Assembly (NCBI RefSeq): GCF_000373105.1
Contig: NZ_KB890425.1
Location: 62,001-126,000 of the forward strand
Direction of reading: 5' to 3'
Source of the DNA: Neolewinella persica DSM 23188
Lineage (GTDB): Bacteria; Bacteroidota; Bacteroidia; Chitinophagales; Saprospiraceae
DNA: 64,000 bases
A program made the translations under genes and the position numbers. The notes below the pieces were generated by a model, which worked only from the letters and a program-made list of their open reading frames with translations, was not told the origin of the DNA and did no database searches. The stretch's first letter is position 1. Every line of letters starts with the position of its first letter. This document shows, in pieces, positions 1 through 64,000 of the stretch.

Positions 1-336
1 CAAATGAATGACTTTCCTTACACCGGCTTCCAGGGCCATATTCACAACGTTAGCCGTGCCTTCGCCGTTGACCATTTGCATCTTGTCCCGATCCGCAGTC
101 TGAAACGAAACGAAGGCCGCAGCGTGGATGATGGTGTCTACCCCATGGAAAGCCTCGAGCAGGCTCTCCGGGTCATTTACGTCTCCTTTTACCAGCGTAC
201 AAACCTCACCCAGCGCGGCCAGGGCCCTGGTGTCGCTCTCCTCCCGGATCAATGCCCGAAAGGGCCGCCCGGTGGCCGCAAGTGCAGTAGTGAGGTGGCG
301 ACCGAAATAGCCGGTGGCTCCGGTGATTAGCAACAT
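1..336 (-). CDS. NAD-dependent epimerase/dehydratase, N-terminal part
   Basis: The start codon is at 336 and the frame stays open to the window edge, so about 112 N-terminal residues are present and the C-terminus is missing. The protein opens MLLITGATGYFG, the TGxxGxxG nucleotide-binding motif of extended short-chain dehydrogenases (residues 5-12). It continues with a KGDVND segment and TIIHAAA, the typical strand and turn that contact NAD(P) in this family. Family knowledge gives a Rossmann-fold epimerase, dehydratase or reductase acting on nucleotide sugars or related substrates; the catalytic Tyr-x3-Lys lies outside the window, so the substrate cannot be stated. The reading frame is clean and codon use resembles its neighbours. 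Confidence 0.85.
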   Translation of the reverse strand, partial: MLLITGATGYFGRHLTTALAATGRPFRALIREESDTRALAALGEVCTLVKGDVNDPESLLEAFHGVDTIIHAAAFVSFQTADRDKMQMVNGEGTANVVNMALEAGVRKVIHL

Positions 337-502
337 AGTGAATTGGTGAGTTAGAGCGTTGGTGAGTCACTGAGTTGGTGAGTTACTGGGTTGCTACCAC
401 GAGTACCACTCACTTCGCTGCGCTTGTTCGCCCAAGGTGAGTAAGCGTAGCGCCACGAACGGCACCTGCGGTAGCAACTCAGTGACTCACCAACTCGCGA
501 AC
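337..502. repeat. Spacer built of iterated and inverted words
   Basis: The spacer between anmK and the epimerase repeats the word gttggtgagt-n-actg (359-398) and carries its inverted copy downstream (470-502, containing ctcagtgactcaccaactc). The arms could fold into one long imperfect hairpin. The loop holds words such as cttcgctgcgcttg and gtaagcgtagcg. There is no convincing open frame. It belongs to a class of spacers seen at many gene ends in this window. Confidence 0.6.
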
Positions 503-1669
503 TCACTTCCCATGGTAAACGGCCCCATTCACCGTTGGTTGTAGTGCCCCGGTGGCGGAAGGGAGAGCATTGGGGATTCCCTGTATGCGCAGGAGCGCTG
601 CCAGTGCGATGAGGGCGGCTTCTTTGAAGTCGGCAGTGACCGTGTCTGGAACGACAAAATCAAAAACTGGAGCTTCAGGGTTTTGTGTGGCACGGAGTTG
701 GCCTGTCAGGAATTGGTTGTGGATGCCGCCTCCGGTGAGGAGAATGCGGATAGGATCCGCCTGGCTCTTTTTACCGTTTTCTGCACCTGCGGCCGCGCCC
801 GTCCCGGAAGAGAATTGCGTAACCAGGTGCGCCAGATCATAAGCAATTTTTTTCGCCAGCCACCGGGTAAAAGTGTGAAGCAGATCCGCCGGGGCCACCG
901 ATTTGTCATCAAGTAAGGGCCAGAGCGACTCCCGCACCCAGGCGTTGCCGAGCGATTTTGGATACGGCAATTGGTGGTAAGGCAGTGCAGCAATTTTTTG
1001 CGCGATCGCAGGTGCAGGGGATCCTTGAGCAGCAAGCTGTCCGCCCGCATCGTACTTCCTCCCCTCGCGGGCGGCAAGCCGGTCGAGGATTTGGCAGCAA
1101 CCGGTAATGTCTCCGGCTATATAATCGCCGTTTTCTTGTCGAAGGCTGAGGTTTGCGATGCCGCCGAGGTTCAGAAAACCTCCGTATTCCGGGAAGAGGT
1201 ACTTGTCCGCCAGCGGTGCCAGCGGGGCTCCCTGGCCACCGGCAGCTACGTCGCTGCTCCGCAATTCCGTCACCGTCGGTATCCCGAGATGCCTAGCGAT
1301 GGCAGCACCGTCGCCGATCTGAGTCGTAAACTTCTGGGAAGGATCGTGGAAAATAGTGTGTCCGTGGCTCCCGGCAAGCGTCGGCACATGCGCCGGATGC
1401 TTGTCCATAAATCTCTTCGCCCGCTGTCCGATCCAGTGGCCCAGATCGGCGTGCAGGCGCCACAGTTCGCGCCCCGGCAGGTGAGGGGCGGACCGTAGCC
1501 TTGCCTGCCAAGTTGGGGGGAAAGGGTCCGTTTCGGCGGCAAGGATTTCCCATTCAGGCACTAAGGGATCCTCCGAAATATCCAGACGGATACGGCAGAG
1601 GGCCAGGTCGAGCCCGTCCAGCGAGCTTCCTGACATCATCCCGAGTACAATGTGGTCTTGTACCGACAC
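503..1669 (-). CDS. anmK: Anhydro-N-acetylmuramic acid kinase
   Basis: This 388-residue protein has the length and motifs of AnmK, which phosphorylates and opens 1,6-anhydro-MurNAc during cell wall recycling in the cytoplasm. The phosphate-binding GMMSGSSLDG is at residues 10-19, SHGHTIFHDP at 101-110, a GGQGAPL segment near 143-149, and LNLGGIANLS near 166-175. The probable catalytic Asp is D187 in GDITG. The start codon is GTG: the next in-frame ATG lies inside the GMMSG motif and cannot be the start. It begins 6 bp after the stop of the cytochrome c gene, so the two are probably co-transcribed. An exact copy of the 18-bp core repeat is embedded at 782-799, read here as GTGAAAGA. Confidence 0.95.
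   Translation of the reverse strand: MSVQDHIVLGMMSGSSLDGLDLALCRIRLDISEDPLVPEWEILAAETDPFPPTWQARLRSAPHLPGRELWRLHADLGHWIGQRAKRFMDKHPAHVPTLAGSHGHTIFHDPSQKFTTQIGDGAAIARHLGIPTVTELRSSDVAAGGQGAPLAPLADKYLFPEYGGFLNLGGIANLSLRQENGDYIAGDITGCCQILDRLAAREGRKYDAGGQLAAQGSPAPAIAQKIAALPYHQLPYPKSLGNAWVRESLWPLLDDKSVAPADLLHTFTRWLAKKIAYDLAHLVTQFSSGTGAAAGAENGKKSQADPIRILLTGGGIHNQFLTGQLRATQNPEAPVFDFVVPDTVTADFKEAALIALAALLRIQGIPNALPSATGALQPTVNGAVYHGK
782..799 (+). repeat. 18-bp core repeat, exact copy inside anmK
   Basis: Reads TGCACCTGCGGCCGCGCC on the + strand, antisense to anmK, and is an exact match to the family consensus. Its reverse complement is followed by 15 bases and agccagg, near the usual AGCAGG. A weaker copy (3 mismatches) lies at 999-1016. 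Confidence 0.8.
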
Positions 1670-1675
1670 CCGGTT

Positions 1676-2026
1676 TTACTCTTTCTTAAGGGTCATGGTG
1701 TATTCCGCCATGGCTTTGATTTCATCATCGTCAAGGATGTCGCCAAATGCCGTCATTACGCCATTTTCACTACCGTTCTTGATCGCATTGATCCGGTATT
1801 CGAGGTCCTTGGTGCTTTCCTGAAGGTTTGCAGCACCGTTGGTGCCCATGTCGCCGTATAGACCATGACAGGCGATACAACGGACCTTCCAGATTTTCTT
1901 GACGTCGATTTCTTTCTTCGCAGGCTCCGCCTTAGTAACCTTCGGTGCTTCGCTTGGGGTGTCTTCACCTCCGCCACAAGCAAGCACGACGAGGGCAAGA
2001 ACGAAAAGTAATGAGAACTTCTGCAT
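1676..2026 (-). CDS. Lipoprotein mono-heme c-type cytochrome
   Basis: A 116-residue protein with a lipoprotein signal peptide (VLAC, lipidated Cys17), an acidic and proline-rich linker (about 18-45), and a small cytochrome c domain. The heme-binding CIACH is at residues 50-54, and M91 in GVMTAFG is the likely axial ligand. It is probably an anchored periplasmic electron carrier. The partner oxidase or dehydrogenase is not encoded nearby, so its role in respiration is inferred only from the fold. It is the first gene of a probable two-gene unit with anmK. Confidence 0.9.
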   Translation of the reverse strand: MQKFSLLFVLALVVLACGGGEDTPSEAPKVTKAEPAKKEIDVKKIWKVRCIACHGLYGDMGTNGAANLQESTKDLEYRINAIKNGSENGVMTAFGDILDDDEIKAMAEYTMTLKKE

Positions 2027-2148
2027 TTGTTAGAATTTTGATTGTGGTAAATATATGGATATAAGCCGGAGAGTAACCCACAGGTTTAGTGGGTTCTCTT
2101 ATGTGGAACGGGTATATTTAATGGTAGTGTATGGGGGGGAGCCTGTAT

Positions 2149-2877
2149 TTAACCGTCGCTCCCAAAAACCTCCCGTTTCACCGCCTCCCTTTTGCTGCGG
2201 CTCACGGGCAACCACTCTCCGCCTACTTCCACCTGGTTCCCTTCCAGGGCCCGGATGCGGTTCCTGGCGGCGAGGTAAGACTTATGAATGCGAACAAATT
2301 GCCCTGCGGGTAACCGGCCTTCCAGTTGATGAAAACGTTCGAGGGTCAGGTAACGCCCGCCATCACAGTGCAGGCGGAGGTACTCCCGCATCCCCTCTAC
2401 GTACTGAATTTCAGCAACCGGAATACGAAGTAATTTTCCATCTACTTTGATCGTGATCGTTTCATTGGATGATTGACCGGGGGCAGTTGATGCTACCGTA
2501 CTCTGGATCGGGCACAATTGTTCTCGCGCCTTGCCGGACGCCCGTACAAAACGCTCGAAGGAGAAGGGCTTGAGCAGGTAGTCTACCACGTCCAGGTCAT
2601 AAGCTTCCACGGCATAATCTGGATATGCCGTGGTGAAAATGGTGACCGGCGGGCGGGGCAAACTACGCAGCAGGTTCATCCCACTCAGGCCGGGCATCTG
2701 GATGTCGAGCAGCAGGAGGTCAGGCTGCCTGGTCCTGATTTCTGCCAGGGCTTCTACGGGCGATTGATAGCGACCGATCAATTCCAAGCCCGGGGCTCTG
2801 GCAACGAAGTCTTCGAGCAAATTAAGGGCAAGGTGTTCGTCGTCTACGGCGATAACTTTCAGGGTGTCGGAATTCAT
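2149..2877 (-). CDS. LytTR-family response regulator
   Basis: A 242-residue two-domain regulator. The receiver domain (about 5-120) has the acidic pair in VDDE (11-14), the phospho-acceptor D58 in LLLLDIQMPG, and a conserved Lys in LLKPF. The LytTR DNA-binding domain (about 145-240) contains the typical IQYVEGMREYLRLH, FVRIHKSYL and LPVSRSKREAV. It follows the sensor kinase gene by 9 bp, forming a LytS/YehU-type two-component pair. Its likely targets are the 12-bp boxes at 3976-4049 upstream of the operon. Confidence 0.95.
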   Translation of the reverse strand: MNSDTLKVIAVDDEHLALNLLEDFVARAPGLELIGRYQSPVEALAEIRTRQPDLLLLDIQMPGLSGMNLLRSLPRPPVTIFTTAYPDYAVEAYDLDVVDYLLKPFSFERFVRASGKAREQLCPIQSTVASTAPGQSSNETITIKVDGKLLRIPVAEIQYVEGMREYLRLHCDGGRYLTLERFHQLEGRLPAGQFVRIHKSYLAARNRIRALEGNQVEVGGEWLPVSRSKREAVKREVFGSDG

Positions 2878-2886
2878 AATCCAGGC

Positions 2887-3930
2887 TTAACGGTGAATGG
2901 TCAGAACAAATGAAAAAATACCGGCACTGTCGTCTGTCTTTATCGCCAGGCTTGCGGCGTCTCCGTAAGTCAGGGCCAGCCGCTTACGTATGTTCTCCAA
3001 CCCTACGCCGGAGGTGCCGTCCTTTTGCCGGTCAGCAGTACGGTAAGAGTTCTCCCCCCGAAAGAAAAGCTTCTTTTCTCCGGCATCCAACCAGAAATTG
3101 GCGTAGGCCCTGGGGTTTTCAACAAAGTCTCCGTGTTTGAAGGCATTTTCCAGGAGAGGAAGCAGCAGAAGTGGCTCGATGTCTCCGTGGAGGTTGTTGT
3201 CTTTTGCTTCCAGGACAACGTTAAAGGGCTGCGCTCCGCGCAGCTGGAAAAGCGCCACATACCGCCGCAATTGGGCGAACTCCTCCTCCAACGGCACCAT
3301 ATCCCGCCGGCTCTGGTAAGTGACGTACCGGAGCAGTTGGCTGAGTTGGAGCACCGTGGGGGCCGTCCGGTCCGAGCCGGTACTGGCCAGGGCGTAAACA
3401 TTGTTGAGGACATTGAAGAGGAAGTGAGGGTTGATGTGGCTGCGCAACTGCAGCAACTCCGCTTTGTGCCGTTCACTCACTTGTATAAGTCGTAGTCGCT
3501 CTGCCTCCCGCCAGCGGTTGTTGAGGAAGAGTAGGTAACTCAGCGCGAGGATGCCGAAATTACTCAGGGCGCTGCCCCAGAACCAGTCGTTGGTCCCCAC
3601 TACCCGGGGGAAGGAGAGTTGACTTCCTGAAGCGATGTAATCATTGAACAAGCCCCGGATAAAAGTGAAAACCACCAGTGCAATCCCCACGGCTATCCAG
3701 TACTTCCACTGCACCAGCGGCCGCGCCCAGCTGCTCAGTAACTTCCCGTTGAGGTAGAACAGCGCTGCGAGCAATAGTGTGTTGATCACGCCACGAAGTA
3801 CGGTTGTCCTCAGGGGTAAGGCGCCACCAAACACACCGCAGAAGATCAAAAAGATCGCCCCCCAGACGGCAATGTCCAAGTACGGTGGCCTGGAACTTTC
3901 GGCCCTGATTTTATAGACTTTCTTCATCAT
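2887..3930 (-). CDS. Sensor histidine kinase, LytS/YehU type
   Basis: An integral membrane kinase of 347 residues. Several hydrophobic segments (about 18-135) precede a short coiled region and the His_kinase domain, with H165 in HINPHFLFN, an N-box LLPLLENAFKHGD and a glycine-rich GVGLENIRKRL near the C-terminus. The frame is open further upstream to 4116, but I chose 3930 (MMKKVYK): the upstream extension would encode non-membrane sequence and would overlap the regulatory boxes, and a possible promoter -7 element (3939-3946) lies just upstream. One near-match to the 18-bp core sits at 3710-3727. Confidence 0.9.
   Translation of the reverse strand: MMKKVYKIRAESSRPPYLDIAVWGAIFLIFCGVFGGALPLRTTVLRGVINTLLLAALFYLNGKLLSSWARPLVQWKYWIAVGIALVVFTFIRGLFNDYIASGSQLSFPRVVGTNDWFWGSALSNFGILALSYLLFLNNRWREAERLRLIQVSERHKAELLQLRSHINPHFLFNVLNNVYALASTGSDRTAPTVLQLSQLLRYVTYQSRRDMVPLEEEFAQLRRYVALFQLRGAQPFNVVLEAKDNNLHGDIEPLLLLPLLENAFKHGDFVENPRAYANFWLDAGEKKLFFRGENSYRTADRQKDGTSGVGLENIRKRLALTYGDAASLAIKTDDSAGIFSFVLTIHR
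3710..3727 (+). repeat. 18-bp core repeat, copy inside kinase gene
   Basis: TGCACCAGCGGCCGCGCC, one mismatch (T to A at position 7), antisense to the kinase gene. Confidence 0.6.
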
Positions 3931-3938
3931 AAGCCTGC

Positions 3939-3946
3939 TAAAGATA
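3939..3946 (-). promoter_or_regulatory. Possible -7 element of the two-component operon
   Basis: On the minus strand the sequence is TATCTTTA, one mismatch from the Bacteroidota TAnnTTTG box, 8 bp before the ATG at 3930. No TTG is present at the -33 position. The boxes at 3976-4008 lie about 30 bp upstream of this element, where an activator would sit. Confidence 0.4.
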
Positions 3947-3975
3947 GCCTTTACCCCTCCCAGTCGTCTCGCTCC

Positions 3976-4049
3976 ATCAACGAATGGCCACTTCTGATCA
4001 ACGAACGGTATGATGGCGCCTTCAGGCCGCCCTTTTACCGTTCGTTGAT
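3976..4049. promoter_or_regulatory. LytTR-type operator boxes
   Basis: Three copies of a 12-bp box lie between the two-component operon and the divergent lipoprotein gene. On the minus strand they read CCGTTCGTTGAT (3997-4008) and CCATTCGTTGAT (3976-3987), spaced 21 bp start to start. A third perfect copy lies in the opposite orientation at 4038-4049. LytTR proteins such as AgrA bind two direct repeats about two helical turns apart, and AlgR, also a LytTR regulator, recognises CCGTTCGT. Binding by the regulator at 2149 is an inference. Confidence 0.7.
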
Positions 4050-4143
4050 GCTCGGTGGCCATGGGTTGAACATAGTTGGCGGCCCAACAGCGGCCCCCCA
4101 CTTTTGCTACCGTCATTCATTGTTAACCAAAAACATACCCATC

Positions 4144-4872
4144 ATGAAGACTTCTTTTTCCGGATTCAATTCCAGCCTCCTTTTTCTCGTCCTGCTGCTG
4201 TCCACCGCCTTCGTGGTGGCCTGCGATCAGGAGAACAACATCATCCCCGTCGAAGACCTTCCGCTCTCTGATGAGCAGGCCGCGCAAATTGTTGAAGCCT
4301 CCCTCGTCGGTGAGCAGCAGGGCCTCGACGCCGCCATTGCCGATATTACCGAAGTGGCGGTGGCAACCACCAGTTGCGGAACGGCCATCGACAGCACCTA
4401 CGTTTTTGCCCGCAATACCGATCGGCTGACCGCCAATTACGCGGTCGACCTCCAGTGGCTCCCCAGCTGCGGACCGGGCGGGCTGGTGCGTGACATCGTC
4501 TTCTCCCGTACCACCGATGGGACCTACAGCACCGACCGCATCAGCAGTGATGACGAAAGTGCCGGCAACCTGACGGTGGATAATATTACCGGAGGCGTCA
4601 ATCTCAACGTCTCGGGCAGCTTTTCCCGGACCGGGACCCAAAAGTTAATGGCGCGCCAACAGCGCACCGTCAATTCTAACTGTGGGATCACCCTGGAAAA
4701 CCTCAAGGTCAATAAAGGAACCAAACGCATCGAAAGCGGGCAGGCGATTTTTTTACTGACGGGGAGTTCCTCCGGCGGGCGGTCCTTCAGCGTCGAAGGG
4801 AGCATCATTTTCCATGGAGCCGGCTCCGCTACGGTCATTATTAACGGCAACCAGTATGAGGTAAACCGGTAA
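4144..4872 (+). CDS. Putative lipoprotein of unknown function
   Basis: A 242-residue protein with a lipoprotein signal (hydrophobic stretch, then AFVVAC; lipidated Cys27). The mature part is Ser/Thr/Gly rich with alternating hydrophobic residues, suggesting a beta-rich domain, and carries three further Cys residues (TSCGT, LPSCGP, NSNCGIT). I recognise no family. It starts at ATG 4144, after a possible promoter (CACTTTTG, 4099-4106), and is divergent from the LytTR two-component operon, with an operator-like box in the shared spacer. That makes it a candidate target of that system. A terminator hairpin follows. Confidence 0.75.
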   Translation: MKTSFSGFNSSLLFLVLLLSTAFVVACDQENNIIPVEDLPLSDEQAAQIVEASLVGEQQGLDAAIADITEVAVATTSCGTAIDSTYVFARNTDRLTANYAVDLQWLPSCGPGGLVRDIVFSRTTDGTYSTDRISSDDESAGNLTVDNITGGVNLNVSGSFSRTGTQKLMARQQRTVNSNCGITLENLKVNKGTKRIESGQAIFLLTGSSSGGRSFSVEGSIIFHGAGSATVIINGNQYEVNR

Positions 4873-4897
4873 GGTTTTTTCCTCCAATTCTCAAGGC

Positions 4898-4929
4898 ATT
4901 CCTCCCGGCTAATCCTGGTCGGGAGGAAT
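4898..4929 (+). terminator. Hairpin terminator after the lipoprotein gene
   Basis: The stem attcctcccggc (4898-4909) pairs with gtcgggaggaat (4918-4929), with one G-T pair and a short loop, followed by a T-rich stretch. It lies 25 bp after the stop codon. Confidence 0.65.
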
Positions 4930-4954
4930 TTATTCATCTCCCAAAAAAATCATC

Positions 4955-5749
4955 ATGCTTACCTTTCTCGAAGAATTTGGATACCTGACGACCTGGCTCC
5001 TGAGTGCCGTGGTTATTTACGGTCGCTATTTGTTGTTGGCCGGACTGGCTTATTTTCTTTTTTACCGATTTGGCCTTGGTCCCGCCCGACGGAAGATCCA
5101 AGCGGCTTTCCCGGCGGCCGCGCGACTGCGCGGAGAGTTGCGGGAATCGGCCACTACCGCGCTGGTGTTCGGGGCCGTAGGCTTGTTCATCGTAGCCCTG
5201 AGGGCGAAGGGGCTTACGCTGGTGTATACGGACCTCAACCTTTATGCCTGGTGGTGTTTACCGGTATCTTTCGTGCTGTTAGTCGTGTTGCACGACGCCT
5301 ATTTTTATTGGCTGCATCGCCTGATGCATCATAGTAGATGGCTCCGGAAAGTCCACGCGGCGCATCACGGCAGCTACAACCCTAATCCATTGACCGCACT
5401 GGCCTTTCACCCATTGGAGGCGCTGGCGGAGATCGCCATTATTCCGGTATTGTTGTTTGTGATTCCGGTCCATCCGCTGGTTCTTTTGCTCTTCGGCTTA
5501 TGGTCGCTGGGGTGGAACATCATCGGCCATTTAGGCTACGAATTGTTTCCGACGGGTTTTGTCAGCCATCCGGTTGGCCGGTATTTTAACACGAGTACGC
5601 ATCATAACCAGCACCACTTGGATGGGCGGTACAATTTTGGCTTGTACTTCAATTACTGGGACCGTTGGTTCGGGACAAACAACCCGGATTATGAGCAGAC
5701 GTTTGCCAGCGTTACGGGGCAGTTGGGCGACGGCGCGCGGGTGCAGTGA
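4955..5749 (+). CDS. Fatty acid hydroxylase / sterol desaturase family membrane protein
   Basis: A 264-residue membrane protein with at least four hydrophobic segments and the three His clusters that bind the di-iron centre of this superfamily: HDAYFYWLHRLMHH (113-126), HAAHH (134-138) and HHNQHH (216-221). Such enzymes hydroxylate or desaturate lipids using O2. The substrate (fatty acid, carotenoid or other lipid) cannot be read from the sequence. It stands alone between a terminator and a convergent kinase gene. Confidence 0.9.
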   Translation: MLTFLEEFGYLTTWLLSAVVIYGRYLLLAGLAYFLFYRFGLGPARRKIQAAFPAAARLRGELRESATTALVFGAVGLFIVALRAKGLTLVYTDLNLYAWWCLPVSFVLLVVLHDAYFYWLHRLMHHSRWLRKVHAAHHGSYNPNPLTALAFHPLEALAEIAIIPVLLFVIPVHPLVLLLFGLWSLGWNIIGHLGYELFPTGFVSHPVGRYFNTSTHHNQHHLDGRYNFGLYFNYWDRWFGTNNPDYEQTFASVTGQLGDGARVQ

Positions 5750-5780
5750 GGGGTGATTGGGAGGCAGTGAGGGGGTAAAA

Positions 5781-6695
5781 TCAGAACTCCACATTAATCA
5801 ACTCCACAAACTCCTGAATCCTGCCCTCGACCATTTGCTGGGTCAGGCCTTGCATACGGCGGGTACCAAAGTCTTCCACTACGAAGCTGGCCATAGCCGA
5901 ACCATAAATAATGGCACGCTTAAGGTTGGCGAAGCTTGTGTCGTCAGTAGCTGCCAGGTAGCCCATAAAGCCGCCGGCAAAGGTGTCTCCTGCTCCCGTT
6001 GGGTCTACGACCGTTGGCAACAGCAGCGCCGGAGCGGAGAAGAGCTTGTCACCGTCGAACAACAGGGCACCGTGTTCTCCTTTCTTGATGATGAGGATGC
6101 GAGGGCCCATATCGACGATCTTCGCCGCAGCCTTCAGGAGACTCAGTTCGCCGCTGAGCTGACGGGCCTCTTCGTCGTTGATGACCAATACGTCAATCCG
6201 CTTAAGCACTTCCTTGAGTGGATCCATGGCAATGTCCATCCAGAAATTCATCGTATCGAGTGCGATGAGTTTCGGCTTGGATTCCATTTGCTCGATCACC
6301 TGCATCTGAACCTGTGGGGAGAGGTTGCCGAGCATGACGTAATCGGTGTTCCGGTAACCTGCAGGCAGCTTTGGGTTGAAGTCCGCCAGGACGTTGAGCT
6401 GCGTGTCAAGTGTGTCACGGCCCATCATATCGTCATGGTAACGACCCGCCCAGAAGAATGATTTACCGTCTGGAACAACTTCTACACCTTCGAGATCTGC
6501 CCCACGACGCTTAAGGTCGGCCAGAAAATCCTGGTTGTAGTCGCCACCGATGATGGAGACGAGCTGAACGGGTTTCACGAGCTGGGTTGCCGCCATAGCA
6601 ATGTAGGTACAGCTGCCCGCCTCGATCATTTTAACTTCGCCGTAGGGCGTGAAGACGTCGTCGTAGGCAATGGTTCCGATGGCAAGTAAGCTCAT
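5781..6695 (-). CDS. PfkB-family sugar/nucleoside kinase
   Basis: A 304-residue ribokinase-fold enzyme. Early glycines and GGDYNQDFLADLKRRGAD form the substrate lid region; NDEEARQLSG and the C-terminal signature DPTGAGDTFAGGFMGYLA, with the catalytic Asp in GAGD, define the PfkB family. The start is MSLLAIGTIAYDD (6695). An upstream extension would translate a gttgcag repeat and is rejected. The substrate is not evident. The gene lies downstream of tRNA-Asn on the same strand but behind a strong terminator. Confidence 0.9.
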   Translation of the reverse strand: MSLLAIGTIAYDDVFTPYGEVKMIEAGSCTYIAMAATQLVKPVQLVSIIGGDYNQDFLADLKRRGADLEGVEVVPDGKSFFWAGRYHDDMMGRDTLDTQLNVLADFNPKLPAGYRNTDYVMLGNLSPQVQMQVIEQMESKPKLIALDTMNFWMDIAMDPLKEVLKRIDVLVINDEEARQLSGELSLLKAAAKIVDMGPRILIIKKGEHGALLFDGDKLFSAPALLLPTVVDPTGAGDTFAGGFMGYLAATDDTSFANLKRAIIYGSAMASFVVEDFGTRRMQGLTQQMVEGRIQEFVELINVEF

Positions 6696-6705
6696 GAGTA
6701 TAAAA

Positions 6706-6736
6706 AGTTGCAGGTTGCAGGTTGCAGGTTGCTGCA
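6706..6736. repeat. Short tandem repeat gttgcag
   Basis: The 7-bp word gttgcag is repeated, ending gttgctgcaat, directly upstream of the PfkB gene start. It is one of many spacers here made of an iterated word. Confidence 0.6.
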
Positions 6737-6761
6737 ATCTTAAACCTATGATCCAATAAAT

Positions 6762-6797
6762 AAAAAAGCCGAGTACGATTGCTCGTACTCGACTTTT
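6762..6797 (-). terminator. Terminator after tRNA-Asn
   Basis: A near-perfect stem (cgagtacga / tcgtactcg) with loop ttgc is flanked by A and T runs on both sides, so it could work in both directions. It sits just downstream of tRNA-Asn and should insulate the PfkB gene. Confidence 0.85.
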
Positions 6798-6801
6798 TGT
6801 G

Positions 6802-6875
6802 CGCCTCAGAAAGGGCTCGAACCTTTGACCTACGGATTAACAGTCCGCCGCTCTAACCAACTGAGCTACTGAGGC
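6802..6875 (-). tRNA. tRNA-Asn (anticodon GTT)
   Basis: Folds as a 74-nt cloverleaf. The acceptor stem GCCTCAG pairs with CTGAGGC, the D-arm contains AGCTCAGTTGGTTAGAGC, the anticodon loop CTGTTAA carries GTT, and the T-arm contains GGTTCGAGCC. CCA is not encoded. The discriminator base is G, as expected for tRNA-Asn. Confidence 0.95.
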
Positions 6876-7003
6876 ATTCTTGCGAAGCGGCTGCAAATGT
6901 ACGATGGGTTGATAAAACTCACAACAGGCTAGCAAAAAAAAGTGTAAAAAAGTTGCAGCGCCGATCGGCGTACCTTCGCCAGCCTGAACTTTTCGCATAC
7001 AAA

Positions 7004-7657
7004 ATGAAAGAATTACTGGACCAAATTGCCGCAGCTGGATTTCTTGATTGGTTGGCATTGCTTACTTCGCTGGCCTACGTCTGGCTGGCTGCGCGAGACA
7101 ATAACTGGTGCTGGCTGTTTGCTGCCATAAGTACGGCGGTGTGGGCCTGGCAGTCGTTTTTTGAATACCACCTGGTATCCGATGGCTTATTGCAGGTTTT
7201 TTACTTCGTTATGGCGGGCGTTGGCATTTGGCGCTGGCGGGGGATGAAAAAGAGTCGTCAGAAAAAGATCGACGCTGGAACCTTAGACGAGTTGATCATT
7301 CCTGAAAGAGGATTGGGGAATATCGTGAGTATGTCGGTCAGGGAACACTTATTAACGATACTTGGTGGACTGATCGGCGGGCTGGGCTTGGGTTACTTTT
7401 TTAGTCAAACACTGGTCGCGGCCGCTACTTACCCCGATGCGATCACCACGGTGTTCAGCGTCATTACCACTTTTCTGCTCATTGGCCGCCGCCTGGAGAA
7501 CTGGTTGTACTGGATTGTGATCGACGTTGTTTATGTGTGGATATACGCAGGCACCGGCGCTATCCTGTTTGCAATGATGATGATCATCAACGTAGGGATG
7601 GCCATATACGGTTATCAACGGTGGCGCCAGGAGGCTGGCCAACCGAACTTACTCTGA
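7004..7657 (+). CDS. pnuC: Nicotinamide riboside/mononucleotide transporter PnuC
   Basis: A 217-residue membrane protein with about seven hydrophobic segments. The segment AARDNNWCWLFAAISTAVWAW and the C-terminal RRLENWLYWIVIDVVYVWIY carry the aromatic and Asn/Trp signature of PnuC, which moves nicotinamide riboside across the inner membrane for NAD synthesis. The start at ATG 7004 (MKELLDQI) gives the usual length; the frame is open slightly upstream, but that part is not membrane-like. The next gene follows after 22 bp, so the two may share a transcript. Confidence 0.93.
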   Translation: MKELLDQIAAAGFLDWLALLTSLAYVWLAARDNNWCWLFAAISTAVWAWQSFFEYHLVSDGLLQVFYFVMAGVGIWRWRGMKKSRQKKIDAGTLDELIIPERGLGNIVSMSVREHLLTILGGLIGGLGLGYFFSQTLVAAATYPDAITTVFSVITTFLLIGRRLENWLYWIVIDVVYVWIYAGTGAILFAMMMIINVGMAIYGYQRWRQEAGQPNLL

Positions 7658-7679
7658 TAAAAAAGGGTTCCCAACTAAT

Positions 7680-8741
7680 ATGGCAGCACCCGAGAATTCT
7701 AACCTGATCAAGACTGTACTACGATTAGTTCTACTGATTACCGTAGTAGTTATCCTCTTTTATGGGCAGACTTTGTTGCTGCCCATCGCTTTAGCCGGAT
7801 TGCTCGCGATTCTGTTGAACCCGATTGATGAAAAGCTGCGGTCTTGGGGCTGGTCTGCGGGATTGTCCATCAGCGGAGCAATGTTCGTGCTACTGCTTGT
7901 CTTTGCCGGTCTTTTTGTCGCGGTCGGGCAACAGGCCATCAGCTTTGCGGAAAATTGGCCGGAAACGCAGAAAAATATATCAAAACAACTTGACAAGCTT
8001 CGTGATCAGGGGAATTTGGGAGGTCTGATCCCCAAAGTCCCTTCAGGCATGAATAGTGAAGGCCCCTCTGAAAAAGATACTGCTTCAAGTCTTCCCGTAA
8101 GCCGTTCGGGTATTATGAAATTTTTTAGTGGCACTTTTGGCGCGATGGGTGATTTTTTGCTGATGTTTGTCTACATCGTGCTCCTGCTGAGTCAGAAAGA
8201 ACGATTACAAAAGTTTTTACTGCGAAGAATGCCCGACGAAAAGCGGGGGCTGACCCATCGTGCTCTCAACGAAAGCCGCGATGTGGTACAAAAATACTTG
8301 CGGGGTAGGCTGATCCTGATCGGCATCTTATCGGTACTCTACAGTATTGGTTTTTTGGTCATCGGAATGGACTATGCGATCCTAATCGCGATCCTTGTCG
8401 CCGTACTAAGTATTATTCCCTACTTGGGAAACATCATCGGTGGGGTTTTCGCGGTTGCCCTGGCTTTCGCCGGGGGCGGGGGTAGTACGGCTATCATCGG
8501 CGTTTTGATCACTATTTCCCTGGCTCAAATGCTGGAAAGTTATATCCTCACTCCACTGATTGTAGGGGATGAAGTTGATATCAACCCGCTCACTACCATA
8601 TTCTGTGTGGTTGGCATGAGTATTGTCTGGGGTCCGGTCGGGGCCATCATTGCAATACCCATGTTTGCCATCCTACGAATTATTTTCAGCCACGTGGAGG
8701 GGCTTAAGGACTATGCTTATCTGATGGGACAGGATGATTAG
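7680..8741 (+). CDS. AI-2E family membrane transporter
   Basis: A 353-residue member of the AI-2E (TqsA/PerM/YdiK-like) family. Two N-terminal membrane segments are followed by a soluble insertion and a C-terminal membrane block with the conserved IPYLGNIIGG and ESYILTPLIVGDEVDINPL. These proteins export small molecules or ions; the original AI-2 role is not general for the family. The gene is 22 bp after pnuC. Confidence 0.9.
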   Translation: MAAPENSNLIKTVLRLVLLITVVVILFYGQTLLLPIALAGLLAILLNPIDEKLRSWGWSAGLSISGAMFVLLLVFAGLFVAVGQQAISFAENWPETQKNISKQLDKLRDQGNLGGLIPKVPSGMNSEGPSEKDTASSLPVSRSGIMKFFSGTFGAMGDFLLMFVYIVLLLSQKERLQKFLLRRMPDEKRGLTHRALNESRDVVQKYLRGRLILIGILSVLYSIGFLVIGMDYAILIAILVAVLSIIPYLGNIIGGVFAVALAFAGGGGSTAIIGVLITISLAQMLESYILTPLIVGDEVDINPLTTIFCVVGMSIVWGPVGAIIAIPMFAILRIIFSHVEGLKDYAYLMGQDD

Positions 8742-8843
8742 TGCGCGGTGAAATCCCCCGGAGCTATTCAGACAAAGGCTCAAGCTTAACAGAATCCGCC
8801 CCCGTTGCTTACCTTGCGGACCTACCTAAAGATTCTGCTCATT

Positions 8844-9293
8844 ATGGAAGTACTCTACACTGCACTCAAACACTCCCACTCTGGCCTGCGCTGGGTGGTG
8901 CTCGTACTGATGGTTCTTGCCATCCTTAACGCTTTTGGTAAGCGGCGCGGGGGTTCTGTTTATCCCGGCAAGGACAAGCTGGCCTTATTCGCCTTGATCA
9001 GCGTACACCTGCAGTTGCTGATCGGCCTGGTACTTTACCTTTGGCTCAGCCCATTGGTAAGCTTTGAAGGAAACATCATGGGAAATTCCGTTACCCGGTT
9101 TTATACCGTTGAGCACTTGCTCGGTATGGCCGTCGGTATCACCCTGGTCACAATGGGCTATTCCAAGGCCAAGCGCCAGGCAGAGTTGAACAAAGGCTGG
9201 AAGACAATTGGGGTATTCTATCTGTTTGGTCTCATCGTTATCCTGTTGTCTATTCCCTGGCCTTTCCGTAACCTTGGCGCCGGCTGGTTCTAA
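8844..9293 (+). CDS. Four-helix membrane protein, cytochrome b-like
   Basis: A 149-residue protein with four hydrophobic segments. Conserved-looking His residues lie in ALKHSHSGLRW, SVHLQLLIG and VEHLLGM. This pattern resembles small Bacteroidota membrane proteins annotated as cytochrome B-like, where the His residues might bind heme; that is resemblance only. The start is ATG 8844; an upstream in-frame codon at 8805 would add 13 residues with no support. Confidence 0.6.
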   Translation: MEVLYTALKHSHSGLRWVVLVLMVLAILNAFGKRRGGSVYPGKDKLALFALISVHLQLLIGLVLYLWLSPLVSFEGNIMGNSVTRFYTVEHLLGMAVGITLVTMGYSKAKRQAELNKGWKTIGVFYLFGLIVILLSIPWPFRNLGAGWF

Positions 9294-9637
9294 CCCTCCC
9301 AAATTATGGTAAGGGGGCTATGATCTGAGCACGCTCCGGAACTACGCAGCTTTCCCGCCTCCGTTGCATCGCACTACTACCTTATCGTTCGGGCTACGGG
9401 ACGGTGAGGAATTTTACCATGCCCCTGACGATAGTTCCGGCACGGGATTCCCTACCTGCTACTACCAACGATTGCACTGGAGACCAAAACGCGGCTGACG
9501 TACGTTGCTTTTTGAAAAACTCGCCCTGGCACCTGCGGCCGCGCCCTTATTCATCAGGTAGTCAGATAGTACTGGAATGCTGATGATTGACGTAAAACAT
9601 AACGGGAAGCGAAGATATTCGGCAGAAAAATGCCCCC
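9294..9637. other. Intergenic stretch with one core repeat
   Basis: About 340 bp after the cytochrome b-like gene. I see no credible open frame. It holds one copy of the 18-bp core at 9528-9545 and otherwise unstructured sequence. Confidence 0.5.
9528..9545 (+). repeat. 18-bp core repeat, intergenic
   Basis: GGCACCTGCGGCCGCGCC, one mismatch at the first base. Confidence 0.75.
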
Positions 9638-9802
9638 CTACTGGGCGTGCGGGCGATCAATGATGGTTTTGGTTTCCCGTTTCCCGGCTACGTCGGCAAT
9701 GCCCGTTATCTCGAGGAAAAGAGTAAGCAGCACCAGACCAATGATGAAGTACAGGATGATTTTAAAAGTAGAGGTCTTTTTCTTATTATCGGTATCGGCC
9801 AT
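9638..9802 (-). CDS. Small single-pass membrane protein (54 aa)
   Basis: Starts at ATG 9802 and ends at TAG 9638. It has a basic N-terminus MADTDNKKKTSTFK, one hydrophobic helix IILYFIIGLVLLTLFL (about residues 15-30), and a polar tail ending DRPHAQ. The N-in topology follows the positive-inside rule. The codon pattern and clean membrane helix suggest a real gene, but I recognise no family and no partner is adjacent. Confidence 0.55.
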   Translation of the reverse strand: MADTDNKKKTSTFKIILYFIIGLVLLTLFLEITGIADVAGKRETKTIIDRPHAQ

Positions 9803-9883
9803 GCGGGAGCAATGATTTAGTTGCCGCTAAGAACAGCAATTTTTTGCTAAAGTGACTCAGCGGGCCTGGGAATAACTTGAATA

Positions 9884-9982
9884 TACCCATCACGAAGAGG
9901 GTCCGGAAATTCCGTGGCGCAGAGCGCCTGTAAAGGCTACCAACAGCAAGTCAACTGAATCCTAAACCTTTACGGTTTGGGT
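9884..9982. repeat. 99-bp dispersed repeat, copy A
   Basis: Aligns without gaps to 62777-62875, with 84 of 99 positions identical by hand count. The last 35 bases are nearly identical, and they contain a stem cctaaacc / ggtttggg around the loop tttac. A second small stem ggcgc-aga-gcgcc lies near the middle; in copy B the change to ggtgc keeps pairing through a G-T pair. Confidence 0.75.
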
Positions 9983-10081
9983 ATAGTAGCCGCAAACACT
10001 ATTCACTGAAGTGAATTAAAGCATGGGGAAATACCCATCGCAAGGCTTTTCCGTAAAGGTGCAATTGCTCCAAGCTCTTTA

Positions 10082-10099
10082 GGCGGGGCCGCAGGTGCA
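10082..10099 (-). repeat. 18-bp core repeat, intergenic
   Basis: GGCGGGGCCGCAGGTGCA, one mismatch, followed by aggaaaggtgtaag and ggcaga, the usual purine-rich tail. Confidence 0.75.
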
Positions 10100-10194
10100 A
10101 GGAAAGGTGTAAGGGCAGACTTGTAAGCAGGTAAAATTAAAGTGTAACCATAAAGATTATAAAGTAATGTTTTTTATTTAAAATACGCGTATAG

Positions 10195-10225
10195 TTGTGA
10201 AAAATGATTGCTATTCGTATATTTG
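10195..10225 (+). promoter_or_regulatory. Bacteroidota-type promoter of a probable sRNA
   Basis: TTG (10195-10197), 20 bp, then TATATTTG (10218-10225) matches the Bacteroidota -33/-7 consensus TTG-N19-21-TAnnTTTG. No gene on this strand follows for almost 3 kb, but a terminator lies about 85 bp downstream. Confidence 0.7.
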
Positions 10226-10230
10226 TATCA

Positions 10231-10347
10231 TCGGAAGTAGAGAGTGTAGTTCCCGATAAATAGACACCTAAACCCTATAGTTTTTCCGTTTTTTGCAACC
10301 TTATTATCAAAAAGCCAGGGCCGACAGGTCCTGGCTTTTCTTTTTTC
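10231..10347 (+). ncRNA. Putative small structured RNA
   Basis: The region between a consensus promoter and a strong terminator predicts a transcript of about 115 nt. The 5' part can pair (tcgg-aa with tt-c-ccga), the middle is unpaired and U-rich, and the 3' end is the terminator stem. I see no open frame of note. It does not match any RNA family I can recognise; a 6S-like or regulatory RNA is possible. The exact 5' end is inferred from promoter spacing. Confidence 0.5.
10310..10347 (+). terminator. Intrinsic terminator of the putative sRNA
   Basis: The perfect 10-bp stem aaaagccagg / cctggctttt with a 10-nt loop is followed by cttttttcc. Confidence 0.85.
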
Positions 10348-10445
10348 CAATCTTGATACGTGCATAAATAGCAGCGCGTTCACCAGTTTGAGGGGAGGTG
10401 CTCTTATTAAGAGCAGGCGGTTAGAGCTATTTCAGGAACTTTCTT

Positions 10446-11987
10446 TTAAGTCGTTAGCATCTCCATTCCAGAAGCATATCCGTAATGGCGGGCTCCTTCA
10501 GATTCATTCCGTTCCTCGTGGACATCGGCCAGAAAGAAACCTCCGCCGTCTTGGAAGGCGACGTTCTTCGTCAGGTTCTTCCGGTGCAATTGCTCATAGG
10601 TATCGTAATCGATGGCTTGGCGGAAGTTGAGTCTCAGCTCAATGTCAAAGCCAGTCGTTACTTCCCGCCAGCCCGGCTGAATGGTAGCACCGAAGACTTT
10701 TGACTTAGAACCGCTGCCGTAAGCAAAAACGCAAATGGAACGGCCAGCTACTTCCCCTTCTTCCTTCAGCAGTGTCTCCAATGTACTCATCAGACTAAGA
10801 AATACGCTACCGGCATAAAGGTTGCCCACCCTCGAGCTGGCCCATTCTCCCGGAGCAATTCTCTCCTGAACGAAGGTTTTGTAGTCCGGTGTTTTGGTGA
10901 CCATCTTCAGAAAGTCCGCACAGCTGGTGATGTATTGCTCCCGGTTTTCGTAGTCGTCCGCACAGGGTACTTCCAGTTCATTACGTAGGATGAATTCAAC
11001 CCAGTCTCCTCCGGCCTTTAGTTCCTCCATGAATATTTCGGAAAACATCCGTCGGGCCTGAAAGGCGTAAGGCAGGTGGAATACGAGGTGGGAGAAATCC
11101 TGGAGCAATTCGCCTACTTTGCCGCCGCTGCGTTTACGATAATCGTACAGGGCTTCCCGAATCCGGGCCTGGTAGGCCTGGTTGCTGTACGGCCCGTCAA
11201 AGACCGGCGTAGTCTTATGCAGCATCAGGAAAGATTCATTGCAATCCAGTACCCCATTACAGTCGATACCCTGGGCCAGCTTAGTTTCCAGTTCGTCCAG
11301 GTTAAAATCTTCCGCCGACGTGTCGGGCAAAAGGTTGAGGACCTCCTGGATGATTTCCCGCTTGGTTACTTTTCGGTTGGGCTTAAAGAAATCATGCGCC
11401 GGCCGGGTGGCGACGCCGAAATCAGGGTCGATGGCGAGCAGGCGAGGGGCCTGTTTTACCAACATCGCAACGGCACCGGCTCCCTGGGTATATTCTCCGG
11501 GGCTGTTCATTTCATACTTGGCCTCGTCACTTGCGACGACGATGCCGATCCGGCCTTCCTTCGCTGCGGCCCATTCCAGAGAGTTCTGAAGGGCGTCTAC
11601 TCCACCGATGCAGGCGAAGGTCAGGTCAACTACGTCGCAGTGCAGGAAGCAATTCCCTCCGTGGGAGCCGGAAAAATGATCTTGCAGCATGTCCAGCACG
11701 TAAGTGGCTGTAGGCTTAGCACCGTCCAGGGCACTTTCTGTGCCCAGGTAGATCCGGCCGACCTCGTTAGGGTCGAGATCGTTCTTATGCATCAGGTCAA
11801 GGACCGCATTAGCGGCCATGGTGGCGGCATCTTCCAGGGCATCGGCAACGGCCATTTGCTCCAGGCCAAGTCCCTTATTGAGCTTGGCATAATTCAGGTC
11901 CCTTGCCTTGGCCAGGTCTTCAATAGGGAGATAAAGTTGGGGAACGTAGAGGGAGAAATCGTCGATCCCAACGGTAGAAGTAGGCAT
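10446..11987 (-). CDS. Hydroxymethylglutaryl-CoA synthase family protein
   Basis: A 513-residue thiolase-fold enzyme. It starts MPTSTVGIDDFSLYVPQLYLP, has LGTESALDGAKPTATYV, and the nucleophile Cys in LTFACIGGVDALQ, as in HMG-CoA synthase, which condenses acetyl-CoA with acetoacetyl-CoA in the mevalonate pathway. It is longer than typical bacterial MvaS (about 390-460), and the C-terminal part is its own. Start 11987 was chosen over an upstream extension because the family motif GIDDFSLYVP begins almost immediately. No other mevalonate gene is in the window, so a related acyl-condensing role is possible. Confidence 0.8.
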   Translation of the reverse strand: MPTSTVGIDDFSLYVPQLYLPIEDLAKARDLNYAKLNKGLGLEQMAVADALEDAATMAANAVLDLMHKNDLDPNEVGRIYLGTESALDGAKPTATYVLDMLQDHFSGSHGGNCFLHCDVVDLTFACIGGVDALQNSLEWAAAKEGRIGIVVASDEAKYEMNSPGEYTQGAGAVAMLVKQAPRLLAIDPDFGVATRPAHDFFKPNRKVTKREIIQEVLNLLPDTSAEDFNLDELETKLAQGIDCNGVLDCNESFLMLHKTTPVFDGPYSNQAYQARIREALYDYRKRSGGKVGELLQDFSHLVFHLPYAFQARRMFSEIFMEELKAGGDWVEFILRNELEVPCADDYENREQYITSCADFLKMVTKTPDYKTFVQERIAPGEWASSRVGNLYAGSVFLSLMSTLETLLKEEGEVAGRSICVFAYGSGSKSKVFGATIQPGWREVTTGFDIELRLNFRQAIDYDTYEQLHRKNLTKNVAFQDGGGFFLADVHEERNESEGARHYGYASGMEMLTT

Positions 11988-12157
11988 ACAGGCTGCTTGA
12001 GGTTTGAAATTCAAAGTAGGAACAGCAGTATGGGGATAGGGTTTAGCTTTTGGCCACAATACGGACCAAAACTGCCCAGACAAGCTCATAGGGATTTACG
12101 ACGCGAAGAGGGTAATTTCAAGCTTAGATTACGATGAGCGTTCTCTCCGACAGCCTG

Positions 12158-13015
12158 CTAGTGCTTAGACTTCAGTAAATACTCAACCACAATGGCAGGT
12201 ACCAGGTCTCCGGTCAGGCTGTGGCCACTCCCGACTGTAGTGGCCAGTGTTGAGCCCCGCCAGTTGGCGTGCATCCGCCGGGCACCGGCGATGGGGGCCA
12301 CATCGTCTTCTTCATCGTGTACGATCAGGCCCGGGACTTCTACTTTTTTTACGAATTCCGTAAAGTCGATATCAGAAAACCGGTGGTCTAATTGGCGGTG
12401 GAATTGATGCTCGATGCCATACTTGACCCGGTCATTGGCCCCAACGATTTCACAGAACTTATCAATGAAATTTTCTAATTCGCCGGGGACAGCCATGCTG
12501 ACAATCTGTTTGGGAGCGAAGGTGTACTCTTCTTTACAGGCGTAGTAAATGGCTGCCATGCCACCACCGGAATGGCCCACCCAATAATCAGGCGCAAAGC
12601 CCAGGTGATTGAAATAGGTATTCAATACTTCACAATACATGAAAACATTAAACTTCTTGCCCTCGCTCCGGCCGTGGGCGGGCGCGTCAATCGCGTAGAT
12701 GTCGAAGCCCGCTTTCTTAAGCGGTTCGTACATGGCAAACCAACGGGCTGTAGAGCTTTCCCATCCGTGTAGCAATAGGACCGAGGGGCCGTCTCCCGGC
12801 CAGTGGAAACAGTGGAGGACCTGACCGTTGTGATCAAAGGTGCCTTGTGTTGCTTCTTTGAGGAATTCGTCAGTGCCGGGGTCATCCGCGAGGCGCCGGG
12901 GAGTGGTAAGCAGGTAGTAGGCCATCTTACCAGCACCACGGCGATAGACGCGGGCCGTGCCGTTGAGGAGGCGGCGCAAACCGCCCATCATCAATTTTTC
13001 CTTATTAACCGCCAT
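12158..13015 (-). CDS. Alpha/beta hydrolase
   Basis: A 285-residue hydrolase. VLLLHGWESS (about 79-88) forms the oxyanion region, the nucleophile S149 is in GHSGGG, an acid is likely in VHDEEDDVAP, and the His is in GSGHSLTGD near the C-terminus. There is no signal peptide, so it is probably cytoplasmic. The substrate is unknown. It is upstream of the HMG-CoA synthase gene on the same strand, 170 bp apart. Confidence 0.88.
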   Translation of the reverse strand: MAVNKEKLMMGGLRRLLNGTARVYRRGAGKMAYYLLTTPRRLADDPGTDEFLKEATQGTFDHNGQVLHCFHWPGDGPSVLLLHGWESSTARWFAMYEPLKKAGFDIYAIDAPAHGRSEGKKFNVFMYCEVLNTYFNHLGFAPDYWVGHSGGGMAAIYYACKEEYTFAPKQIVSMAVPGELENFIDKFCEIVGANDRVKYGIEHQFHRQLDHRFSDIDFTEFVKKVEVPGLIVHDEEDDVAPIAGARRMHANWRGSTLATTVGSGHSLTGDLVPAIVVEYLLKSKH

Positions 13016-13116
13016 GAATAAATCAGCTTGCTAAGTACAAACTTACGTCCGTTTATGGGAACTTCCGCCGCGAACTGTGGGTTATCTGCATCCACACCAC
13101 CTGAGAAATAGCTAAG

Positions 13117-14400
13117 ATGATCACTTTTTTCGAACGCCTGGGAGCGCTTTACGTCAAAGCTTTTACGGGTTTACCACGCCGCGTCTGGTTGCTTTCTCTC
13201 GTCATGTTAGTGAACCGAAGCGGGGCAATGGTGGTCGCTTTCCTCTCCGTTTATTTGATCGACAAACAAGGATTTGAACCCACTAAGGCAGGTTACGTAA
13301 TGGCTGCTTTTGGTGCCGGCGGTGTATTGGGGAATTACTTTGGTGGGTTATTGAACGACCGGTTCGGGTCCTGGCATATTCAATTTTTTAGCCTGATCGG
13401 CGCTGGAATCCTCAATATTATGCTTGGGCAGGTAACGGAATTCTGGGCTTTGTGCTTCTTCGCGTTTATGATTTCATTGGTTGCCGACGCCTTCCGGCCC
13501 GCCAACCGTGCGGCCCTTTCCATCTATTCCCCTCCTGATCGGCTCACCCAGTCATATGGCCTGCAACGGATGGCGGTGAACCTCGGTTTCAGCATTGGCC
13601 CGGCATTGGGCGGATACCTGATCTATAATTATGGCTTCGAGCTCATGTTCTGGGGCGACGGGCTCACTTTTTTATTGGCCGCTGCCGTCTTTTACTTTGC
13701 TTTGCCTCCCGATGAAACAGCGAAGCCTCTGGTGGCCCGGCCCAATAAGCGGCAACTCGGTGAAGAGGTAATAGATGCGCCCTTGCCTGCACCTGCGTCC
13801 CCGCCCGCCCACAAACAATTCTGGTTGGTGGCCTTCGTGATCGCGAATACGGCAATCATCGTGTGTTTCTTCCAGCTGTTCAGCACCTTTGGTGTTTACC
13901 TGAAAAGCTCCGGTTTCGATGAGCGTGCGCTGGGCTGGTTATTTACGCTAAGCGGCGTACTGATCGTTGCTACCGAGATGCCGGTACTGTACGTGGTCGA
14001 ACGGCGATACCGGCCCATTCCTACTATGCTGGTCGGATCGGGCCTGATTGTTTTTGCCTACCTCACCCTTCCGCTGATGGTCAGCATCAGTTTTTTTGCG
14101 ATCCTTGTAATGGTACTGATCCTTACCATGGGGGAAATTCTGTACATGCCCTTCACCAATACCTATGTTGCCAGGCACGCACCCGCTGCCCGGCGAGGGG
14201 AATACCTAGGGCTCTTATCTTCCAGCTATTCATTCGCCTTTGTCATCACTCCGTTGATCGGTTTTGGGGTCGCGGAGCATTACGGTTATGGCGTGGCGAC
14301 CTACGCCTGCTGCGGCCTGGCTCTGATTGGCTGGGCCATTCTTTCCCGGGTGAATATTCTCCGGGAACGGAAGATGGGCGCAGTCGTCAGTGTTCAGTGA
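13117..14400 (+). CDS. Major facilitator superfamily transporter
   Basis: A 427-residue protein with 12 predicted hydrophobic segments in two halves. The loop between segments 2 and 3 has GGLLNDRFGSWHIQ, the MFS motif A, and NYFGG is nearby. The central loop (about 205-230) is rich in Pro and Ala and contains a diverged core repeat (13788-13805). The substrate is unknown; a multidrug-type exporter is the default guess. It is divergent from the hydrolase gene. Confidence 0.88.
   Translation: MITFFERLGALYVKAFTGLPRRVWLLSLVMLVNRSGAMVVAFLSVYLIDKQGFEPTKAGYVMAAFGAGGVLGNYFGGLLNDRFGSWHIQFFSLIGAGILNIMLGQVTEFWALCFFAFMISLVADAFRPANRAALSIYSPPDRLTQSYGLQRMAVNLGFSIGPALGGYLIYNYGFELMFWGDGLTFLLAAAVFYFALPPDETAKPLVARPNKRQLGEEVIDAPLPAPASPPAHKQFWLVAFVIANTAIIVCFFQLFSTFGVYLKSSGFDERALGWLFTLSGVLIVATEMPVLYVVERRYRPIPTMLVGSGLIVFAYLTLPLMVSISFFAILVMVLILTMGEILYMPFTNTYVARHAPAARRGEYLGLLSSSYSFAFVITPLIGFGVAEHYGYGVATYACCGLALIGWAILSRVNILRERKMGAVVSVQ
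13788..13805 (+). repeat. Diverged core repeat inside the MFS gene
   Basis: TGCACCTGCGTCCCCGCC, two mismatches, encoding the PAPAS part of a cytoplasmic loop where insertions should be tolerated. Confidence 0.5.
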
Positions 14401-14503
14401 TCAGGGTTTAGTCCTCAGTGAACAGGGTACAGAATTTAGTCGCCAGATTTCAGGATGTACTTGAATACTGAATCCTTAATCCAGATTACTGAACACTAAC
14501 CAC
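14401..14503. repeat. Word-iterated spacer
   Basis: Words of the form cagtgaacagggt and tttagtc are followed by inverted counterparts (tactgaatcc, actgaacacta, ccactcag). The spacer lies between convergent genes and could act as a two-way hairpin barrier. Related words occur at 28708-28808 and 60506-60623. Confidence 0.45.
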
Positions 14504-14962
14504 TCAGTCCGTTAGGACGTCAACCACCGTCTTAAGCGCGATGAACATCGGTTCCCGGGCTTCTTTGCTGATGGGATCTTCTCCTTCTTCGGCGACCAAC
14601 AGGTCTTCAATAAAGGCCAATAGTTCTTCCTCGTCACTGTCTTCAAAAAAGGGAGTGAGCCGGTCACGGAAACTTCCTTTAGCGGGCATCAGCGCGTAGT
14701 TTTCCTCTTCGGCCTGTCCGATCATCGCTTCCGAGGCAAGGGAAGGCTCCGTCATTTCATCACAGACGGATTGGTAAATGGTAATAGCACCGAACAGCAG
14801 CAGTGTGCGCTCACTATCGTTAAAACTTTCGTTTTCTTCGTTGGTGAGGTAAGCCGTTAGGTGAGGTTGTGCGTGGGCAAAGTCCTGGATCTCCAGGGCA
14901 AAGTCATCCTCTCCTGCTTCCAGGCGTTCAATGACGCGTTCAATGGTGGATTCCTTGATCAT
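14504..14962 (-). CDS. Acidic hypothetical protein
   Basis: A 152-residue, strongly acidic, apparently helical protein with no signal peptide or membrane segment. It starts MIKESTIERVIERLEAGEDDF. I recognise no family. The composition is even and the frame clean, so it is likely a real cytoplasmic protein. Confidence 0.65.
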   Translation of the reverse strand: MIKESTIERVIERLEAGEDDFALEIQDFAHAQPHLTAYLTNEENESFNDSERTLLLFGAITIYQSVCDEMTEPSLASEAMIGQAEEENYALMPAKGSFRDRLTPFFEDSDEEELLAFIEDLLVAEEGEDPISKEAREPMFIALKTVVDVLTD

Positions 14963-14999
14963 GGGTGTTGGTCTATTGGTACTATTGGACTGTTGGGCG

Positions 15000-15090
15000 G
15001 CGAGCGGACTGTTTGACTACCTGGCTCTCAGACTGCCTGACTAATAATCAGGCGGGGCCGCAGGTGCAAAGAACGGTTATAAGCGGGCAA
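15000..15090. repeat. Composite spacer element: words plus core
   Basis: The words gactgtttgactac and gactgcctgactaat lead directly into a core repeat at 15051-15068 (GGCGGGGCCGCAGGTGCA, one mismatch) and then aaagaacggttataagcggg. The same order of ctgactaat followed by the core occurs at 21126-21154 and 35539-35570. The outer words tattggtactattgg (about 14970) and ccaatagtacca (about 15126) are also inverted. Confidence 0.65.
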
Positions 15091-15141
15091 AGTTTGTAAT
15101 GCTCCGTTTTGTCACCCCAAAGAACCAATAGTACCAACAAA

Positions 15142-15498
15142 CTATTTAGGCACAAACCCAAACCGCGCACCTTCCTCATCAACGATCAGGAAGCAAAGCT
15201 CCGCGTGATTTTTCTTGTAGACTTCCCTAAAAGGATCGATTTTTTCTGTTGGAATGACCGTTTTAGCCACTAACTCTTCCAGTGTGGTGAGGTTAACCTG
15301 CCAGACAATTCCCCGCTTTGTCAGAATATTCGTTACGGAGATGCCCGGAGCCTGTTCGTTGGCTTCGCCTGAAAACGCGAAGAAGATGGGGTAATTACTC
15401 ACGCCTTCATCCACCACGGTGTCGGCCGCTTCGGCCAGGGCGTCGCGGTAGGTTTGGATGTCGGTTTGGAGTTGTACCCAGTTTTTTTCGTTAGACAT
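15142..15498 (-). CDS. Hypothetical protein, probably co-transcribed with pdxH
   Basis: A 118-residue soluble protein with no recognised domain, beginning MSNEKNWVQLQTDIQTYRDALAEAADTVVDEG. It begins 10 bp after the pdxH stop, so the two probably share a transcript. A functional link to vitamin B6 is only positional. Confidence 0.65.
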   Translation of the reverse strand: MSNEKNWVQLQTDIQTYRDALAEAADTVVDEGVSNYPIFFAFSGEANEQAPGISVTNILTKRGIVWQVNLTTLEELVAKTVIPTEKIDPFREVYKKNHAELCFLIVDEEGARFGFVPK

Positions 15499-15508
15499 AT
15501 TCTTCAGT

Positions 15509-16159
15509 TTACGGTGCCAGCCGCACTCGCTTCCAATCTGCGCCTTCGGCTTCCCGTTGGTAAACCAGCCGGTCGTGCAATCGGCTGCTACGCCCCTGCC
15601 AGAATTCGATCAGGGTGGGGATGATGACGTAGCCTCCCCAGTTTTCAGGGCGGGGAAGCGCTTCTGCATCGGCGTATTGTGCTTCAATTTCTTCCTGGCG
15701 GTTTTCCAGAAATGTACGGTCAGGTATTTCCTGGCTTTGCGGACTGACCCAGGCGCCAATTTGGCTCTTTTTCGGCCTGGTTTGGAAGTAGGCGGTAGAC
15801 CTTTCCGGCGTTGCCCGCACCACCCGTCCTTCTATTCTAACCTGGCGCTGGAGCGCCAGCCAGTTAAACACGGAGGCTGCCTGGGGCATAGCCTCCAGTT
15901 CACGACCCTTACGACTTTCGTAATTGGTAAAAAATACAAAGCCGTCGGCGATGACCTGCTTCAGTAAAACCACCCGCGCTGCGGGTGTCCCCTGCTCCGT
16001 CACCGTCGCCAAAACCATGGCATTGGGTTCCAGGCAGCCGCCGTTCTTTGCGTCGGTGAACCAACGGTCGAAAAGCGGGAACGGGTTCTCCGGAGCGTTG
16101 GACTCCAGTAATTCGTCAATTTGATAATCGACCCGGAGGTCGCCTGCGTCGATGGCCAA
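15509..16159 (-). CDS. pdxH: Pyridoxamine 5'-phosphate oxidase
   Basis: A 216-residue protein of normal PdxH length. It has FPLFDRWFTDA, ATVTEQGTPAARVVLLKQV, FFTNYESRKGRELE (FMN and substrate contacts), EGRVVRATPERSTAYFQTRP, and the C-terminal EFWQGRSSRLHDRLVYQRE typical of the family. It oxidises PNP and PMP to PLP using FMN. It probably co-transcribes with the 118-residue protein downstream. Confidence 0.95.
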   Translation of the reverse strand: MAIDAGDLRVDYQIDELLESNAPENPFPLFDRWFTDAKNGGCLEPNAMVLATVTEQGTPAARVVLLKQVIADGFVFFTNYESRKGRELEAMPQAASVFNWLALQRQVRIEGRVVRATPERSTAYFQTRPKKSQIGAWVSPQSQEIPDRTFLENRQEEIEAQYADAEALPRPENWGGYVIIPTLIEFWQGRSSRLHDRLVYQREAEGADWKRVRLAP

Positions 16160-16269
16160 GGTTAGTAGATTGATTGGTTAGTTAATGGCCTACGGCCTCA
16201 TTAGTCTTGTAGTAGATAGCCTAGTAGAGCTACCGCTAGCCAATGCTTGCTTCGCTCGTGGGGTCGTTT

Positions 16270-16776
16270 TTATTTTAAGTGACGTTGATAAATATTGTAA
16301 TTCTCGTCGTCGAAACATACGAAAACAACTTCTTCCGGAAGGTCACCTTCGTAACTGTTTACGGCTTTAAGTGCGATCGCAGCAGCAGCCTCTTTTGGAA
16401 ACCGATAAATTCCAGTACTGATGTTTGGGATGGCAATTTTACGACTTCCGGATTCCTGCGCGAGGCGAAGAACATTGTGGTAACAATTGGCCAGCAAGGT
16501 GGTTTCATCGGAGTTGCCTTCATTCCAACGGGGGCCAACAGTGTGGATTATGTGCTTACAAGGAAGGTTTCCAGCAGATGTTACTACTGCTTCGCCAACC
16601 TTGCAACCACCTTGCCTTGCCCGGATTTTCATACAATCATCAAGGATCGTTGGTCCTCCAGCCCGGTGGATGGCTCCGTCAACCCCACCACCGCCAAGCA
16701 AGGAGGTGTTTGCGGCATTGACGATGGCGTCAACTTCAAGCTTTGTGATGTCACCTTGTTGAAGGGTAATAATCAT
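16270..16776 (-). CDS. Macro domain protein (ADP-ribose binding)
   Basis: A single macro domain of 168 residues. [34 protein letters not shown] carries the conserved Asp, NAAN and GGGGVD loops. C-terminal [23 protein letters not shown] is the second ligand loop (the S/T-GIYG/R type). Such YmdB/MacroD-like proteins bind ADP-ribose and often hydrolyse O-acetyl-ADP-ribose or protein mono-ADP-ribose. It stands alone. Confidence 0.93.
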
Positions 16777-16811
16777 TGCTGTGGATTAAACCTTGCTATA
16801 AAACCGTTCTT

Positions 16812-16829
16812 CGCACCGGCGGCCGCGCC
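16812..16829 (+). repeat. 18-bp core repeat, upstream of macro gene
   Basis: CGCACCGGCGGCCGCGCC, two mismatches. The flank ttgctataaaaccgttctt resembles the usual tail in reverse. Confidence 0.6.
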
Positions 16830-16927
16830 AAATGGATCGATAGATGGCCTTCTGCCTTAGTAAGCGGGTAGCGTTACTTAACTAACTACTTACTACCTAC
16901 TATGAAGTTCGCAAAGCGCACGCCTAT

Positions 16928-18205
16928 TTACGCAGCGCGTAAAATCTCCAACATTCCACCCTCCAGTTTAGACTTGGCGTAAGCCAGGTCAACCGTAAAG
17001 TATTTGATGTCCTTTTCGCTTGGCATCTCAAACATCGCGTCGGTCATTACGGCTTCGCAGATGGAGCGAAGGCCCCGGGCGCCGAGTTCATATTCCAGCG
17101 CAGTTGAGGCCAGGTATTCTATCAGGTCATCATCGAAGGTGAGGCTGATACCCTCCAGCCGGAACAGGTGCTGGTATTGCTTCAACAAGCTGTTATGCGG
17201 TTCGGTAAGGATGCGTTTCATCGCCTCCAGGTCGAGGGGTTTGAGGTAGGTGACCACGGGAAGGCGGCCGATTAATTCGGGGATCATACCGAAGCGGCGC
17301 ACGTCTTTGTGCGTCACGTACTTCAGCATATCTTCCTCTTCGATGCGTTTGTCGTTCTTGCTACCGAAACCGATGACTTTGCTGTTCATCCGGCGGGCAA
17401 TGACCTTCTCAATACCGTCAAAGGCGCCACCGCAAATGAACAGAATGTTCTCCGTGTTCACCTTCACGAGTTTTTGCTCGGGGTGCTTACGACCACCCTG
17501 GGGTGGTACCATCACGTCGGTACCTTCCAACATTTTCAACATAGCTTGCTGAACGCCCTCTCCGCTTACGTCGCGGGTGATACTCGGGTTGTCGGATTTG
17601 CGGGCGACCTTGTCCATCTCATCGATGTACACAATACCTCGCTGGGCGCTATCTACGTCGTAGTTGCATACCTGCAGCAGGCGTGCCAGGATGCTTTCCA
17701 CATCCTCTCCAACGTAACCGGCCTGGGTGAATACCGTCGCGTCAACGATGGCGAAGGGCACATCTAGGAATTTAGCAATGGTTTTAGCCAGCAAGGTCTT
17801 ACCCGTACCAGTGCGACCAACGAGAAGAATATTGCTCTTTTCGATTTGCACTTCGTCTTCCGTAGTCGGCGGATGACCAAGGCGCTTGTAGTGATTGTAA
17901 ACGGCCACGGCGATAATTTTTTTCGCCTGGTCCTGACCAATCACGTACTTGTCGAGATGCTGCTTGATGTCACGGGGCGTAACGTTTTTAGGCAGTCGAA
18001 ACTCTTTTTTTGGTGCATCCTGCTCCGCTGGTTCTGGTGCCGCTGGCATAACGCCACCGTAAAGTTCTTCGGCGACAATTTCCTGCGCCTGCTCAACACA
18101 AATTTCGCAGATGTGTGAACTCAGTCCGGCAACCAGCACAAGTGCTTCACTTTTATCACGGCCACAAAAGGAGCAATGGACCTCCTGTCTTTTTCCTCGC
18201 ATCAT
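16928..18205 (-). CDS. clpX: ATP-dependent Clp protease ATP-binding subunit ClpX
   Basis: A 425-residue AAA+ unfoldase. The N-terminal zinc-binding domain has CSFC (11-14) and CEIC (33-36). Walker A is GRTGTGKT, Walker B is IVYIDEMDK, and the sensor and arginine finger regions are intact, with the C-terminal [14 protein letters not shown]. It unfolds tagged substrates for ClpP. It starts with ATG ATG, so 18202 is an equal alternative start. The order tig, clpP, clpX on one strand is the widely conserved arrangement. Confidence 0.97.
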
Positions 18206-18300
18206 GTTGCGTAAGTTATGTTTGATACATGGTCAGCTACCTTGGTAGAGGCGATTAGGCTGAACCATAAAACTGCTCGTCGCAGTATTTTTTAGCGTAA

Positions 18301-18344
18301 GAAGCCGCTCCGAATTTTACCTGATGGTTTGTCGGAGCGGCTTC
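18301..18344 (-). terminator. Hairpin between clpP and clpX
   Basis: The 13-bp stem gaagccgctccga / tcggagcggcttc with an 18-nt loop has no clear U run after it, so it may be an attenuator or processing site. Confidence 0.5.
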
Positions 18345-18421
18345 GGATTGCGAAAGTACGGTTTTTAGTTGACCGGCTTAGTCCGTATTGACTGTCCGTC
18401 GGTCATCATCATTTATCGTGC

Positions 18422-19117
18422 TTACTTCTCGCGCGTCAATACTTCGTCAACCAAGCCGTAGGCTACTGCTTCGGTGGCCGTCATCCAGTTGTCACGATCA
18501 CTGTCTTTTTCGATGGCTTCAAATTTCTGACCGGTGTGATTGGCCAGGATCGTGTACAATTCTTCCCGGAGCTTGGAGATGAGGCGGTAGTTGATCTCCA
18601 TGTCGGAGAACTGGCCCTGCATTCCGCCGCTAGGCTGGTGAATCATGACCCGGGCGTGGGGCAGGATGGAGCGCTTACCTTTCTCACCAGCGGCAAGGAG
18701 TACGGAGCCCATTGAGGCGGCCAGGCCGGTGCAAATCGTTGCCACATCGGGCGTTACGTACTGCATGGTGTCATACATACCCATACCGGCAATTACGCTG
18801 CCGCCGGGGCTGTTGATGAACATCTGAACGTCGCGCTTAGGGTCAACGGATTCTAGGAAAAGGAGCTGGGCCTGAACGACGTTAGCAACGTAGTCTGATA
18901 CCGCAACGCCCATAAAGATGATGCGGTCCATCATCAAGCGACTGAAAACGTCAAGTGCGGCAATGTTCATCTGCCGTTCCTCAATGACGTTGGGAGAAAA
19001 TCCCGTTACCTGTGGTGGAGCCATACCGCCAATCGTAGCAGCATATTTCTCAAGGTGCATTGTGCTCATACCCATATGACGGGTAGCGTATTTCATGAAT
19101 TCGTCCTGGGGGATCAT
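18422..19117 (-). CDS. clpP: ATP-dependent Clp protease proteolytic subunit ClpP
   Basis: A 231-residue serine protease subunit. The catalytic Ser is S135 in [15 protein letters not shown]160 lies in [11 protein letters not shown], and an Asp follows near the C-terminus (EKDSDRDNW). [14 protein letters not shown] is the substrate-binding strand. The N-terminal segment [13 protein letters not shown] resembles Bacteroidota ClpP, so start 19117 is kept. Confidence 0.97.
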
Positions 19118-19255
19118 GGTAGGGTTATTTTATGGTTGACGGCTTCCTTAATGGGAGCGTCGTGATCGTAAACGCATGAACGGCACGTCGGTTTAGTTTT
19201 ATAACCAAGTAAAGAACACTGTAAGTTATTTGCACGGCGTCCTTACATAAGAAAA

Positions 19256-19305
19256 GCTCCCTCCGCCCGAAAAGCCAGTGGCTTTTTCTACAGGGCGAAG
19301 GGAGC
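19256..19305 (-). terminator. Hairpin after tig
   Basis: The stem gctccctccgccc / gggcgaagggagc encloses an inner hairpin aaaagcc-agt-ggctttt. It lies between tig and clpP and may reduce readthrough. Confidence 0.55.
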
Positions 19306-19348
19306 ATCTTTTGCAGTAACCTATTTTGTTACCGAACGCGAAGTGCGT

Positions 19349-20716
19349 CTATTCCTCTTCGGAAGCTGGCGTGTTCTCTTCGTTGAACTTCTTGATCAGT
19401 TCATTGAACCCGTCAGCGTCAAGCTTCTTGTCCTTTGTCTTCACAGAACTACGAATGGAAGCCATGATTTTCTTTTCGATGGCGTTGCTGGAGAGCTGCT
19501 CGCGCTGCTTTTCGTCCTGCAACATCTGCTTCACGTAGTTGTCGATGAACTCGTCGGTCAGGAAGTCAGGGCGCTGGCCACCGAGCATGCCCATCAGGCT
19601 TTCGGTCGCTTCCGCCTTCACGTCTTCGTACTCGAGCTTCACTTCGTTTTTCTCGGCGTACTTGTTGCGGATCAGCATCCATTTTACCCCACGCTGGAAC
19701 ATGTCGAAAGAACCATTGGCGTCCTCCTCGTGAATGGCCTTCATGATGTCGAGCGGCAGCTCAATGTCGGTGCCTTCCACCAGTGCTTTCTGGATTTCGA
19801 AGTTGGCGATCATCTCTCCCTGCTTGTTAAAGCCGGCAGCATTGTCTTCTGCGATCTTTTCCCGCATCTGCTCTTCGGTAGTGATTTCGCCGGAGGTGTC
19901 GAATTTAGTAAAGAACGCTTCGTTCAGCTCGGCCGCAGTAACTCGGCTGGCCTTATTGATGGTCATTTCGAAAGTCTTGCCGCTAATGTCGGCGTTGGCA
20001 TCCTCCAGTTCCAGCAGGTACTTATTGACGTAGGCAGGTGTGCTTTCCTTTTCAATGGCAGAGAGGTCCTTTACCTTGATGGTACTACCAATCTTCTTGC
20101 CAATGACCATTTTCTTTCCGGCATCGCTCAGGGAGTCGACGTAGAGTTTGGTGTCGTTGGTGATCTTCTCTTCTACTGGCCCGACTTCGGTGAAAGTAAC
20201 GTCCAGGATGTCTTCTTCCCCAACTTTTCCTTCTTCGATCTCTTCTGTTTCGCCGCCTTGCTTCAGCATGCGCTCCATCTGTTCATCGATGAACTTCTTA
20301 TCCGTTTTCAGGACGTACTTGTCGAAGGTCTTAGTTGGTAACTCCAGTTCAAACTCAGGCTCCAGCGCGAGATCATACTTAAAAGTAACGTCCTGCAGGG
20401 TATTAGCCGTAAGCATTGGCATATTGTCATCATCCACCGGCTGTGGGCTGAAGATCAGCTTGATGTCGTTTTCCTCGATGTAGCCAAAGAGAGATTCTTT
20501 GATCTGGTCATCGAGGATCTGCCCCAGTAGTTGGTTGCCCATCATCTTACGCAGGGTAGAAAGCGGGGTTTTCCCTTTCCGGAAACCCTTCATGCTTACT
20601 TTGTTTTTCTGCTTCTTGAGCTCAGCGACAAGCTTGTCGTTAAGATCAACTTTAGTGATGGCTACTTCGAGGCGGCCGGTGACGTTGCCCGTCTTATCAA
20701 ATGTTACGTTAGGCAT
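19349..20716 (-). CDS. tig: Trigger factor
   Basis: A 455-residue ribosome-associated chaperone. The N-terminal ribosome-binding segment has KVSMKGFRKGKTPLSTLRKMMG, a variant of the GFRxGxxP signature. The middle region matches the PPIase-like position in a diverged form (EDILDVTFTEVGPVEEK), and the C-terminal half is helical and charged. It ends with an acidic tail NEENTPASEEE. It is first in the tig-clpP-clpX series. Confidence 0.93.
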   Translation of the reverse strand: MPNVTFDKTGNVTGRLEVAITKVDLNDKLVAELKKQKNKVSMKGFRKGKTPLSTLRKMMGNQLLGQILDDQIKESLFGYIEENDIKLIFSPQPVDDDNMPMLTANTLQDVTFKYDLALEPEFELELPTKTFDKYVLKTDKKFIDEQMERMLKQGGETEEIEEGKVGEEDILDVTFTEVGPVEEKITNDTKLYVDSLSDAGKKMVIGKKIGSTIKVKDLSAIEKESTPAYVNKYLLELEDANADISGKTFEMTINKASRVTAAELNEAFFTKFDTSGEITTEEQMREKIAEDNAAGFNKQGEMIANFEIQKALVEGTDIELPLDIMKAIHEEDANGSFDMFQRGVKWMLIRNKYAEKNEVKLEYEDVKAEATESLMGMLGGQRPDFLTDEFIDNYVKQMLQDEKQREQLSSNAIEKKIMASIRSSVKTKDKKLDADGFNELIKKFNEENTPASEEE

Positions 20717-20749
20717 TGCTTACTTGCTAAAGGTGGCCCTTCGCCGGGC

Positions 20750-20781
20750 CGGATAAAAAAAAGCCTGCCCTAAGGCAGGCC
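20750..20781 (-). terminator. Terminator after tRNA-Leu
   Basis: The stem gcctgcc / ggcaggc (20763-20780) has an A run on the + strand, that is, a U run after the hairpin on the minus strand. It ends the tRNA transcript before tig. Confidence 0.85.
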
Positions 20782-20815
20782 AACCACCTCCGGGTAAGCC
20801 CGGAAGTTTTTGGTG

Positions 20816-20897
20816 TGCGGGTGAAAGGACTCGAACCTTCACGCATTGCTGCACCAGATCCTAAATCTGGCGTGTATACCAATTTCACCACACCCGC
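20816..20897 (-). tRNA. tRNA-Leu (anticodon TAG)
   Basis: An 82-nt cloverleaf with a long variable arm. The acceptor stem GCGGGTG pairs with CACCCGC, the anticodon stem-loop CCAGA-TTTAGGA-TCTGG carries TAG, and the T-arm contains GGTTCGAGTCC. CCA is not encoded. Confidence 0.95.
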
Positions 20898-20954
20898 AGT
20901 GACTTTTGACGGAGGCGAATCCGCTAAAGCGCGGCAAAGGTACGTGTTGTTAGC

Positions 20955-21175
20955 CAAATAGTCAAATAGTCTTTTAGTCAAATAATCACGGAGTCAAATA
21001 GTCACAAAGTCAAGCAGTCAGATAGTGATGATTCGTGACGCTCCATTACTCCCCTGGCTAACGAGCGTAGCAAAGTAAGTGGCAACTGAGGCAGCCACTA
21101 ATTGACTACGTAACTTTCTGACTGCTTGACTAATGAGGCGCGGCCGCAGGTGCAAAGGAAGGTTGAAAGAGCAGA
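20955..21175. repeat. Composite spacer element: words, inverted words, core
   Basis: The word agtcaaatagtc and variants are iterated (20955-21030). A middle segment with aacgagcgtagc follows, then inverted words (ttgactacg, tgactgcttgactaat), then an exact core at 21137-21154 (GGCGCGGCCGCAGGTGCA), 15 purine-rich bases, and agcaga. This is the fullest example of the composite in the window. Confidence 0.7.
21137..21154 (-). repeat. 18-bp core repeat, exact copy
   Basis: Exact GGCGCGGCCGCAGGTGCA, followed by aaggaaggttgaaag and agcaga. Confidence 0.85.
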
Positions 21176-21237
21176 GGGTAAGAATTGCGGATGCTCCGGA
21201 TAAGAGTGTATTCATGAGAGTCCTTATCTTTACTATC

Positions 21238-21830
21238 ATGCCCAGGATTTTAACCGAGGCGGAAATCATTCTTAAGCTCCCCGATTTTCGGTGGACTTTG
21301 GAGCGTTACCATGCAGCCATCGAAGCAGGCATACTTACCGAGTATGACAAGGTCGAATTGTTGTTCGGAAAATTAGTGCCTACGTCTCCGGTTGGAATCG
21401 CTCACGGGAAAGTTGTGGAAAAATTAATCGCTTATTCATCACGAGATTTCCCGAAGAGGATTATACTGTTGGTGTGCAGGATCCAATAACGTTGATTGAC
21501 GACACCGAGCCGGAGCCAGATTTGTTTGTTGCCAAAGGCCCTCTGGAAAGTTACGACCACCACCCCTATCCAAGTGATTTGCTACTCGTGATAGAAGTTA
21601 GTGATAGCACCATTAGCTATGATCGTGGGCCCAAAAGATTTACCTACGCTGGTGCTGGCATTGAAGAGTACTGGATCATCAACGTTTTTGAAAAGCAGGT
21701 CGAGCGCTTTATTAAGCCACGTCCAGACGAAGGAGATTACGAACAGCGGGAAATATTTAAAATGAGTGAGACTTTTACAAGCCTACATTTAGGTGATTTT
21801 TTGGTGTCGGACCTACTGTTAAAAGAGTAG
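21238..21830 (+). pseudogene. Uma2 family endonuclease gene with frameshift
   Basis: Frame 1 (21238-21489) gives MPRILTEAEIILKLPDFRWTLERYHAAI up to HGKVVEKLIAYSSRDFP and then drifts into unrelated sequence. A second frame covering 21450-21830 continues FPEEDYTVGVQDPITLID-DTEPEPDL and GIEEYWIINV to the natural end LLLKE. Together they make a normal Uma2 (DUF820) protein with the PEPD and SPVGxxHGxVV motifs of the PD-(D/E)xK fold. A single-base change near 21445-21465, around a tttccc run, explains the break. It is either a recent mutation or a sequencing error. Uma2 proteins have no settled cellular role. Confidence 0.75.
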
Positions 21831-21834
21831 ACAC

Positions 21835-22032
21835 TTATTCCAACTTAAATTTCACGGGCAAATGATAGATGGTACGCACCGGCTTCTGTTCCCGCCCGAC
21901 AGTTGCGGGATGCCATGGTGCTGTCTGGGTGGCAATGATCTTTACTACCCGCAACGCTTCCGCGTCAAAAGGAGGGGTGCTGCGGGTGATCTTGAAATCA
22001 TTCAACATCCCATCATCTTCTACTACCGCTTT
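21835..22032 (-). pseudogene. TonB C-terminal domain fragment
   Basis: On the minus strand an open frame of 65 codons ends at TAA 21835. It reads VVEDDGMLNDFKITRS, then FDAEALRVVK and KPVRTIYHLPVKFKLE, the standard C-terminal fold of TonB. An in-frame TGA at 22033 cuts it off from any upstream part, and there is no membrane anchor or proline linker. It could start at ATG 22008, but a bare TonB domain would be odd. It is best seen as a decayed gene end beside the divergent patatin gene. Confidence 0.65.
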
Positions 22033-22077
22033 TCAGCCCCGGCATCAATTACTCGCCATACGCTAACTTTACCCATC

Positions 22078-24333
22078 ATGCGTGCTATTCTAAAAGGCAT
22101 CCTAAACTCGTTCCCCGTACAACTCCTCCTGTTGCACTTGCGGAGTAATACGTTGTTGCTCCTGGTATGGTTGTTACTGGTACTGATGATGAGTGGTTTG
22201 CTGGGGCCAAGGTTGGGCTTACAGTACCTGTTTCTGGATCCGGGCTATCTGGAGACTGACGGTTTCTGGCCATTCCTCTTCCTTGGCCTGGCCTTTGGCT
22301 ATTTCACCATGAGCTGGAACCTGAGTACCTACCTGCTCATTGGCGGCTATTTCAATTTTTTGGCTAGTCTCTCCCGACCCTTTTTTAAGTTTTGCATCAA
22401 CAATGCACTCCTGCCACTAGGGGTCTTCTTGTTTTACTGTGGGCTGGTGATTCGTTTTCTCCGACCAATAACCGGAGAGGAGAGCTGGATGATGCGGGAA
22501 ACAATTGAAAGCCTGAGCGGTCTGATCGTTGGGTTGGTCGTCAGCCTTTTTCTCTACGCCCTGTATTTCAATATTACCAACCGGGACATCAGTTACTATC
22601 AGCCCAAGTTTCGCGAATCACCCCCAAATATGGGGCCGGGGCAAAGCCGGCCCAGCTCAGGCTACCGCCCCTACCGGGCGCAACCATTAGCGCCGGTGTT
22701 GATGAGTCTGTACGATAACCCTTACCACGTCACTAATTACTTCAACGAACGGTTGAAAATCCGGTTGGTACGGTCTGTAGCGCATTACGATTCGTCGATG
22801 TTGCAACGCATTTTTCGACAAAACCATACAAACGCGATCCTCCTGCAATTCTTTACCATGTTCTTATTGGCTGGTTTAGGGCTGTTGATTGATCAACCCT
22901 TTTTTCAGATTCCGGCCGGAGCAAGTTTTTTGGTTATGCTTAGTCTGGTGGTAGCCATCATCGGGGCCATTAGCTACTGGTTTTCGGAATGGCGCTTCAC
23001 CCTGTTGGTGCTGTTGGCCGTTGGGTTTAACCTGTTTACAAGTACGCCCTTTTTTCAGCATGGTAACCAGGCCTACGGCTTGGATTACTCGAAGGAAGCC
23101 CCCTATCGGGAAAGCGATTTATTAGCTTTATACGACAGTGATACCCTGGCCCGGGACATCGAAATGACAACCGAGATACTGGAAAACTGGAAAGCCCGGC
23201 AACCGGAAGAGAAACCGCCGCTTTTTGTCATCTGTGCCAGTGGAGGCGGCCTCACGGCCGCCCTGTGGGCAACCCACGTTGCCCAAACCATCGAAGCGTG
23301 CAGCGACGGTAAATTGCTTGGCCACACGGCACTGATGACTGGTGCCAGCGGCGGAGAACTGGGCCTGGCTTACCTGAGGGAAGCCTACCTGAACGACAAA
23401 GATTTTGCGCAGAACGGCATCAGTCGGCTGGACCGAATCAGTCGGGATCTTCTGAACCCGGTCGGTTTTTCCCTGGTGAGTAATGACTTGTTTCTGCCCT
23501 TCACGAAGGTGAAGATTGGTAGCCGCAGCTACCGCCGCGACCGCGCCTATGGGTTCGAACAGGAGCTCAACCACAACACCGGTGGCAGCCTCGACAAGCC
23601 CCTGGCCGCATACCGTGAGCCGGAATATCGGGCGGAGATCCCATTACTGCTTATTACACCCAGCATCGTTGAGGATGGCCGGCGGCTGGTCATTTCCCCT
23701 CAGGGAGTGAGTTACATGACGGCGCCTGCTGCAGCCCTGCGCGGAGACCTGCCCTTACGGCCGGATATGGTCGATTTTCGTCGCTTGCTACCTGATCAGT
23801 CGGCCGATAGCCTGCGCTTCACCACGGCCTTGCGGATGAACGCGACCTACCCCTACGTACTGCCGTTGGTTAAACTGCCAACCCGGCCAACCATCAGGCT
23901 GATGGACGCGGGATACCGGGACAATTACGGTATCGCTTCCGCAGCCAGGTTCCTGACCATCTTCAAAGATTGGATCGGTGAAAATACCTCCGGAGTACAC
24001 CTGGTTCAGATCAGCGCTTTCCGGGATGAGCGGGAGACGAACCCCGATGCCCGGCCCGGGGTGATTGATAACCTGATCAGACCCGTCGGCGTTGCGGGTA
24101 ATATCCTTGGCGTTCAAATCCTGGATCAGGAGGTTTTACTCGGACAGCTTTCCGACATCCTTGGTGCCGACATGTTCAATCTCTATCGCTTCAACTACGA
24201 GCCGCCAGCGGATGACCTGCAAACGTCCGTGTCTTTGCACCTGACCGACAGAGAACGCCAGCAAGTACTCCGCGCCATCGACGAACGAGAAATGCAATTT
24301 ATAATCGATGAAGTACTTGGGGTGCTGAAGTAA
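22078..24333 (+). CDS. Membrane-anchored patatin-like phospholipase
   Basis: A 751-residue protein. The N-terminal half has several hydrophobic helices, including LLLHLRSNTLLLLVWLLLVLMM and a later group around residues 255-330. The C-terminal half is a patatin-type serine lipase: an oxyanion loop CASGGGLTAALW, the nucleophile Ser in GASGGELG, and the catalytic Asp in LMDAGYRDNYG. Start 22078 (MRAILKG) was chosen because the upstream open stretch overlaps the TonB fragment on the other strand. A role in membrane lipid turnover is likely; the substrate is unknown. Confidence 0.85.
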   Translation: MRAILKGILNSFPVQLLLLHLRSNTLLLLVWLLLVLMMSGLLGPRLGLQYLFLDPGYLETDGFWPFLFLGLAFGYFTMSWNLSTYLLIGGYFNFLASLSRPFFKFCINNALLPLGVFLFYCGLVIRFLRPITGEESWMMRETIESLSGLIVGLVVSLFLYALYFNITNRDISYYQPKFRESPPNMGPGQSRPSSGYRPYRAQPLAPVLMSLYDNPYHVTNYFNERLKIRLVRSVAHYDSSMLQRIFRQNHTNAILLQFFTMFLLAGLGLLIDQPFFQIPAGASFLVMLSLVVAIIGAISYWFSEWRFTLLVLLAVGFNLFTSTPFFQHGNQAYGLDYSKEAPYRESDLLALYDSDTLARDIEMTTEILENWKARQPEEKPPLFVICASGGGLTAALWATHVAQTIEACSDGKLLGHTALMTGASGGELGLAYLREAYLNDKDFAQNGISRLDRISRDLLNPVGFSLVSNDLFLPFTKVKIGSRSYRRDRAYGFEQELNHNTGGSLDKPLAAYREPEYRAEIPLLLITPSIVEDGRRLVISPQGVSYMTAPAAALRGDLPLRPDMVDFRRLLPDQSADSLRFTTALRMNATYPYVLPLVKLPTRPTIRLMDAGYRDNYGIASAARFLTIFKDWIGENTSGVHLVQISAFRDERETNPDARPGVIDNLIRPVGVAGNILGVQILDQEVLLGQLSDILGADMFNLYRFNYEPPADDLQTSVSLHLTDRERQQVLRAIDEREMQFIIDEVLGVLK

Positions 24334-24531
24334 TTCGGGTGGATTGTACCGTTGACTTGCTGTTGGTAGTGTTTGCAGGCCCCCGGCGCCATGTAATTTC
24401 ACAAACCACGATATTCTGCTGCAGTGCAAACTCTGATTGACAATAGATATGCTGCCTTTGCTGACAGGAAGCTCTTTATCTCTAGAGGCAAGACCTACAC
24501 TTATTGAGAAACGCAATCGTCCATCCATCGC

Positions 24532-24577
24532 CAAAAAAAACAGTGGGTAGCCCCAAAGGAACTACCCACTGTTTACA
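24532..24577 (-). terminator. Terminator after the DUF2723 gene
   Basis: The 12-bp perfect stem aacagtgggtag / ctacccactgtt is followed on the minus strand by a run of eight U. It lies about 30 bp after the stop. Confidence 0.88.
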
Positions 24578-24601
24578 ACAGAATGTGAATTACTGCTAAA
24601 C

Positions 24602-27600
24602 CTACCCAGGGTTCTGCGGCCCTTGCTCCGGTAGCAAATAAAGGTGGTTGCCCAGAATCTGCTCGATCTCAGCCTTCATTGCTTCACTCCCCGGTCGGCG
24701 AGCCTGCTGCAATAGCGATTGAACGATAGCATTAGCCCTTGCTACTTCGCCGGCGTAACTCCGTTGTTTTTCCTCTTCAGATAAAGTATCATAGAAGTCA
24801 AGACGGTCTGCGGTGTTACGTGCCAGCTGCATGATGATGGGACGCGCTCGCTCTGCATTTCCGGTCTGGAAGTACGGCTGGAGCATCAGCAAGGTTTGGT
24901 AGAAGAACGGGAAGTTCATGTTGGGGAACGACTCGAAGTACTTGTCGCCCACGGTCAATGCTTTCTCGACGTCTCCTTTCTGCACCAGTTCTTCCATGGT
25001 CCGCATGGCAACAAGCTGCATGGACTGGATAGCCGGCTGGTAGCTGCTACTGATGTGGGTCTGGACTTTATCGAAGTTGCCGTACGCCCATTCGTTCAGG
25101 ATCAGGTCTGCCGTCTTCTGCTCATCAATACCCCCGAGGCCGATCAGACCAAGGTTGCCATCTCCACCAGGGTTGGCGGTTACGGTCAGCTTTAGCGCCA
25201 GGCCTTCCAGGTCCAGGTATTGGTCGAGGCCCATCAGCTTATCTCGCTGGCAGGTTACTGCCCAGTAGATCGGACGATCGTAGAGGTTTGAATTGATGAT
25301 GTCGAGGATCGCAATCTCGTCCTTCAGCAAACGGCTGTTGCTGACGCGAACGGGGATGCGTTGTACCGGCATCTCTCCTTCAGGCTGTAACCATGGTGCC
25401 TGTGCCAAACGGCGTGGATCAACCTGAATGCCTACATTGGAGCTGCTGTACTGAGCCTCGAGGCTCGCTCCACCACGTAGCGGAACGGGGTTACGAGTAG
25501 CAACCATGTCCATAAAGTCGCTCAGACTGATCGGTTGGTCCCTGGAACGGTCTCCTTCCGGATTATTGCGGTTGAGATAGGGCACTTGGTTTCGCTTACT
25601 TCCCCGAATGAGGTCCTGGCTCAATGTCAGGTTGATCGGCGGGGAGTCGTTCATCTTGTATCGCAGCAAGTCGATGTACCAATCAACGGCAATCAGACTG
25701 AGGTTAACTACCCGAACATCGGGTCGGATGCCCTCCACTTCCTGGGCGTACCAGAGTGGATAAGTATCGTTATCACCATAGGTGAAGATGATGGCGTTTT
25801 GATCTACTGACTCCAGGAAGTTAGACGCATAGTCTCGCGCACCAGTGTGCTCTGCACGGGAGTGATCGTCCCAATTCTGAAAGCCCATCAGCAATGGCGC
25901 AATGAACACCACGGCACCGATACCACCGGCAATAGCTACCCCCTTCTGTTTCAATAGATCCTTGGCCAGCTCATAGATTGCCGGGACCGCCATACCCATC
26001 CATATACAGAAGGTGAAAAAGGAGCCCACCAGTACATAATCTCGTTCACGCGGCTCGTTTGGCGGCTGGTTAGTGTAGATGATGATCCCGATGCCGGTGA
26101 TCACGAATAGTCCGAGCAGGGCCAGAAACTCTTTATTTCTACGACCGGCGTGCCAGAAGAGTCCGATCAGACCAAACAGGAAAGGAAGCAGGAAGTAGGT
26201 GTTTCTGGAGGGCGTATTTCTGGCGGCTTCGGGCAGTTCATCAAGGTCGATGCCGAGATGGAGTTCATCAATGAATTTAATGCCAGAAATCCAGTTGCCT
26301 GAGCTGCTGTCCCAACTGTAAAAACCTTGTTCGCCGTTCTGTCGGCCACTAAAATTCCACATGAAATAACGCCAGTACATCCAGCCTATTTGGTACCGGA
26401 ACAGGAAACTCATATTGTCAGCCTGATTCGGGCGTCCCCGGGGAAGCGCTTTACTTGGATCAAGTCCGAGCCACTGTTTGTACAGGTTTACGCGGCCCTG
26501 GGTGTTGTCATACATGCGGCTGAAGAGCATCATGTCTTTCTTCGTGTATTCGGGGGTAACCTTGGTAGTTACGCCCTCTTCGTATTTGCCATCGACCAAG
26601 CCGTAGCGGTCCTCAGTTTCGGTAGCAATAACCTGAGCGTTGAACGTCTGTCCATAGATAAGGCTACGCTCGCCGTACTGCTCACGGTTCAGGTACGGTA
26701 GCAGGCTGGTCACATTGTCCGGGTTGTTCATGTTCACCGGAGTTTTGGCACCAGCACGGATGACCACAACGCCGACGGTACTGAAAGCAATAACTAACAG
26801 TCCGAAACCTACAAACAACTGTTGCAACGCCGCACTTTGATTCTTGTGGGCATAACGCAGACCCAGGTACATCGCTCCTCCAAGTAGCAGGACGGTCGGG
26901 ATGGTGCCCGAGTGGACAGGTAAACCAAAGCTATTCACCATTGGAATTTCGAAAAATTGCCAGATGGTCGGGATGCCTACAATGATAAAGGCCTGAATGA
27001 ATACGATGATGGCAACTCCTGCCAAAACCGACAGGGCCAGACCCATAAAGCTCGTCTTCCCAGGGTTCTTCTTGTAGTAGTACAGTATGGCCATGGCCGG
27101 GATGGTCAGGATTGAAAGCAGGTGAACCCCGATCGATAAACCGGCGGAGAACAGCGCGAAGAGCAACCAGCGATCAGCTTCGGGGACATCCGGTTTGGCG
27201 TACCAACGGATCATTGCCCAGGCCGTAAGACAGGTAAAAAACAAGGACATGGCGTAAACCTCTCCCTCCACAGCACTGAACCAAACGGAGGTACAAAAGG
27301 CGGTACCCAGCCCTGCTACCAGCCCACTTGCCGCAACTGCTACGTTCTGACCAGCTTCAAGCTCAGCTGCTTCATCACGGCCAACGAGGGCCATCTTACT
27401 GAGGCGGATCGTCATCCAGGCCACAAAAGCGGCGGAGAAGGCGGTGCAAATCCCGGAAGAAATGTTGACCGCGTAGGCGATCATTGCCGGGTCGGAAGAA
27501 AAGAGTTCACCGACCCAGGCAAACATCCGGCCGATAAGGAGGAATAAAGGGGCTCCCGGTGGGTGGACCACCTGCATTTTGTAGGCTCCGAGCACAAACT

Positions 27601-27712
27601 CACCACAGTCCCAAAGACTACCGGTACGCTCTGCACTCAGCAGATACACTAAGGCGGCGATGGCGAAGACGGTCCATCCGGTTATTTGGTGCAAGCGATT
27701 CAATTTTCCCAT
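24602..27712 (-). CDS. DUF2723 membrane protein, probable protein O-glycosyltransferase
   Basis: A 1036-residue protein. The N-terminal part has about 10-13 hydrophobic segments with the DUF2723 signature SLWDCGEFVLGAYKMQVVHPPGAPLFLLIGRMF near residues 33-65, including an Asp and Glu in a first luminal loop as in GT-C enzymes. A large C-terminal periplasmic region follows (PPNEPRERDYVLVGSF, then TYGDNDTYPLWYAQEVEGIRPDVRVVNLSL). The family is characteristic of Bacteroidota and has been proposed to act as protein O-mannosyl-type transferases. It is a single gene ended by a strong terminator. Confidence 0.85.
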   Translation of the reverse strand: MGKLNRLHQITGWTVFAIAALVYLLSAERTGSLWDCGEFVLGAYKMQVVHPPGAPLFLLIGRMFAWVGELFSSDPAMIAYAVNISSGICTAFSAAFVAWMTIRLSKMALVGRDEAAELEAGQNVAVAASGLVAGLGTAFCTSVWFSAVEGEVYAMSLFFTCLTAWAMIRWYAKPDVPEADRWLLFALFSAGLSIGVHLLSILTIPAMAILYYYKKNPGKTSFMGLALSVLAGVAIIVFIQAFIIVGIPTIWQFFEIPMVNSFGLPVHSGTIPTVLLLGGAMYLGLRYAHKNQSAALQQLFVGFGLLVIAFSTVGVVVIRAGAKTPVNMNNPDNVTSLLPYLNREQYGERSLIYGQTFNAQVIATETEDRYGLVDGKYEEGVTTKVTPEYTKKDMMLFSRMYDNTQGRVNLYKQWLGLDPSKALPRGRPNQADNMSFLFRYQIGWMYWRYFMWNFSGRQNGEQGFYSWDSSSGNWISGIKFIDELHLGIDLDELPEAARNTPSRNTYFLLPFLFGLIGLFWHAGRRNKEFLALLGLFVITGIGIIIYTNQPPNEPRERDYVLVGSFFTFCIWMGMAVPAIYELAKDLLKQKGVAIAGGIGAVVFIAPLLMGFQNWDDHSRAEHTGARDYASNFLESVDQNAIIFTYGDNDTYPLWYAQEVEGIRPDVRVVNLSLIAVDWYIDLLRYKMNDSPPINLTLSQDLIRGSKRNQVPYLNRNNPEGDRSRDQPISLSDFMDMVATRNPVPLRGGASLEAQYSSSNVGIQVDPRRLAQAPWLQPEGEMPVQRIPVRVSNSRLLKDEIAILDIINSNLYDRPIYWAVTCQRDKLMGLDQYLDLEGLALKLTVTANPGGDGNLGLIGLGGIDEQKTADLILNEWAYGNFDKVQTHISSSYQPAIQSMQLVAMRTMEELVQKGDVEKALTVGDKYFESFPNMNFPFFYQTLLMLQPYFQTGNAERARPIIMQLARNTADRLDFYDTLSEEEKQRSYAGEVARANAIVQSLLQQARRPGSEAMKAEIEQILGNHLYLLPEQGPQNPG

Positions 27713-28137
27713 GGGGCAGATAGCTGTATTATTATTGACCTCGCCCTGAATTCGGACGAGGGGTTTTTAAAGCACTGCAAAGCTAGCATTTTCCCCGCGC
27801 ATGAAGGTTAGGTTGCGTTAATGTTGGTTAAGGGAGGAAAAGTTTGTTGGTTTATCGGCCGGGCAGAGCGCCTCCAGGCGCTACTTTTCTGTGATAATGA
27901 TGAATGGGAGAGTGAGCGAATTGGAGAATAGTAGAGTGAGTGAATGGCTGTGCATGTGCCGTTCTTTGCGGTGCCTTTAGTGGCTGCCTTTGGCGGTCGC
28001 GTGTTCACCCGGCGAACAAACGCAACGCCGCGAAGGGTAATCGCGGCAACATTCACTCCTTTTCCATTCTCTTTGGGCGGGGCCGCAGGTGCAAAAAAAG
28101 GATGAAGGAGCAGGAAACGTTGATTCAGCAAACGCTG
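27713..28137. other. Spacer upstream of the DUF2723 gene
   Basis: Contains a TAGCTTTG box on the minus strand (27778-27785) that fits a promoter for the DUF2723 gene, a small stem agcgcct-cc-aggcgct (27869-27884), iterated words gagtgagtgaatg with an inverted copy cattcactcc, and a core repeat at 28076-28093. No open frame is convincing. Confidence 0.5.
28076..28093 (-). repeat. 18-bp core repeat
   Basis: GGCGGGGCCGCAGGTGCA, one mismatch, followed by aaaaaaggatgaagg and agcagg: full-length tail. Confidence 0.8.
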
Positions 28138-28707
28138 CTAAAAACCAAAATCTTCCACTTCCAGCACCTCCCCCGGTAGCAATGTCCCTAAATGAACGTG
28201 TCCGATTCGTACCCGGATCAACCGCACGACAGGGAATCCAACGGCTGCGGTCATTTTACGTACCTGTCGGTATTTTCCCTCTCTGATGGTAACGGAGACC
28301 CAGCTGGTCGGGCCGTGTGCGGCATGCCGGACCCGTTTGGGCGGCCAGGAGAATTCCGGTTCAGGGTCTAAACGTATCACTTTACCCGGTAAGGTGGTGT
28401 ACCGTTTACCGTCAAAGCCGATTTCTACCCCTTCGTTCAATTGAGCGATGGCTTCATCGGTGATGACACCGTCAAGCTGGACGTAGTACTCTTTCTCTAC
28501 TTTCCTTCCAAGGATGGCGGCACTGACTTTTCCGTCCGTCGTCAGTAAAAGCAAACCTTCGGAATTTTCATCCAGCCGGCCTATCGACATCGTCCCCGGT
28601 GCAAAATCGTGCAGGTAGCCCAGCATTTTCTTGTTCCGCCGGGTCGTATGCTGATTGACGAACTGAGAGAGGTGAGAATGGGGTTTGTTGAGGAGGTAGT
28701 GTGGCAT
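28138..28707 (-). CDS. Pseudouridine synthase, RluE/RsuA-like
   Basis: A 189-residue enzyme of the RsuA/RluE class. It has the catalytic-Asp segment MSIGRLDENSEGLLLLT, then EKEYYVQLDG, and the C-terminal REGKYRQVRKMTAAVGFPVVRLIRVRIG. There is no N-terminal S4 domain, as in RluE, which modifies 23S rRNA. The exact target uridine is not known. Words at its 5' end (28708-28808) form another inverted-word spacer. Confidence 0.92.
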   Translation of the reverse strand: MPHYLLNKPHSHLSQFVNQHTTRRNKKMLGYLHDFAPGTMSIGRLDENSEGLLLLTTDGKVSAAILGRKVEKEYYVQLDGVITDEAIAQLNEGVEIGFDGKRYTTLPGKVIRLDPEPEFSWPPKRVRHAAHGPTSWVSVTIREGKYRQVRKMTAAVGFPVVRLIRVRIGHVHLGTLLPGEVLEVEDFGF

Positions 28708-28808
28708 TTGTTAGTCGTCAGTAATCAGGGTTCAGTGTATAGGTTTCAGGGTTTATTATTCAGGCTTCAAGGCCTGACCCCTGAATGCTAAAAACTGATC
28801 ACTGAAAC
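28708..28808. repeat. Word-iterated spacer
   Basis: The words cagtaatcagggttcagtg and ggtttcagggttta are followed by inverted forms (cctgaatgcta, actgatcactgaaacc). The middle is a small hairpin aggcttcaaggcct. It resembles 14401-14503. Confidence 0.5.
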
Positions 28809-30149
28809 CTAACCCAATACCCGATACCCCGTCTCCGTCACCGCCACATTATCCTCCAGTCGTATTCCACCGAAGTCGCGGTAGGCATCGAGGGCATCGA
28901 AGTTGATGAAATCAGCGCAGGTTCCGTCAGCCTTCCACTGATCGATCAGGGCGGGGATGAAATAGATGCCCGGCTCGACGGTGAGCACGAAACCGGCTTG
29001 GAGCTCGCGGCCCAGCCGCAGGGAGCGGGTGCCAAATTGGGTGCTTCGCCTGACCTTGTCGTCGTAGCCGACGAGGTCCTCTCCGAGGTCCTCCATGTCG
29101 TGTACATCAAGGCCGATCATGTGGCCAAGGCCGTGAGGCATGAATAATGCGTGGGCTCCGGCAGCTACCGCTTCGTCTATGTCCCCTTTCATCAGGCCTA
29201 GGTTTTTGAGGCCAGCTGTGATGATGCGGCCGGCGTCTAGATGGATGGACAGGTAAGAGACACCCGGACGGAGGGCAGCGGTACAATCGGTCAGTGCTTT
29301 TTGGACGATGTCGTAAATGTCCTGCTGTTTTGTGGTCATGGGGGCACCGACGGAGAAGGTGCGGGTGATGTCTCCGGCATAACCACTCGGCGCTTCCGCG
29401 CCGGCATCAATCAGCAGCAGGTCCCCTTTTTGCAAGGTATTACCATGGTAATGGTTATGTAGCACATGACCGTTGCGGGTAACGATGGCTGGGTAGGAGA
29501 GGCGGCCGTTTCCGGAAATGGCGATACCTTCAATCAGGCCTGCTACCTCAGCTTCTAGTTGGCCAGGCGCTGCATGCGCCTTTGCGGCGGCGTGCATTTT
29601 CATGCTGGTACGGACGGCAATGTCCATTTGTTCCAGTTCTTCGGAGGATTTTATGGACCGAAGGGCAATCACGGCTCTTACTAATTCTTCGCTTGCACCT
29701 GCGCCCACGCCCAACTCCGAAGGAAGCTGCGAAGCTAAATGCTCTTTCAGAAAAGTCTTCCGTTCTGCCCGGTATGGCGGCAAGAAGAGTACCTCCTTCG
29801 CCTGTTTTTTCAATAAATCAGAAAGCTCAGCGAGGTTACCACCTCGTTCAGCTCCAATGGCTTTGGCCAACTCGGCCACGCTCGGCTGTTCCCCCATCCA
29901 CACGACGTGGTCGAGGCTGATATCGTTGCCCCATAACCGGCTGGCTCCACTGGCCGCATCGATGGTCAGGGCTAAATCGGGTAGGTTGTGTCCGGCGAAA
30001 TAGCGGAAATTACTGTCTTGCCGAAAAGGGTAAGTATTGTCGGTGTAATTCATTGGAGCCTCCCGGTTACCGGGGAGAAAAATGAGACCTGAAGCGACAG
30101 AAGAGGCCAGTTGCTGGCGGCGGTTGATATAGGTAGAGGCTGAGAACAT
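28809..30149 (-). CDS. Aminopeptidase P family protein
   Basis: A 446-residue M24B metallopeptidase of Xaa-Pro aminopeptidase type. The N-terminal domain has NYTDNTYPFRQDSNFRYFAGHNLPD, and the pita-bread catalytic domain has metal ligands in LLIDAGAEAPSGYAGDITRTF (Asp, Asp), HGLGHMIGLDVHD (His), TVEPGIYF (Glu) and RLEDN (Glu). It removes the first residue from peptides with Pro second. No signal peptide is seen. It is divergent from the PBP1A gene. Confidence 0.93.
   Translation of the reverse strand: MFSASTYINRRQQLASSVASGLIFLPGNREAPMNYTDNTYPFRQDSNFRYFAGHNLPDLALTIDAASGASRLWGNDISLDHVVWMGEQPSVAELAKAIGAERGGNLAELSDLLKKQAKEVLFLPPYRAERKTFLKEHLASQLPSELGVGAGASEELVRAVIALRSIKSSEELEQMDIAVRTSMKMHAAAKAHAAPGQLEAEVAGLIEGIAISGNGRLSYPAIVTRNGHVLHNHYHGNTLQKGDLLLIDAGAEAPSGYAGDITRTFSVGAPMTTKQQDIYDIVQKALTDCTAALRPGVSYLSIHLDAGRIITAGLKNLGLMKGDIDEAVAAGAHALFMPHGLGHMIGLDVHDMEDLGEDLVGYDDKVRRSTQFGTRSLRLGRELQAGFVLTVEPGIYFIPALIDQWKADGTCADFINFDALDAYRDFGGIRLEDNVAVTETGYRVLG
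29694..29711 (+). repeat. Diverged core repeat inside the aminopeptidase gene
   Basis: TGCACCTGCGCCCACGCC, two mismatches, read in the gene as LGVGAGA in a loop-like segment. Confidence 0.4.
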
Positions 30150-30221
30150 GCCGACAAGATAATATAGTGCAACACAAAACCAAGGTAAAAGCGTTTAGAC
30201 TTAGCAAGCCTCACTTTTCCC

Positions 30222-32732
30222 ATGGACAAGCACTTCTTTTACAACCTTTTTTACCGGCTCAAATCTCAGTCGATACACCTCGGCCAGACCGGCTGGGCTT
30301 ATTTGCGCAGTCAGCCCCCGCTGAAACTGTTATTTGTGGCCGTTGCCGTGCCTGCGCTGCTGCTGGTTTGCCTGTTCCTGTTTCTCTTTGTCCGTACGCT
30401 TGGTGGCAACTACGGCCACCTGCCCGAGAAAGATGAACTTGCCCTGATCGAGAATTCAGAAGCGTCTTCGGTCGTTAGTGAAGACGGGGAAATACTGGGG
30501 AAATACTACCGGGAGAATCGCATCAGCGTACCATTGGAGCGTATATCTCCTTACGTCATCAACGCGCTGATTGCTACGGAAGACAGCCGTTTTTTCGAGC
30601 ACCAGGGTATTGATTTGCGTGCTCTGGCCCGGGTTGCCTGGCGGTCAGTTTTGCTTGGGGATCGTAGTGGCGGTGGTGGTAGTACCATCAGCCAGCAGCT
30701 GGCCAAACAGTTGTACCCACGTAAGCGATTCGGAAGTTTCGGAATGATCAAACTTAAGCTTCGGGAGATGATTATCGCCAGTCGACTGGAGGAGGTATAC
30801 GATAAGCAGGAATTGCTGGCATTGTACCTAAATACCGTGCCATTTGGGGAAAACGCCTACGGTATTGAAGTTGCGGCCGGCCGGTTTTTTAGTAAAGCTG
30901 CCGCAGATCTGAAGGCAGAGGAGGCCGCTGTACTGGTCGGACTTCTAAAGGCCAATACCAGCTATAATCCCCGTACGCACCCTGAGCGAAGCCGCGAACG
31001 AAGAGACCTGGTGCTGGCATTGATGGCTCGCAACGAAAGCCTGGAGCAGTTAGCCGTGGACAGCTTAAGTGCATTGCCACTCGTGATCGACTATCAACGC
31101 ACCAACGACCAGGTGGGTGGTGCCGAGCATTTCCGCCGGTTACTGCGGGCGGAAGCAGAAAAGGCGCTGGCGGGAAAAATGTGGGCAGATACCCGGCCGT
31201 ATGATATTGATAGGGACGGGCTCAAAATCCACGTTAGCATTAACTCCGTTCTGCAGCGGTTGGCCGAAGAGGCCGTGCTGGAGCAACTGCCCCGGATTCA
31301 GGAAAACCTGGCAATAGACTGGAAAAGTGCCAAGCGTGCGCCCTGGGAAGATGCCTTCCTGAAAACGGTGCAGCGCAGTCCCCGCTACCAAAGCATGGAA
31401 GCTGCCGGAAAATCCGAAGATGAGATCATGGAGGTAATGCGTAAACCGCGCCTTATGACCATTTACGATTGGAAAACAACCGAGGCGAAAGACACCCTGA
31501 TGCGGCCGATCGACAGCCTCCGTCATTACTTCACGCTACTCAACGCCGGGTTGCTGGCGACAGAACCCGCCAACGGTGTGGTGCGGGCCTGGGTTGGTGG
31601 TGTGGACTATCGCTTCGTACAGTACGATCACGTTACGGCCCGCAGGCAGGTGGGCTCTACAATTAAGCCAGTCATTTATGCTGCGGCACTGCAAGAGGGG
31701 ATGTTCCCTTGCGAATACACGCCCGCTCAGCAGTTCACTATTGAGGATTTTAAGGATTACAACCCAAGAAACCCAAACGGCAACTACGAAGGTGCTTACT
31801 CCATGCGTGGAGGTTTGTCTAAATCTGTCAACACCGTTGCAGTAAACCTGGCGGTGCGCACCGGGCTGTCCCGGGTGGTTCAGGAGATCCATGAAATGGG
31901 CATTACGGGTAAGGTGGAGGCGATCCCCAGCGTAGCCTTAGGCACGGTGGAGGCGAACCTGCCGGAGATGAATACGGTGTACAGTGCCTTCGCCAATGGC
32001 GGCCGGCGGCCGGAAGGGATTCACTTCCTGGATAAAATAACCACCGCCGACGGTACGGTAATCGTAGAATTCGCGCGCCCCCAAAAAACGATCCGGGTGA
32101 TGAGTGATACGGTAGCCAACATTGCTACTTTCCTCATGGCGGGCGTTGTCAATGGCGGAACGGGCTCGAGGCTGCGCAGTACCTACGGCATCAGTGGTGC
32201 CCTGGCTGGAAAAACGGGGACTACGCAGGACCAGTCGGACGGCTGGTTCGTCGGCTACACTCCAAAACTGGTGGTCAGTACCTGGGTGGGGGCAGAATAC
32301 CCGGCCGTACACTTCCGAACCCTGCGCAGGGGATCCGCTACTACCACGGCGCTCCCGATTTGGGGAACCTTTATGCGGAAAGTACAACGGGAAGCCGGCG
32401 TGAGCAGCAGGTATAAGGGCGGACGATTCCCTACGTTGGACGAAATGACCGTCGCCTTGCTGGAGTGCCCCGATTACCTTGACGAATTACCCATTTATCA
32501 GGATCCCGACGAGTTTATGCCGATAGACGATATCGCTACCCGCCTGCAACGCTTTCCCGCCGCCGAAGTGGAGCAAATGATGGCCCAAAAACGGCGGCGA
32601 AGCAGGGAGAGTCCGACGCAATACGCCGAGCGCATCGCAGATTTGCTGGAAAGGGAACTGCGGAAAGATGAACGTAGGGATAAGCGGAAGGAGTTTTGGG
32701 CTAAAACCTTGTTTGGGAAGGATGACGGGTAA
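30222..32732 (+). CDS. Penicillin-binding protein 1A
   Basis: An 836-residue class A PBP. A cytoplasmic start and one transmembrane helix (about 36-58) are followed by a GT51 domain with the catalytic Glu in ATEDSRFFEHQGIDLRAL (E120) and GGSTISQQLAKQLYPR. The transpeptidase domain has SxxK in VGSTIKPVIY, SxN in SKSVNTV, and KTG in AGKTGTTQDQSDGWFVG. It polymerises and cross-links peptidoglycan in the periplasm. The C-terminal tail is charged and Arg/Lys rich. Confidence 0.97.
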   Translation: MDKHFFYNLFYRLKSQSIHLGQTGWAYLRSQPPLKLLFVAVAVPALLLVCLFLFLFVRTLGGNYGHLPEKDELALIENSEASSVVSEDGEILGKYYRENRISVPLERISPYVINALIATEDSRFFEHQGIDLRALARVAWRSVLLGDRSGGGGSTISQQLAKQLYPRKRFGSFGMIKLKLREMIIASRLEEVYDKQELLALYLNTVPFGENAYGIEVAAGRFFSKAAADLKAEEAAVLVGLLKANTSYNPRTHPERSRERRDLVLALMARNESLEQLAVDSLSALPLVIDYQRTNDQVGGAEHFRRLLRAEAEKALAGKMWADTRPYDIDRDGLKIHVSINSVLQRLAEEAVLEQLPRIQENLAIDWKSAKRAPWEDAFLKTVQRSPRYQSMEAAGKSEDEIMEVMRKPRLMTIYDWKTTEAKDTLMRPIDSLRHYFTLLNAGLLATEPANGVVRAWVGGVDYRFVQYDHVTARRQVGSTIKPVIYAAALQEGMFPCEYTPAQQFTIEDFKDYNPRNPNGNYEGAYSMRGGLSKSVNTVAVNLAVRTGLSRVVQEIHEMGITGKVEAIPSVALGTVEANLPEMNTVYSAFANGGRRPEGIHFLDKITTADGTVIVEFARPQKTIRVMSDTVANIATFLMAGVVNGGTGSRLRSTYGISGALAGKTGTTQDQSDGWFVGYTPKLVVSTWVGAEYPAVHFRTLRRGSATTTALPIWGTFMRKVQREAGVSSRYKGGRFPTLDEMTVALLECPDYLDELPIYQDPDEFMPIDDIATRLQRFPAAEVEQMMAQKRRRSRESPTQYAERIADLLERELRKDERRDKRKEFWAKTLFGKDDG

Positions 32733-32852
32733 TGGGCTGAAGTCGGGCTAGTAGAAATATCCGCTGCGGGTGGTTAACTGAGTTTTAGAGCTAGGACAAT
32801 TCGTCAGGCTTTAAGGCTCCATCTTTGGCCACCCTGCTCTTTTAACTTTTTT

Positions 32853-32870
32853 CGCACCTGCGGCCCCGCC
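32853..32870 (+). repeat. 18-bp core repeat
   Basis: CGCACCTGCGGCCCCGCC, two mismatches, preceded by ccctgctcttttaactttttt, the full tail in reverse. It lies 48 bp upstream of the next gene's ATG. Confidence 0.75.
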
Positions 32871-32917
32871 CTCATCATCTTGCCTTATATTGGCCAGTCA
32901 ACCAACCTATTCTGATC

Positions 32918-33784
32918 ATGACGCGTCGCAAAGCCATTAAATCTGCTGCTCTAACATTGGGAGCCGCCTCCATCGCCGGAGCCATTGGCGCTACCGAAGC
33001 CGCCGACAAACTCGCTGGAGGTGCCTACAAAACCAACCATAGTACCTGCAAATGGTGCTACAATGATGTACCACTGGAGGAGCTGTGTGAACGCGGACAA
33101 GACATTGGCCTGAAGAGCATCGAACTGCTTACGGTAAAAGACTGGCCGACGCTGAAAAAATACAACATGACCTGTGCCATGGGCACCCTGGACGGCTTCA
33201 GCATCGAAAATGGCTGGAACGAACCAAAGAACTGGGACAACCTGCGGGAGATTTACACCACGGCCATCAAAGACGCGGCCGACCATGGAATAAAGAACAT
33301 GATCGTGATGAGCGGCAACCGCCGGCGGATTTCCGATTTAGACGGTATGATGAACTGCGCCAAAGGCCTTAGGCCCATGGTGAAGCTGGCTGAAGAAGCT
33401 GGCGTCACGCTGCAAATGGAACTCCTCAACAGTAAGGTTAATCATCCGGACTACATGTGTGACCGCACCGAGTGGGGTGTCGCACTGGCCGAAATGATCG
33501 GTTCATCGAACTTCCAATTACTGTACGACATCTACCACATGCAGATCATGGAAGGTGACGTTATTGATACCATTAAGAAATACCACGAGTACATTGGGCA
33601 TTACCACACCGGGGGTGTTCCCGGCCGCAACGAGATCAACGACAGCCAGGAACTGAATTACCCGGCCATCATCAGAGCCATCCACGAAACGGGCTTTACC
33701 GGATTCGTGGCTCAGGAATTCATCCCTACTTACGACGATAAGATCAAGGCCTTGGCCGAAGGGATCAACATATGTAATGTTTAG
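32918..33784 (+). CDS. TIM-barrel hydroxypyruvate isomerase-like protein, Tat-exported
   Basis: A 288-residue protein of the xylose isomerase-like TIM barrel family. It begins MTRRKAIKSAALTLGAASIAGAIGA, a twin-arginine-like signal. The barrel has ELLTVKDWPTLKKY, MVKLAEEAGVTLQMELLNSK (metal-binding Glu), and YDIYHMQIMEGD with GHYHTGGVPGRNE, as in hydroxypyruvate isomerase. The substrate is unknown; periplasmic location is inferred from the signal. Confidence 0.88.
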   Translation: MTRRKAIKSAALTLGAASIAGAIGATEAADKLAGGAYKTNHSTCKWCYNDVPLEELCERGQDIGLKSIELLTVKDWPTLKKYNMTCAMGTLDGFSIENGWNEPKNWDNLREIYTTAIKDAADHGIKNMIVMSGNRRRISDLDGMMNCAKGLRPMVKLAEEAGVTLQMELLNSKVNHPDYMCDRTEWGVALAEMIGSSNFQLLYDIYHMQIMEGDVIDTIKKYHEYIGHYHTGGVPGRNEINDSQELNYPAIIRAIHETGFTGFVAQEFIPTYDDKIKALAEGINICNV

Positions 33785-33919
33785 TGGGTAGTAGGTAGCG
33801 CTACCGTACGAGGATGCTTGCCGCGCTCGTCTTTAAATATTCAAGGACTACTTAAGGCTGTGTCAACGAGCACAGCGAGCAATTAACAGCGGTAGCACTA
33901 CTTATTAAACTCTCCTCTA
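33785..33919. repeat. Inverted-word spacer
   Basis: gtgggtagtaggtagcgctaccg (33786-) is matched in reverse by cggtagcactacttatt near 33890-33905. Between them are gccgcgctcgtc and acgagcacagcgagc, also inverted. The class also occurs at 337-502, 16160-16269 and 39717-39912. Confidence 0.5.
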
Positions 33920-34504
33920 ATGTTCAAAAAAACCCCTCCCTACCAACTCATCGGCTGGGGTGGTTCCATTCTGATGGTCATCCTGGTTGGCTTTTTTTAC
34001 CAATTTCAAGACGGCAGGGTAAGTAGCTTCTGGATGGGGCTGATGTCTGCAATTTCCTTTGCCGTACTGCTTATGGCCGCCATGGAAATTTGGATACTGG
34101 TGACGGACTACCAGAAAGGTCACTTATTTCCAATGCGAAACGCCACGTTTTTCCTGACGGGGCTTACCGTCATATCCCTTCCGGTATTGGGCATCTACGC
34201 AGCCGTAACGGGGCAGGCGTTGGAGCCGTCTACTTTGCTGCTGCTGCCGGTTTTCTTATTTATGTTGGTGAGGAACCTCTTTCGTATCAAGATTGACAGC
34301 GTAGCCTTAGAGGCAAAGACCGGCTTTAGGTCGCCGACTTACGTACCGTTATTTAATGTGGCCAACGTAGAAGAAACAGAAGGCGGTATCAATATCCGCA
34401 CCACAGAAGGTAAGGAAATCCGATTACTGCGGGCCTTCTTCTTTCCAAGAGTATGGAAGAAGCTGCGGGAACGGCTGATGCAGGTGGGGAATCCCAGTCT
34501 TTAG
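33920..34504 (+). CDS. Hypothetical membrane protein with a PH-like C-terminus
   Basis: A 194-residue protein with four hydrophobic segments in the first 120 residues (for example GGSILMVILVGFFYQF and FFLTGLTVISLPVLGIYAAV). The soluble C-terminal part, IKIDSVALEAKTGFRSPTYVPLFNVANVEETEGGINIRTTEG, resembles small bacterial PH-like domains attached to membranes. No family name is certain. Confidence 0.65.
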   Translation: MFKKTPPYQLIGWGGSILMVILVGFFYQFQDGRVSSFWMGLMSAISFAVLLMAAMEIWILVTDYQKGHLFPMRNATFFLTGLTVISLPVLGIYAAVTGQALEPSTLLLLPVFLFMLVRNLFRIKIDSVALEAKTGFRSPTYVPLFNVANVEETEGGINIRTTEGKEIRLLRAFFFPRVWKKLRERLMQVGNPSL

Positions 34505-34506
34505 TC

Positions 34507-34574
34507 GGTAGTTAATAGTCCAGTAGTTCATAGCTGGTGGGACTATTGAGCTATGAACTACTAGACTAACTACC
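34507..34574. repeat. Long inverted repeat between convergent genes
   Basis: Arms 34507-34535 and 34549-34574 match closely (ggtagtta, then agtagttcatagct on the left and the complement on the right), with the loop ggtgggactattg. It is likely a two-way transcription barrier made of an iterated word. Confidence 0.6.
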
Positions 34575-35433
34575 TGGCTTTAAAGAATTTCAACAACGCC
34601 TTAGCATAATCCTCCGTAGTCTCTACACTCATACTATCGGCGCCGGATTTCTGGAAAGAAGATTTATAATACTCCAGGTTTTTCTCGTACCAGTCGGTGT
34701 AGTGCTTGCGCACCCTGCGGCTGTCGGTGTCTACCCATTCCATTTTACCGGTTTCGGCATCGCGGGCATGGATGAGGCCTACGGCTGGAAGTTCACGTTC
34801 ACGGGGGTCGTAGAGGTGCATCCCGATGAGGTCATGCCGGCGAGCGGCGAGGCGGAGGGGCTTTTCGTAACCGTCGGCCAGGAAGTCGGAGAGTAAGAAG
34901 CAAATGCTGCGCTTCTTCACCATGTTAGAAAAATAAGTGAGGGCCATTCCGATGTCGGTTCCCGAGCCAGTAGGGCGGGTGTCGAGCAATTCACGGATGA
35001 TGCGCAGGATGTGGCCCCGGCCTTTCTTTGGCGGGAGGAATTTCTCCACCTTGTCGCTGAAGAGCAGCAGGCCCACTTTGTCATTATTATTGGTCGCCGA
35101 GAAGGCGAGTACGGCGCAAATCTCGGTAATCAGCTCGTTCTTTAGCTGCTTAGTGGTGCCGAAAAAGCTGGATTTACTGATGTCAACCAGCAGCATCACG
35201 GTCAATTCGCGTTCTTCTTCGAAAACCTTGACGTAGGGCTCGTTAGAGCGGGCGGTCACGTTCCAGTCGATGTTCCTTACGTCGTCACCATACTGGTAAC
35301 TCCGAACTTCGCTGAACGACATCCCCCGGCCTTTGAAGGCACTTTGGTATTCGCCGCTGAAAATCTGACGGCTCAACCCTTTGGTCTTAATTTCGATGCG
35401 GCGGACGCGTTTGAGGAGTTCGGTGGTTTCCAT
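34570..35433 (-). CDS. DUF58 domain protein
   Basis: A 287-residue soluble DUF58 protein with the family signature GDDVRNIDWNVTARSNEPYVKVFEEERELTVMLLVDISKSSFFG; the VDISKSS part is a MIDAS-like Asp-x-Ser-x-Ser. DUF58 proteins usually go with a MoxR AAA+ ATPase and VWA membrane proteins; none is adjacent, though such a cluster could lie elsewhere. A composite spacer with a core repeat lies upstream. Confidence 0.9.
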   Translation of the reverse strand: METTELLKRVRRIEIKTKGLSRQIFSGEYQSAFKGRGMSFSEVRSYQYGDDVRNIDWNVTARSNEPYVKVFEEERELTVMLLVDISKSSFFGTTKQLKNELITEICAVLAFSATNNNDKVGLLLFSDKVEKFLPPKKGRGHILRIIRELLDTRPTGSGTDIGMALTYFSNMVKKRSICFLLSDFLADGYEKPLRLAARRHDLIGMHLYDPRERELPAVGLIHARDAETGKMEWVDTDSRRVRKHYTDWYEKNLEYYKSSFQKSGADSMSVETTEDYAKALLKFFKAR

Positions 35434-35445
35434 GGGGCTAAGATA

Positions 35446-35592
35446 GTCATGTAGTCAAATAGTCAGGGAGCCTGGGAGTCAAATAGTGCTGCCGCTCGTT
35501 GGAGTACTCCGTAATGCTTGACTCTATGACTGTTTGACTCTCTGACTAATAAGGCGCGGCCGCAGGTGCATGAACAGTTTCAGGAGGCAGGG
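35446..35592. repeat. Composite spacer element: words, inverted words, core
   Basis: Words agtcaaatagtc (35452-35485) and inverted words tgactctatgactgtttgactctctgactaat are split by a ccgctcgttggagtactccg segment. An exact core (35553-35570), tgaacagtttcagg and aggcagg follow. Same plan as 20955-21175. Confidence 0.7.
35553..35570 (-). repeat. 18-bp core repeat, exact copy
   Basis: Exact GGCGCGGCCGCAGGTGCA, preceded by ctgactaataa. Confidence 0.85.
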
Positions 35593-35734
35593 CTGCAAAA
35601 AACGTTAAAGTCCTAAAGAACAGCCTCTTTGGCAAACCAAACTGTTTCATTATCGCATTGTATAGGTGGCTGCTTGCAAGTCCCATTGTTTTGAGCCGGC
35701 ACGCTTGTTTTACCTGACCCAAAGACTTTACCCG

Positions 35735-36265
35735 ATGAAAAATACCGGAACCAACTCCATTTACGCCAAGCTAGGTATTACCTGCGCTGTGCTATTGCTC
35801 AGCTTTCAGCTTTTCACGAATTACCTTATGGTTGATTTTAGCCCGGATGCCGGGGCGGATGACAAAACCGAGCGTGCTGAAGCTAAAATACCCTGCTATA
35901 CCGTAACGATTGACCCAACGGTAGATGGCTTCGAAGATAAGCGGGAAGCCGTGTTCGGGGACGCCATAATGGACGGTACCGACGGCTTCCTCGCCGAACT
36001 GGAAACCCTCCTGATTGATGAATTTACGCGTACTGCCTGGAACGGTCAATGCTTCGAAGGCTCTTTTGTCGTTAGCTTCAACGTCGATGCCGATGGAAGC
36101 CTCGGGCATACCATCATCGTACATCATCTCCGGCAAGGTGGCAAGTCGGTAATGCATGGAGTTTACAATATGATGTACGACCTGGACAACCAGGGACACC
36201 GATGGCACGACGGCACCCGCGGTGCGGGTGAAGTGCGCATTCCCGTCCGCTTTCGGATCGGATAG
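35735..36265 (+). CDS. TonB C-terminal-like anchored protein, paralog 1
   Basis: A 176-residue protein with one N-terminal membrane helix (LGITCAVLLLSFQLFTNYLMV) and a periplasmic domain. The domain reads GSFVVSFNVDADGSLGHTIIVHHLRQG, then GHRWHDGTRGAGEVRIPVRFRIG, matching the strand order of a TonB C-terminal domain, although the proline-rich linker is missing. Cys residues in IPCYTV and GQCFEGSF are shared with the next gene and may form a disulfide. Start 35735 (MKNTGTN) puts the membrane helix near the N-terminus. The function is unknown; it resembles TonB-like partners rather than TonB itself. Confidence 0.7.
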   Translation: MKNTGTNSIYAKLGITCAVLLLSFQLFTNYLMVDFSPDAGADDKTERAEAKIPCYTVTIDPTVDGFEDKREAVFGDAIMDGTDGFLAELETLLIDEFTRTAWNGQCFEGSFVVSFNVDADGSLGHTIIVHHLRQGGKSVMHGVYNMMYDLDNQGHRWHDGTRGAGEVRIPVRFRIG

Positions 36266-36388
36266 GCTGCTCTAATGTTAAAATACTGGTCCTCAGGGTA
36301 TGCTGAAACCAAAAGTGGATTCAAGCACGTTACTTAAATGCCTACTGAGTTGTCCCAACCAATTACCCATCTTTAACCTCTTTTCCCC

Positions 36389-37066
36389 ATGAAATACTTT
36401 GGACTTTCTTCCGACTATGCCCGCGTAGGTATCTTCTTTGCCATCGCCGCTGTAGCAGTGACTTTATTCTACGACGCTAGTATCCCCTCGGCAAAAACGA
36501 AGGTGACTTATACCTGGGACGTAAGTCAGGTGCCGGGAGAACGACCTCGAGCAGACTTTGACATGTCGGGAGTTCACCCCGAACTGCAGCACCCTGCCTT
36601 CAAAGAACGAGCCCGTCTGCGCGCCGATGCCACCAATTTTCGGGATGCTGGTCGTGACGACTTTTACTACGGCAGCGAGACCCCTTGTTTCAAGGTAGAA
36701 ATCGATGAAAGCGTTTCCGGTACGGACTTTCAGGCCGATATGTTCTCCGGTGAAAGCTACTTGTCTACTTCCGAGATGTTTCGCAGCGGCCTCGAAGTCG
36801 CTATGGCAGAATCCTTTACCGAAGAGGTCTGGGCCCGCGATAACAAGTGCTTCAACGGCTCTTTCGTAGTCAGTTTCGACGTAGATAAGGAAGGACGCAT
36901 TGGCAAAAACATGTTGGTTCACCACGTGAAGGGCAGCTCCAATGCCGCAGGCATTGCTGTCCTTGATGTACTGCGCAGTATGGACCTCGACGGTCACCGC
37001 TGGCATGATGGCTCCGCCGGCGAAGTGGAAGTACGGGTACCGGTGAAGTTTAAGCTGGAATCGTAA
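36389..37066 (+). CDS. TonB C-terminal-like anchored protein, paralog 2
   Basis: A 225-residue tandem paralog of the gene before it (123 bp gap). An N-terminal membrane helix (VGIFFAIAAVAVTLFY) and a longer linker come before PCFKVEIDE, NKCFNGSFVVSFDVDKEGRIGKNMLVHHVKG and GHRWHDGSAGEVEVRVPVKFKLES. The Cys pair and GHRWHDG are conserved in both. Its stop lies inside the end of the convergent monooxygenase gene (17-bp overlap). Confidence 0.7.
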   Translation: MKYFGLSSDYARVGIFFAIAAVAVTLFYDASIPSAKTKVTYTWDVSQVPGERPRADFDMSGVHPELQHPAFKERARLRADATNFRDAGRDDFYYGSETPCFKVEIDESVSGTDFQADMFSGESYLSTSEMFRSGLEVAMAESFTEEVWARDNKCFNGSFVVSFDVDKEGRIGKNMLVHHVKGSSNAAGIAVLDVLRSMDLDGHRWHDGSAGEVEVRVPVKFKLES

Positions 37067-37340
37067 AATAATTCACCTCCGGAAACACCTCGTAGAAAGG
37101 ATGAAGTAACCTGCTCCATTCCTGATACTCCCTGCTTTTTCGGAACCCCTCGGTATGGTCTTCCTTGCTTTCCCACTCAATGAGTAGGAGAAAGCTACCG
37201 GGCTCACCAAGCGCTGGCAGTAACCGGCACGAATGGCAACCTGGCTGAACCTGCACCAGCGGCCGCGCCTGCCCGAAAGCTTTCAGGTATTCAGCTATCC
37301 GATTGGGAGCAATAGTGATGTGGACGTGCTCTAGGATCAT
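37050..37340 (-). CDS. Antibiotic biosynthesis monooxygenase domain protein
   Basis: A 96-residue single ABM ferredoxin-like domain, starting MILEHVHITIAPNRIAEYLKAF and containing LLLIEWESKEDHTEGFRKSREYQEWSRLLHPF. Start 37340 was chosen over an upstream extension since the domain begins right there. It overlaps the previous gene tail to tail. A core repeat copy with one mismatch (37252-37269) lies inside. Small ABM proteins can act on quinone-like compounds or degrade heme; the role here is unknown. Confidence 0.85.
   Translation of the reverse strand: MILEHVHITIAPNRIAEYLKAFGQARPLVQVQPGCHSCRLLPALGEPGSFLLLIEWESKEDHTEGFRKSREYQEWSRLLHPFYEVFPEVNYFTIPA
37252..37269 (+). repeat. 18-bp core repeat inside the ABM gene
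   Basis: TGCACCAGCGGCCGCGCC, one mismatch, identical to the copy at 3710-3727. Confidence 0.6.
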
Positions 37341-37552
37341 GGTGGGTTGCCTTTTAGTAGGGAAAACATATTGTTCCGAATAAAGTCGGTGCTGTGGTAG
37401 AAAGCTCTGACAAGCTCCAACGCCCGGCACCTCTGTGCTACCTCCGTGTCTTCCTCTGCACTTACCTCTGTGGGAACAAAGCTGCGAAGCAGCCCTTAAT
37501 GCCTAAATGTCCTTAATGGTTAGCTCCTCCCTTCATACCTGAGTGACAAAAC

Positions 37553-38680
37553 CTACCCCAAAGCCTCCCGAAACGCCCCAATCAAAACATCACATTGCGC
37601 CCGAGTAACGTTAAGCGGCGGCAATAACCTGATCGTATTCGGATCCTTGCTTGAACCAGTGAATACCCCTTGCTCAAACAGTAGTTTTTTACGCAATGGA
37701 CCGATCGGTTCCGTCATTTGCAGTCCGATCATCAGGCCGTAGCCCCGAATTTCGGTGAACAGGCCGGTAGCCGCCATTTGCTCCATCAGGTATGTCCCCA
37801 TCTTCGTCGCGTTGTTGAGCAGGTCTTCCTCCTTAATGACGTCGAGGACGGCAATTCCTGCGGCGCAGGCCAGGTGGCTGCCGCCAAAAGTCGTACCCAG
37901 CATCCCGGATTTAGCCTCGAAGGAAGGGTGAATCAGCACACCGCCGATGGGGAAACCATTGCCCATGCCCTTGGCCATCGAGATGATGTCGGGCTGAACG
38001 TTGGAATGTTGAAAGGCAAAGAATTTGCCCGTCCGGCCGTAGCCGGATTGTACCTCATCCAGGATCAGGACCGCGCCGTGGGCGTGGCAGAGATCGGGCA
38101 AAGCCTCCAGGAAGTCAGGTTCCGGGACGTAGATGCCATGAACACCCTGGACGCCTTCGATGATGATGGCCGCAACGTCGCCCTTAGCCAGCTCTGCCTC
38201 TGCCGCAGCCAAATCGTTTAGCGGGAGAAAGGTTACGGGAAAATTTCTATTGATGGGGGCCTTGATGCTTTCGTTGTCAGTAACGTTTACGGCGGCGGAG
38301 GTACGGCCGTGAAAGGCACCGTCGAAGGCAAGTATCCGGTTCCGGCCGGTATGGAAACTGGCCAGCTTCAGGGCGTTTTCATTGGCCTCCGCACCACTGC
38401 TGACTAGAAACAGTTCGTAGTTGTCGAGTCCGGACAACTCCCCGAGTTTCGCGGCAAGCTCCAGTTGCAAAGGGTTTTTTACGCTGTTACTGTAAAAGCC
38501 CAACTTCGCAATCTGGTCCTGAATCGTTTTTACGTAATGGGGATGCGAATGCCCGATGGAAATGACAGCGTGGCCGCCGTAGAAGTCGAGAATTGCCCGA
38601 TTGTTCTCATCGTAAACGTAGGCGCCATTACCACGGACGGGTTCGATGTCGTAGAGGGAGTAGACGTTGAATAGGTTCAT
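37553..38680 (-). CDS. argD: Acetylornithine aminotransferase
   Basis: A 375-residue class III PLP aminotransferase. It has NENALKLASFHTGR, the PLP-phosphate loop, DEVQSGYGRTGKFFAF and the catalytic Lys in SMAKGMGNGFPIGG. It converts acetylglutamate semialdehyde to acetylornithine (arginine step 4). In this phylum N-succinyl intermediates are also used, so the acyl group is uncertain. It is last of GNAT-argG-argC-argD; the gap to argC is 67 bp and filled by an iterated ttgtcgagttgtc spacer (38683-38735). Confidence 0.92.
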   Translation of the reverse strand: MNLFNVYSLYDIEPVRGNGAYVYDENNRAILDFYGGHAVISIGHSHPHYVKTIQDQIAKLGFYSNSVKNPLQLELAAKLGELSGLDNYELFLVSSGAEANENALKLASFHTGRNRILAFDGAFHGRTSAAVNVTDNESIKAPINRNFPVTFLPLNDLAAAEAELAKGDVAAIIIEGVQGVHGIYVPEPDFLEALPDLCHAHGAVLILDEVQSGYGRTGKFFAFQHSNVQPDIISMAKGMGNGFPIGGVLIHPSFEAKSGMLGTTFGGSHLACAAGIAVLDVIKEEDLLNNATKMGTYLMEQMAATGLFTEIRGYGLMIGLQMTEPIGPLRKKLLFEQGVFTGSSKDPNTIRLLPPLNVTRAQCDVLIGAFREALG

Positions 38681-38747
38681 TTTGTCGAGTTGTCAGGTTG
38701 TCGAGTTTTCGGGTTGTCCAGTTGTCGATGGCTGTATGGCCGGTGAA

Positions 38748-39716
38748 CTAAAACACCCCCGCTTTAAGGTTCAGCCCTGCAGTTTCCTGCAGGCCTAAAG
38801 CTAAGTTCATATTCTGTACTGCCTGTCCGCTTGCCCCTTTCAGCAAGTTGTCGATCATGGAGATGACCAGGGCTTTGTTGCCGTGTTTCTCCACGAAGAC
38901 GAGACCCTTATTGGTGTTGACGACTTGCTTGAGGTCCGGGTTTTGGTTTGTGGTGTGGGTGAAGGCAGCGTCGGCGTAAAAATCGGAGAAGAGCTGCTTT
39001 AGCTCTGCCTCCGTTTTGTCGGTCGTAACGTAGGTGGTAACGAAGATGCCACGGGCGAAAGGGCCACGTAGGGGAAGGAAGTTTAGTCCATCGGTGGCCT
39101 GTCTTCCTAATAATTTGGCGTTGCGGCCGATTTCGTTCAGGTGCTGGTGGCTGAAGGCCTTGTAGACCGAAACATTGGCATTTCGCCAGCTGAAATGCGT
39201 TGTCGGCATCGGGCTTTGGCCAGCTCCGGTGGAGCCGGTCATGCCGTTTATGTGGACTTCGCCCTCCGCTAAACCTGCCTTAACGAGCGGTAGTAACCCC
39301 AATTGGATGGCAGTAGCGAAGCATCCTGGGTTAGCAATGCGGGAGGCTCCCCGGGTGGCTTCCCGGTTGATCTCCGGCAGGCCGTAGACCCAGTTTTTGT
39401 CCATCCGGTAATCGGTGCTCAGGTCGATGATCACGGTACTTTCCGGTAGTGGATTGGCCTCCACCCAGCCACGGGATCGCCCGTGGCCCATGCATAGGAA
39501 CACTGCTTTTAAACCTTCCAATGCACCAGCGTCCGCGCCCGAAAAGCGTAAATCAGTCTCCCCTACTAAGTCGGTATGTACCTCATGGATGGCCTTTCCT
39601 TGCTGGCTCTCGCTCTGGACGTAAGCCACCTCCACGTTCGGATGATGAACGAGGATGCGGAGTAACTCTCCGGCGGTGTAGCCGCCGCCGCCGATGATGC
39701 CTATTTTATGTTTCAT
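38748..39716 (-). CDS. argC: N-acetyl-gamma-glutamyl-phosphate reductase
   Basis: A 322-residue enzyme. The NADP loop is GIIGGGGYTAGELLR, the catalytic Cys is in SRIANPGCFATAIQLGLLP, and HINGMTGSTGAGQSP and FSHQHLNEI complete the family pattern. It reduces the acyl-glutamyl phosphate formed by ArgB. It belongs to the arg cluster on the minus strand. A diverged core repeat (39522-39539) lies inside. Confidence 0.95.
   Translation of the reverse strand: MKHKIGIIGGGGYTAGELLRILVHHPNVEVAYVQSESQQGKAIHEVHTDLVGETDLRFSGADAGALEGLKAVFLCMGHGRSRGWVEANPLPESTVIIDLSTDYRMDKNWVYGLPEINREATRGASRIANPGCFATAIQLGLLPLVKAGLAEGEVHINGMTGSTGAGQSPMPTTHFSWRNANVSVYKAFSHQHLNEIGRNAKLLGRQATDGLNFLPLRGPFARGIFVTTYVTTDKTEAELKQLFSDFYADAAFTHTTNQNPDLKQVVNTNKGLVFVEKHGNKALVISMIDNLLKGASGQAVQNMNLALGLQETAGLNLKAGVF
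39522..39539 (+). repeat. Diverged core repeat inside argC
   Basis: TGCACCAGCGTCCGCGCC, two mismatches. Confidence 0.45.
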
Positions 39717-39912
39717 TGCAGAATAAGTGAATGAGAGGATAAGTGAATAATAGAATGGCTACCGCAAGGGGCAGCTCGCTACGCTCGTGTGAGAGAACGG
39801 AGGGGGAATGAGCGAATAGCTACCGCATGGAACTGCTCGCTCCGCTCGTGGGGAGAGAATGAGTGAATAGCCATACGAGCGAAGCGAGCAAAGCCGTGCG
39901 GCAGCCATTCTC
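39717..39912. repeat. Word-iterated inverted spacer between argC and argG
   Basis: The word gaataagtgaatgag is iterated in the first part and its complement (cattctctcactccttcattccctcattcac) in the second, running into the end of argG. Inside are two copies of gctaccgca with gctcgctacgctcgtg and gctcgctccgctcgtg, then an inverted copy acgagcgaagcgagc. A large stem is possible. Confidence 0.55.
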
Positions 39913-41109
39913 TCACTCCTTCATTCCCTCATTCACTTTATTGCGGATGCGGCCCGGCACACTCAATATCTTTGTAAAGCCCTTCACGTCTTCTCCGCTC
40001 CAGCCTTTATTCATTTCGCCGTAAGCTCCGAATCCGGCGCCGAGTAAGTCGTTGGGAGAGGTGATGCCATTCAACTCGAACCGATGTGGGTGCAGTGTGA
40101 CGTGAACGGTGCCGTTGACGGTGCACTGAGAGCTTTCCATGAACGCCTCCACATCCCGCATTACCGGGTCGAGGAACTGCCCCTCATGGAGCATCATACC
40201 GTACCAGTTGCTCAGTTGTTCCTTCCAGAAGAGCTGCCATTTGGCGAGGGTGTGCTTTTCCAGTAAGTGATGGCTTTTCAAAATTAAAACAGCTGCCGCA
40301 GCGGCAAAGCCGACCCGGCCTTTAATGCCGATAATGGTGTCACCCACGTGGATGTCCCGACCAACGCCGAAGGGGGCTGCAAGGACTTCCAGGGCTTTGA
40401 TGGCGGCGACGGGAGAGTCGAAAATCTGGTCATCAAAACCAACGAATTGGCCTTCTTTGAAGTTAAGGTCGATGTTGCGGGCCGTCGTTTCGGTCATGGG
40501 CACGGGCCAGGCGTCTTCGGGCAAAGACTTATTGCTCGTCAGCGTTTCCGCGCCGCCTACGGAGGTGCCCCACAGGCCGGCATTGATACTGTAAGTACCT
40601 TTTTTCTCCGGCCAGTACAGACCGTGCTTGGCGAGGTAATCGACCTCTTCCTGCCGACTCAGTTGCATATCCCGGATGGGGGTAATGATCTCCAGTTCTT
40701 TGCCACTCAGCTCGAAGGCGAGGTCAAAACGAACCTGGTCGTTTCCGGCTCCGGTGGAGCCGTGCGCAACGCCGTCAGCATCGATCTCCACGGCATAGCG
40801 GGCCGTGCTCATGGCCTGAAACATCCGTTCTGCACTCACACTCATGGGGTAAGTCTGGTAGCGCAGGCAGTTGCCGTAAACGAGGTAGCGAATGCATTCC
40901 TGGTAGTAAGCTTCCGTAACGTCGACGCGCTTGTAGCTGGTGGCACCGAGTTTCAGGGCGCGGGCTTCCATTTCCACGATTTCCTCGTCAGAGAAGCCGC
41001 CGGTATCTACCGTCAGCGCATGGATTTCGTACCCTTTTTCTTCCGTCAGGTACTTGATGCAGTAGCTGGTATCGAGGCCGCCGGAGTAGGCTAGAACTAT
41101 TTTTTTCAT
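39913..41109 (-). CDS. argG: Argininosuccinate synthase
   Basis: A 398-residue enzyme with the ATP loop KIVLAYSGGLDTSYCIKYL (residues 3-21), then AHGSTGAGNDQVRFDLA and the C-terminal HRFELNGITSPNDLLGAGFGAYGEMNKGWSGEDVKG. It joins citrulline and aspartate in the cytoplasm. It starts at ATG 41109, and the tandem hairpin array begins 17 bp upstream, so transcription from the GNAT gene must cross the array. Confidence 0.97.
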   Translation of the reverse strand: MKKIVLAYSGGLDTSYCIKYLTEEKGYEIHALTVDTGGFSDEEIVEMEARALKLGATSYKRVDVTEAYYQECIRYLVYGNCLRYQTYPMSVSAERMFQAMSTARYAVEIDADGVAHGSTGAGNDQVRFDLAFELSGKELEIITPIRDMQLSRQEEVDYLAKHGLYWPEKKGTYSINAGLWGTSVGGAETLTSNKSLPEDAWPVPMTETTARNIDLNFKEGQFVGFDDQIFDSPVAAIKALEVLAAPFGVGRDIHVGDTIIGIKGRVGFAAAAAVLILKSHHLLEKHTLAKWQLFWKEQLSNWYGMMLHEGQFLDPVMRDVEAFMESSQCTVNGTVHVTLHPHRFELNGITSPNDLLGAGFGAYGEMNKGWSGEDVKGFTKILSVPGRIRNKVNEGMKE

Positions 41110-41125
41110 TTTCTGGGGGGGTATG

Positions 41126-41668
41126 TCCCCGGACTATGCTGGATGCTGGGCATCTCACGTTGTCTGGGGGAGTGTGTATGTCTCCGGACTATGCTGGATG
41201 CTGGGCATCTCACGTTGTCTGGGGGAGTGTGTATGTCTCCGGACTATGCTGGATGCTGGGCATCTCACGTTGTCTGGGGGGAGTGTGTATGTCTCCGGAC
41301 TATGCTGGATGCTGGGCATCTCACATTGTCTGGGGGGAGTGTGTATGTCCCCGGACTAAGCTGGATGCTGGGCATCTCACGTTGTCTGGGGGAGTGTGTA
41401 TGTCTCCGGACTATGCTGGATGCTGGGCATCTCACGTTGTCTGGGGGAGTGTGTATGTCTCCGGACTATGCTGGATGCTGGGCATCTCACGTTGTCTGGG
41501 TGAGTGTGTATGTCTCCGGACTATGCTGGATGCTGGGCATCTCACGTTGTCTGGGGGGAGTGTGTATGTCTCCGGACTATGCTGGACGCTGGGCATCTCA
41601 CGTTGTCTGGGGGGAGTGTGTATGTCCCCGGACTCCGCTCGATGCTACGCATCTCACTTCGTCCGGGG
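41126..41668. repeat. Tandem hairpin array, nine units plus a diverged tenth
   Basis: Units of 55-56 bp begin at 41126, 41181, 41236, 41292, 41348, 41403, 41458, 41513, 41569 and 41625. They contain ctccggactatgctgg, then atgctgggcatctcacg and ttgtctggggg; a run of five or six G gives the length change. Each unit can form a nested hairpin (gatgc-tgg-gcatc inside ccggac/gtctgg). The tenth unit is the intact hairpin ccccggac-gtccgggg of the 70-bp element. All three + frames are open over much of the array, but the unit length is not a multiple of 3, so I do not call genes. Confidence 0.9.
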
Positions 41669-41695
41669 TTAAAGCGATTCGATCCCTCCGGGATC
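41626..41695 (-). repeat. 70-bp two-hairpin element, copy 1
   Basis: On the minus strand: GATCCC-gga-GGGATC, a 12-nt linker ending tttaa, then a 43-nt hairpin with outer stem CCCCGGAC/GTCCGGGG and inner GATGC-gta-GCATC. It aligns without gaps to 59269-59338. It lies right at the end of the GNAT gene. Confidence 0.8.
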
Positions 41696-41696
41696 T

Positions 41697-42275
41697 TTAG
41701 CCCTCCACGATCATATCGCTAAGGTCTACCGCCATTTTTTTGGTCTTGTTGGCGCTAGGTGCCATCATGGCCGTACAGAGGCACATCATGCGATTGTTTC
41801 GGGTGAGGATGTCGACGTTGGGGCAGGAGTTACAGCCGGCCCAGAAGGCATCGTCCTGGGTCAGTTCGGAGAACGTCACTGGTTTATAGCCCAGATCACT
41901 GTTGATCTTCATCACTGGCAGGCTAGTAGTGATACCAAAGATGAGTGCATCTGGGTAAAGCTCCTGAGAGAGGTTGAAAATGGCGCTTTTGATCCTTCGG
42001 GCCAGCCCATGGCGCCTGAATTTTGGGTTGACGATGAGGCCGGAGTTAGCTACATACCTGCCGTGGCTCCAGGTTTCGATGTAGCTGAAGCCGGCGAGTT
42101 CGTCATTCACCAGGGCAAGGACGGCTTTGCCACTGCGAATCTTCTCCGCTACGTATTCGGGCTTGCGGGTGGCAATACCGGTACCGCGTGCTTTGGCCGA
42201 CTCGGCCATGAGATCACAAATAGCTTGAGCAAATACGTCGTGCCCGGGCTGGGCAACGTGAATCTTAATCTGCAT
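41697..42275 (-). CDS. GNAT acetyltransferase at the head of the arg cluster
   Basis: A 192-residue GNAT enzyme. The acetyl-CoA loop is LIVNPKFRRHGLARRIKSAI (about 97-116). The C-terminal region carries a Cys group (CNSCP, then CLC), which may bind a metal. Its place ahead of argG, argC and argD suggests it makes N-acetylglutamate or a related acyl donor for arginine synthesis. That is inferred from gene order; it is not similar by eye to classical ArgA. Its stop lies only a few bases from copy 1 of the two-hairpin element. Confidence 0.8.
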   Translation of the reverse strand: MQIKIHVAQPGHDVFAQAICDLMAESAKARGTGIATRKPEYVAEKIRSGKAVLALVNDELAGFSYIETWSHGRYVANSGLIVNPKFRRHGLARRIKSAIFNLSQELYPDALIFGITTSLPVMKINSDLGYKPVTFSELTQDDAFWAGCNSCPNVDILTRNNRMMCLCTAMMAPSANKTKKMAVDLSDMIVEG

Positions 42276-42433
42276 AATAAAGGAGGAAAAGGGGAAAGGA
42301 GAAAAGGAAGGGTATCGCTACTGCCCGATCAACAAAAAGAGTTGCGAGCGCTTCCGGGCACACGGGCGGGAAGCTTACTTGGTCCTCAAGACCCTTCGCC
42401 TATCTCGGCGAATGATGTACGATACGCTTTTCA
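42276..42433 (-). promoter_or_regulatory. Long leader of the GNAT/arg transcript
   Basis: About 155 nt of leader are predicted between the promoter and the GNAT start. It can form stems ttcgcc-gagata-ggcgaa, ggtc-ttga-ggacc and cttcccgccc...ggaag. An attenuator or riboregulator is possible; no family is recognised. Confidence 0.35.
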
Positions 42434-42439
42434 TTGGGG

Positions 42440-42471
42440 CAAAGTTAGGTGCAAAAAGTTGGTTTGTGCAA
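42440..42471 (-). promoter_or_regulatory. Promoter of the GNAT/arg transcript
   Basis: On the minus strand TTG (42471-42469), 21 bp, and TAACTTTG (42447-42440) match the Bacteroidota consensus exactly. Confidence 0.75.
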
Positions 42472-42487
42472 ATCTGAGTGTTTTTTT

Positions 42488-42505
42488 GGCGCGGTCGCAG
42501 GTGCA
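42488..42505 (-). repeat. 18-bp core repeat
   Basis: GGCGCGGTCGCAGGTGCA, one mismatch, just upstream of the GNAT promoter. Confidence 0.75.
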
Positions 42506-42713
42506 GGGGAAGGGGCTTGGGTGCCGTAAAAAAGCCGCCGCTTTAAATGGCCGCAGCGCGGTTAAAGCAGTGTAAACCTTATGTAGTATTAAAAAAGGAC
42601 CGGTGGGTGAGTGTGGTTGGCCAATCAGAAAAAGGAACAATCGATGGGTCTCCTTGTATTTAGATCAGTGGACTCAATAGGCACTTGGGTACAAATTGTA
42701 GCACTCTACTTAA

Positions 42714-42983
42714 TGGAATATTTCTCAAATAAACCATCAGTACACCTATTTCGTAGCAGACTATGCGCCGGAATACGGAGGGTCTGGATTAAAGCCGCCC
42801 TTCAGTGATGAAACCGCCCTTGGAGCAGAACTCTGGCGAACGGACGGCACCTCGGAAGGAACCTTACGACTACAGATGCTCCCTGACGCCCTGCAAAGTA
42901 CGATCGTCAGGTTCCATCTACTAGCAAACAAACGCTCCTTAAAGTCCCAACTCAATAACCCACACGCTATTATTCGAAGGTAA
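42714..42983 (+). pseudogene. ELWxxDGT-repeat protein fragment
   Basis: An open frame without ATG, bounded by TAA at 42711 and 42981, reads YFVADYAPEYGGSG and PPFSDETALGAELWRTDGTSEGTLRL. ELWxTDGTxxGT is the hallmark of a repeat found in Bacteroidota surface proteins. Only one repeat remains, with no signal peptide and no sorting domain, so it is a remnant. It is convergent with the DUF1080 gene. Confidence 0.6.
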
Positions 42984-43000
42984 TAGCCATCAGGCCCACC

Positions 43001-43795
43001 CTAAAGCTTCCTAACCCGAATATTCCGGAACCACAAAGAACTATCATGGTCCTGTAATCCAATATAGCCAGATTTAAATTTGCCATAGTCGGGAGCCAGA
43101 CCCCATTTACCGCTGTTCTTCTTGGCCGTCCAGTCTTCCGACCACGGCACAAAAGAAACAACCATCTGTCCATTCAGCCAGTGCTCCACCCGCTCGGGGG
43201 TAAAAACGATCTTCGTCTTATTCCACTTGCCAGCGGGGTGCAGCACCTTTTTATCAGTGTCCGGCGCGTACATAGCGTAGTCGGCGGCGGTGGATTGCAG
43301 CGGCTTTATTTCGTTAGGGTTCTCGGTGTAGCCGAGGCTCTTATTATAATCCGTGATGTCGTGGTACTTCGTGTAGCCTTCGTCGTCGATCAGTTGGTAT
43401 TCGGGGGATACTTCCGGCGGGCTGCCGTAGCCTTCTTTCAAGTGGTAGAAGATCCCACTGTTGCCACCGGGCGGAATTTTCCATTCCAGTTCAAGCTCAA
43501 AGTTGTCGAACTCCTCGGCGGCGTAAATGATGTCCTTGCCACCTTCGTATTCGACATCGGAGGTCTTCACGCCATCGTCGAAGGTGAGGACTTTATCTTT
43601 TATCACCCAGCCCGGAGGCAAGGTCTTGCCATTATAGCCCCGCCACCCTTCAGTGGACGTTCCGTCAAATAGCGTAATCCAGGCAGGTTCCGTTTCCGCA
43701 GGCGCGGCCGCAGGTGCCGTGGCCGTTTCTGAAGCAGGGGACGGAGAACAGCCAATGGCGCAAAGCGCCAGAGCCAAAAGGAGAAGTCTTTGCAT
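43001..43795 (-). CDS. DUF1080 (3-keto-disaccharide hydrolase) lipoprotein
   Basis: A 264-residue lipoprotein (ALCAIGC, Cys16) with an Ala/Pro/Thr-rich linker and a DUF1080 lectin-like domain: WITLFDGTSTEGWRGYNG, ELEWKIPPGGNSGIFYHLKEG, PEYQLIDDEGY, WNKTKIVFTPERVEHWLNGQ and YIGLQDHDSSLWFRNIRVRKL. It probably binds or cleaves sugars at the cell surface or in the periplasm. The linker APAAAP is encoded by a core repeat copy (43701-43718). Confidence 0.92.
   Translation of the reverse strand: MQRLLLLALALCAIGCSPSPASETATAPAAAPAETEPAWITLFDGTSTEGWRGYNGKTLPPGWVIKDKVLTFDDGVKTSDVEYEGGKDIIYAAEEFDNFELELEWKIPPGGNSGIFYHLKEGYGSPPEVSPEYQLIDDEGYTKYHDITDYNKSLGYTENPNEIKPLQSTAADYAMYAPDTDKKVLHPAGKWNKTKIVFTPERVEHWLNGQMVVSFVPWSEDWTAKKNSGKWGLAPDYGKFKSGYIGLQDHDSSLWFRNIRVRKL
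43701..43718 (-). repeat. 18-bp core repeat inside the DUF1080 linker
   Basis: GGCGCGGCCGCAGGTGCC, one mismatch at the end, in frame as APAAAP right after the lipoprotein signal. Confidence 0.7.
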
Positions 43796-43966
43796 AACAG
43801 TTTAATTCATGGGTACCTACGGTAATTGTCGGAAAGATAGGTACTTGCTTTAATTCTCGCACAGGTCACCGAAGTGAAAATGCAACCAGGAACCCTTTTT
43901 CACAGACCTTAGTATTAATCATCTTTGTCTGAAAAAGGCTAAACTAAAATAGAATAGTACCAGGAA

Positions 43967-44827
43967 ATGTTTGTTTTAATCGATTCTTTCCACAATGAAC
44001 GTTGGTTGTTCCGCTATTTTTATCCCCTTACGGCAATTGCCGTGGTTCACATAGGGAATGAGAACAGTTTGACTCATTTGCTTACCATCCCAAGTTACTA
44101 CAGTGATTTACTTTTGGCCTTGGCCCTGAGTTTTGGCGTAGGAGCATATTATCATTGGTGGTATAAGACACATTCACTTTCAGCCAATCGGGAAAAGGGC
44201 AGTATTTCCTTTCTGTTGGGTTATATAAGCAAAGTTCTGCTGATACCCGTTGGTACAATTATTATCTTCGAATCGCTGTATGTTATTCTACTGCTTGATA
44301 TCCCGTTTTCCGAAACTTCGATCATTTACCTGGAGCTCCCATTGGTCTTACTATTCTGCGTGCTGGTTAATCTGGTATATGGCATGCTTAACTATCGGGA
44401 GAAGTATCAACTGGCGCGCTTTAACCTGTCGGGTAATACTCTTTCGGATATCAGCACTAAATTTCGGACAAACTTCATTGTACACAGAGGAAACAGATCG
44501 AAAAATATTTCGGTAAAAGAGGTGGCCTATTTTCAGGTAGAGAGCAAATTAACGTTCCTGATGGCACATGACGGTCGTCGATACATGTATCTCTCCACGC
44601 TAAAGGATCTCGAAGACGATCTGGACCCAAAACAGTTTTTCTTCATCAATCGGCAAGTCATTGCCCACCGGAATGGTATCATAGGATGTGAAAGAACTAA
44701 TACTCGAAGACTGGAGGTCCATCTGTGTCCTGCTACTTCTGAGCCAGTATTTGTCTCCAAAGCAAAGTCCGGCCAATTTTTGCGGTGGCTCGAAGGAAAA
44801 TTTAAAGAAGAAGTTTGCCAGTCGTAG
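43967..44827 (+). CDS. Membrane-embedded LytTR regulator without receiver domain
   Basis: A 286-residue protein with about four N-terminal hydrophobic segments (for example DLLLALALSFGVGAYYHWWY and VLLIPVGTIIIFESLYVILLL). It ends in a LytTR domain: KNISVKEVAYFQVESKLTFLMAHDGRRYMYLSTLKDLEDDL, FFFINRQVIAHRNGI and LEVHLCP. No phospho-acceptor domain is present, so it may sense through the membrane part. Direct repeats fit for a LytTR protein lie just downstream, before the outer membrane protein gene. Confidence 0.88.
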   Translation: MFVLIDSFHNERWLFRYFYPLTAIAVVHIGNENSLTHLLTIPSYYSDLLLALALSFGVGAYYHWWYKTHSLSANREKGSISFLLGYISKVLLIPVGTIIIFESLYVILLLDIPFSETSIIYLELPLVLLFCVLVNLVYGMLNYREKYQLARFNLSGNTLSDISTKFRTNFIVHRGNRSKNISVKEVAYFQVESKLTFLMAHDGRRYMYLSTLKDLEDDLDPKQFFFINRQVIAHRNGIIGCERTNTRRLEVHLCPATSEPVFVSKAKSGQFLRWLEGKFKEEVCQS

Positions 44828-44846
44828 AATAGCTTAGCAACGACCA

Positions 44847-44879
44847 TGTCCGTTTGAGCATCAAATGTGCCCGTTTCAG
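44847..44879 (+). promoter_or_regulatory. LytTR-type direct repeats
   Basis: TGTCCGTTTGAG (44847-44858) and TGCCCGTTTCAG (44868-44879) match at 10 of 12 positions and are exactly 21 bp apart. They end about 44 bp upstream of the -7 box TAGGTTTG at 44924, where an activator would sit. Confidence 0.65.
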
Positions 44880-44923
44880 AATTTGCGGTGGTGTTTTTGA
44901 TGCGACAGCAAAGCTAATGCCCA

Positions 44924-44931
44924 TAGGTTTG
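44924..44931 (+). promoter_or_regulatory. Promoter -7 element of the outer membrane protein gene
   Basis: TAGGTTTG is a perfect TAnnTTTG. The nearest upstream TTTG (44896-44899) is 24 bp away, longer than usual, which fits activator dependence. Confidence 0.6.
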
Positions 44932-44955
44932 ACTTAAATCAATCAAGTCATTCCA

Positions 44956-45558
44956 ATGAATCTATTCAGAAAAATAGTCCTGGCGGGCTTCCTTTTACTA
45001 CCGATGTTTGAGGTGCAAGGACAGAGCGGGCGGCCGGTAACCATCTCCCTTTTCAATGAGTCTACAAGTATGCCTTTTACTAAAATCTGGTCACAACCGG
45101 TTCATCCAGGCGTACAGGTTGGTACAGAATTTAATTCGAATTCTGATCGTCGACTACGATTTTACCCGGGCATTAATCTCGGCTATGTATTTCACCGAAA
45201 ATTGTTTCAGGGAGTCTACATTAACGTCGACCTCGGTGTAACGTACAACATTACCAAAAACGTCAACCTCAAGGCAGCCCTTGGTGGCGGTTATATGCGG
45301 ACCTACACCACTGGTCCGGAATACACCCTGGTAGAAGGAGCCTTGCTCAAGCGAGCCGACCAGGGTAACTCTCGCCTAATGCCATCTCTCACACTAGGGC
45401 TTGGTTACCGTCTGCGACCCCAAAAAACTGGATCTCCCGAATTCTTTGTCCTGCATAAAACATGGCTGGAGTACCCCTATTCTCCAGGTTTTATCCCACT
45501 GATGAGTCATACCAATCTCCACTTGGGGGCGAAACTCTTCCCTTTTAAAAATCAATAA
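44956..45558 (+). CDS. Putative outer membrane beta-barrel protein
   Basis: A 200-residue protein with a signal peptide (MNLFRKIVLAGFLLLPMFEVQGQ). The mature part has alternating hydrophobic and polar residues and many aromatic ends (GYVFHRKLFQGVYINVDLGVTY, GGGYMRTYTT, TLGLGYRLRP), typical of small beta barrels. The function is unknown. It probably co-transcribes with the serine hydrolase 20 bp downstream. Confidence 0.7.
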   Translation: MNLFRKIVLAGFLLLPMFEVQGQSGRPVTISLFNESTSMPFTKIWSQPVHPGVQVGTEFNSNSDRRLRFYPGINLGYVFHRKLFQGVYINVDLGVTYNITKNVNLKAALGGGYMRTYTTGPEYTLVEGALLKRADQGNSRLMPSLTLGLGYRLRPQKTGSPEFFVLHKTWLEYPYSPGFIPLMSHTNLHLGAKLFPFKNQ

Positions 45559-45578
45559 CTAACACTTAATCCCATCAA

Positions 45579-46763
45579 ATGAAATCATTTATTTTATTAC
45601 TACCCTACCTGCTACTTTCTTTTATTGCCTGTGAAAAAGAAGTAGTGCAAACTCCGGGCTATTACGATTGCCAGGCCGAAATAACCGATCAAGCAGCGGA
45701 GCATCCCCGCGCGGCGGTTTTTCAGGAATTACTCGACAACACCACCAATAAGGGAATACCGGGTATGATGCTGACAGTGTCTGACCCGATCCGTGGCCGT
45801 TGGTCAGGTGCGGCTGGAATGGCCGATCTTGCTGGTCAGTCGAGTATGGAGTCCTGCCAAATTACCCGGGTAGGAAGTACCGTAAAAACCTTCACGGCGG
45901 TAGCGATTCTCCGATTGTGGGAACGGGGGGAAGTAGATCTCGACGCGCCTGTTTCCAGTTATCTTCATGCTGAATCCATACACGGACTGGCCAATGCGGA
46001 GAATGCTACGGTCCGGCAACTACTGCAACACAGCAGCGGTATCGACAATTACATCCTCAACGCTAATTTTCAGACCGCCTCCCTAAACGACCTGGAGAAG
46101 GTCTGGCAACCGGAGGAACTGCTCGCTTACTCACGGGGTGCCGAGGCGACTTTCCCATTAGATACAGATGTTGCTTACTCAAATACCAACTACGTTCTTC
46201 TGGGGCAACTCATCGAACAGGTGACGGGCAGGCCATATTATAAATTCTTCGAATCGGAAATATTCGAGCCCCTTGGGCTCAACTTCACCAGCTGCGCCGC
46301 TGAAGACCCTGTGCCTCGGGGTATCGTGCGTGGCTACGTAGACCTATACTCCAACGGTAACGTAATTGATGCGACTAACTTCAGCGGATGGGATTACTTT
46401 ACGGCCGACGGAGGGCTGATCTCCAACACCTACGATCTGAATATTTTCCTGACGGCAGTGTACACCGGAGGCTTTCTCTCCGAAGCGGCCTTGCGGGAAA
46501 TGACGGATTTTCGCTACCCCCAACAATCAGATGGCGAAGAGTTCAGGACCGGTTATGGCCTCGGTATTTTCCGAATTGATACCGACTTCGGTCCCGCTTT
46601 TATTCACAGCGGTGACGCGATCGGTTACTTCGCCAGTATGGTCTATTTTCCCGAAAGACAGGTGACCGTCTCTTGGGCAGTAAACGGTAACTACGGTTCC
46701 CTTAACGAGCACGCCCAAACTACAGAAGCCATGAATGTTATTTTTAGTAAGGTACTGGAATGA
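45579..46763 (+). CDS. Class C beta-lactamase-like serine hydrolase, lipoprotein
   Basis: A 394-residue protein with lipidated Cys18 (SFIAC). The family motifs are SxxK at S100-K103 (GSTVKTF), Tyr-Ser-Asn in VAYSNTNYVLLGQLIE, and HSGDAIGYF near the C-terminus. Such proteins include D-aminopeptidases, esterases and penicillin-binding enzymes. Gene order suggests control by the LytTR regulator before it, possibly in a cell envelope response. Confidence 0.9.
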   Translation: MKSFILLLPYLLLSFIACEKEVVQTPGYYDCQAEITDQAAEHPRAAVFQELLDNTTNKGIPGMMLTVSDPIRGRWSGAAGMADLAGQSSMESCQITRVGSTVKTFTAVAILRLWERGEVDLDAPVSSYLHAESIHGLANAENATVRQLLQHSSGIDNYILNANFQTASLNDLEKVWQPEELLAYSRGAEATFPLDTDVAYSNTNYVLLGQLIEQVTGRPYYKFFESEIFEPLGLNFTSCAAEDPVPRGIVRGYVDLYSNGNVIDATNFSGWDYFTADGGLISNTYDLNIFLTAVYTGGFLSEAALREMTDFRYPQQSDGEEFRTGYGLGIFRIDTDFGPAFIHSGDAIGYFASMVYFPERQVTVSWAVNGNYGSLNEHAQTTEAMNVIFSKVLE

Positions 46764-46777
46764 GTGTAAAGAAGAGG

Positions 46778-49420
46778 CTAAAAGTCCAACTCAATAGTAT
46801 CCCCAGGTCTAAGCCCTCCGCTTTCCATCGTCTTAGGCTTAGGGGCGGGCTTCCCCGCCTCCTCCTGGACTTTAGGTACGTAGGGCTCGTTCAATTCCTT
46901 CGCAGCAGTCAGCTTACCATCGTGTAGCTTATTTCCGAGGGACTTCCACCCCTTTACATCAATAAAATCAGCCAGCTGAACGATCTTGCTCTGCGTCTCC
47001 CGCCCAACGCGGTAAGACACTTCAACTTCCGGCATTGGATGTACCGTTGCCAGGTAGAGCTTCGACGTCCGATGGTCGGTAATGAAGTTGAATTGCTGGC
47101 CAGGGGAGCTGGTCTCAATCTGGAAGCGTTTAACCAGGGTGATACTTCGCTCTCCTTCATGGTAGATGGCGCTGACGATCATGTCGTCGTGGTATTTACC
47201 GATGAAGAACAGGTTCTTCGGATCGTATCGACGGGTCATGTCGAGTTCCTCCCGTTCGTAGGTGCCGTTTTTATACAGCACCAGCAGCAAGTCACCGGTG
47301 TCGAAGCCGCCAAGCAACTGTCCCCGCTCTTCCAGGTTGAGCCGGCCGCTTACTTCGTCCATCCATACTTTCAAAGCACCCAGCGTACTCTTACCCGCTT
47401 CCTTCAGCTTTACGTTTCGCACGGGGTAGCGCGTCACAATGTTACCGCCGGAGGAACGGCCTTTGATGGCCAGTTCAGCAAAATCAAAATCAAAATCCTT
47501 TACGCGGGCCTTGCTGGCCGGACTGAGCAGAACGTTAACAATCTCTGCTTCCCCATTCGGGTTGGCGCTGAAATATAAGAGCTTTGAGCCCTTGGCTCCT
47601 TTATGCAGTTGGTACGGACGGTCCCGGGTAATGGCCTTAACATTAAAGCGTTTACCCATTGATCGGCCGGTCTTCCCGTCTAAGTAGATCAGGTTGTAAG
47701 TAGTCCGCTCGTCGCCTTTTCGCCAGACGCCGACGTGGATGATGTTCTTACCGACAAAAGTCTTGTCGGCAATCCTCGTTACCATAAGTGTACCGTCTTT
47801 CAGGATAACGATGACGTCGTCGATATCGGAGCATTCCGATACAAATTCTTCTTTCTTCAGGCCCATGCCCACAAAGCCCTCGTTACGGTCTACGTAGAGT
47901 TTGGCGTTGTTGGCAGCCACAATGGCGACTTTCACCTTCTCGAAACTGTCGAACTGCGTCTTCCGCTCCCGGCCCTTACCGTACTTATCGAGCAGCATCT
48001 GATACCAGGCAATGGTGTATTCCGTCAGGTGTTCCAGGTGGTGTTTTACTTCCTTAAGTTCCTCGTTCAGCTTAGCGATCTTTTCGTCGGCGGCAAAGCT
48101 GTTGTACTTGGATATCCGCTTAATCCGAATCTCGGTCAGGCGGACAATGTCATCTTCTGAAATGGCCCGCAGCAAATTAAAACGGGTGTCTCCGGCCTTT
48201 TTCGGTTCGTTGGGCTCACGGAAGTATTTTTCCAGCCCTTCACGGATGATATCAAGTACTTCTTTAAAGTCCTCGGCTTCTTCAATGTCCCGGTAGATAC
48301 GTTTCTGGATGAAGATCTTTTCAAGACTGGCAAAATGGAGCTTCTCTTCAAGCTCTTTCTGCTTGATCATCAGCTCCATCTTCAACAACGCCTTTGTTTG
48401 GTGCGTGGTGTGCTCCAGAATGTCTAGCACGGACACAAAATGCGGCTTGTCGCCGCCAATGATGATACAGGCGTTGGGGCTGACCGACAGTTCACAGTTC
48501 GTGAAGGCGTAAAGTGCATCGATGGTCACGTCGGGGCTAATACCCGGAGCCAGTTCGACTAGGATCTCAACTTCCGCGGCCGTATTGTCCTGCACTTTTT
48601 TGACGCGGATCTTTCCTTTGTCGTTAGCTTTAAGGATGCTGTCGATCAACGACTGCGTTGTCATGCCGTAGGGCAGTTCTTTGATGGCGACAAAATTATT
48701 GTCGATCTTCTCGATGGTCGCCCGGACCTTGAGCTTGCCACCACGCTTACCCCACTGGTAGTCACTAACATCAACGGTGCCACCGGTTGGAAAATCCGGG
48801 TACAATTTCGCTTTTTTGCCCTGCAGAATTTTGATGCTCTCCTTGCAGATCTCAATGAAGTTGTGCGGCATGATCTTCGTGCTCAGGCCGACAGCGATGC
48901 CTTCGGTACCCTGAGCGAGCAGCAGTGGGAATTTGGCTGGTAAGTTGATCGGCTCCTTCTTCCGGCCGTCGTAGCTAACTTGCCAGTCGGTAGTCTGAGG
49001 GTTAAAGACGACTTCGGTAGCGAACTTCGTGAGTCGTGCTTCGATGTAACGGCTGGCAGCGGCAGAGTCGCCGGTGAGGGTGTTACCCCAGTTGCCCTGC
49101 GGGTCGATCAGGAGGTCCTTTTGACCCAGGCCTACTAAGGCGTCACCGATGGCAGCGTCCCCGTGCGGGTGGTACTGCATCGTTTGGCCGATCACGTTGG
49201 CGACCTTATGGTAACGCCCGTCGTGCATCTCGTTCAGGGCGTGCAGGATGCGTCGTTGGACGGGCTTGAGCCCGTCTTCAATCGTCGGTACCGCTCGCTC
49301 CAAAATGACGTAACTGGCGTAATCGAGGAAATAATCCTCGTACATGCCCTTCAGGGTCGTGATCTTGTCTTCGTTGTCGGAGGCGTGTTCCCCTTGGGGT
49401 TCGAGGGCCTTATCACTCAT
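46778..49420 (-). CDS. parC: DNA topoisomerase IV subunit A
   Basis: An 880-residue type IIA topoisomerase A subunit with LDYASYVILERAVPTIEDGLKPVQRRILHAL, then MQYHPHGDAAIGDALVGLGQKDLLIDPQGNWGN and the catalytic Y125 in ASRYIEARL. The segment YPDFPTGGTVDVSDYQWGKRGGKLKVRA and the absence of a GyrA box indicate ParC of the Bacteroidota type rather than GyrA. It decatenates chromosomes. A promoter (TTG-N19-TATCTTCG) and a core repeat lie upstream. Confidence 0.88.
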   Translation of the reverse strand: MSDKALEPQGEHASDNEDKITTLKGMYEDYFLDYASYVILERAVPTIEDGLKPVQRRILHALNEMHDGRYHKVANVIGQTMQYHPHGDAAIGDALVGLGQKDLLIDPQGNWGNTLTGDSAAASRYIEARLTKFATEVVFNPQTTDWQVSYDGRKKEPINLPAKFPLLLAQGTEGIAVGLSTKIMPHNFIEICKESIKILQGKKAKLYPDFPTGGTVDVSDYQWGKRGGKLKVRATIEKIDNNFVAIKELPYGMTTQSLIDSILKANDKGKIRVKKVQDNTAAEVEILVELAPGISPDVTIDALYAFTNCELSVSPNACIIIGGDKPHFVSVLDILEHTTHQTKALLKMELMIKQKELEEKLHFASLEKIFIQKRIYRDIEEAEDFKEVLDIIREGLEKYFREPNEPKKAGDTRFNLLRAISEDDIVRLTEIRIKRISKYNSFAADEKIAKLNEELKEVKHHLEHLTEYTIAWYQMLLDKYGKGRERKTQFDSFEKVKVAIVAANNAKLYVDRNEGFVGMGLKKEEFVSECSDIDDVIVILKDGTLMVTRIADKTFVGKNIIHVGVWRKGDERTTYNLIYLDGKTGRSMGKRFNVKAITRDRPYQLHKGAKGSKLLYFSANPNGEAEIVNVLLSPASKARVKDFDFDFAELAIKGRSSGGNIVTRYPVRNVKLKEAGKSTLGALKVWMDEVSGRLNLEERGQLLGGFDTGDLLLVLYKNGTYEREELDMTRRYDPKNLFFIGKYHDDMIVSAIYHEGERSITLVKRFQIETSSPGQQFNFITDHRTSKLYLATVHPMPEVEVSYRVGRETQSKIVQLADFIDVKGWKSLGNKLHDGKLTAAKELNEPYVPKVQEEAGKPAPKPKTMESGGLRPGDTIELDF

Positions 49421-49452
49421 TGGTTGGTATCTTTTCTAGTCGCTGTTTCTAG

Positions 49453-49470
49453 GGCGCGGCCGCAGGTGCA
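49453..49470 (-). repeat. 18-bp core repeat in the parC leader, exact copy
   Basis: Exact GGCGCGGCCGCAGGTGCA, 33 bp upstream of parC and inside its predicted 5' untranslated region. It forms an inverted pair with 49617-49634. Confidence 0.85.
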
Positions 49471-49526
49471 GGGGAAAAGCTTTTCAAACAGCAGGCTTCC
49501 CGCCAACCTTCGGTTTAGCGCGGAGG

Positions 49527-49556
49527 CGAAGATAGGAAATGTTTTTGAAAGAACAA
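49527..49556 (-). promoter_or_regulatory. Promoter of parC
   Basis: On the minus strand TTG (49556-49554), 19 bp and TATCTTCG (49534-49527), one mismatch from consensus. Confidence 0.6.
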
Positions 49557-49616
49557 ATTGTTTTAAATGTAGTTGATGGACAACTTTAGCTACCCTTGTC
49601 GCAAAGCGACTTCCCC

Positions 49617-49634
49617 TGCACCTGCGGCCTCGCC
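49617..49634 (+). repeat. 18-bp core repeat
   Basis: TGCACCTGCGGCCTCGCC, one mismatch. With the flanking ttcccc it matches the copy at 49453 over 24 bp in opposite orientation. Confidence 0.75.
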
Positions 49635-49719
49635 TGGAAAACAGGCAGATGTCAAAACAGAATTTCGGAAAACGGTCTCCCAATAGCCCGCATGGCAACA
49701 TGTCGAAGTTGTACGGCCC

Positions 49720-50493
49720 CTACTTGTACCGTATTGTTTTCAATAGGTACTTTATGGCCGTTAACCGTGCCTTAAACTTCTGGTTGGCCTTGATGATCAC
49801 CCATGGGGCATGCTTCGTATTGGTTGCATCGAACATTTTATTTTTGTACTCGCTGTACTCGTCCCAAAGCGCCTGTGCTTCTTCGTCTACGGCAGTCATT
49901 TTCCAGCGTTTGACCGGACTGCTTTTGATGTCCTTGAACCGCCGGGCCTGTTCTTTTTTCGTGATCGAGAAATAAAATTTCACGAGGTAGGTATCTGACT
50001 GAATAAGCATTTTCTCAAATTCATTGACCTGGGACATGAAGATATCATATTCTTCATCCGTACAAAAACCGTTGACGGGCTCCACGACTGCGCGGTTGTA
50101 CCAGCTACGGTCAAAAAGGACTATCTCCCCTGGCTTGGGTAGCTGGTTAATGTAGCGTTGAAAGAACCACTGTTTTCGTTCGTCCTCCGTTGGGATGTTC
50201 AGGGCTACAATCCGGAAATGGCGGGGATTGATGTACTCTGTAACCCGCCGGATAGCACCACCCTTGCCCGCTGCGTCCCGGCCTTCAAAAATGATCACTA
50301 CTTTCTTATCTTTCTTGATCACCCATTTCTGAAGTTTGATCAGCTCTTCCTGTAATTGTCTTAGCTCCTGAATGTTTTTGACTTCCTCCAGTATTTTTTT
50401 CAAGTTAACCTTAGGGTTCTTGAGCAGGGTATGCAGGCCTATTTTGGAATTCAACAGGCTGACGTCCTCGTCGGTTAAATTTATGTTTGCCAT
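49720..50493 (-). CDS. Polyphosphate kinase 2 family, second copy
   Basis: A 257-residue PPK2 enzyme. Walker A is EGRDAAGKGG (70-79), and the Walker B Asp is D128 in IVLFDRSWYNRAVVEPVNGF. The lid segment is DRLF-like: RFKDIKSSPVKRWK. PPK2 enzymes move phosphate between polyphosphate and nucleotides. It starts at ATG 50493, 2 bp after the TGA of the first copy; a TTG codon at 50499 is possible but less likely. Confidence 0.92.
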   Translation of the reverse strand: MANINLTDEDVSLLNSKIGLHTLLKNPKVNLKKILEEVKNIQELRQLQEELIKLQKWVIKKDKKVVIIFEGRDAAGKGGAIRRVTEYINPRHFRIVALNIPTEDERKQWFFQRYINQLPKPGEIVLFDRSWYNRAVVEPVNGFCTDEEYDIFMSQVNEFEKMLIQSDTYLVKFYFSITKKEQARRFKDIKSSPVKRWKMTAVDEEAQALWDEYSEYKNKMFDATNTKHAPWVIIKANQKFKARLTAIKYLLKTIRYK

Positions 50494-50495
50494 AA

Positions 50496-51344
50496 TCAAA
50501 TATCAATTTGTCCTGCACTCCGGTGGTAGCGCATAATGATGTTAGGGTCAGGTAAAAGATTGGCGCCGGAATCCCCTTTTCCTTCATAATCAAATTGGGA
50601 GAGGACGTAACGCATGCTTTCTAGCCGGGCTTGTTTCTTATCATTAGTTTTTACGATGATCCAGGGACTAAAGTTGGTGTGAGTCTTACTGAACATTTGT
50701 TCTTTGTAGTACGTGTAATCATCCCACAATTCTTGCCCTTTTCTATCTACAGGGCTGAATTTCCAGCGCTTAAGTGGGTTGTTCAGTCGGTCATTGAAAC
50801 GCTGGTTCTGCTCCTCCTTGGAAATGGAAAACCAGAATTTGAACAGCTTAAGGTTGTCCTCATAAAGCAGGTGTTCGTATTCTGGCACCTGTACGATAAA
50901 CTGCTCATATTGTTTTTTGGAACAGAAGCCCATAACTGGTTCTACGACAGCGCGGTTGTACCAGCTACGATCAAAAAAAACGACCTCGCCGGGATTTGGC
51001 AAAACTTTGATGTAGCGCCGGAAATACCACTGCCCTTGTTCTACTTTGGTTGGCTTGGTCAGGGCCACCACCCGGGAAGTCCGCGGGTTCAAATGCTCCT
51101 TAAAACGTTTGATGGAGCCACCTTTACCTGCTGCATCTCTCCCTTCAAATACGATGGCCACCCGCTTGCCGTTCAGCGCAACCCATTGCTGGAGATTGAC
51201 GAATTCGGATTGTAGCCTGATCAACTCCGCCTCGTAACGGAGTTTGTCCATTGTCTTTTTAAGGGTAACGTTAGTTTTCTGGGCAGTAGTTATCAGGTCC
51301 TTTCTGGTCTTGGCTTGGAGTAGTTGTTCTCGGGTAAAACTCAT
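50496..51344 (-). CDS. Polyphosphate kinase 2 family, first copy
   Basis: A 282-residue PPK2 enzyme with EGRDAAGKGG (67-76), D125 in VVFFDRSWYNRAVVEPVMGF and the lid RFNDRLNNPLKRWKFSPVD. Start 51344 (MSFTREQLL) was chosen over an upstream extension that lacks similarity. It lies directly ahead of the second copy in one transcript, and both copies keep all key residues, so they may differ in substrate (ADP/GDP or mono-/diphosphates). Confidence 0.92.
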   Translation of the reverse strand: MSFTREQLLQAKTRKDLITTAQKTNVTLKKTMDKLRYEAELIRLQSEFVNLQQWVALNGKRVAIVFEGRDAAGKGGSIKRFKEHLNPRTSRVVALTKPTKVEQGQWYFRRYIKVLPNPGEVVFFDRSWYNRAVVEPVMGFCSKKQYEQFIVQVPEYEHLLYEDNLKLFKFWFSISKEEQNQRFNDRLNNPLKRWKFSPVDRKGQELWDDYTYYKEQMFSKTHTNFSPWIIVKTNDKKQARLESMRYVLSQFDYEGKGDSGANLLPDPNIIMRYHRSAGQIDI

Positions 51345-51519
51345 GGTAACGTTTTTCGCTAAAGGGTAAAAGTGAAAGGCCGAAAATCGAACGGTACCAA
51401 CTGCCCTTTTTGCTGTTTGCCTAAGGTAACGTTCGTGCCTAAGAATTCGCCATCGGGTGACATAAATCACCGTGACAACCTTGGTTGATGCGCAAGATCA
51501 GTGCCGGCCCTGCTTTCCC

Positions 51520-51537
51520 TGCACCTGCGGCCGCGCC
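51520..51537 (+). repeat. 18-bp core repeat, exact copy
   Basis: Exact TGCACCTGCGGCCGCGCC, preceded by cctgctttccc: a short tail with the CCTGCT end word only 5 bases away. Confidence 0.85.
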
Positions 51538-51635
51538 CGAAATATGGTTAATAACGCTACGCCCAGGATCGTTGAAGGGCAGCATAATTGTATTAAAACA
51601 ACCTGATGTAACCATAAATACCTTTACGATCAACC

Positions 51636-51673
51636 AAAAAAAGGCCGCCCGGAAAAAATCCCGAGCGACCTGT
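51636..51673 (-). terminator. Terminator after gyrB
   Basis: On the minus strand ggtcgctcgg pairs with ccgggcggcc, using two G-U pairs, and is followed by a run of seven U. Confidence 0.75.
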
Positions 51674-51721
51674 CTTGTGCGGTAGCCCTGTGCACTACCG
51701 ACTGTGAATATTGACTAAAGG

Positions 51722-53719
<1,998 letters not shown>

Positions 53720-53767
53720 CTAGCTTTTCGGAGGACGCAAAAGTCGGTAGAAACCGTTGCTTTTTTG

Positions 53768-53785
53768 GGCGCGGACGCAGGTGCA
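53768..53785 (-). repeat. 18-bp core repeat upstream of gyrB
   Basis: GGCGCGGACGCAGGTGCA, one mismatch, followed by aagggaggggtaaga and agcagg: full tail. A partial copy tgcacctgc in the opposite orientation lies at 53879. Confidence 0.8.
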
Positions 53786-53810
53786 AAGGGAGGGGTAAGA
53801 AGCAGGTAAA

Positions 53811-53848
53811 GGCGAGCGGGATGTGCCCCGGGGCACATCCCGCTCGCC
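53811..53848. repeat. Perfect 38-bp palindrome without loop
   Basis: GGCGAGCGGGATGTGCCCC is directly followed by its exact complement. It lies between gyrB and the DUF819 gene, flanked by core repeat sequences facing each other. There is no U run, so it is not a simple terminator. Confidence 0.85.
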
Positions 53849-53911
53849 CTTTGAGAATAACGCATCTTTTCCTTGCCCTGCACCTGCCTCGATAGCTATC
53901 GGGGTGCCTGA

Positions 53912-55057
53912 TCACCCCAGCCACCCCGCTACCATAAAACCGAGATAAGTCCCCACCCCATTTCCGAGTGACCCGACAAGGATACCCGGGAGATAAAGAT
54001 CCATCCGGTCCAGACTCTTAGCCAACGCCAGGGCCGACGACGAACCACCGATGTTAGCCTGCGAGGCTACCGCTGCGGTATCCCAGTCCAGCTTCCCCAA
54101 GGCCGCCACGCCGAAAACCACTGCGCCGTGCACCACTACAATGGTGACCACCAGGGCCAGTAACCGCCAGGCCAGCGCACCAATTTGTCCCAAAGCAGCG
54201 AGCTCACAAAACGCCCCGATCACGGCCAGGAAAAGGTACACGCAGAACAAGCCGATGACCTGGCCGCCGGCCAGGCGATGAAATACCGGGAACTGCGCCA
54301 GGACAAGGGCAATCGTCGTCAGGATCAAAATGGAAGGCACCACCAGCCCCATTCCCGCCAGCCACCCGGCCAGGAATTGTGCCGCAAAGAGTGATCCCAG
54401 CCCGACGCCAAGCAACACACCCAGCGAAATAATACTGATGCTTTCGTATTCCCGTTCCACGTCTTCTGCTATGGGGGTGGCCTTCTTTTCTTTGCGTACA
54501 ACGGCACGCCGCAACAGCATTGGAACCCCCAGGGTGACCACCATCCAAACAGCAGTGATGATGTTGTCGACTGCGGTCATGCCAGCGTAGAGTACGCCTT
54601 CCTGCATGACGTCGTAATGGATGGCCACCGCGTTGAAATTGACGCTGCCACCGGAGTAAGTTCCGGTGAACATGCCACTGATGGCCGGGTAGAGGCCCCC
54701 GAAGTGAGTCGCTCCGTCGATGAGCCACATCCCGGCGAACACGCCCAAAACGGTGCCAATGCTTCCCAATCCAAAAAGCAGCAACATTGATGCGCCCGCC
54801 CGGCGGATGCTGGCCAGGTTAACGTCCAGCAGCAGATAGAAAATCGACAAAGGGGCCAGGTAGCGAAAAATGCCGGTGTACACCACCGAGCCTTCCGAGG
54901 CGGAAGGTAATATCCCTACGTTCGCCAATACGGCCACAAAGAGAATGACGACGAGGGCCGTGCCGAAGTGTTTCAAAAAAGTACGCTTCACCAGCCATTC
55001 AGAAGCGACTACGCTGAGGCAAAGAACAGTAAGTACGAACAGGGGGGAGGAGAGCAT
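53912..55057 (-). CDS. DUF819 family membrane transporter-like protein
   Basis: A 381-residue protein with about ten hydrophobic segments, including the family pattern GMFTGTYSGGSVNFNAVAIHY and AVASQANIGGSSSALALAKSL. The DUF819 (YjcL) family is of unknown substrate. Start 55057 (MLSSPLFV) was chosen since upstream codons run through an inverted repeat. Confidence 0.85.
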   Translation of the reverse strand: MLSSPLFVLTVLCLSVVASEWLVKRTFLKHFGTALVVILFVAVLANVGILPSASEGSVVYTGIFRYLAPLSIFYLLLDVNLASIRRAGASMLLLFGLGSIGTVLGVFAGMWLIDGATHFGGLYPAISGMFTGTYSGGSVNFNAVAIHYDVMQEGVLYAGMTAVDNIITAVWMVVTLGVPMLLRRAVVRKEKKATPIAEDVEREYESISIISLGVLLGVGLGSLFAAQFLAGWLAGMGLVVPSILILTTIALVLAQFPVFHRLAGGQVIGLFCVYLFLAVIGAFCELAALGQIGALAWRLLALVVTIVVVHGAVVFGVAALGKLDWDTAAVASQANIGGSSSALALAKSLDRMDLYLPGILVGSLGNGVGTYLGFMVAGWLG

Positions 55058-55098
55058 GGGCCTAAAGCTACGCAGTATTGAAGGAGTGAATGGAGGCT

Positions 55099-55158
55099 TT
55101 GTTCCCCGGCACTTGTGCCGGTTGATTAGAAGGGACCGGCACAAGTGCCGGGGAACAA
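55099..55158. repeat. Perfect 24-bp inverted repeat
   Basis: Arms 55099-55122 and 55135-55158 are exact complements with a 12-nt loop. Each arm is itself a near palindrome (ccggcac-tt-gtgccgg). It lies between the DUF819 start and the end of the next gene, without a U run. Confidence 0.85.
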
Positions 55159-55173
55159 GGCCCGAAGTAGCGG

Positions 55174-55644
55174 TCACTTCTTCATCTGCAAGCACCCCTC
55201 CTCCCGATCAACATAAAAGGGAGAATGGAAAAAGCTGTTGTTCACCACCGGCCCGTCCTCGTTCTCATCCCAGATGATCCAGTACCTTAATTCCCGATAG
55301 GCAGCGTATCCGGTTCGTGATCCGGGATTGAGGAGTTGAGTCAAATCTGCCTGCACGACGGCCCAGGGCTGCCCGACCCGCTTACGTAACCAGGCGCGCA
55401 GCGGCGCCATCCGGAAGCTCTGCCGTTCGAGGTCGCCCCAGCGGGGGCGCATGGGTTCATGGCCCGGGAGCACATCAACCCTGGCCACCCTTTGGTGCAA
55501 CTGGAGCCTGCCTGCCTGCCGGGTCGCCCGTTGCTCACTGTATTTTTCACCACCCCTGCTTTTCAGCAGGCTTTTGACGTAATGGCGGTGGCCGTGTTTG
55601 TACTTCCTGCGGTTACGGCCGGGTTTAGGGTCTTGGAATGACAT
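55174..55644 (-). CDS. Hypothetical basic protein
   Basis: A 156-residue protein with a basic N-terminus (PGRNRRKYKHGHRHYVKSLLKSRGG) and a middle segment PRWGDLERQSFRMAPLRAWLRKRVGQPWAVVQADL. No known domain is visible. Similar small proteins with the pattern L-x-Lys/Arg-x-Val-Gly-x-Pro/Ser-Trp occur in Bacteroidota, but I cannot name a family. Confidence 0.6.
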   Translation of the reverse strand: MSFQDPKPGRNRRKYKHGHRHYVKSLLKSRGGEKYSEQRATRQAGRLQLHQRVARVDVLPGHEPMRPRWGDLERQSFRMAPLRAWLRKRVGQPWAVVQADLTQLLNPGSRTGYAAYRELRYWIIWDENEDGPVVNNSFFHSPFYVDREEGCLQMKK

Positions 55645-55795
55645 GTCGGTTCGGGCGTTATTAGTAGGACTTCGGTCGGACGGCTACCGAATAAAACGGA
55701 ATTTTCAATAGGGGGGCGTCGGGCCGATGGCTTAACAGTACCAACCCTCCCAAAAATTGCAACCTCGTTTTGCCTTGCTCATTTATCCTTTCCCC

Positions 55796-55813
55796 TGGAC
55801 CTGCGGCCCCGCC
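55796..55813 (+). repeat. 18-bp core repeat after thrB
   Basis: TGGACCTGCGGCCCCGCC, two mismatches, preceded by ttgctcatttatcctttccc. Confidence 0.65.
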
Positions 55814-55827
55814 CCAAAAGTATCCTT

Positions 55828-56751
55828 TTATCCTGCCTGTTCCTCCGCCAGCAAACCTTGGGCAATCTTTTGTAACGCCTCGTAATGCGCTTGCTTCCCT
55901 GCTCCCGGCTGCACAACGTTGAACTGCCAGAACCGCCACGAGGCCATGGCAGCCGCCGCATAAATCGTGGCTGCGTGAAGGGAGGTTTCTTCTGCTTCGG
56001 TCAACATTACTACTGACCTGTAACCCCGCAACAACTCCGATTTTGCACGTAAATCGGCCCGGCCTTCCGGGTAGCAAGTGCCAACAATCGCCATCCCCAA
56101 ATCAAAGACCCGGTAGTAGTTTGTTGCCTCTTCAAAATCCATGATCACCGGGCCATACCCGGGGGTGAGGATGACATTGTCGGCAAAAATGTCGGCGTGG
56201 ATCAGGGCCCTGGGCAAATCTCCCGACAGGTGCTTTTTAAGATATTCCTCCAGGCGTTTGAGCCAGTCGAGAAAGGGGTGTGGCCCGCCGAAATTTTGCT
56301 GCATCGGACCAAAGGTCTCCCGTCCATAGGCCAACTGATTGGGCAAAAAGTCAGGCGCCGGGACCTGGTGTAGCCGCGCTATCGCCCGCCCCAACGGAAA
56401 CATGGTTTCGAACGGTAGTGGATCGATGACCTGGCCGGAGAGGTAGGACTTGAGTAATAAGGGCTTGCCGTGGAGTCTGGCCTGCATTACGCCGTCACTG
56501 GCAGGAATAATTCGGGTGGTGTTGAAATCATGAATTTCCAAATGACGCAAGGTGTCGATAAGGATTTGTGCTTCCTTCGCCGTCTTGTTTTCACAAAGGG
56601 TGAGCACAAAGTCCTGCCCGCCGGCCTGGAGATGGTAGTTGGAATTCTCCTGCCCGCCGGCGAAATTCTGGACGGAGGTGATTTCGGGAAGGTTAAAGAT
56701 GTCAGCAATTTCCTTTAGGTCTGTTGGCGTCAATTCGGTGTAAACGGCCAT
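55828..56751 (-). CDS. thrB: APH-type homoserine kinase
   Basis: A 307-residue enzyme of the aminoglycoside phosphotransferase fold (ThrB type II). The catalytic loop HADIFADN holds H185, D187 and N192, and D205 in IMDFEEA binds metal. AGGQENSNYHLQAGGQDFVLTL is the nucleotide loop. It is 19 bp after thrC, so homoserine phosphorylation (ThrB) and the ThrC step are encoded together. A choline kinase-like role is possible but context favours threonine. Confidence 0.88.
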   Translation of the reverse strand: MAVYTELTPTDLKEIADIFNLPEITSVQNFAGGQENSNYHLQAGGQDFVLTLCENKTAKEAQILIDTLRHLEIHDFNTTRIIPASDGVMQARLHGKPLLLKSYLSGQVIDPLPFETMFPLGRAIARLHQVPAPDFLPNQLAYGRETFGPMQQNFGGPHPFLDWLKRLEEYLKKHLSGDLPRALIHADIFADNVILTPGYGPVIMDFEEATNYYRVFDLGMAIVGTCYPEGRADLRAKSELLRGYRSVVMLTEAEETSLHAATIYAAAAMASWRFWQFNVVQPGAGKQAHYEALQKIAQGLLAEEQAG

Positions 56752-56770
56752 GATGTTTTTCTTTCTAAAG

Positions 56771-58201
56771 TTAGCGCCGATCAGACATTACTGCCCGCAT
56801 TACCGCCGGTACGGCCCGATGCATCGTTGCATAATCGAATTCATATTTTCGTTCTCCGGCGGTCCTTGCTGCTTCCAGAGAATCGTGTTTGCCTGCTGCG
56901 GGTAAATCGCCGATGGCTTGTCTGATTGTCTCCGGAAATTTAGCGGGATGTGCCGTTGCCAGGCAAACAATGGGTCCAGAAAGTTGTGGTCGGTAATGCC
57001 GGGCTGCCGCCACCGCTACCGCGCCGTGAGGATCAAGTAAGTAGTTCTCCTCCCGCCAGTGGCTGCGCGTAGTTTTCAGAATATTTTCGTCGGTTACAGT
57101 GTAGGTCAGGAATCCTTTCCGGAAGGCAGCAAGCTCTTTGTCAGAAAACTGAACGGAGCCTTGGCTTTCATATGTTTCCCAAGCGTAACGTAATCGGTCA
57201 GTATCTCCCTCGAGGCTGAAGTAAAGATGTCTCCAGAAATTCATCGGTACGGAAATATCAATGGCTGAAGCAAGGGTGTTTTTGATGTCGGGTTTGCTGA
57301 AGGTGCCAGTGCCCAGCACCACGCTGAGGGATGTATTGGCATTATTGGCTACGATCATCGCCCCGACCGGAAGCCCCATCCGGCGGGCCATCGACCCGGC
57401 ACACATATTGCCGAAAGCCCCGCAGGGAACGGCAAAGTTGACCGGGGCACCCACCCGTTCAGCGTAGCGCAGATAGCCGTAGAAATAATGCACCATTTGG
57501 GTCATCACCCGCGCCCAGTTGATGGAGTTGACGCTGGAGAGTTGCATCTCTTTCCGAAAGCCAGCGTCGGCAAAACTAGCCGAGATCAGTCCGTCAAGAT
57601 CATCGGATCCATTCTTGCAATTGTTGACGGCAACGGGGTGGACGTTGGGCGACATGATGGTGGTCATTTGGCGAACCTGCTCTTCGGTAATCAGTCCGGT
57701 TGGGAAGAACAACCAGGTGGAAATTGAGGCCTTGCCGATCGAAGCATGGGCCGCAGCGGGCCCAGTATCGCCAGAGGTAGCCACCATAAGGGTTCGATGT
57801 TCTCCGCGGCGACGCAGAAAATAGTCGAACAGGTTTACGACGAAGCCCATCGCTACATCTTTAAACGAAAGGGTAGGCCCGTGGAATAATTCCTGCACGT
57901 AACAATCCCCCGTTAGTTCATGATGCGGAATAACTTCCGGGTGGCTGAAGGTGGAAAAGCTGGCTTCGATCAGCTTTTTTAAATCCGCCGCAGGCACGGT
58001 GGCCTCATCAATAAACAGGGAAAGGATTTCGTGAGCAAGATCAGGATAGCTTAGTCCTTTCCAGGCTTCCAGCTGCTGGAGGGTAACCTGGGGGAGTTGC
58101 GTCGGGACGTATAGGCCACCGTTGGGCGCCAGGCCAGCCAAAACAGCGGTCTCGAAATCAACGGCCGGTGCTTGGCCCAGGGTGCTTTGGTAAAGTAGCA
58201 T
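56771..58201 (-). CDS. thrC: Threonine synthase
   Basis: A 476-residue PLP enzyme with the Lys (K114) in FHGPTLSFKDVAMGF, then ATSGDTGPAAAHASIG and FAVPCGAFGNMCAGSMARRMGLP. It makes threonine from phosphohomoserine. It lies 4 bp after the ornithine cyclodeaminase homolog and 19 bp before thrB. Confidence 0.95.
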   Translation of the reverse strand: MLLYQSTLGQAPAVDFETAVLAGLAPNGGLYVPTQLPQVTLQQLEAWKGLSYPDLAHEILSLFIDEATVPAADLKKLIEASFSTFSHPEVIPHHELTGDCYVQELFHGPTLSFKDVAMGFVVNLFDYFLRRRGEHRTLMVATSGDTGPAAAHASIGKASISTWLFFPTGLITEEQVRQMTTIMSPNVHPVAVNNCKNGSDDLDGLISASFADAGFRKEMQLSSVNSINWARVMTQMVHYFYGYLRYAERVGAPVNFAVPCGAFGNMCAGSMARRMGLPVGAMIVANNANTSLSVVLGTGTFSKPDIKNTLASAIDISVPMNFWRHLYFSLEGDTDRLRYAWETYESQGSVQFSDKELAAFRKGFLTYTVTDENILKTTRSHWREENYLLDPHGAVAVAAARHYRPQLSGPIVCLATAHPAKFPETIRQAIGDLPAAGKHDSLEAARTAGERKYEFDYATMHRAVPAVMRAVMSDRR

Positions 58202-58205
58202 GCGC

Positions 58206-59159
58206 TTATTTTAAGCTGTCGAGGACAAGTTCTGAGATCAGCATATCCTGGGTGGCGATGCCGGTTAGGTCGGCGACGATGATGTCTTCTGGTCGGGCGC
58301 GGGTGCGCCCGCTGCTGATCAGGTCGCCAACTTCAGCCAGCTGACTTTCCTGCAGTAAGCCATCCGCCCAGGCTTTGTGAATCTCTCCGTGGTGAATGCA
58401 CTGGCTTCGGCTGTCGAGAGCAATAAGGTCAGCCCGTTCGAGAATGGCGGGGTCCAGTTCTTGTTTTCCAATGGTGTCGGCCCCCATGGCAGTGATCAGC
58501 GTGCCGGGCAGGAGGCCGGTAACGGGCAATAGTGGTGTTTTGCTTGGTGTAGTGGTAACGATGAGGTTGCAGGTAGCGGTGAGGTCAGTCGCTTTCGCTG
58601 TAGTGCTGACCTTAAAACCTTTAATCTCCATGTCTACCCGGTAAGCTTCCATCTTTTCTGCCGAGCGGCCCCAAACGATCACCTCCCGGCATTTCGTTAC
58701 CGACGCTAATTGCTCCAGCTGCAGCCGGGCCTGCAGCCCGGTCCCGACAATCCCGATCCGGTCAACTTTTTCTGGCCCGAAGTGCTTAGCCACGACTGCG
58801 CCGGCGAGGGCGGTACGCAGATCGGTGAGGTAACCTTCGTCGAGAAGAATACATGCAAGTTCGCCGGTTTTTTGCAGGAAGACAAGGTTGAGCCCATTGC
58901 TGCCCGGCAGGCCAAGTAATGGATTGTCATAAAAGCCCGAGGCAATCTTGATTACGTAATACGGGGAGCCAGACAGGTAGCCGTACTTGATGTGGACATC
59001 ACCAGGTGGCTGCTCGAAGGTCAGTGTACCAACGGGCGGCACCGTCGCCTCCCCGGAAGAATAGCTGGTGAAGGATCGCTCCATACAGGCGAGCAACGCT
59101 TCCGGCGAAGTATCGGCAAGGGCCTGAATGATGGTGGCTTTATCGACGATTTGTGGCAT
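58206..59159 (-). CDS. Ornithine cyclodeaminase / mu-crystallin family protein
   Basis: A 317-residue NAD-dependent enzyme with IKIASGFYDNPLLGLPGSNG, the NAD loop RIGIVGTGLQARLQLEQL and the C-terminal SGRTRARPEDIIVADLTGIATQDM. Members act as ornithine cyclodeaminase, ketimine reductase or alanine dehydrogenase. It is the first gene of a unit with thrC and thrB, with 4 bp to thrC. A link to threonine or branched amino acid breakdown is only positional. Confidence 0.88.
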   Translation of the reverse strand: MPQIVDKATIIQALADTSPEALLACMERSFTSYSSGEATVPPVGTLTFEQPPGDVHIKYGYLSGSPYYVIKIASGFYDNPLLGLPGSNGLNLVFLQKTGELACILLDEGYLTDLRTALAGAVVAKHFGPEKVDRIGIVGTGLQARLQLEQLASVTKCREVIVWGRSAEKMEAYRVDMEIKGFKVSTTAKATDLTATCNLIVTTTPSKTPLLPVTGLLPGTLITAMGADTIGKQELDPAILERADLIALDSRSQCIHHGEIHKAWADGLLQESQLAEVGDLISSGRTRARPEDIIVADLTGIATQDMLISELVLDSLK

Positions 59160-59268
59160 GGGTTGGGGTGTAGAATGATGGGGTAAGTTAAGTTGGTTAC
59201 ACGGAACGATGTAATCTGCCTAAAGTCCAATGTAGCTTCTGCTTGCCTTTGCCGTACTTTGCACCAGC

Positions 59269-59338
59269 GATCCCGTAGGGATCAACCTTTATTAACCCCG
59301 GATGAAGCAGATGGCGTAGCCAGCAGCGGAATCCGGGG
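59269..59338 (+). repeat. 70-bp two-hairpin element, copy 2
   Basis: GATCCC-gta-GGGATC, a 12-nt linker ending ttaa, then a 43-nt hairpin with outer stem CCCCGGAT/ATCCGGGG and inner TGGC-gta-GCCA. Compared with copy 1 at 41626-41695, at least three base pairs change on both sides (outer T-A to C-G, inner T-A to A-T, inner G-C to T-A). It lies 60 bp upstream of the VWA gene. Confidence 0.8.
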
Positions 59339-59398
59339 CCGCCCACCACCAGCGCAGCCCACGGACGTAACCTGGAGCGCGGCAGTAGTACTCACCCC

Positions 59399-60505
59399 AT
59401 GTCCCCAACCCCCGAAGAACACCTCCGTAAATGGCGCCTGATCCTGGGCCAGCAAGCCGAAGACAAAGCCGATGCCCCCATCGACCTCCCCGGCCCCCTG
59501 GCCGGTATGGACGCCACCCTCGAAGCCCTCTACGCCGAACACGATCGTAAAGGTGGCCTCGGTGCCTCCAGCCCCAGCGTGAACCGCTGGCTGGGCGACA
59601 TCAGGAAGTACTTCCCCACGGATACCGTCCAGCTCCTGCAACGCGATGCCCTTGACCGCCTTGACCTTAAACAAATGCTGCTGGAACCGGAGTTACTCGA
59701 TACCATCGAACCGGATGTCCACCTCATCGGTACCCTGCTGAGCCTAAAAAACCTGCTGCCCGATCGAAGCCGGGAATCCGCCCGTGCGGTGGTGATGAAG
59801 GTGGTGAAGCAGATCGAAAAGCAGCTCAAACGCCCCATCGAACAGGCCATCAGCGGTCGCCGCAGGCAACACAACCGGAACCGCCGGCCCCGCCCTCAGG
59901 ACATCGACTGGGACCAGACGATCCGGGTAAACATGAAGCATTACCAGCCGGAGTACAAAACGGTGTTGCCGGTCAATCTGCGGGGGCTCTCCCGGTCGAA
60001 GACCGGGCTGAAGCACGTCATTCTGCTCGTCGATCAATCAGGTTCCATGGCGGCTTCCGTCGTTTATGCCGGCGTCCTTTCCTGTATTCTGGCCAGCATC
60101 CCGGCGCTGAAAACGCACATCGTAGCCTTCGATACCCAGGTCGTTGACCTGACGGAGCAACTGCCTGACCCACTGGAACTCCTCTTCGCCATCCAACTGG
60201 GTGGCGGTACCGATATCGGCAAAGCCCTGCGCTACGGCGAGCAGCTGAATACGGCCCCGAAAGACACGGTGATGATTCTGTTGAGTGATCTCTTCGAAGG
60301 CGGATCAGTAGCCGGAATGCTGGCCAGTGTTCGCCGGTTGCAACAAAGCGGGCTGAATTTTATCCCGCTACTGGCCCTGAGCGACGAAGGCGCTCCTGCC
60401 TATGATAAGGAGGTCGCGCAGCAACTGGCGGAGATGGGGTTAAAGCCTTTTGCCAGTACGCCTGGGGCATTTGCGGAAATTTTGGCCGGGGCGCTTTATG
60501 GGTAA
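59399..60505 (+). CDS. VWA (CoxE-like) domain protein
   Basis: A 368-residue soluble protein. A helical N-terminal half is followed by an Arg-rich segment SGRRRQHNRNRRPRPQDIDWDQTIRVNMKHYQPEYKTV and a VWA domain with MIDAS motif VDQSGSM, then GGTDIGKAL and LLSDLFEGGS. The order fits CoxE-like VWA proteins, which usually lie next to a MoxR AAA+ ATPase; none is here. A chaperone-like role in enzyme maturation is possible. Confidence 0.85.
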   Translation: MSPTPEEHLRKWRLILGQQAEDKADAPIDLPGPLAGMDATLEALYAEHDRKGGLGASSPSVNRWLGDIRKYFPTDTVQLLQRDALDRLDLKQMLLEPELLDTIEPDVHLIGTLLSLKNLLPDRSRESARAVVMKVVKQIEKQLKRPIEQAISGRRRQHNRNRRPRPQDIDWDQTIRVNMKHYQPEYKTVLPVNLRGLSRSKTGLKHVILLVDQSGSMAASVVYAGVLSCILASIPALKTHIVAFDTQVVDLTEQLPDPLELLFAIQLGGGTDIGKALRYGEQLNTAPKDTVMILLSDLFEGGSVAGMLASVRRLQQSGLNFIPLLALSDEGAPAYDKEVAQQLAEMGLKPFASTPGAFAEILAGALYG

Positions 60506-60623
60506 CAGTTGTGTTCAGTATTCATGTTGCAGGAAGCAGGCTTTAGTACTCAGCGTTCAGGCGCCAGTAGTCATGAAAGCGTGGCCCCATAAACCTTGTA
60601 CCTTGAGTACTGAATTCTGAACC
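60506..60623. repeat. Word-iterated spacer
   Basis: ttcagtattcatg, ttagtactcagcgttcagg on the left and gagtactgaattctgaaccctaa on the right are inverted. The spacer lies between convergent genes, like 14401-14503. Confidence 0.5.
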
Positions 60624-61118
60624 CTAAAAACTAGTATCCACCACCCGTAGTCGCTTATACTTCCCCGTCTTAAACTTTTTTTGACCAAAAAGCTGGTTAA
60701 TCAGCAGACCGGTGCCGATGGAAGTAAGGGAGACCATCAGGTCACGGTTCTCATATTTAGTCAATGGGTCGCCGTCGGTAGCATTACCGACAAGGCCCCA
60801 GAAAGACCAGCCTACACCGAAGGTAACCAGGCCATAGCCAGCAGCGGCACCGAAGGTTTTTCCGCGGTGGACAATGTCGATCTCATCAAGCATAATGTAT
60901 CGATCATTGATGACCAATGCCTGGATGTCGGGCCGCATTTCACGGATGGGGCCCTCCTGATAAAATTTATCACCCTTCAGCCGAAATTTTAATCGTTCGC
61001 CTTCATACACACGATCGGATTTAGAAGCCGTCAATTTCTCAAACAGCATCACTTTTTGGGCGGGAAGTAATGGAACAAAGGCAAAAAGAAAGAAGGGCAG
61101 GACGAGCAAAAAATTCAT
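60624..61118 (-). CDS. Hypothetical exported membrane protein
   Basis: A 164-residue protein with an N-terminal signal peptide (MNFLLVLPFFLFAFVPLLPAQ), a soluble segment (EGERLKFRLKGDKFYQEGPIREMRPDIQALVINDRYIMLDEIDIV) and two weak hydrophobic segments after it. No family is certain. Start 61118 gives the signal peptide; an upstream extension crosses a core repeat. Confidence 0.65.
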   Translation of the reverse strand: MNFLLVLPFFLFAFVPLLPAQKVMLFEKLTASKSDRVYEGERLKFRLKGDKFYQEGPIREMRPDIQALVINDRYIMLDEIDIVHRGKTFGAAAGYGLVTFGVGWSFWGLVGNATDGDPLTKYENRDLMVSLTSIGTGLLINQLFGQKKFKTGKYKRLRVVDTSF

Positions 61119-61503
61119 TCTTCGAGGCTTTATTATTTTCTTTCCCTTTTTCGGGGCGCGGTCGCAGGTGCAAGAAATGGTGTTGGAGAGCAGGGTGGTC
61201 GGTCGCATGGTGGAAAGATAGTCCGTGTTGGGGAAATGGTTGGTTACTCCGGAACCTGTTGGTCGGACTTTCCCCTTTTTGGTCTCTTGCTGGCAGGGGA
61301 ATTGTCCGTTAGATGGATGGCCCGGCCGTCCGACAAATTCTTTTGACCTGGCGAAGCCGGGCAAAAGTTTGTCTGGCAGTTTTGGCCCCAACATGTTTTG
61401 CGAATAACGCTGAATATTGACCAGGCATCTGCTAAAACCCTTTCATTGTGAACACCTTCCCACTAAATACGTACCTTGATTTTAAATAACCACGCACTAC
61501 AGA
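61119..61503. other. Divergent spacer with core repeat and hairpin
   Basis: Contains a core repeat (61155-61172), a possible minus-strand promoter box near 61215, and an imperfect hairpin 61332-61373 (gacaaa...cttttg / caaaag...tttgtc around gccgg). No gene was seen. Confidence 0.5.
61155..61172 (-). repeat. 18-bp core repeat
   Basis: GGCGCGGTCGCAGGTGCA, one mismatch, followed by agaaatggtgttggag and agcagg, and 37 bp upstream of the gene at 61118. Confidence 0.8.
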
Positions 61504-62757
61504 ATGAAAATTATCCACTTACCCATCTTTGCGCTCATCAGCCTCCTGCTTTGCACCTGCGGCCCCGCCACAGAAAATGCTCCGGAGGAAATGACCGACG
61601 AGCAGCTCCGTACCCACGCAAATGAGCTGGCTCACAAATACATCATCACCGACGGTCACGTTGATTTACCCTACCGCCTGAAGGTGAAGAACTTTAAACT
61701 CGACAAAGAATACCTCGGTATTCCTATCCAAACGGATGCCGGCGACTTCGACCACGTACGCGCCGTGAAGGGAGGCCTCGATGCGCCTTTCATGTCGATT
61801 TATATCCCCAGTGGCCTGCAAAAGGAACCCGGCGAAAGCCCGAAGTTGGCCGATAGCCTCATCAACATGGTCAAGGGCATTGCCGATGCCCACCCCGATA
61901 AATTCCGGGTCACCACCAGCCCTGATCAACTGGAGCAAAACTTCAAAGATGGCGTAATGAGCCTCCCGATGGGCATGGAAAACGGGTCTCCAATCGAAGA
62001 CAAAATCGAACGGGTAAAGGAATACTACGACAAAGGTATTCGCTACATCACCCTTACGCACGCCAAGGATAACCTGATCTGCGACAGCAGCTACGACACT
62101 ACGGCAACCCACGGCGGGTTGAGCGATTTTGGTCGCGAAGTCGTTATGGAAATGAATAATGTCGGAATCATGGTCGACATCAGCCACGTAAGTGATAAGA
62201 CCTTCTGGCAAGTGGTAGAAATGACCGACGTACCGATGATTGCCAGTCACTCCAGTGTTCGCCACTTTACGCCAGGGTTCGAGCGGAATATGGACGATGA
62301 TATGATCAAGCGACTCGGCGAAGAAGGCGGCGTGATCCAGATAAACTTCGGTTCTACCTTCCTTGATGGTACGTTGCGCACCCGGCAAGACAGCCTGCGG
62401 GACGTTTTCAGGGAGCGAATGGAAGCCGCTGGCATTGAACGCGGTGACGAGGGTTCTGAAGAACTGGAGGAGGCCTTCAAGAAAGAATTCCCCACGCTGT
62501 ACTCCGACGTCGAAATGGTAGCCAACCACATCGACCGTGTCGTCGAACTAGCAGGTGTGGATCACGTAGGCTTTGGCTCCGACTTCGACGGTGTAGGTGA
62601 CTCTTTACCAACCGGCCTGAAAGACGTTGCCGATTTCCCTAACCTGATTTTCACCCTGCTTAAGCGAGGTTACTCCGACGAAGACATCGAGAAAATTTGC
62701 TCCGGCAACGTCCTGCGCGTCTGGCGGGCGGTGGAAAAAGCTGCTGCTGCTTCTTAG
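61504..62757 (+). CDS. Membrane dipeptidase (M19 family) lipoprotein
   Basis: A 417-residue dipeptidase. Zn ligands appear in ITDGHVDLPYRL (His-x-Asp), the Glu in PMGMENGSPIED, and His residues in IMVDISHVSD and MIASHSSVRHF. The C-terminal region has GSDFDGVGDSLPTGLKDVADFPNL. The signal peptide ends in a Cys-rich stretch LLLCTCGPATENAP that is encoded by a core repeat copy (61552-61569), so the lipidated Cys is probably at this site. It cleaves dipeptides in the periplasm. Confidence 0.92.
   Translation: MKIIHLPIFALISLLLCTCGPATENAPEEMTDEQLRTHANELAHKYIITDGHVDLPYRLKVKNFKLDKEYLGIPIQTDAGDFDHVRAVKGGLDAPFMSIYIPSGLQKEPGESPKLADSLINMVKGIADAHPDKFRVTTSPDQLEQNFKDGVMSLPMGMENGSPIEDKIERVKEYYDKGIRYITLTHAKDNLICDSSYDTTATHGGLSDFGREVVMEMNNVGIMVDISHVSDKTFWQVVEMTDVPMIASHSSVRHFTPGFERNMDDDMIKRLGEEGGVIQINFGSTFLDGTLRTRQDSLRDVFRERMEAAGIERGDEGSEELEEAFKKEFPTLYSDVEMVANHIDRVVELAGVDHVGFGSDFDGVGDSLPTGLKDVADFPNLIFTLLKRGYSDEDIEKICSGNVLRVWRAVEKAAAAS
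61552..61569 (+). repeat. 18-bp core repeat inside the dipeptidase signal peptide
   Basis: TGCACCTGCGGCCCCGCC, one mismatch, preceded by cctgctt. It encodes the CTCGPA part of the lipobox region. Confidence 0.75.
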
Positions 62758-62776
62758 TGGTCAAGAACCGAGTAGG

Positions 62777-62875
62777 TACCCATCACGAAGTGGGTTGGAA
62801 AATACCATGGTGCTGAGCGCCTGTAAACATAACCAGCCGCAAGTCAACTGAATCCTAAACCTTTACGGTTCGGGT
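62777..62875. repeat. 99-bp dispersed repeat, copy B
   Basis: About 85% identical to copy A at 9884-9982 without gaps, starting 20 bp after the dipeptidase stop. The 3' 35 bases match almost fully. Confidence 0.75.
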
Positions 62876-62888
62876 TTGAGAAAGTAAA

Positions 62889-62919
62889 AGCCCCCATCCG
62901 AAACCTTCGGATGGGGGCT
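62889..62919. terminator. Two-way terminator between convergent genes
   Basis: A perfect 14-bp stem agcccccatccgaa / ttcggatgggggct with a 3-nt loop, between the dipeptidase gene and the T9SS cargo gene. Confidence 0.8.
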
Positions 62920-62945
62920 GACTTCATTAAGACGGGAATACAAAA

Positions 62946-64000
62946 TTAATTCACAATAAAACGTTTTGTCTGCCGGTCAGAGCCTGACCGCAGATCGAGC
63001 AGGTAGAGGCCTGCTTTGAGGCTACTTACGTCAAAAGTTGTCTGAACGGTTCCCTGCGCGGACTGCTCCATGATTTTGCGGCCCCTGAGATCCCAGACGG
63101 TAAGCTGTACCGAAGTCCCCTCCGCTGCCTGATAGACGACGTTGAGGCGGTCACTCGTTGGATTCGGGAAGATTTTAATCTCTGCGGTTGCGCTTATTTC
63201 CGGAAGTGCCAGAGTCGGCGCGGTTACAGAAACTTCTTCCTTAGGACCCTGCGGGCTCTCGTCCGTAGAGCTGAGGGCGAGACCAAATAATAAATAGGCC
63301 GCCTGCTCAGAAGTATGACTCCGTTCGTTGTCGCGGATTTGGTCTTCCTCAATGGCCAGGCGGAAACCGCCTGCACCAATTGGGTCAGCTTTGAATACCG
63401 GCCAGCCGCCATCATTTCCGTCCATGGCCGCTGAGCTGAGCACGCCACCCAGAAGGTAGAGGTTATTTGGCACGTTGTAGAGGTAACCGAGGCTACTGTT
63501 CTGTTGGCCTTTAACAATGTCGGATCCGACACCGGTAACATACTCCTCCCCGTTAATGGTGCCGCTTCCTGCCTCGATGACCACGTAGCCCAGCGACTCA
63601 TTTGACCGGGTCCGGTCGTTATCTTCAGCAACGTGCTTACCCGCAGCGAAGCTGGATGGCGTTGGCGCATTAGACTGCGAGTTGGATCGGGACGCCCAGA
63701 ATACACTAAAGTCAGCATCGTTTTGGCTCATCACCTGCCCCAACACTACGGGGTTTAGGTAAGCATTTTGATAGCTACGGTTTTCCCGGTAGTTACTACC
63801 CCAGCGACTTCTGGCCGCCGTGCGGGTGGAGGTCGTGAGGACTGCTTCCATTTTGACACCGTAAGTCGGGAAATCGTAGACGCCTTCTTCCACTACGAAA
63901 TACTCAATGTCGTAAGTATCATTGGTATTTGCTCCGGGGCGCTGCGCCCGGATCTGGAAGGAGTTGGCGCCGGCATTCCTGACGCGAGCCACAACCGGGT
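62946..64000 (-). CDS. T9SS-sorted secreted protein, C-terminal part
   Basis: The frame is open to the window edge, so the N-terminus is missing. The last 80 or so residues are a type IX secretion sorting domain: EIKIFPNPTSDRLNVVYQ, then SVQLTVWDLRGRKIMEQ and SSLKAGLYLLDLRSGSDRQTKRFIVN. The part before is rich in Asn, Ser and Gly with YDIEYFVVEEGVYDFPTYGVKMEAV, likely a beta-rich binding region. Such proteins cross the outer membrane and may be surface bound. Confidence 0.9.
   Translation of the reverse strand, partial: PVVARVRNAGANSFQIRAQRPGANTNDTYDIEYFVVEEGVYDFPTYGVKMEAVLTTSTRTAARSRWGSNYRENRSYQNAYLNPVVLGQVMSQNDADFSVFWASRSNSQSNAPTPSSFAAGKHVAEDNDRTRSNESLGYVVIEAGSGTINGEEYVTGVGSDIVKGQQNSSLGYLYNVPNNLYLLGGVLSSAAMDGNDGGWPVFKADPIGAGGFRLAIEEDQIRDNERSHTSEQAAYLLFGLALSSTDESPQGPKEEVSVTAPTLALPEISATAEIKIFPNPTSDRLNVVYQAAEGTSVQLTVWDLRGRKIMEQSAQGTVQTTFDVSSLKAGLYLLDLRSGSDRQTKRFIVN

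Follow-up and report, generated by a model that had tools for sequence, protein, structure and literature searches.

The window, i.e., the whole 64,000-nt stretch of DNA that was analysed, contains two copies of a 70-nt unit, one at 59269-59338 on the plus strand and the other at 41626-41695 on the minus strand, which align without gaps over all 70 positions and are 79% identical. The 59269 copy is bordered by a divergent ornithine-cyclodeaminase-like gene on one side and a VWA/CoxE-like gene on the other, and the 41626 copy occupies the spacer that separates argG from a GNAT-like acetyltransferase gene. In both copies, a 15-nt hairpin (hairpin 1; 6-bp stem and 3-nt loop) is joined by a 12-nt linker to a 43-nt hairpin (hairpin 2; 8-bp outer, 2-bp middle, and 5-bp apical stems, and a 3-nt loop) (Table 1). 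A preliminary description of this DNA had reported such a pair of copies, of exactly 70 positions and two hairpins each, and both were recovered where it had placed them, in an ungapped alignment and with both copies folding.

Table 1. Coordinates of the two copies and of the adjoining array in the window.
Feature	Coordinates	Strand	Evidence
Hairpin 1, 59269 copy: stem GATCCC/GGGATC, loop GTA (59275-59277)	59269..59283	+	sequence, folding, covariation
Linker, 59269 copy: 12 nt AACCTTTATTAA, same type as the ends of the C24 tnpA	59284..59295	+	
Hairpin 2, 59269 copy: 8-bp outer stem CCCCGGAT/ATCCGGGG, apical loop GTA (59316-59318)	59296..59338	+	sequence, folding, covariation
Hairpin 1, 41626 copy: loop GGA	41681..41695	-	sequence, folding
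Linker, 41626 copy: 12 nt GAATCGCTTTAA, same type as the ends of the C5 tnpA	41669..41680	-	
Hairpin 2, 41626 copy: apical loop GTA	41626..41668	-	sequence, folding, covariation
Tandem array of decayed hairpin-2 copies, 55-bp period, from the hairpin-2 end of the 41626 copy to just before the argG start	41121..41625	-	

Two occurrences of the hairpin-1 motif GATCCCGNAGGGATC were found in the window, versus 0.00 expected. Folded as RNA, the 59269 and 41626 copies reach -32.8 and -35.9 kcal/mol, respectively (z -5.2 and -4.6; matched by none of 200 shuffles of either copy), and, folded as DNA, -18.6 (0/200 shuffles as good) and -17.5 (2/200 as good). The three paired substitutions that the preliminary description had read as keeping the pairing are all real in the alignment of the two copies: an outer T-A becomes C-G, an apical T-A becomes A-T, and an apical G-C becomes T-A. 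Two further differences, absent from that description, lie at columns 40/59, where C-G becomes T-G, and at columns 44/56, where the 59269 copy has an A/G mismatch and the 41626 copy a G-C pair. The edges of the unit are sharp, with positions outside the 70 nt carrying at most 0.53 bits in 29 copies of the own genome.

Including hairpin 2, from which it is derived, the array beside the 41626 copy spans 41121-41668 and holds 9.9 copies of 55 bp. Long open frames on the plus strand within this span are probably spurious. Elsewhere in the window, an 8-bp tandem repeat (TAGTCAAA, 9.5 copies) is found at 20951-21026.

Dispersed copies and covariation

BLAST searches of the own genome (7.08 Mb) with the two window copies yielded 22 matches at E <= 0.001 for one and 51 at E <= 1 for the other. 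Alignment A1, with 31 rows, consists mostly of full-length BLAST matches together with three rows from tnpA flanks, gathered regardless of folding, and alignment A3 comprises the 24 rows that are left after removal of 7 shifted, gapped, or partial ones. In A3, 96.4% of 504 cells are paired and 61 are double changes versus a shuffled mean of 19.6; in A1, the values are 93.3% of 638 cells and 77 versus 25.7. None of 500 shuffles, which ignore the relatedness of the copies, reaches the paired percentage, the double-change count, or the covariation score in either alignment, and slid-structure controls pair at 27-55% in both. Covariation over 24 and 31 copies, the check that had been proposed, therefore indicates that the structure is more than chance. 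The count of further pair types does not exceed the shuffles, 411/500 of which reach it in A3 and 322/500 in A1. In A3, the 61 double-change cells stand against 6 one-sided changes that keep the pair, 18 cells are unpaired, and G-T cells are scarce (11/504).

A structural model built from the 24 rows of A3 gave 82 matches in the own genome at E <= 0.001; array units contribute to this total, and so, very likely, do second matches on the opposite strand. The genome search proposed in the preliminary description found at least 46 distinct places, a set that excludes matches below 38.9 bits (array units, opposite strand) as well as places such as those on C25, C23, and C78. Tandem arrays lie within 60 nt of 12 of 27 copies, and an array at a distance above 500 nt occurs at 5 of the 27 loci. 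Of the 12 nearby arrays, 3 repeat the entire unit and the other 9 are on the hairpin-2 side. Stems breaking as often as loops, the outcome that the preliminary description had named as counting against it, are not seen in the dispersed copies. However, the decayed tandem units near the 41626 copy have lost their GNA loop, the apical GTA having become CCA, and carry a mismatch in the outer stem. The selection on structure that had been claimed is supported by the covariation over copies, but not in its implied form of selection on each copy in place: the kept pairing seems better explained by what the use of a copy by a transposase requires.

The tnpA genes, their flanks, and the linker

The own genome has seven Y1_Tnp genes, five of which, one truncated, match the tnpA alignment A2. 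The HUH motif is present in 5/5 of these genes and Y-x3-Q-x2-HH in 4/4 full ones, and the four full proteins all match Pfam Y1_Tnp (PF01797). Searched as a joint profile, they hit Y1 transposases of solved structure, ISHp608 TnpA among them (E about 1e-15), and the best NCBIfam family is IS200/IS605, above the cut-off for 2/4 proteins. The other three full proteins are 61, 45, and 30% identical to that of C5. Further features of this tnpA type are DH[IVL]H, WQ, and a length of about 150 aa. On these motifs, the partner protein is assigned as a putative TnpA_Y1 of subclass 1.2. Its nearest named relative is found in Neolewinella aurantiaca (Saprospirales, Bacteroidota; 78% identity), and a contig search for related loci with one protein query gave 2 loci, with a partial locus from a Clostridia MAG left out. 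The Y-x3-Q-x2-HH motif recurs in 101/106 loci of the family and in 28/29 loci read across the phylum, where 133/296 genomes have tnpA matches at E <= 1e-20.

Three of the five own-genome tnpA genes of this type have the two-hairpin unit as inverted ends: at C5, C24, and C10, the gene is bracketed by oppositely oriented model matches, with hairpin 1 gene-proximal and hairpin 2 outside. The truncated gene of C28 has one model match. N. aurantiaca (L042) and another genome, G116 (L045), carry tnpA genes with inverted two-hairpin ends as at C5; at each end of the G116 gene, hairpin 2 is followed by a third GNA hairpin, GGCGC-GAA-GCGCC. The C35 gene has a different type of repeat, common to C28, in which GTAG precedes the second hairpin (read by eye). 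Inverted flank repeats exceed the null maximum at 14/34 tnpA loci, C35 not being among them, and no fixed cleavage dinucleotide is clear in 29 flanks. Other Y1 genes (flanks L036, L035, and L040) are bordered by tandem arrays and different hairpin families; the repeat type of L036/L039 has GTAG at the foot of hairpin 2.

The hairpins of the unit are mostly capped by GNA triloops. In A3, the hairpin-1 loops are GGA in 18 copies, GTA in 4, GAA in 1, and AGC in 1 (GNA in 23/24), the apical loop of hairpin 2 is GNA in 21/24, and the loop-closing pair is C-G in 23/24 and 24/24, respectively. In the available text of two papers (PMC4686876; PMC11101458), GNA loops are described as forming extraordinarily stable DNA mini-hairpins. 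Such caps are enriched around tnpA genes in the family. With GNA counted on either strand (GNA/TNC), 218/487 triloop hairpins within 400 nt of tnpA have one, versus 31/204 beyond 700 nt (Fisher p 2e-14, in a test that treats as independent hairpins that are not), and block-shuffled flanks give about 10/90. Of the 109 loci entered, from which 9 duplicates or fragments had already been removed, 3 had no readable gene. Where flanks overlap, as in L066 and L128 with two tnpA genes 0.9 kb apart, a few hairpins may be counted twice. At least one near GNA hairpin occurs at 74/106 loci. In the wider phylum (29 loci), the counts are 65/128 near versus 23/82 far, with such a hairpin at 23/29 loci. A class-2 control gave 25/73 near and 6/51 far (10/27 loci), and its near fraction does not differ significantly from that of the subclass 1.2-type genes (p 0.10), suggesting that the GNA cap is partly shared with class 2. 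In the class-2 Y1 flanks (L265-L291), GGA is the commonest loop, which may come from few loci.

The spacing of the two hairpins also recurs near tnpA. Within 30 nt of the 218 near GNA hairpins, a second hairpin was found 101 times on the 3' side and 104 times on the 5' side, and it starts at 9-14 nt in 44/101 versus 16/104 cases (p 1.3e-5, a value that is too small because array copies and related copies are not independent). The commonest 3' spacings are 12 nt (14 cases) and 11 nt (9). In the 29 phylum loci, the spacing is unpeaked (9-14 nt in 6/30 on the 3' side versus 4/26 on the 5' side; p 0.74). Near tnpA, 115 of the 218 GNA hairpins point inward and 103 outward; the outward orientation seen at C5, C24, and C10 is therefore not general in the family.

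The preliminary description had held that the linker diverges while the stems hold. This is true of the window pair but not in general. In 18 copies with a GGA loop, the linker is 82% identical, versus 53% for the apical stem of hairpin 2, in which pairing rather than sequence is kept. Moreover, among the 46 places of the own genome, CG occupies linker positions 5-6 in 23/27 GGA-loop copies versus 0/9 GTA-loop copies (p 7.6e-6, again too small on account of array and related copies), the remaining 10 having other hairpin-1 loops or no hairpin 1. The tnpA ends of C5 are of the GGA-loop/CG-linker kind and those of C24 of the GTA-loop kind, as are those of C10, with another linker. The 41626 copy is of the C5 kind and the 59269 copy of the C24 kind, so that the linkers of the window copies differ because the copies belong to two subfamilies.

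G116 provides a second case. There, 8 of 17 distinct copies have exactly the linker [AGC]AACATCCTTA[AG] and the other 9 differ from it at one or two positions, and the 5' arm of hairpin 1 is variable (GACTCC, GACCAC, GACCCC, GATCCC, or GATCCT). These copies were chosen by the structural model and kept if at least 5 of the 6 stem positions of hairpin 1 were paired; they therefore cannot serve as a test of pairing. Their linker type is the same as that of the G116 tnpA ends; the linkers of the own genome (G000) and of G116 differ, and each agrees with the ends of its own tnpA. The linker follows both the loop type and the resident tnpA ends and, therefore, marks the subfamily; it is not free to drift.

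Distribution among genomes

In a sample of 199 genomes of the family, 122 have a tnpA match and 23 a structural-model match, the latter in a search that scored at most 25 candidates per genome under strict filters. A tnpA match is present in 20 of these 23 genomes (p 0.006) and absent from 3. Within the genus (21 genomes), model matches occur in 10 and tnpA matches in 14, one being a 50-residue fragment, and no co-occurrence is seen at this level (tnpA in 7/10 genomes with a model match versus 7/11 without; p = 1). One genome, G201 (L295, L302, L308), has 56 model matches and no match to subclass 1.2 tnpA in an assembly that is 99% complete; its copies are perhaps orphans.

At the locus of the 41626 copy, the spacer between the acetyltransferase gene and argG holds a model match in 5/21 genus genomes, scoring 91.9 bits here and 65.3, 63.4, 47.5, and 43.4 bits in the four others, and none was found in the other 16. 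The acetyltransferase neighbour is seen at argG in 20/21 genomes, and the contig ends there in the remaining one. These spacers show presence and absence but are too diverged for an exact empty site. Gene order around the 59269 copy is not conserved within the genus: beside the VWA gene, the divergent ornithine-cyclodeaminase-like neighbour was found in 1/20 loci (its own), and no empty site is therefore readable.

In other genera, the matches, which were selected by the model, keep the 15 nt and 12 nt of hairpin 1 and linker with other stem letters, often with a 19-nt hairpin 2 (46 nt in total). In one relative, G056, 19 regions on 18 contigs hold 20 model matches; 15 of the 19 share an identical 46-nt core, and about 15 are inverted dimers as in REPINs (by eye). 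Their flanks are partly alike and, therefore, the repeated unit may exceed this core. In another genome, G041 (L245-L264), 20 copies of a 56-nt two-hairpin unit lie inside a longer conserved stretch with left and right arms of its own, which is like a small transposable element.

Known systems, rival readings, and proposed role

Subclass 1.2 was defined by Quentin et al. 2018. The available text of that paper (PMC6006769) gives for this subclass a low copy number, an occurrence mostly in Bacteroidota and Cyanobacteria, "no" under REP, and a general lack of typical terminal structures. The genes described here agree with that text in DH[IVL]H, WQ, HUH and Y-x3-Q-x2-HH, about 150 aa, Bacteroidota, and low copy number (5 matches in the own genome), and differ in having inverted two-hairpin ends (C5, C24, C10, L042, and L045) and dispersed copies at several genes. 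Since "generally" leaves room, this terminal structure is an addition to the description and not an exclusion from the subclass. No later account of REP or terminal structures for subclass 1.2 was found among the open-licence papers searched.

The unit also resembles the REP/REPIN/BIME/REPtron systems of TnpA_REP (RAYT), e.g., group 2 of E. coli, as portrayed in the available text of PMC8266576. Those are likewise short dispersed palindromes that also flank Y1 tnpA genes, as does this element with its at least 46 places and its tnpA-flanking units, and the likeness extends to inverted dimers (here in G056), tandem arrays, and, for group 2, a stem broken by unpaired bases (here in hairpin 2). 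In contrast, REPs have one hairpin in place of two set 12 nt apart, their conserved 5' GT[AG]G foot has no counterpart here (among 42 linkers, the 3' end is TTAA in 26, TTTG in 3, ATAA in 3, and others in 10, with GTAG in none and GTGG in one), and their cognate TnpA is of class 2 (Y-x3-NP), whereas the partner here has Y-x3-Q-x2-HH. In TIRtrons (TIRYT), a Y1 transposase gene also lies between long inverted repeats whose members are dispersed, and the genomes of P. putida and P. fluorescens contain hundreds of copies in which degenerate GTAG units adjoin unrelated stem-loops (available text of PMC3733652); GNA caps and a fixed or tnpA-specific linker, which are found here, do not figure in that description of TIRtrons, with which the comparison was made by text alone. 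The ends of the IS200/IS605 elements IS608 and ISDra2 also form ssDNA hairpins that a Y1 TnpA recognises, and a guide sequence lies 5' of their palindrome (PMC8266576, available text), but the ends described here are bipartite and in inverted orientation, tnpA is of low copy number, and solo units are many. Finally, RepRanger counted palindromic REPs in Bacteroidota in two Flavobacterium genomes and one Thermoflavifilum genome (available text of PMC12306157); RAYT and tnpA are absent from its main text, which therefore gives no partner gene.

Several other explanations of the element have to be weighed. A structured RNA (a UTR regulator, a small RNA, or a terminator) kept for its RNA fold would account for the strong RNA folding and the covariation, and hairpin 1 at 59269-59283 was scanned as terminator-like (1 found versus 0.4 expected), a call owed to the T-rich linker. 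However, no such site was found at the 41626 copy, the 59269 copy lies between divergent open frames, G-T cells are few (11/504), and the element has no Rfam 15 match at gathering score, only 2 tRNAs being found in the window; moreover, the unit recurs as inverted ends at tnpA genes, and its copies are dispersed and patchy. An RNA role is thus very unlikely, and, where the preliminary description had left RNA and a DNA cruciform side by side, DNA is to be preferred because of the mostly GNA triloops, the lack of an Rfam gathering-score match, and the identity of the unit with the inverted ends of HUH/Y1 tnpA genes.

It is likewise unlikely, if somewhat less so, that the units are the ends of an ordinary IS200/IS605-like IS and the solo copies its decayed remnants. 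The sharp ends of the unit, the match of the TnpA profile to solved IS-type Y1 transposases, and the best NCBIfam family would suit such an IS, but IS200/IS605 ends are in direct orientation and those found here are inverted, and, in place of several near-identical tnpA-bearing copies, there are few (5) and mutually diverged tnpA genes (61, 45, and 30% identity to C5) versus dozens of solo units that keep their pairing. About equally doubtful is an inert element whose covariation arises from mutation bias, through template switching in quasi-palindromes at replication. The excess of double over one-sided changes is the one expected if one arm is copied from the other, and the tandem arrays at 12/27 copies attest to instability; yet this bias leaves the GNA loops, the length of the linker, and its agreement with tnpA unexplained, and it may act in addition. 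Fold, covariation, GNA caps, linker, and spread among genomes are better accounted for by a bipartite REP-like substrate of subclass 1.2 TnpA than by an RNA element, by the end of a plain IS, or by mutation bias acting alone.

The 70-bp element is probably a REP-type DNA repeat, dispersed and non-autonomous, with an HUH/Y1 TnpA_Y1 of subclass 1.2 as its partner, and is best read as an ssDNA substrate of mobile-DNA enzymes, i.e., a bipartite variant of REP/REPtron, and not as an RNA gene. This reading starts from the structure and its covariation, the sharp 70-nt ends, the position of the unit at tnpA flanks, the tnpA-agreeing linkers, and the near-identical copies on many contigs of a relative. 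That TnpA moves the unit is inferred from what its relatives do (available text of PMC8266576), and strand choice, TnpA binding, cleavage, and transfer are likewise proposed. In this mechanism, the strand with the GNA loops would become single-stranded, e.g., at the replication fork, and fold into two GNA-capped hairpins, both of which TnpA would bind. TnpA would use the linker, together with the TTAA/TTAG-like foot of hairpin 2, as its specificity and guide sequence, cleave near the unit with its tyrosine, and join the strand elsewhere.

A wider proposal, for and against which the balance is even, is that subclass 1.2 TnpA_Y1 of Saprospirales-type Bacteroidota run a REPtron-like system of their own, built of a GNA hairpin, a 12-nt tnpA-specific address linker, and a second GNA hairpin. 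In this system, the C5- and C24-type tnpA genes would each have seeded their own solo copies, the window holding one of each, and hairpin 1 may let one 70-nt unit fill both halves of a TnpA dimer. The main reading itself would give a partner DNA to subclass 1.2, whose ssDNA enzymes have been described as without one. Because of the GNA caps and the subfamily-specific linker, recognition of the substrate can be put to a direct test with short oligonucleotides, and the covariation in the window would be explained without an RNA gene.
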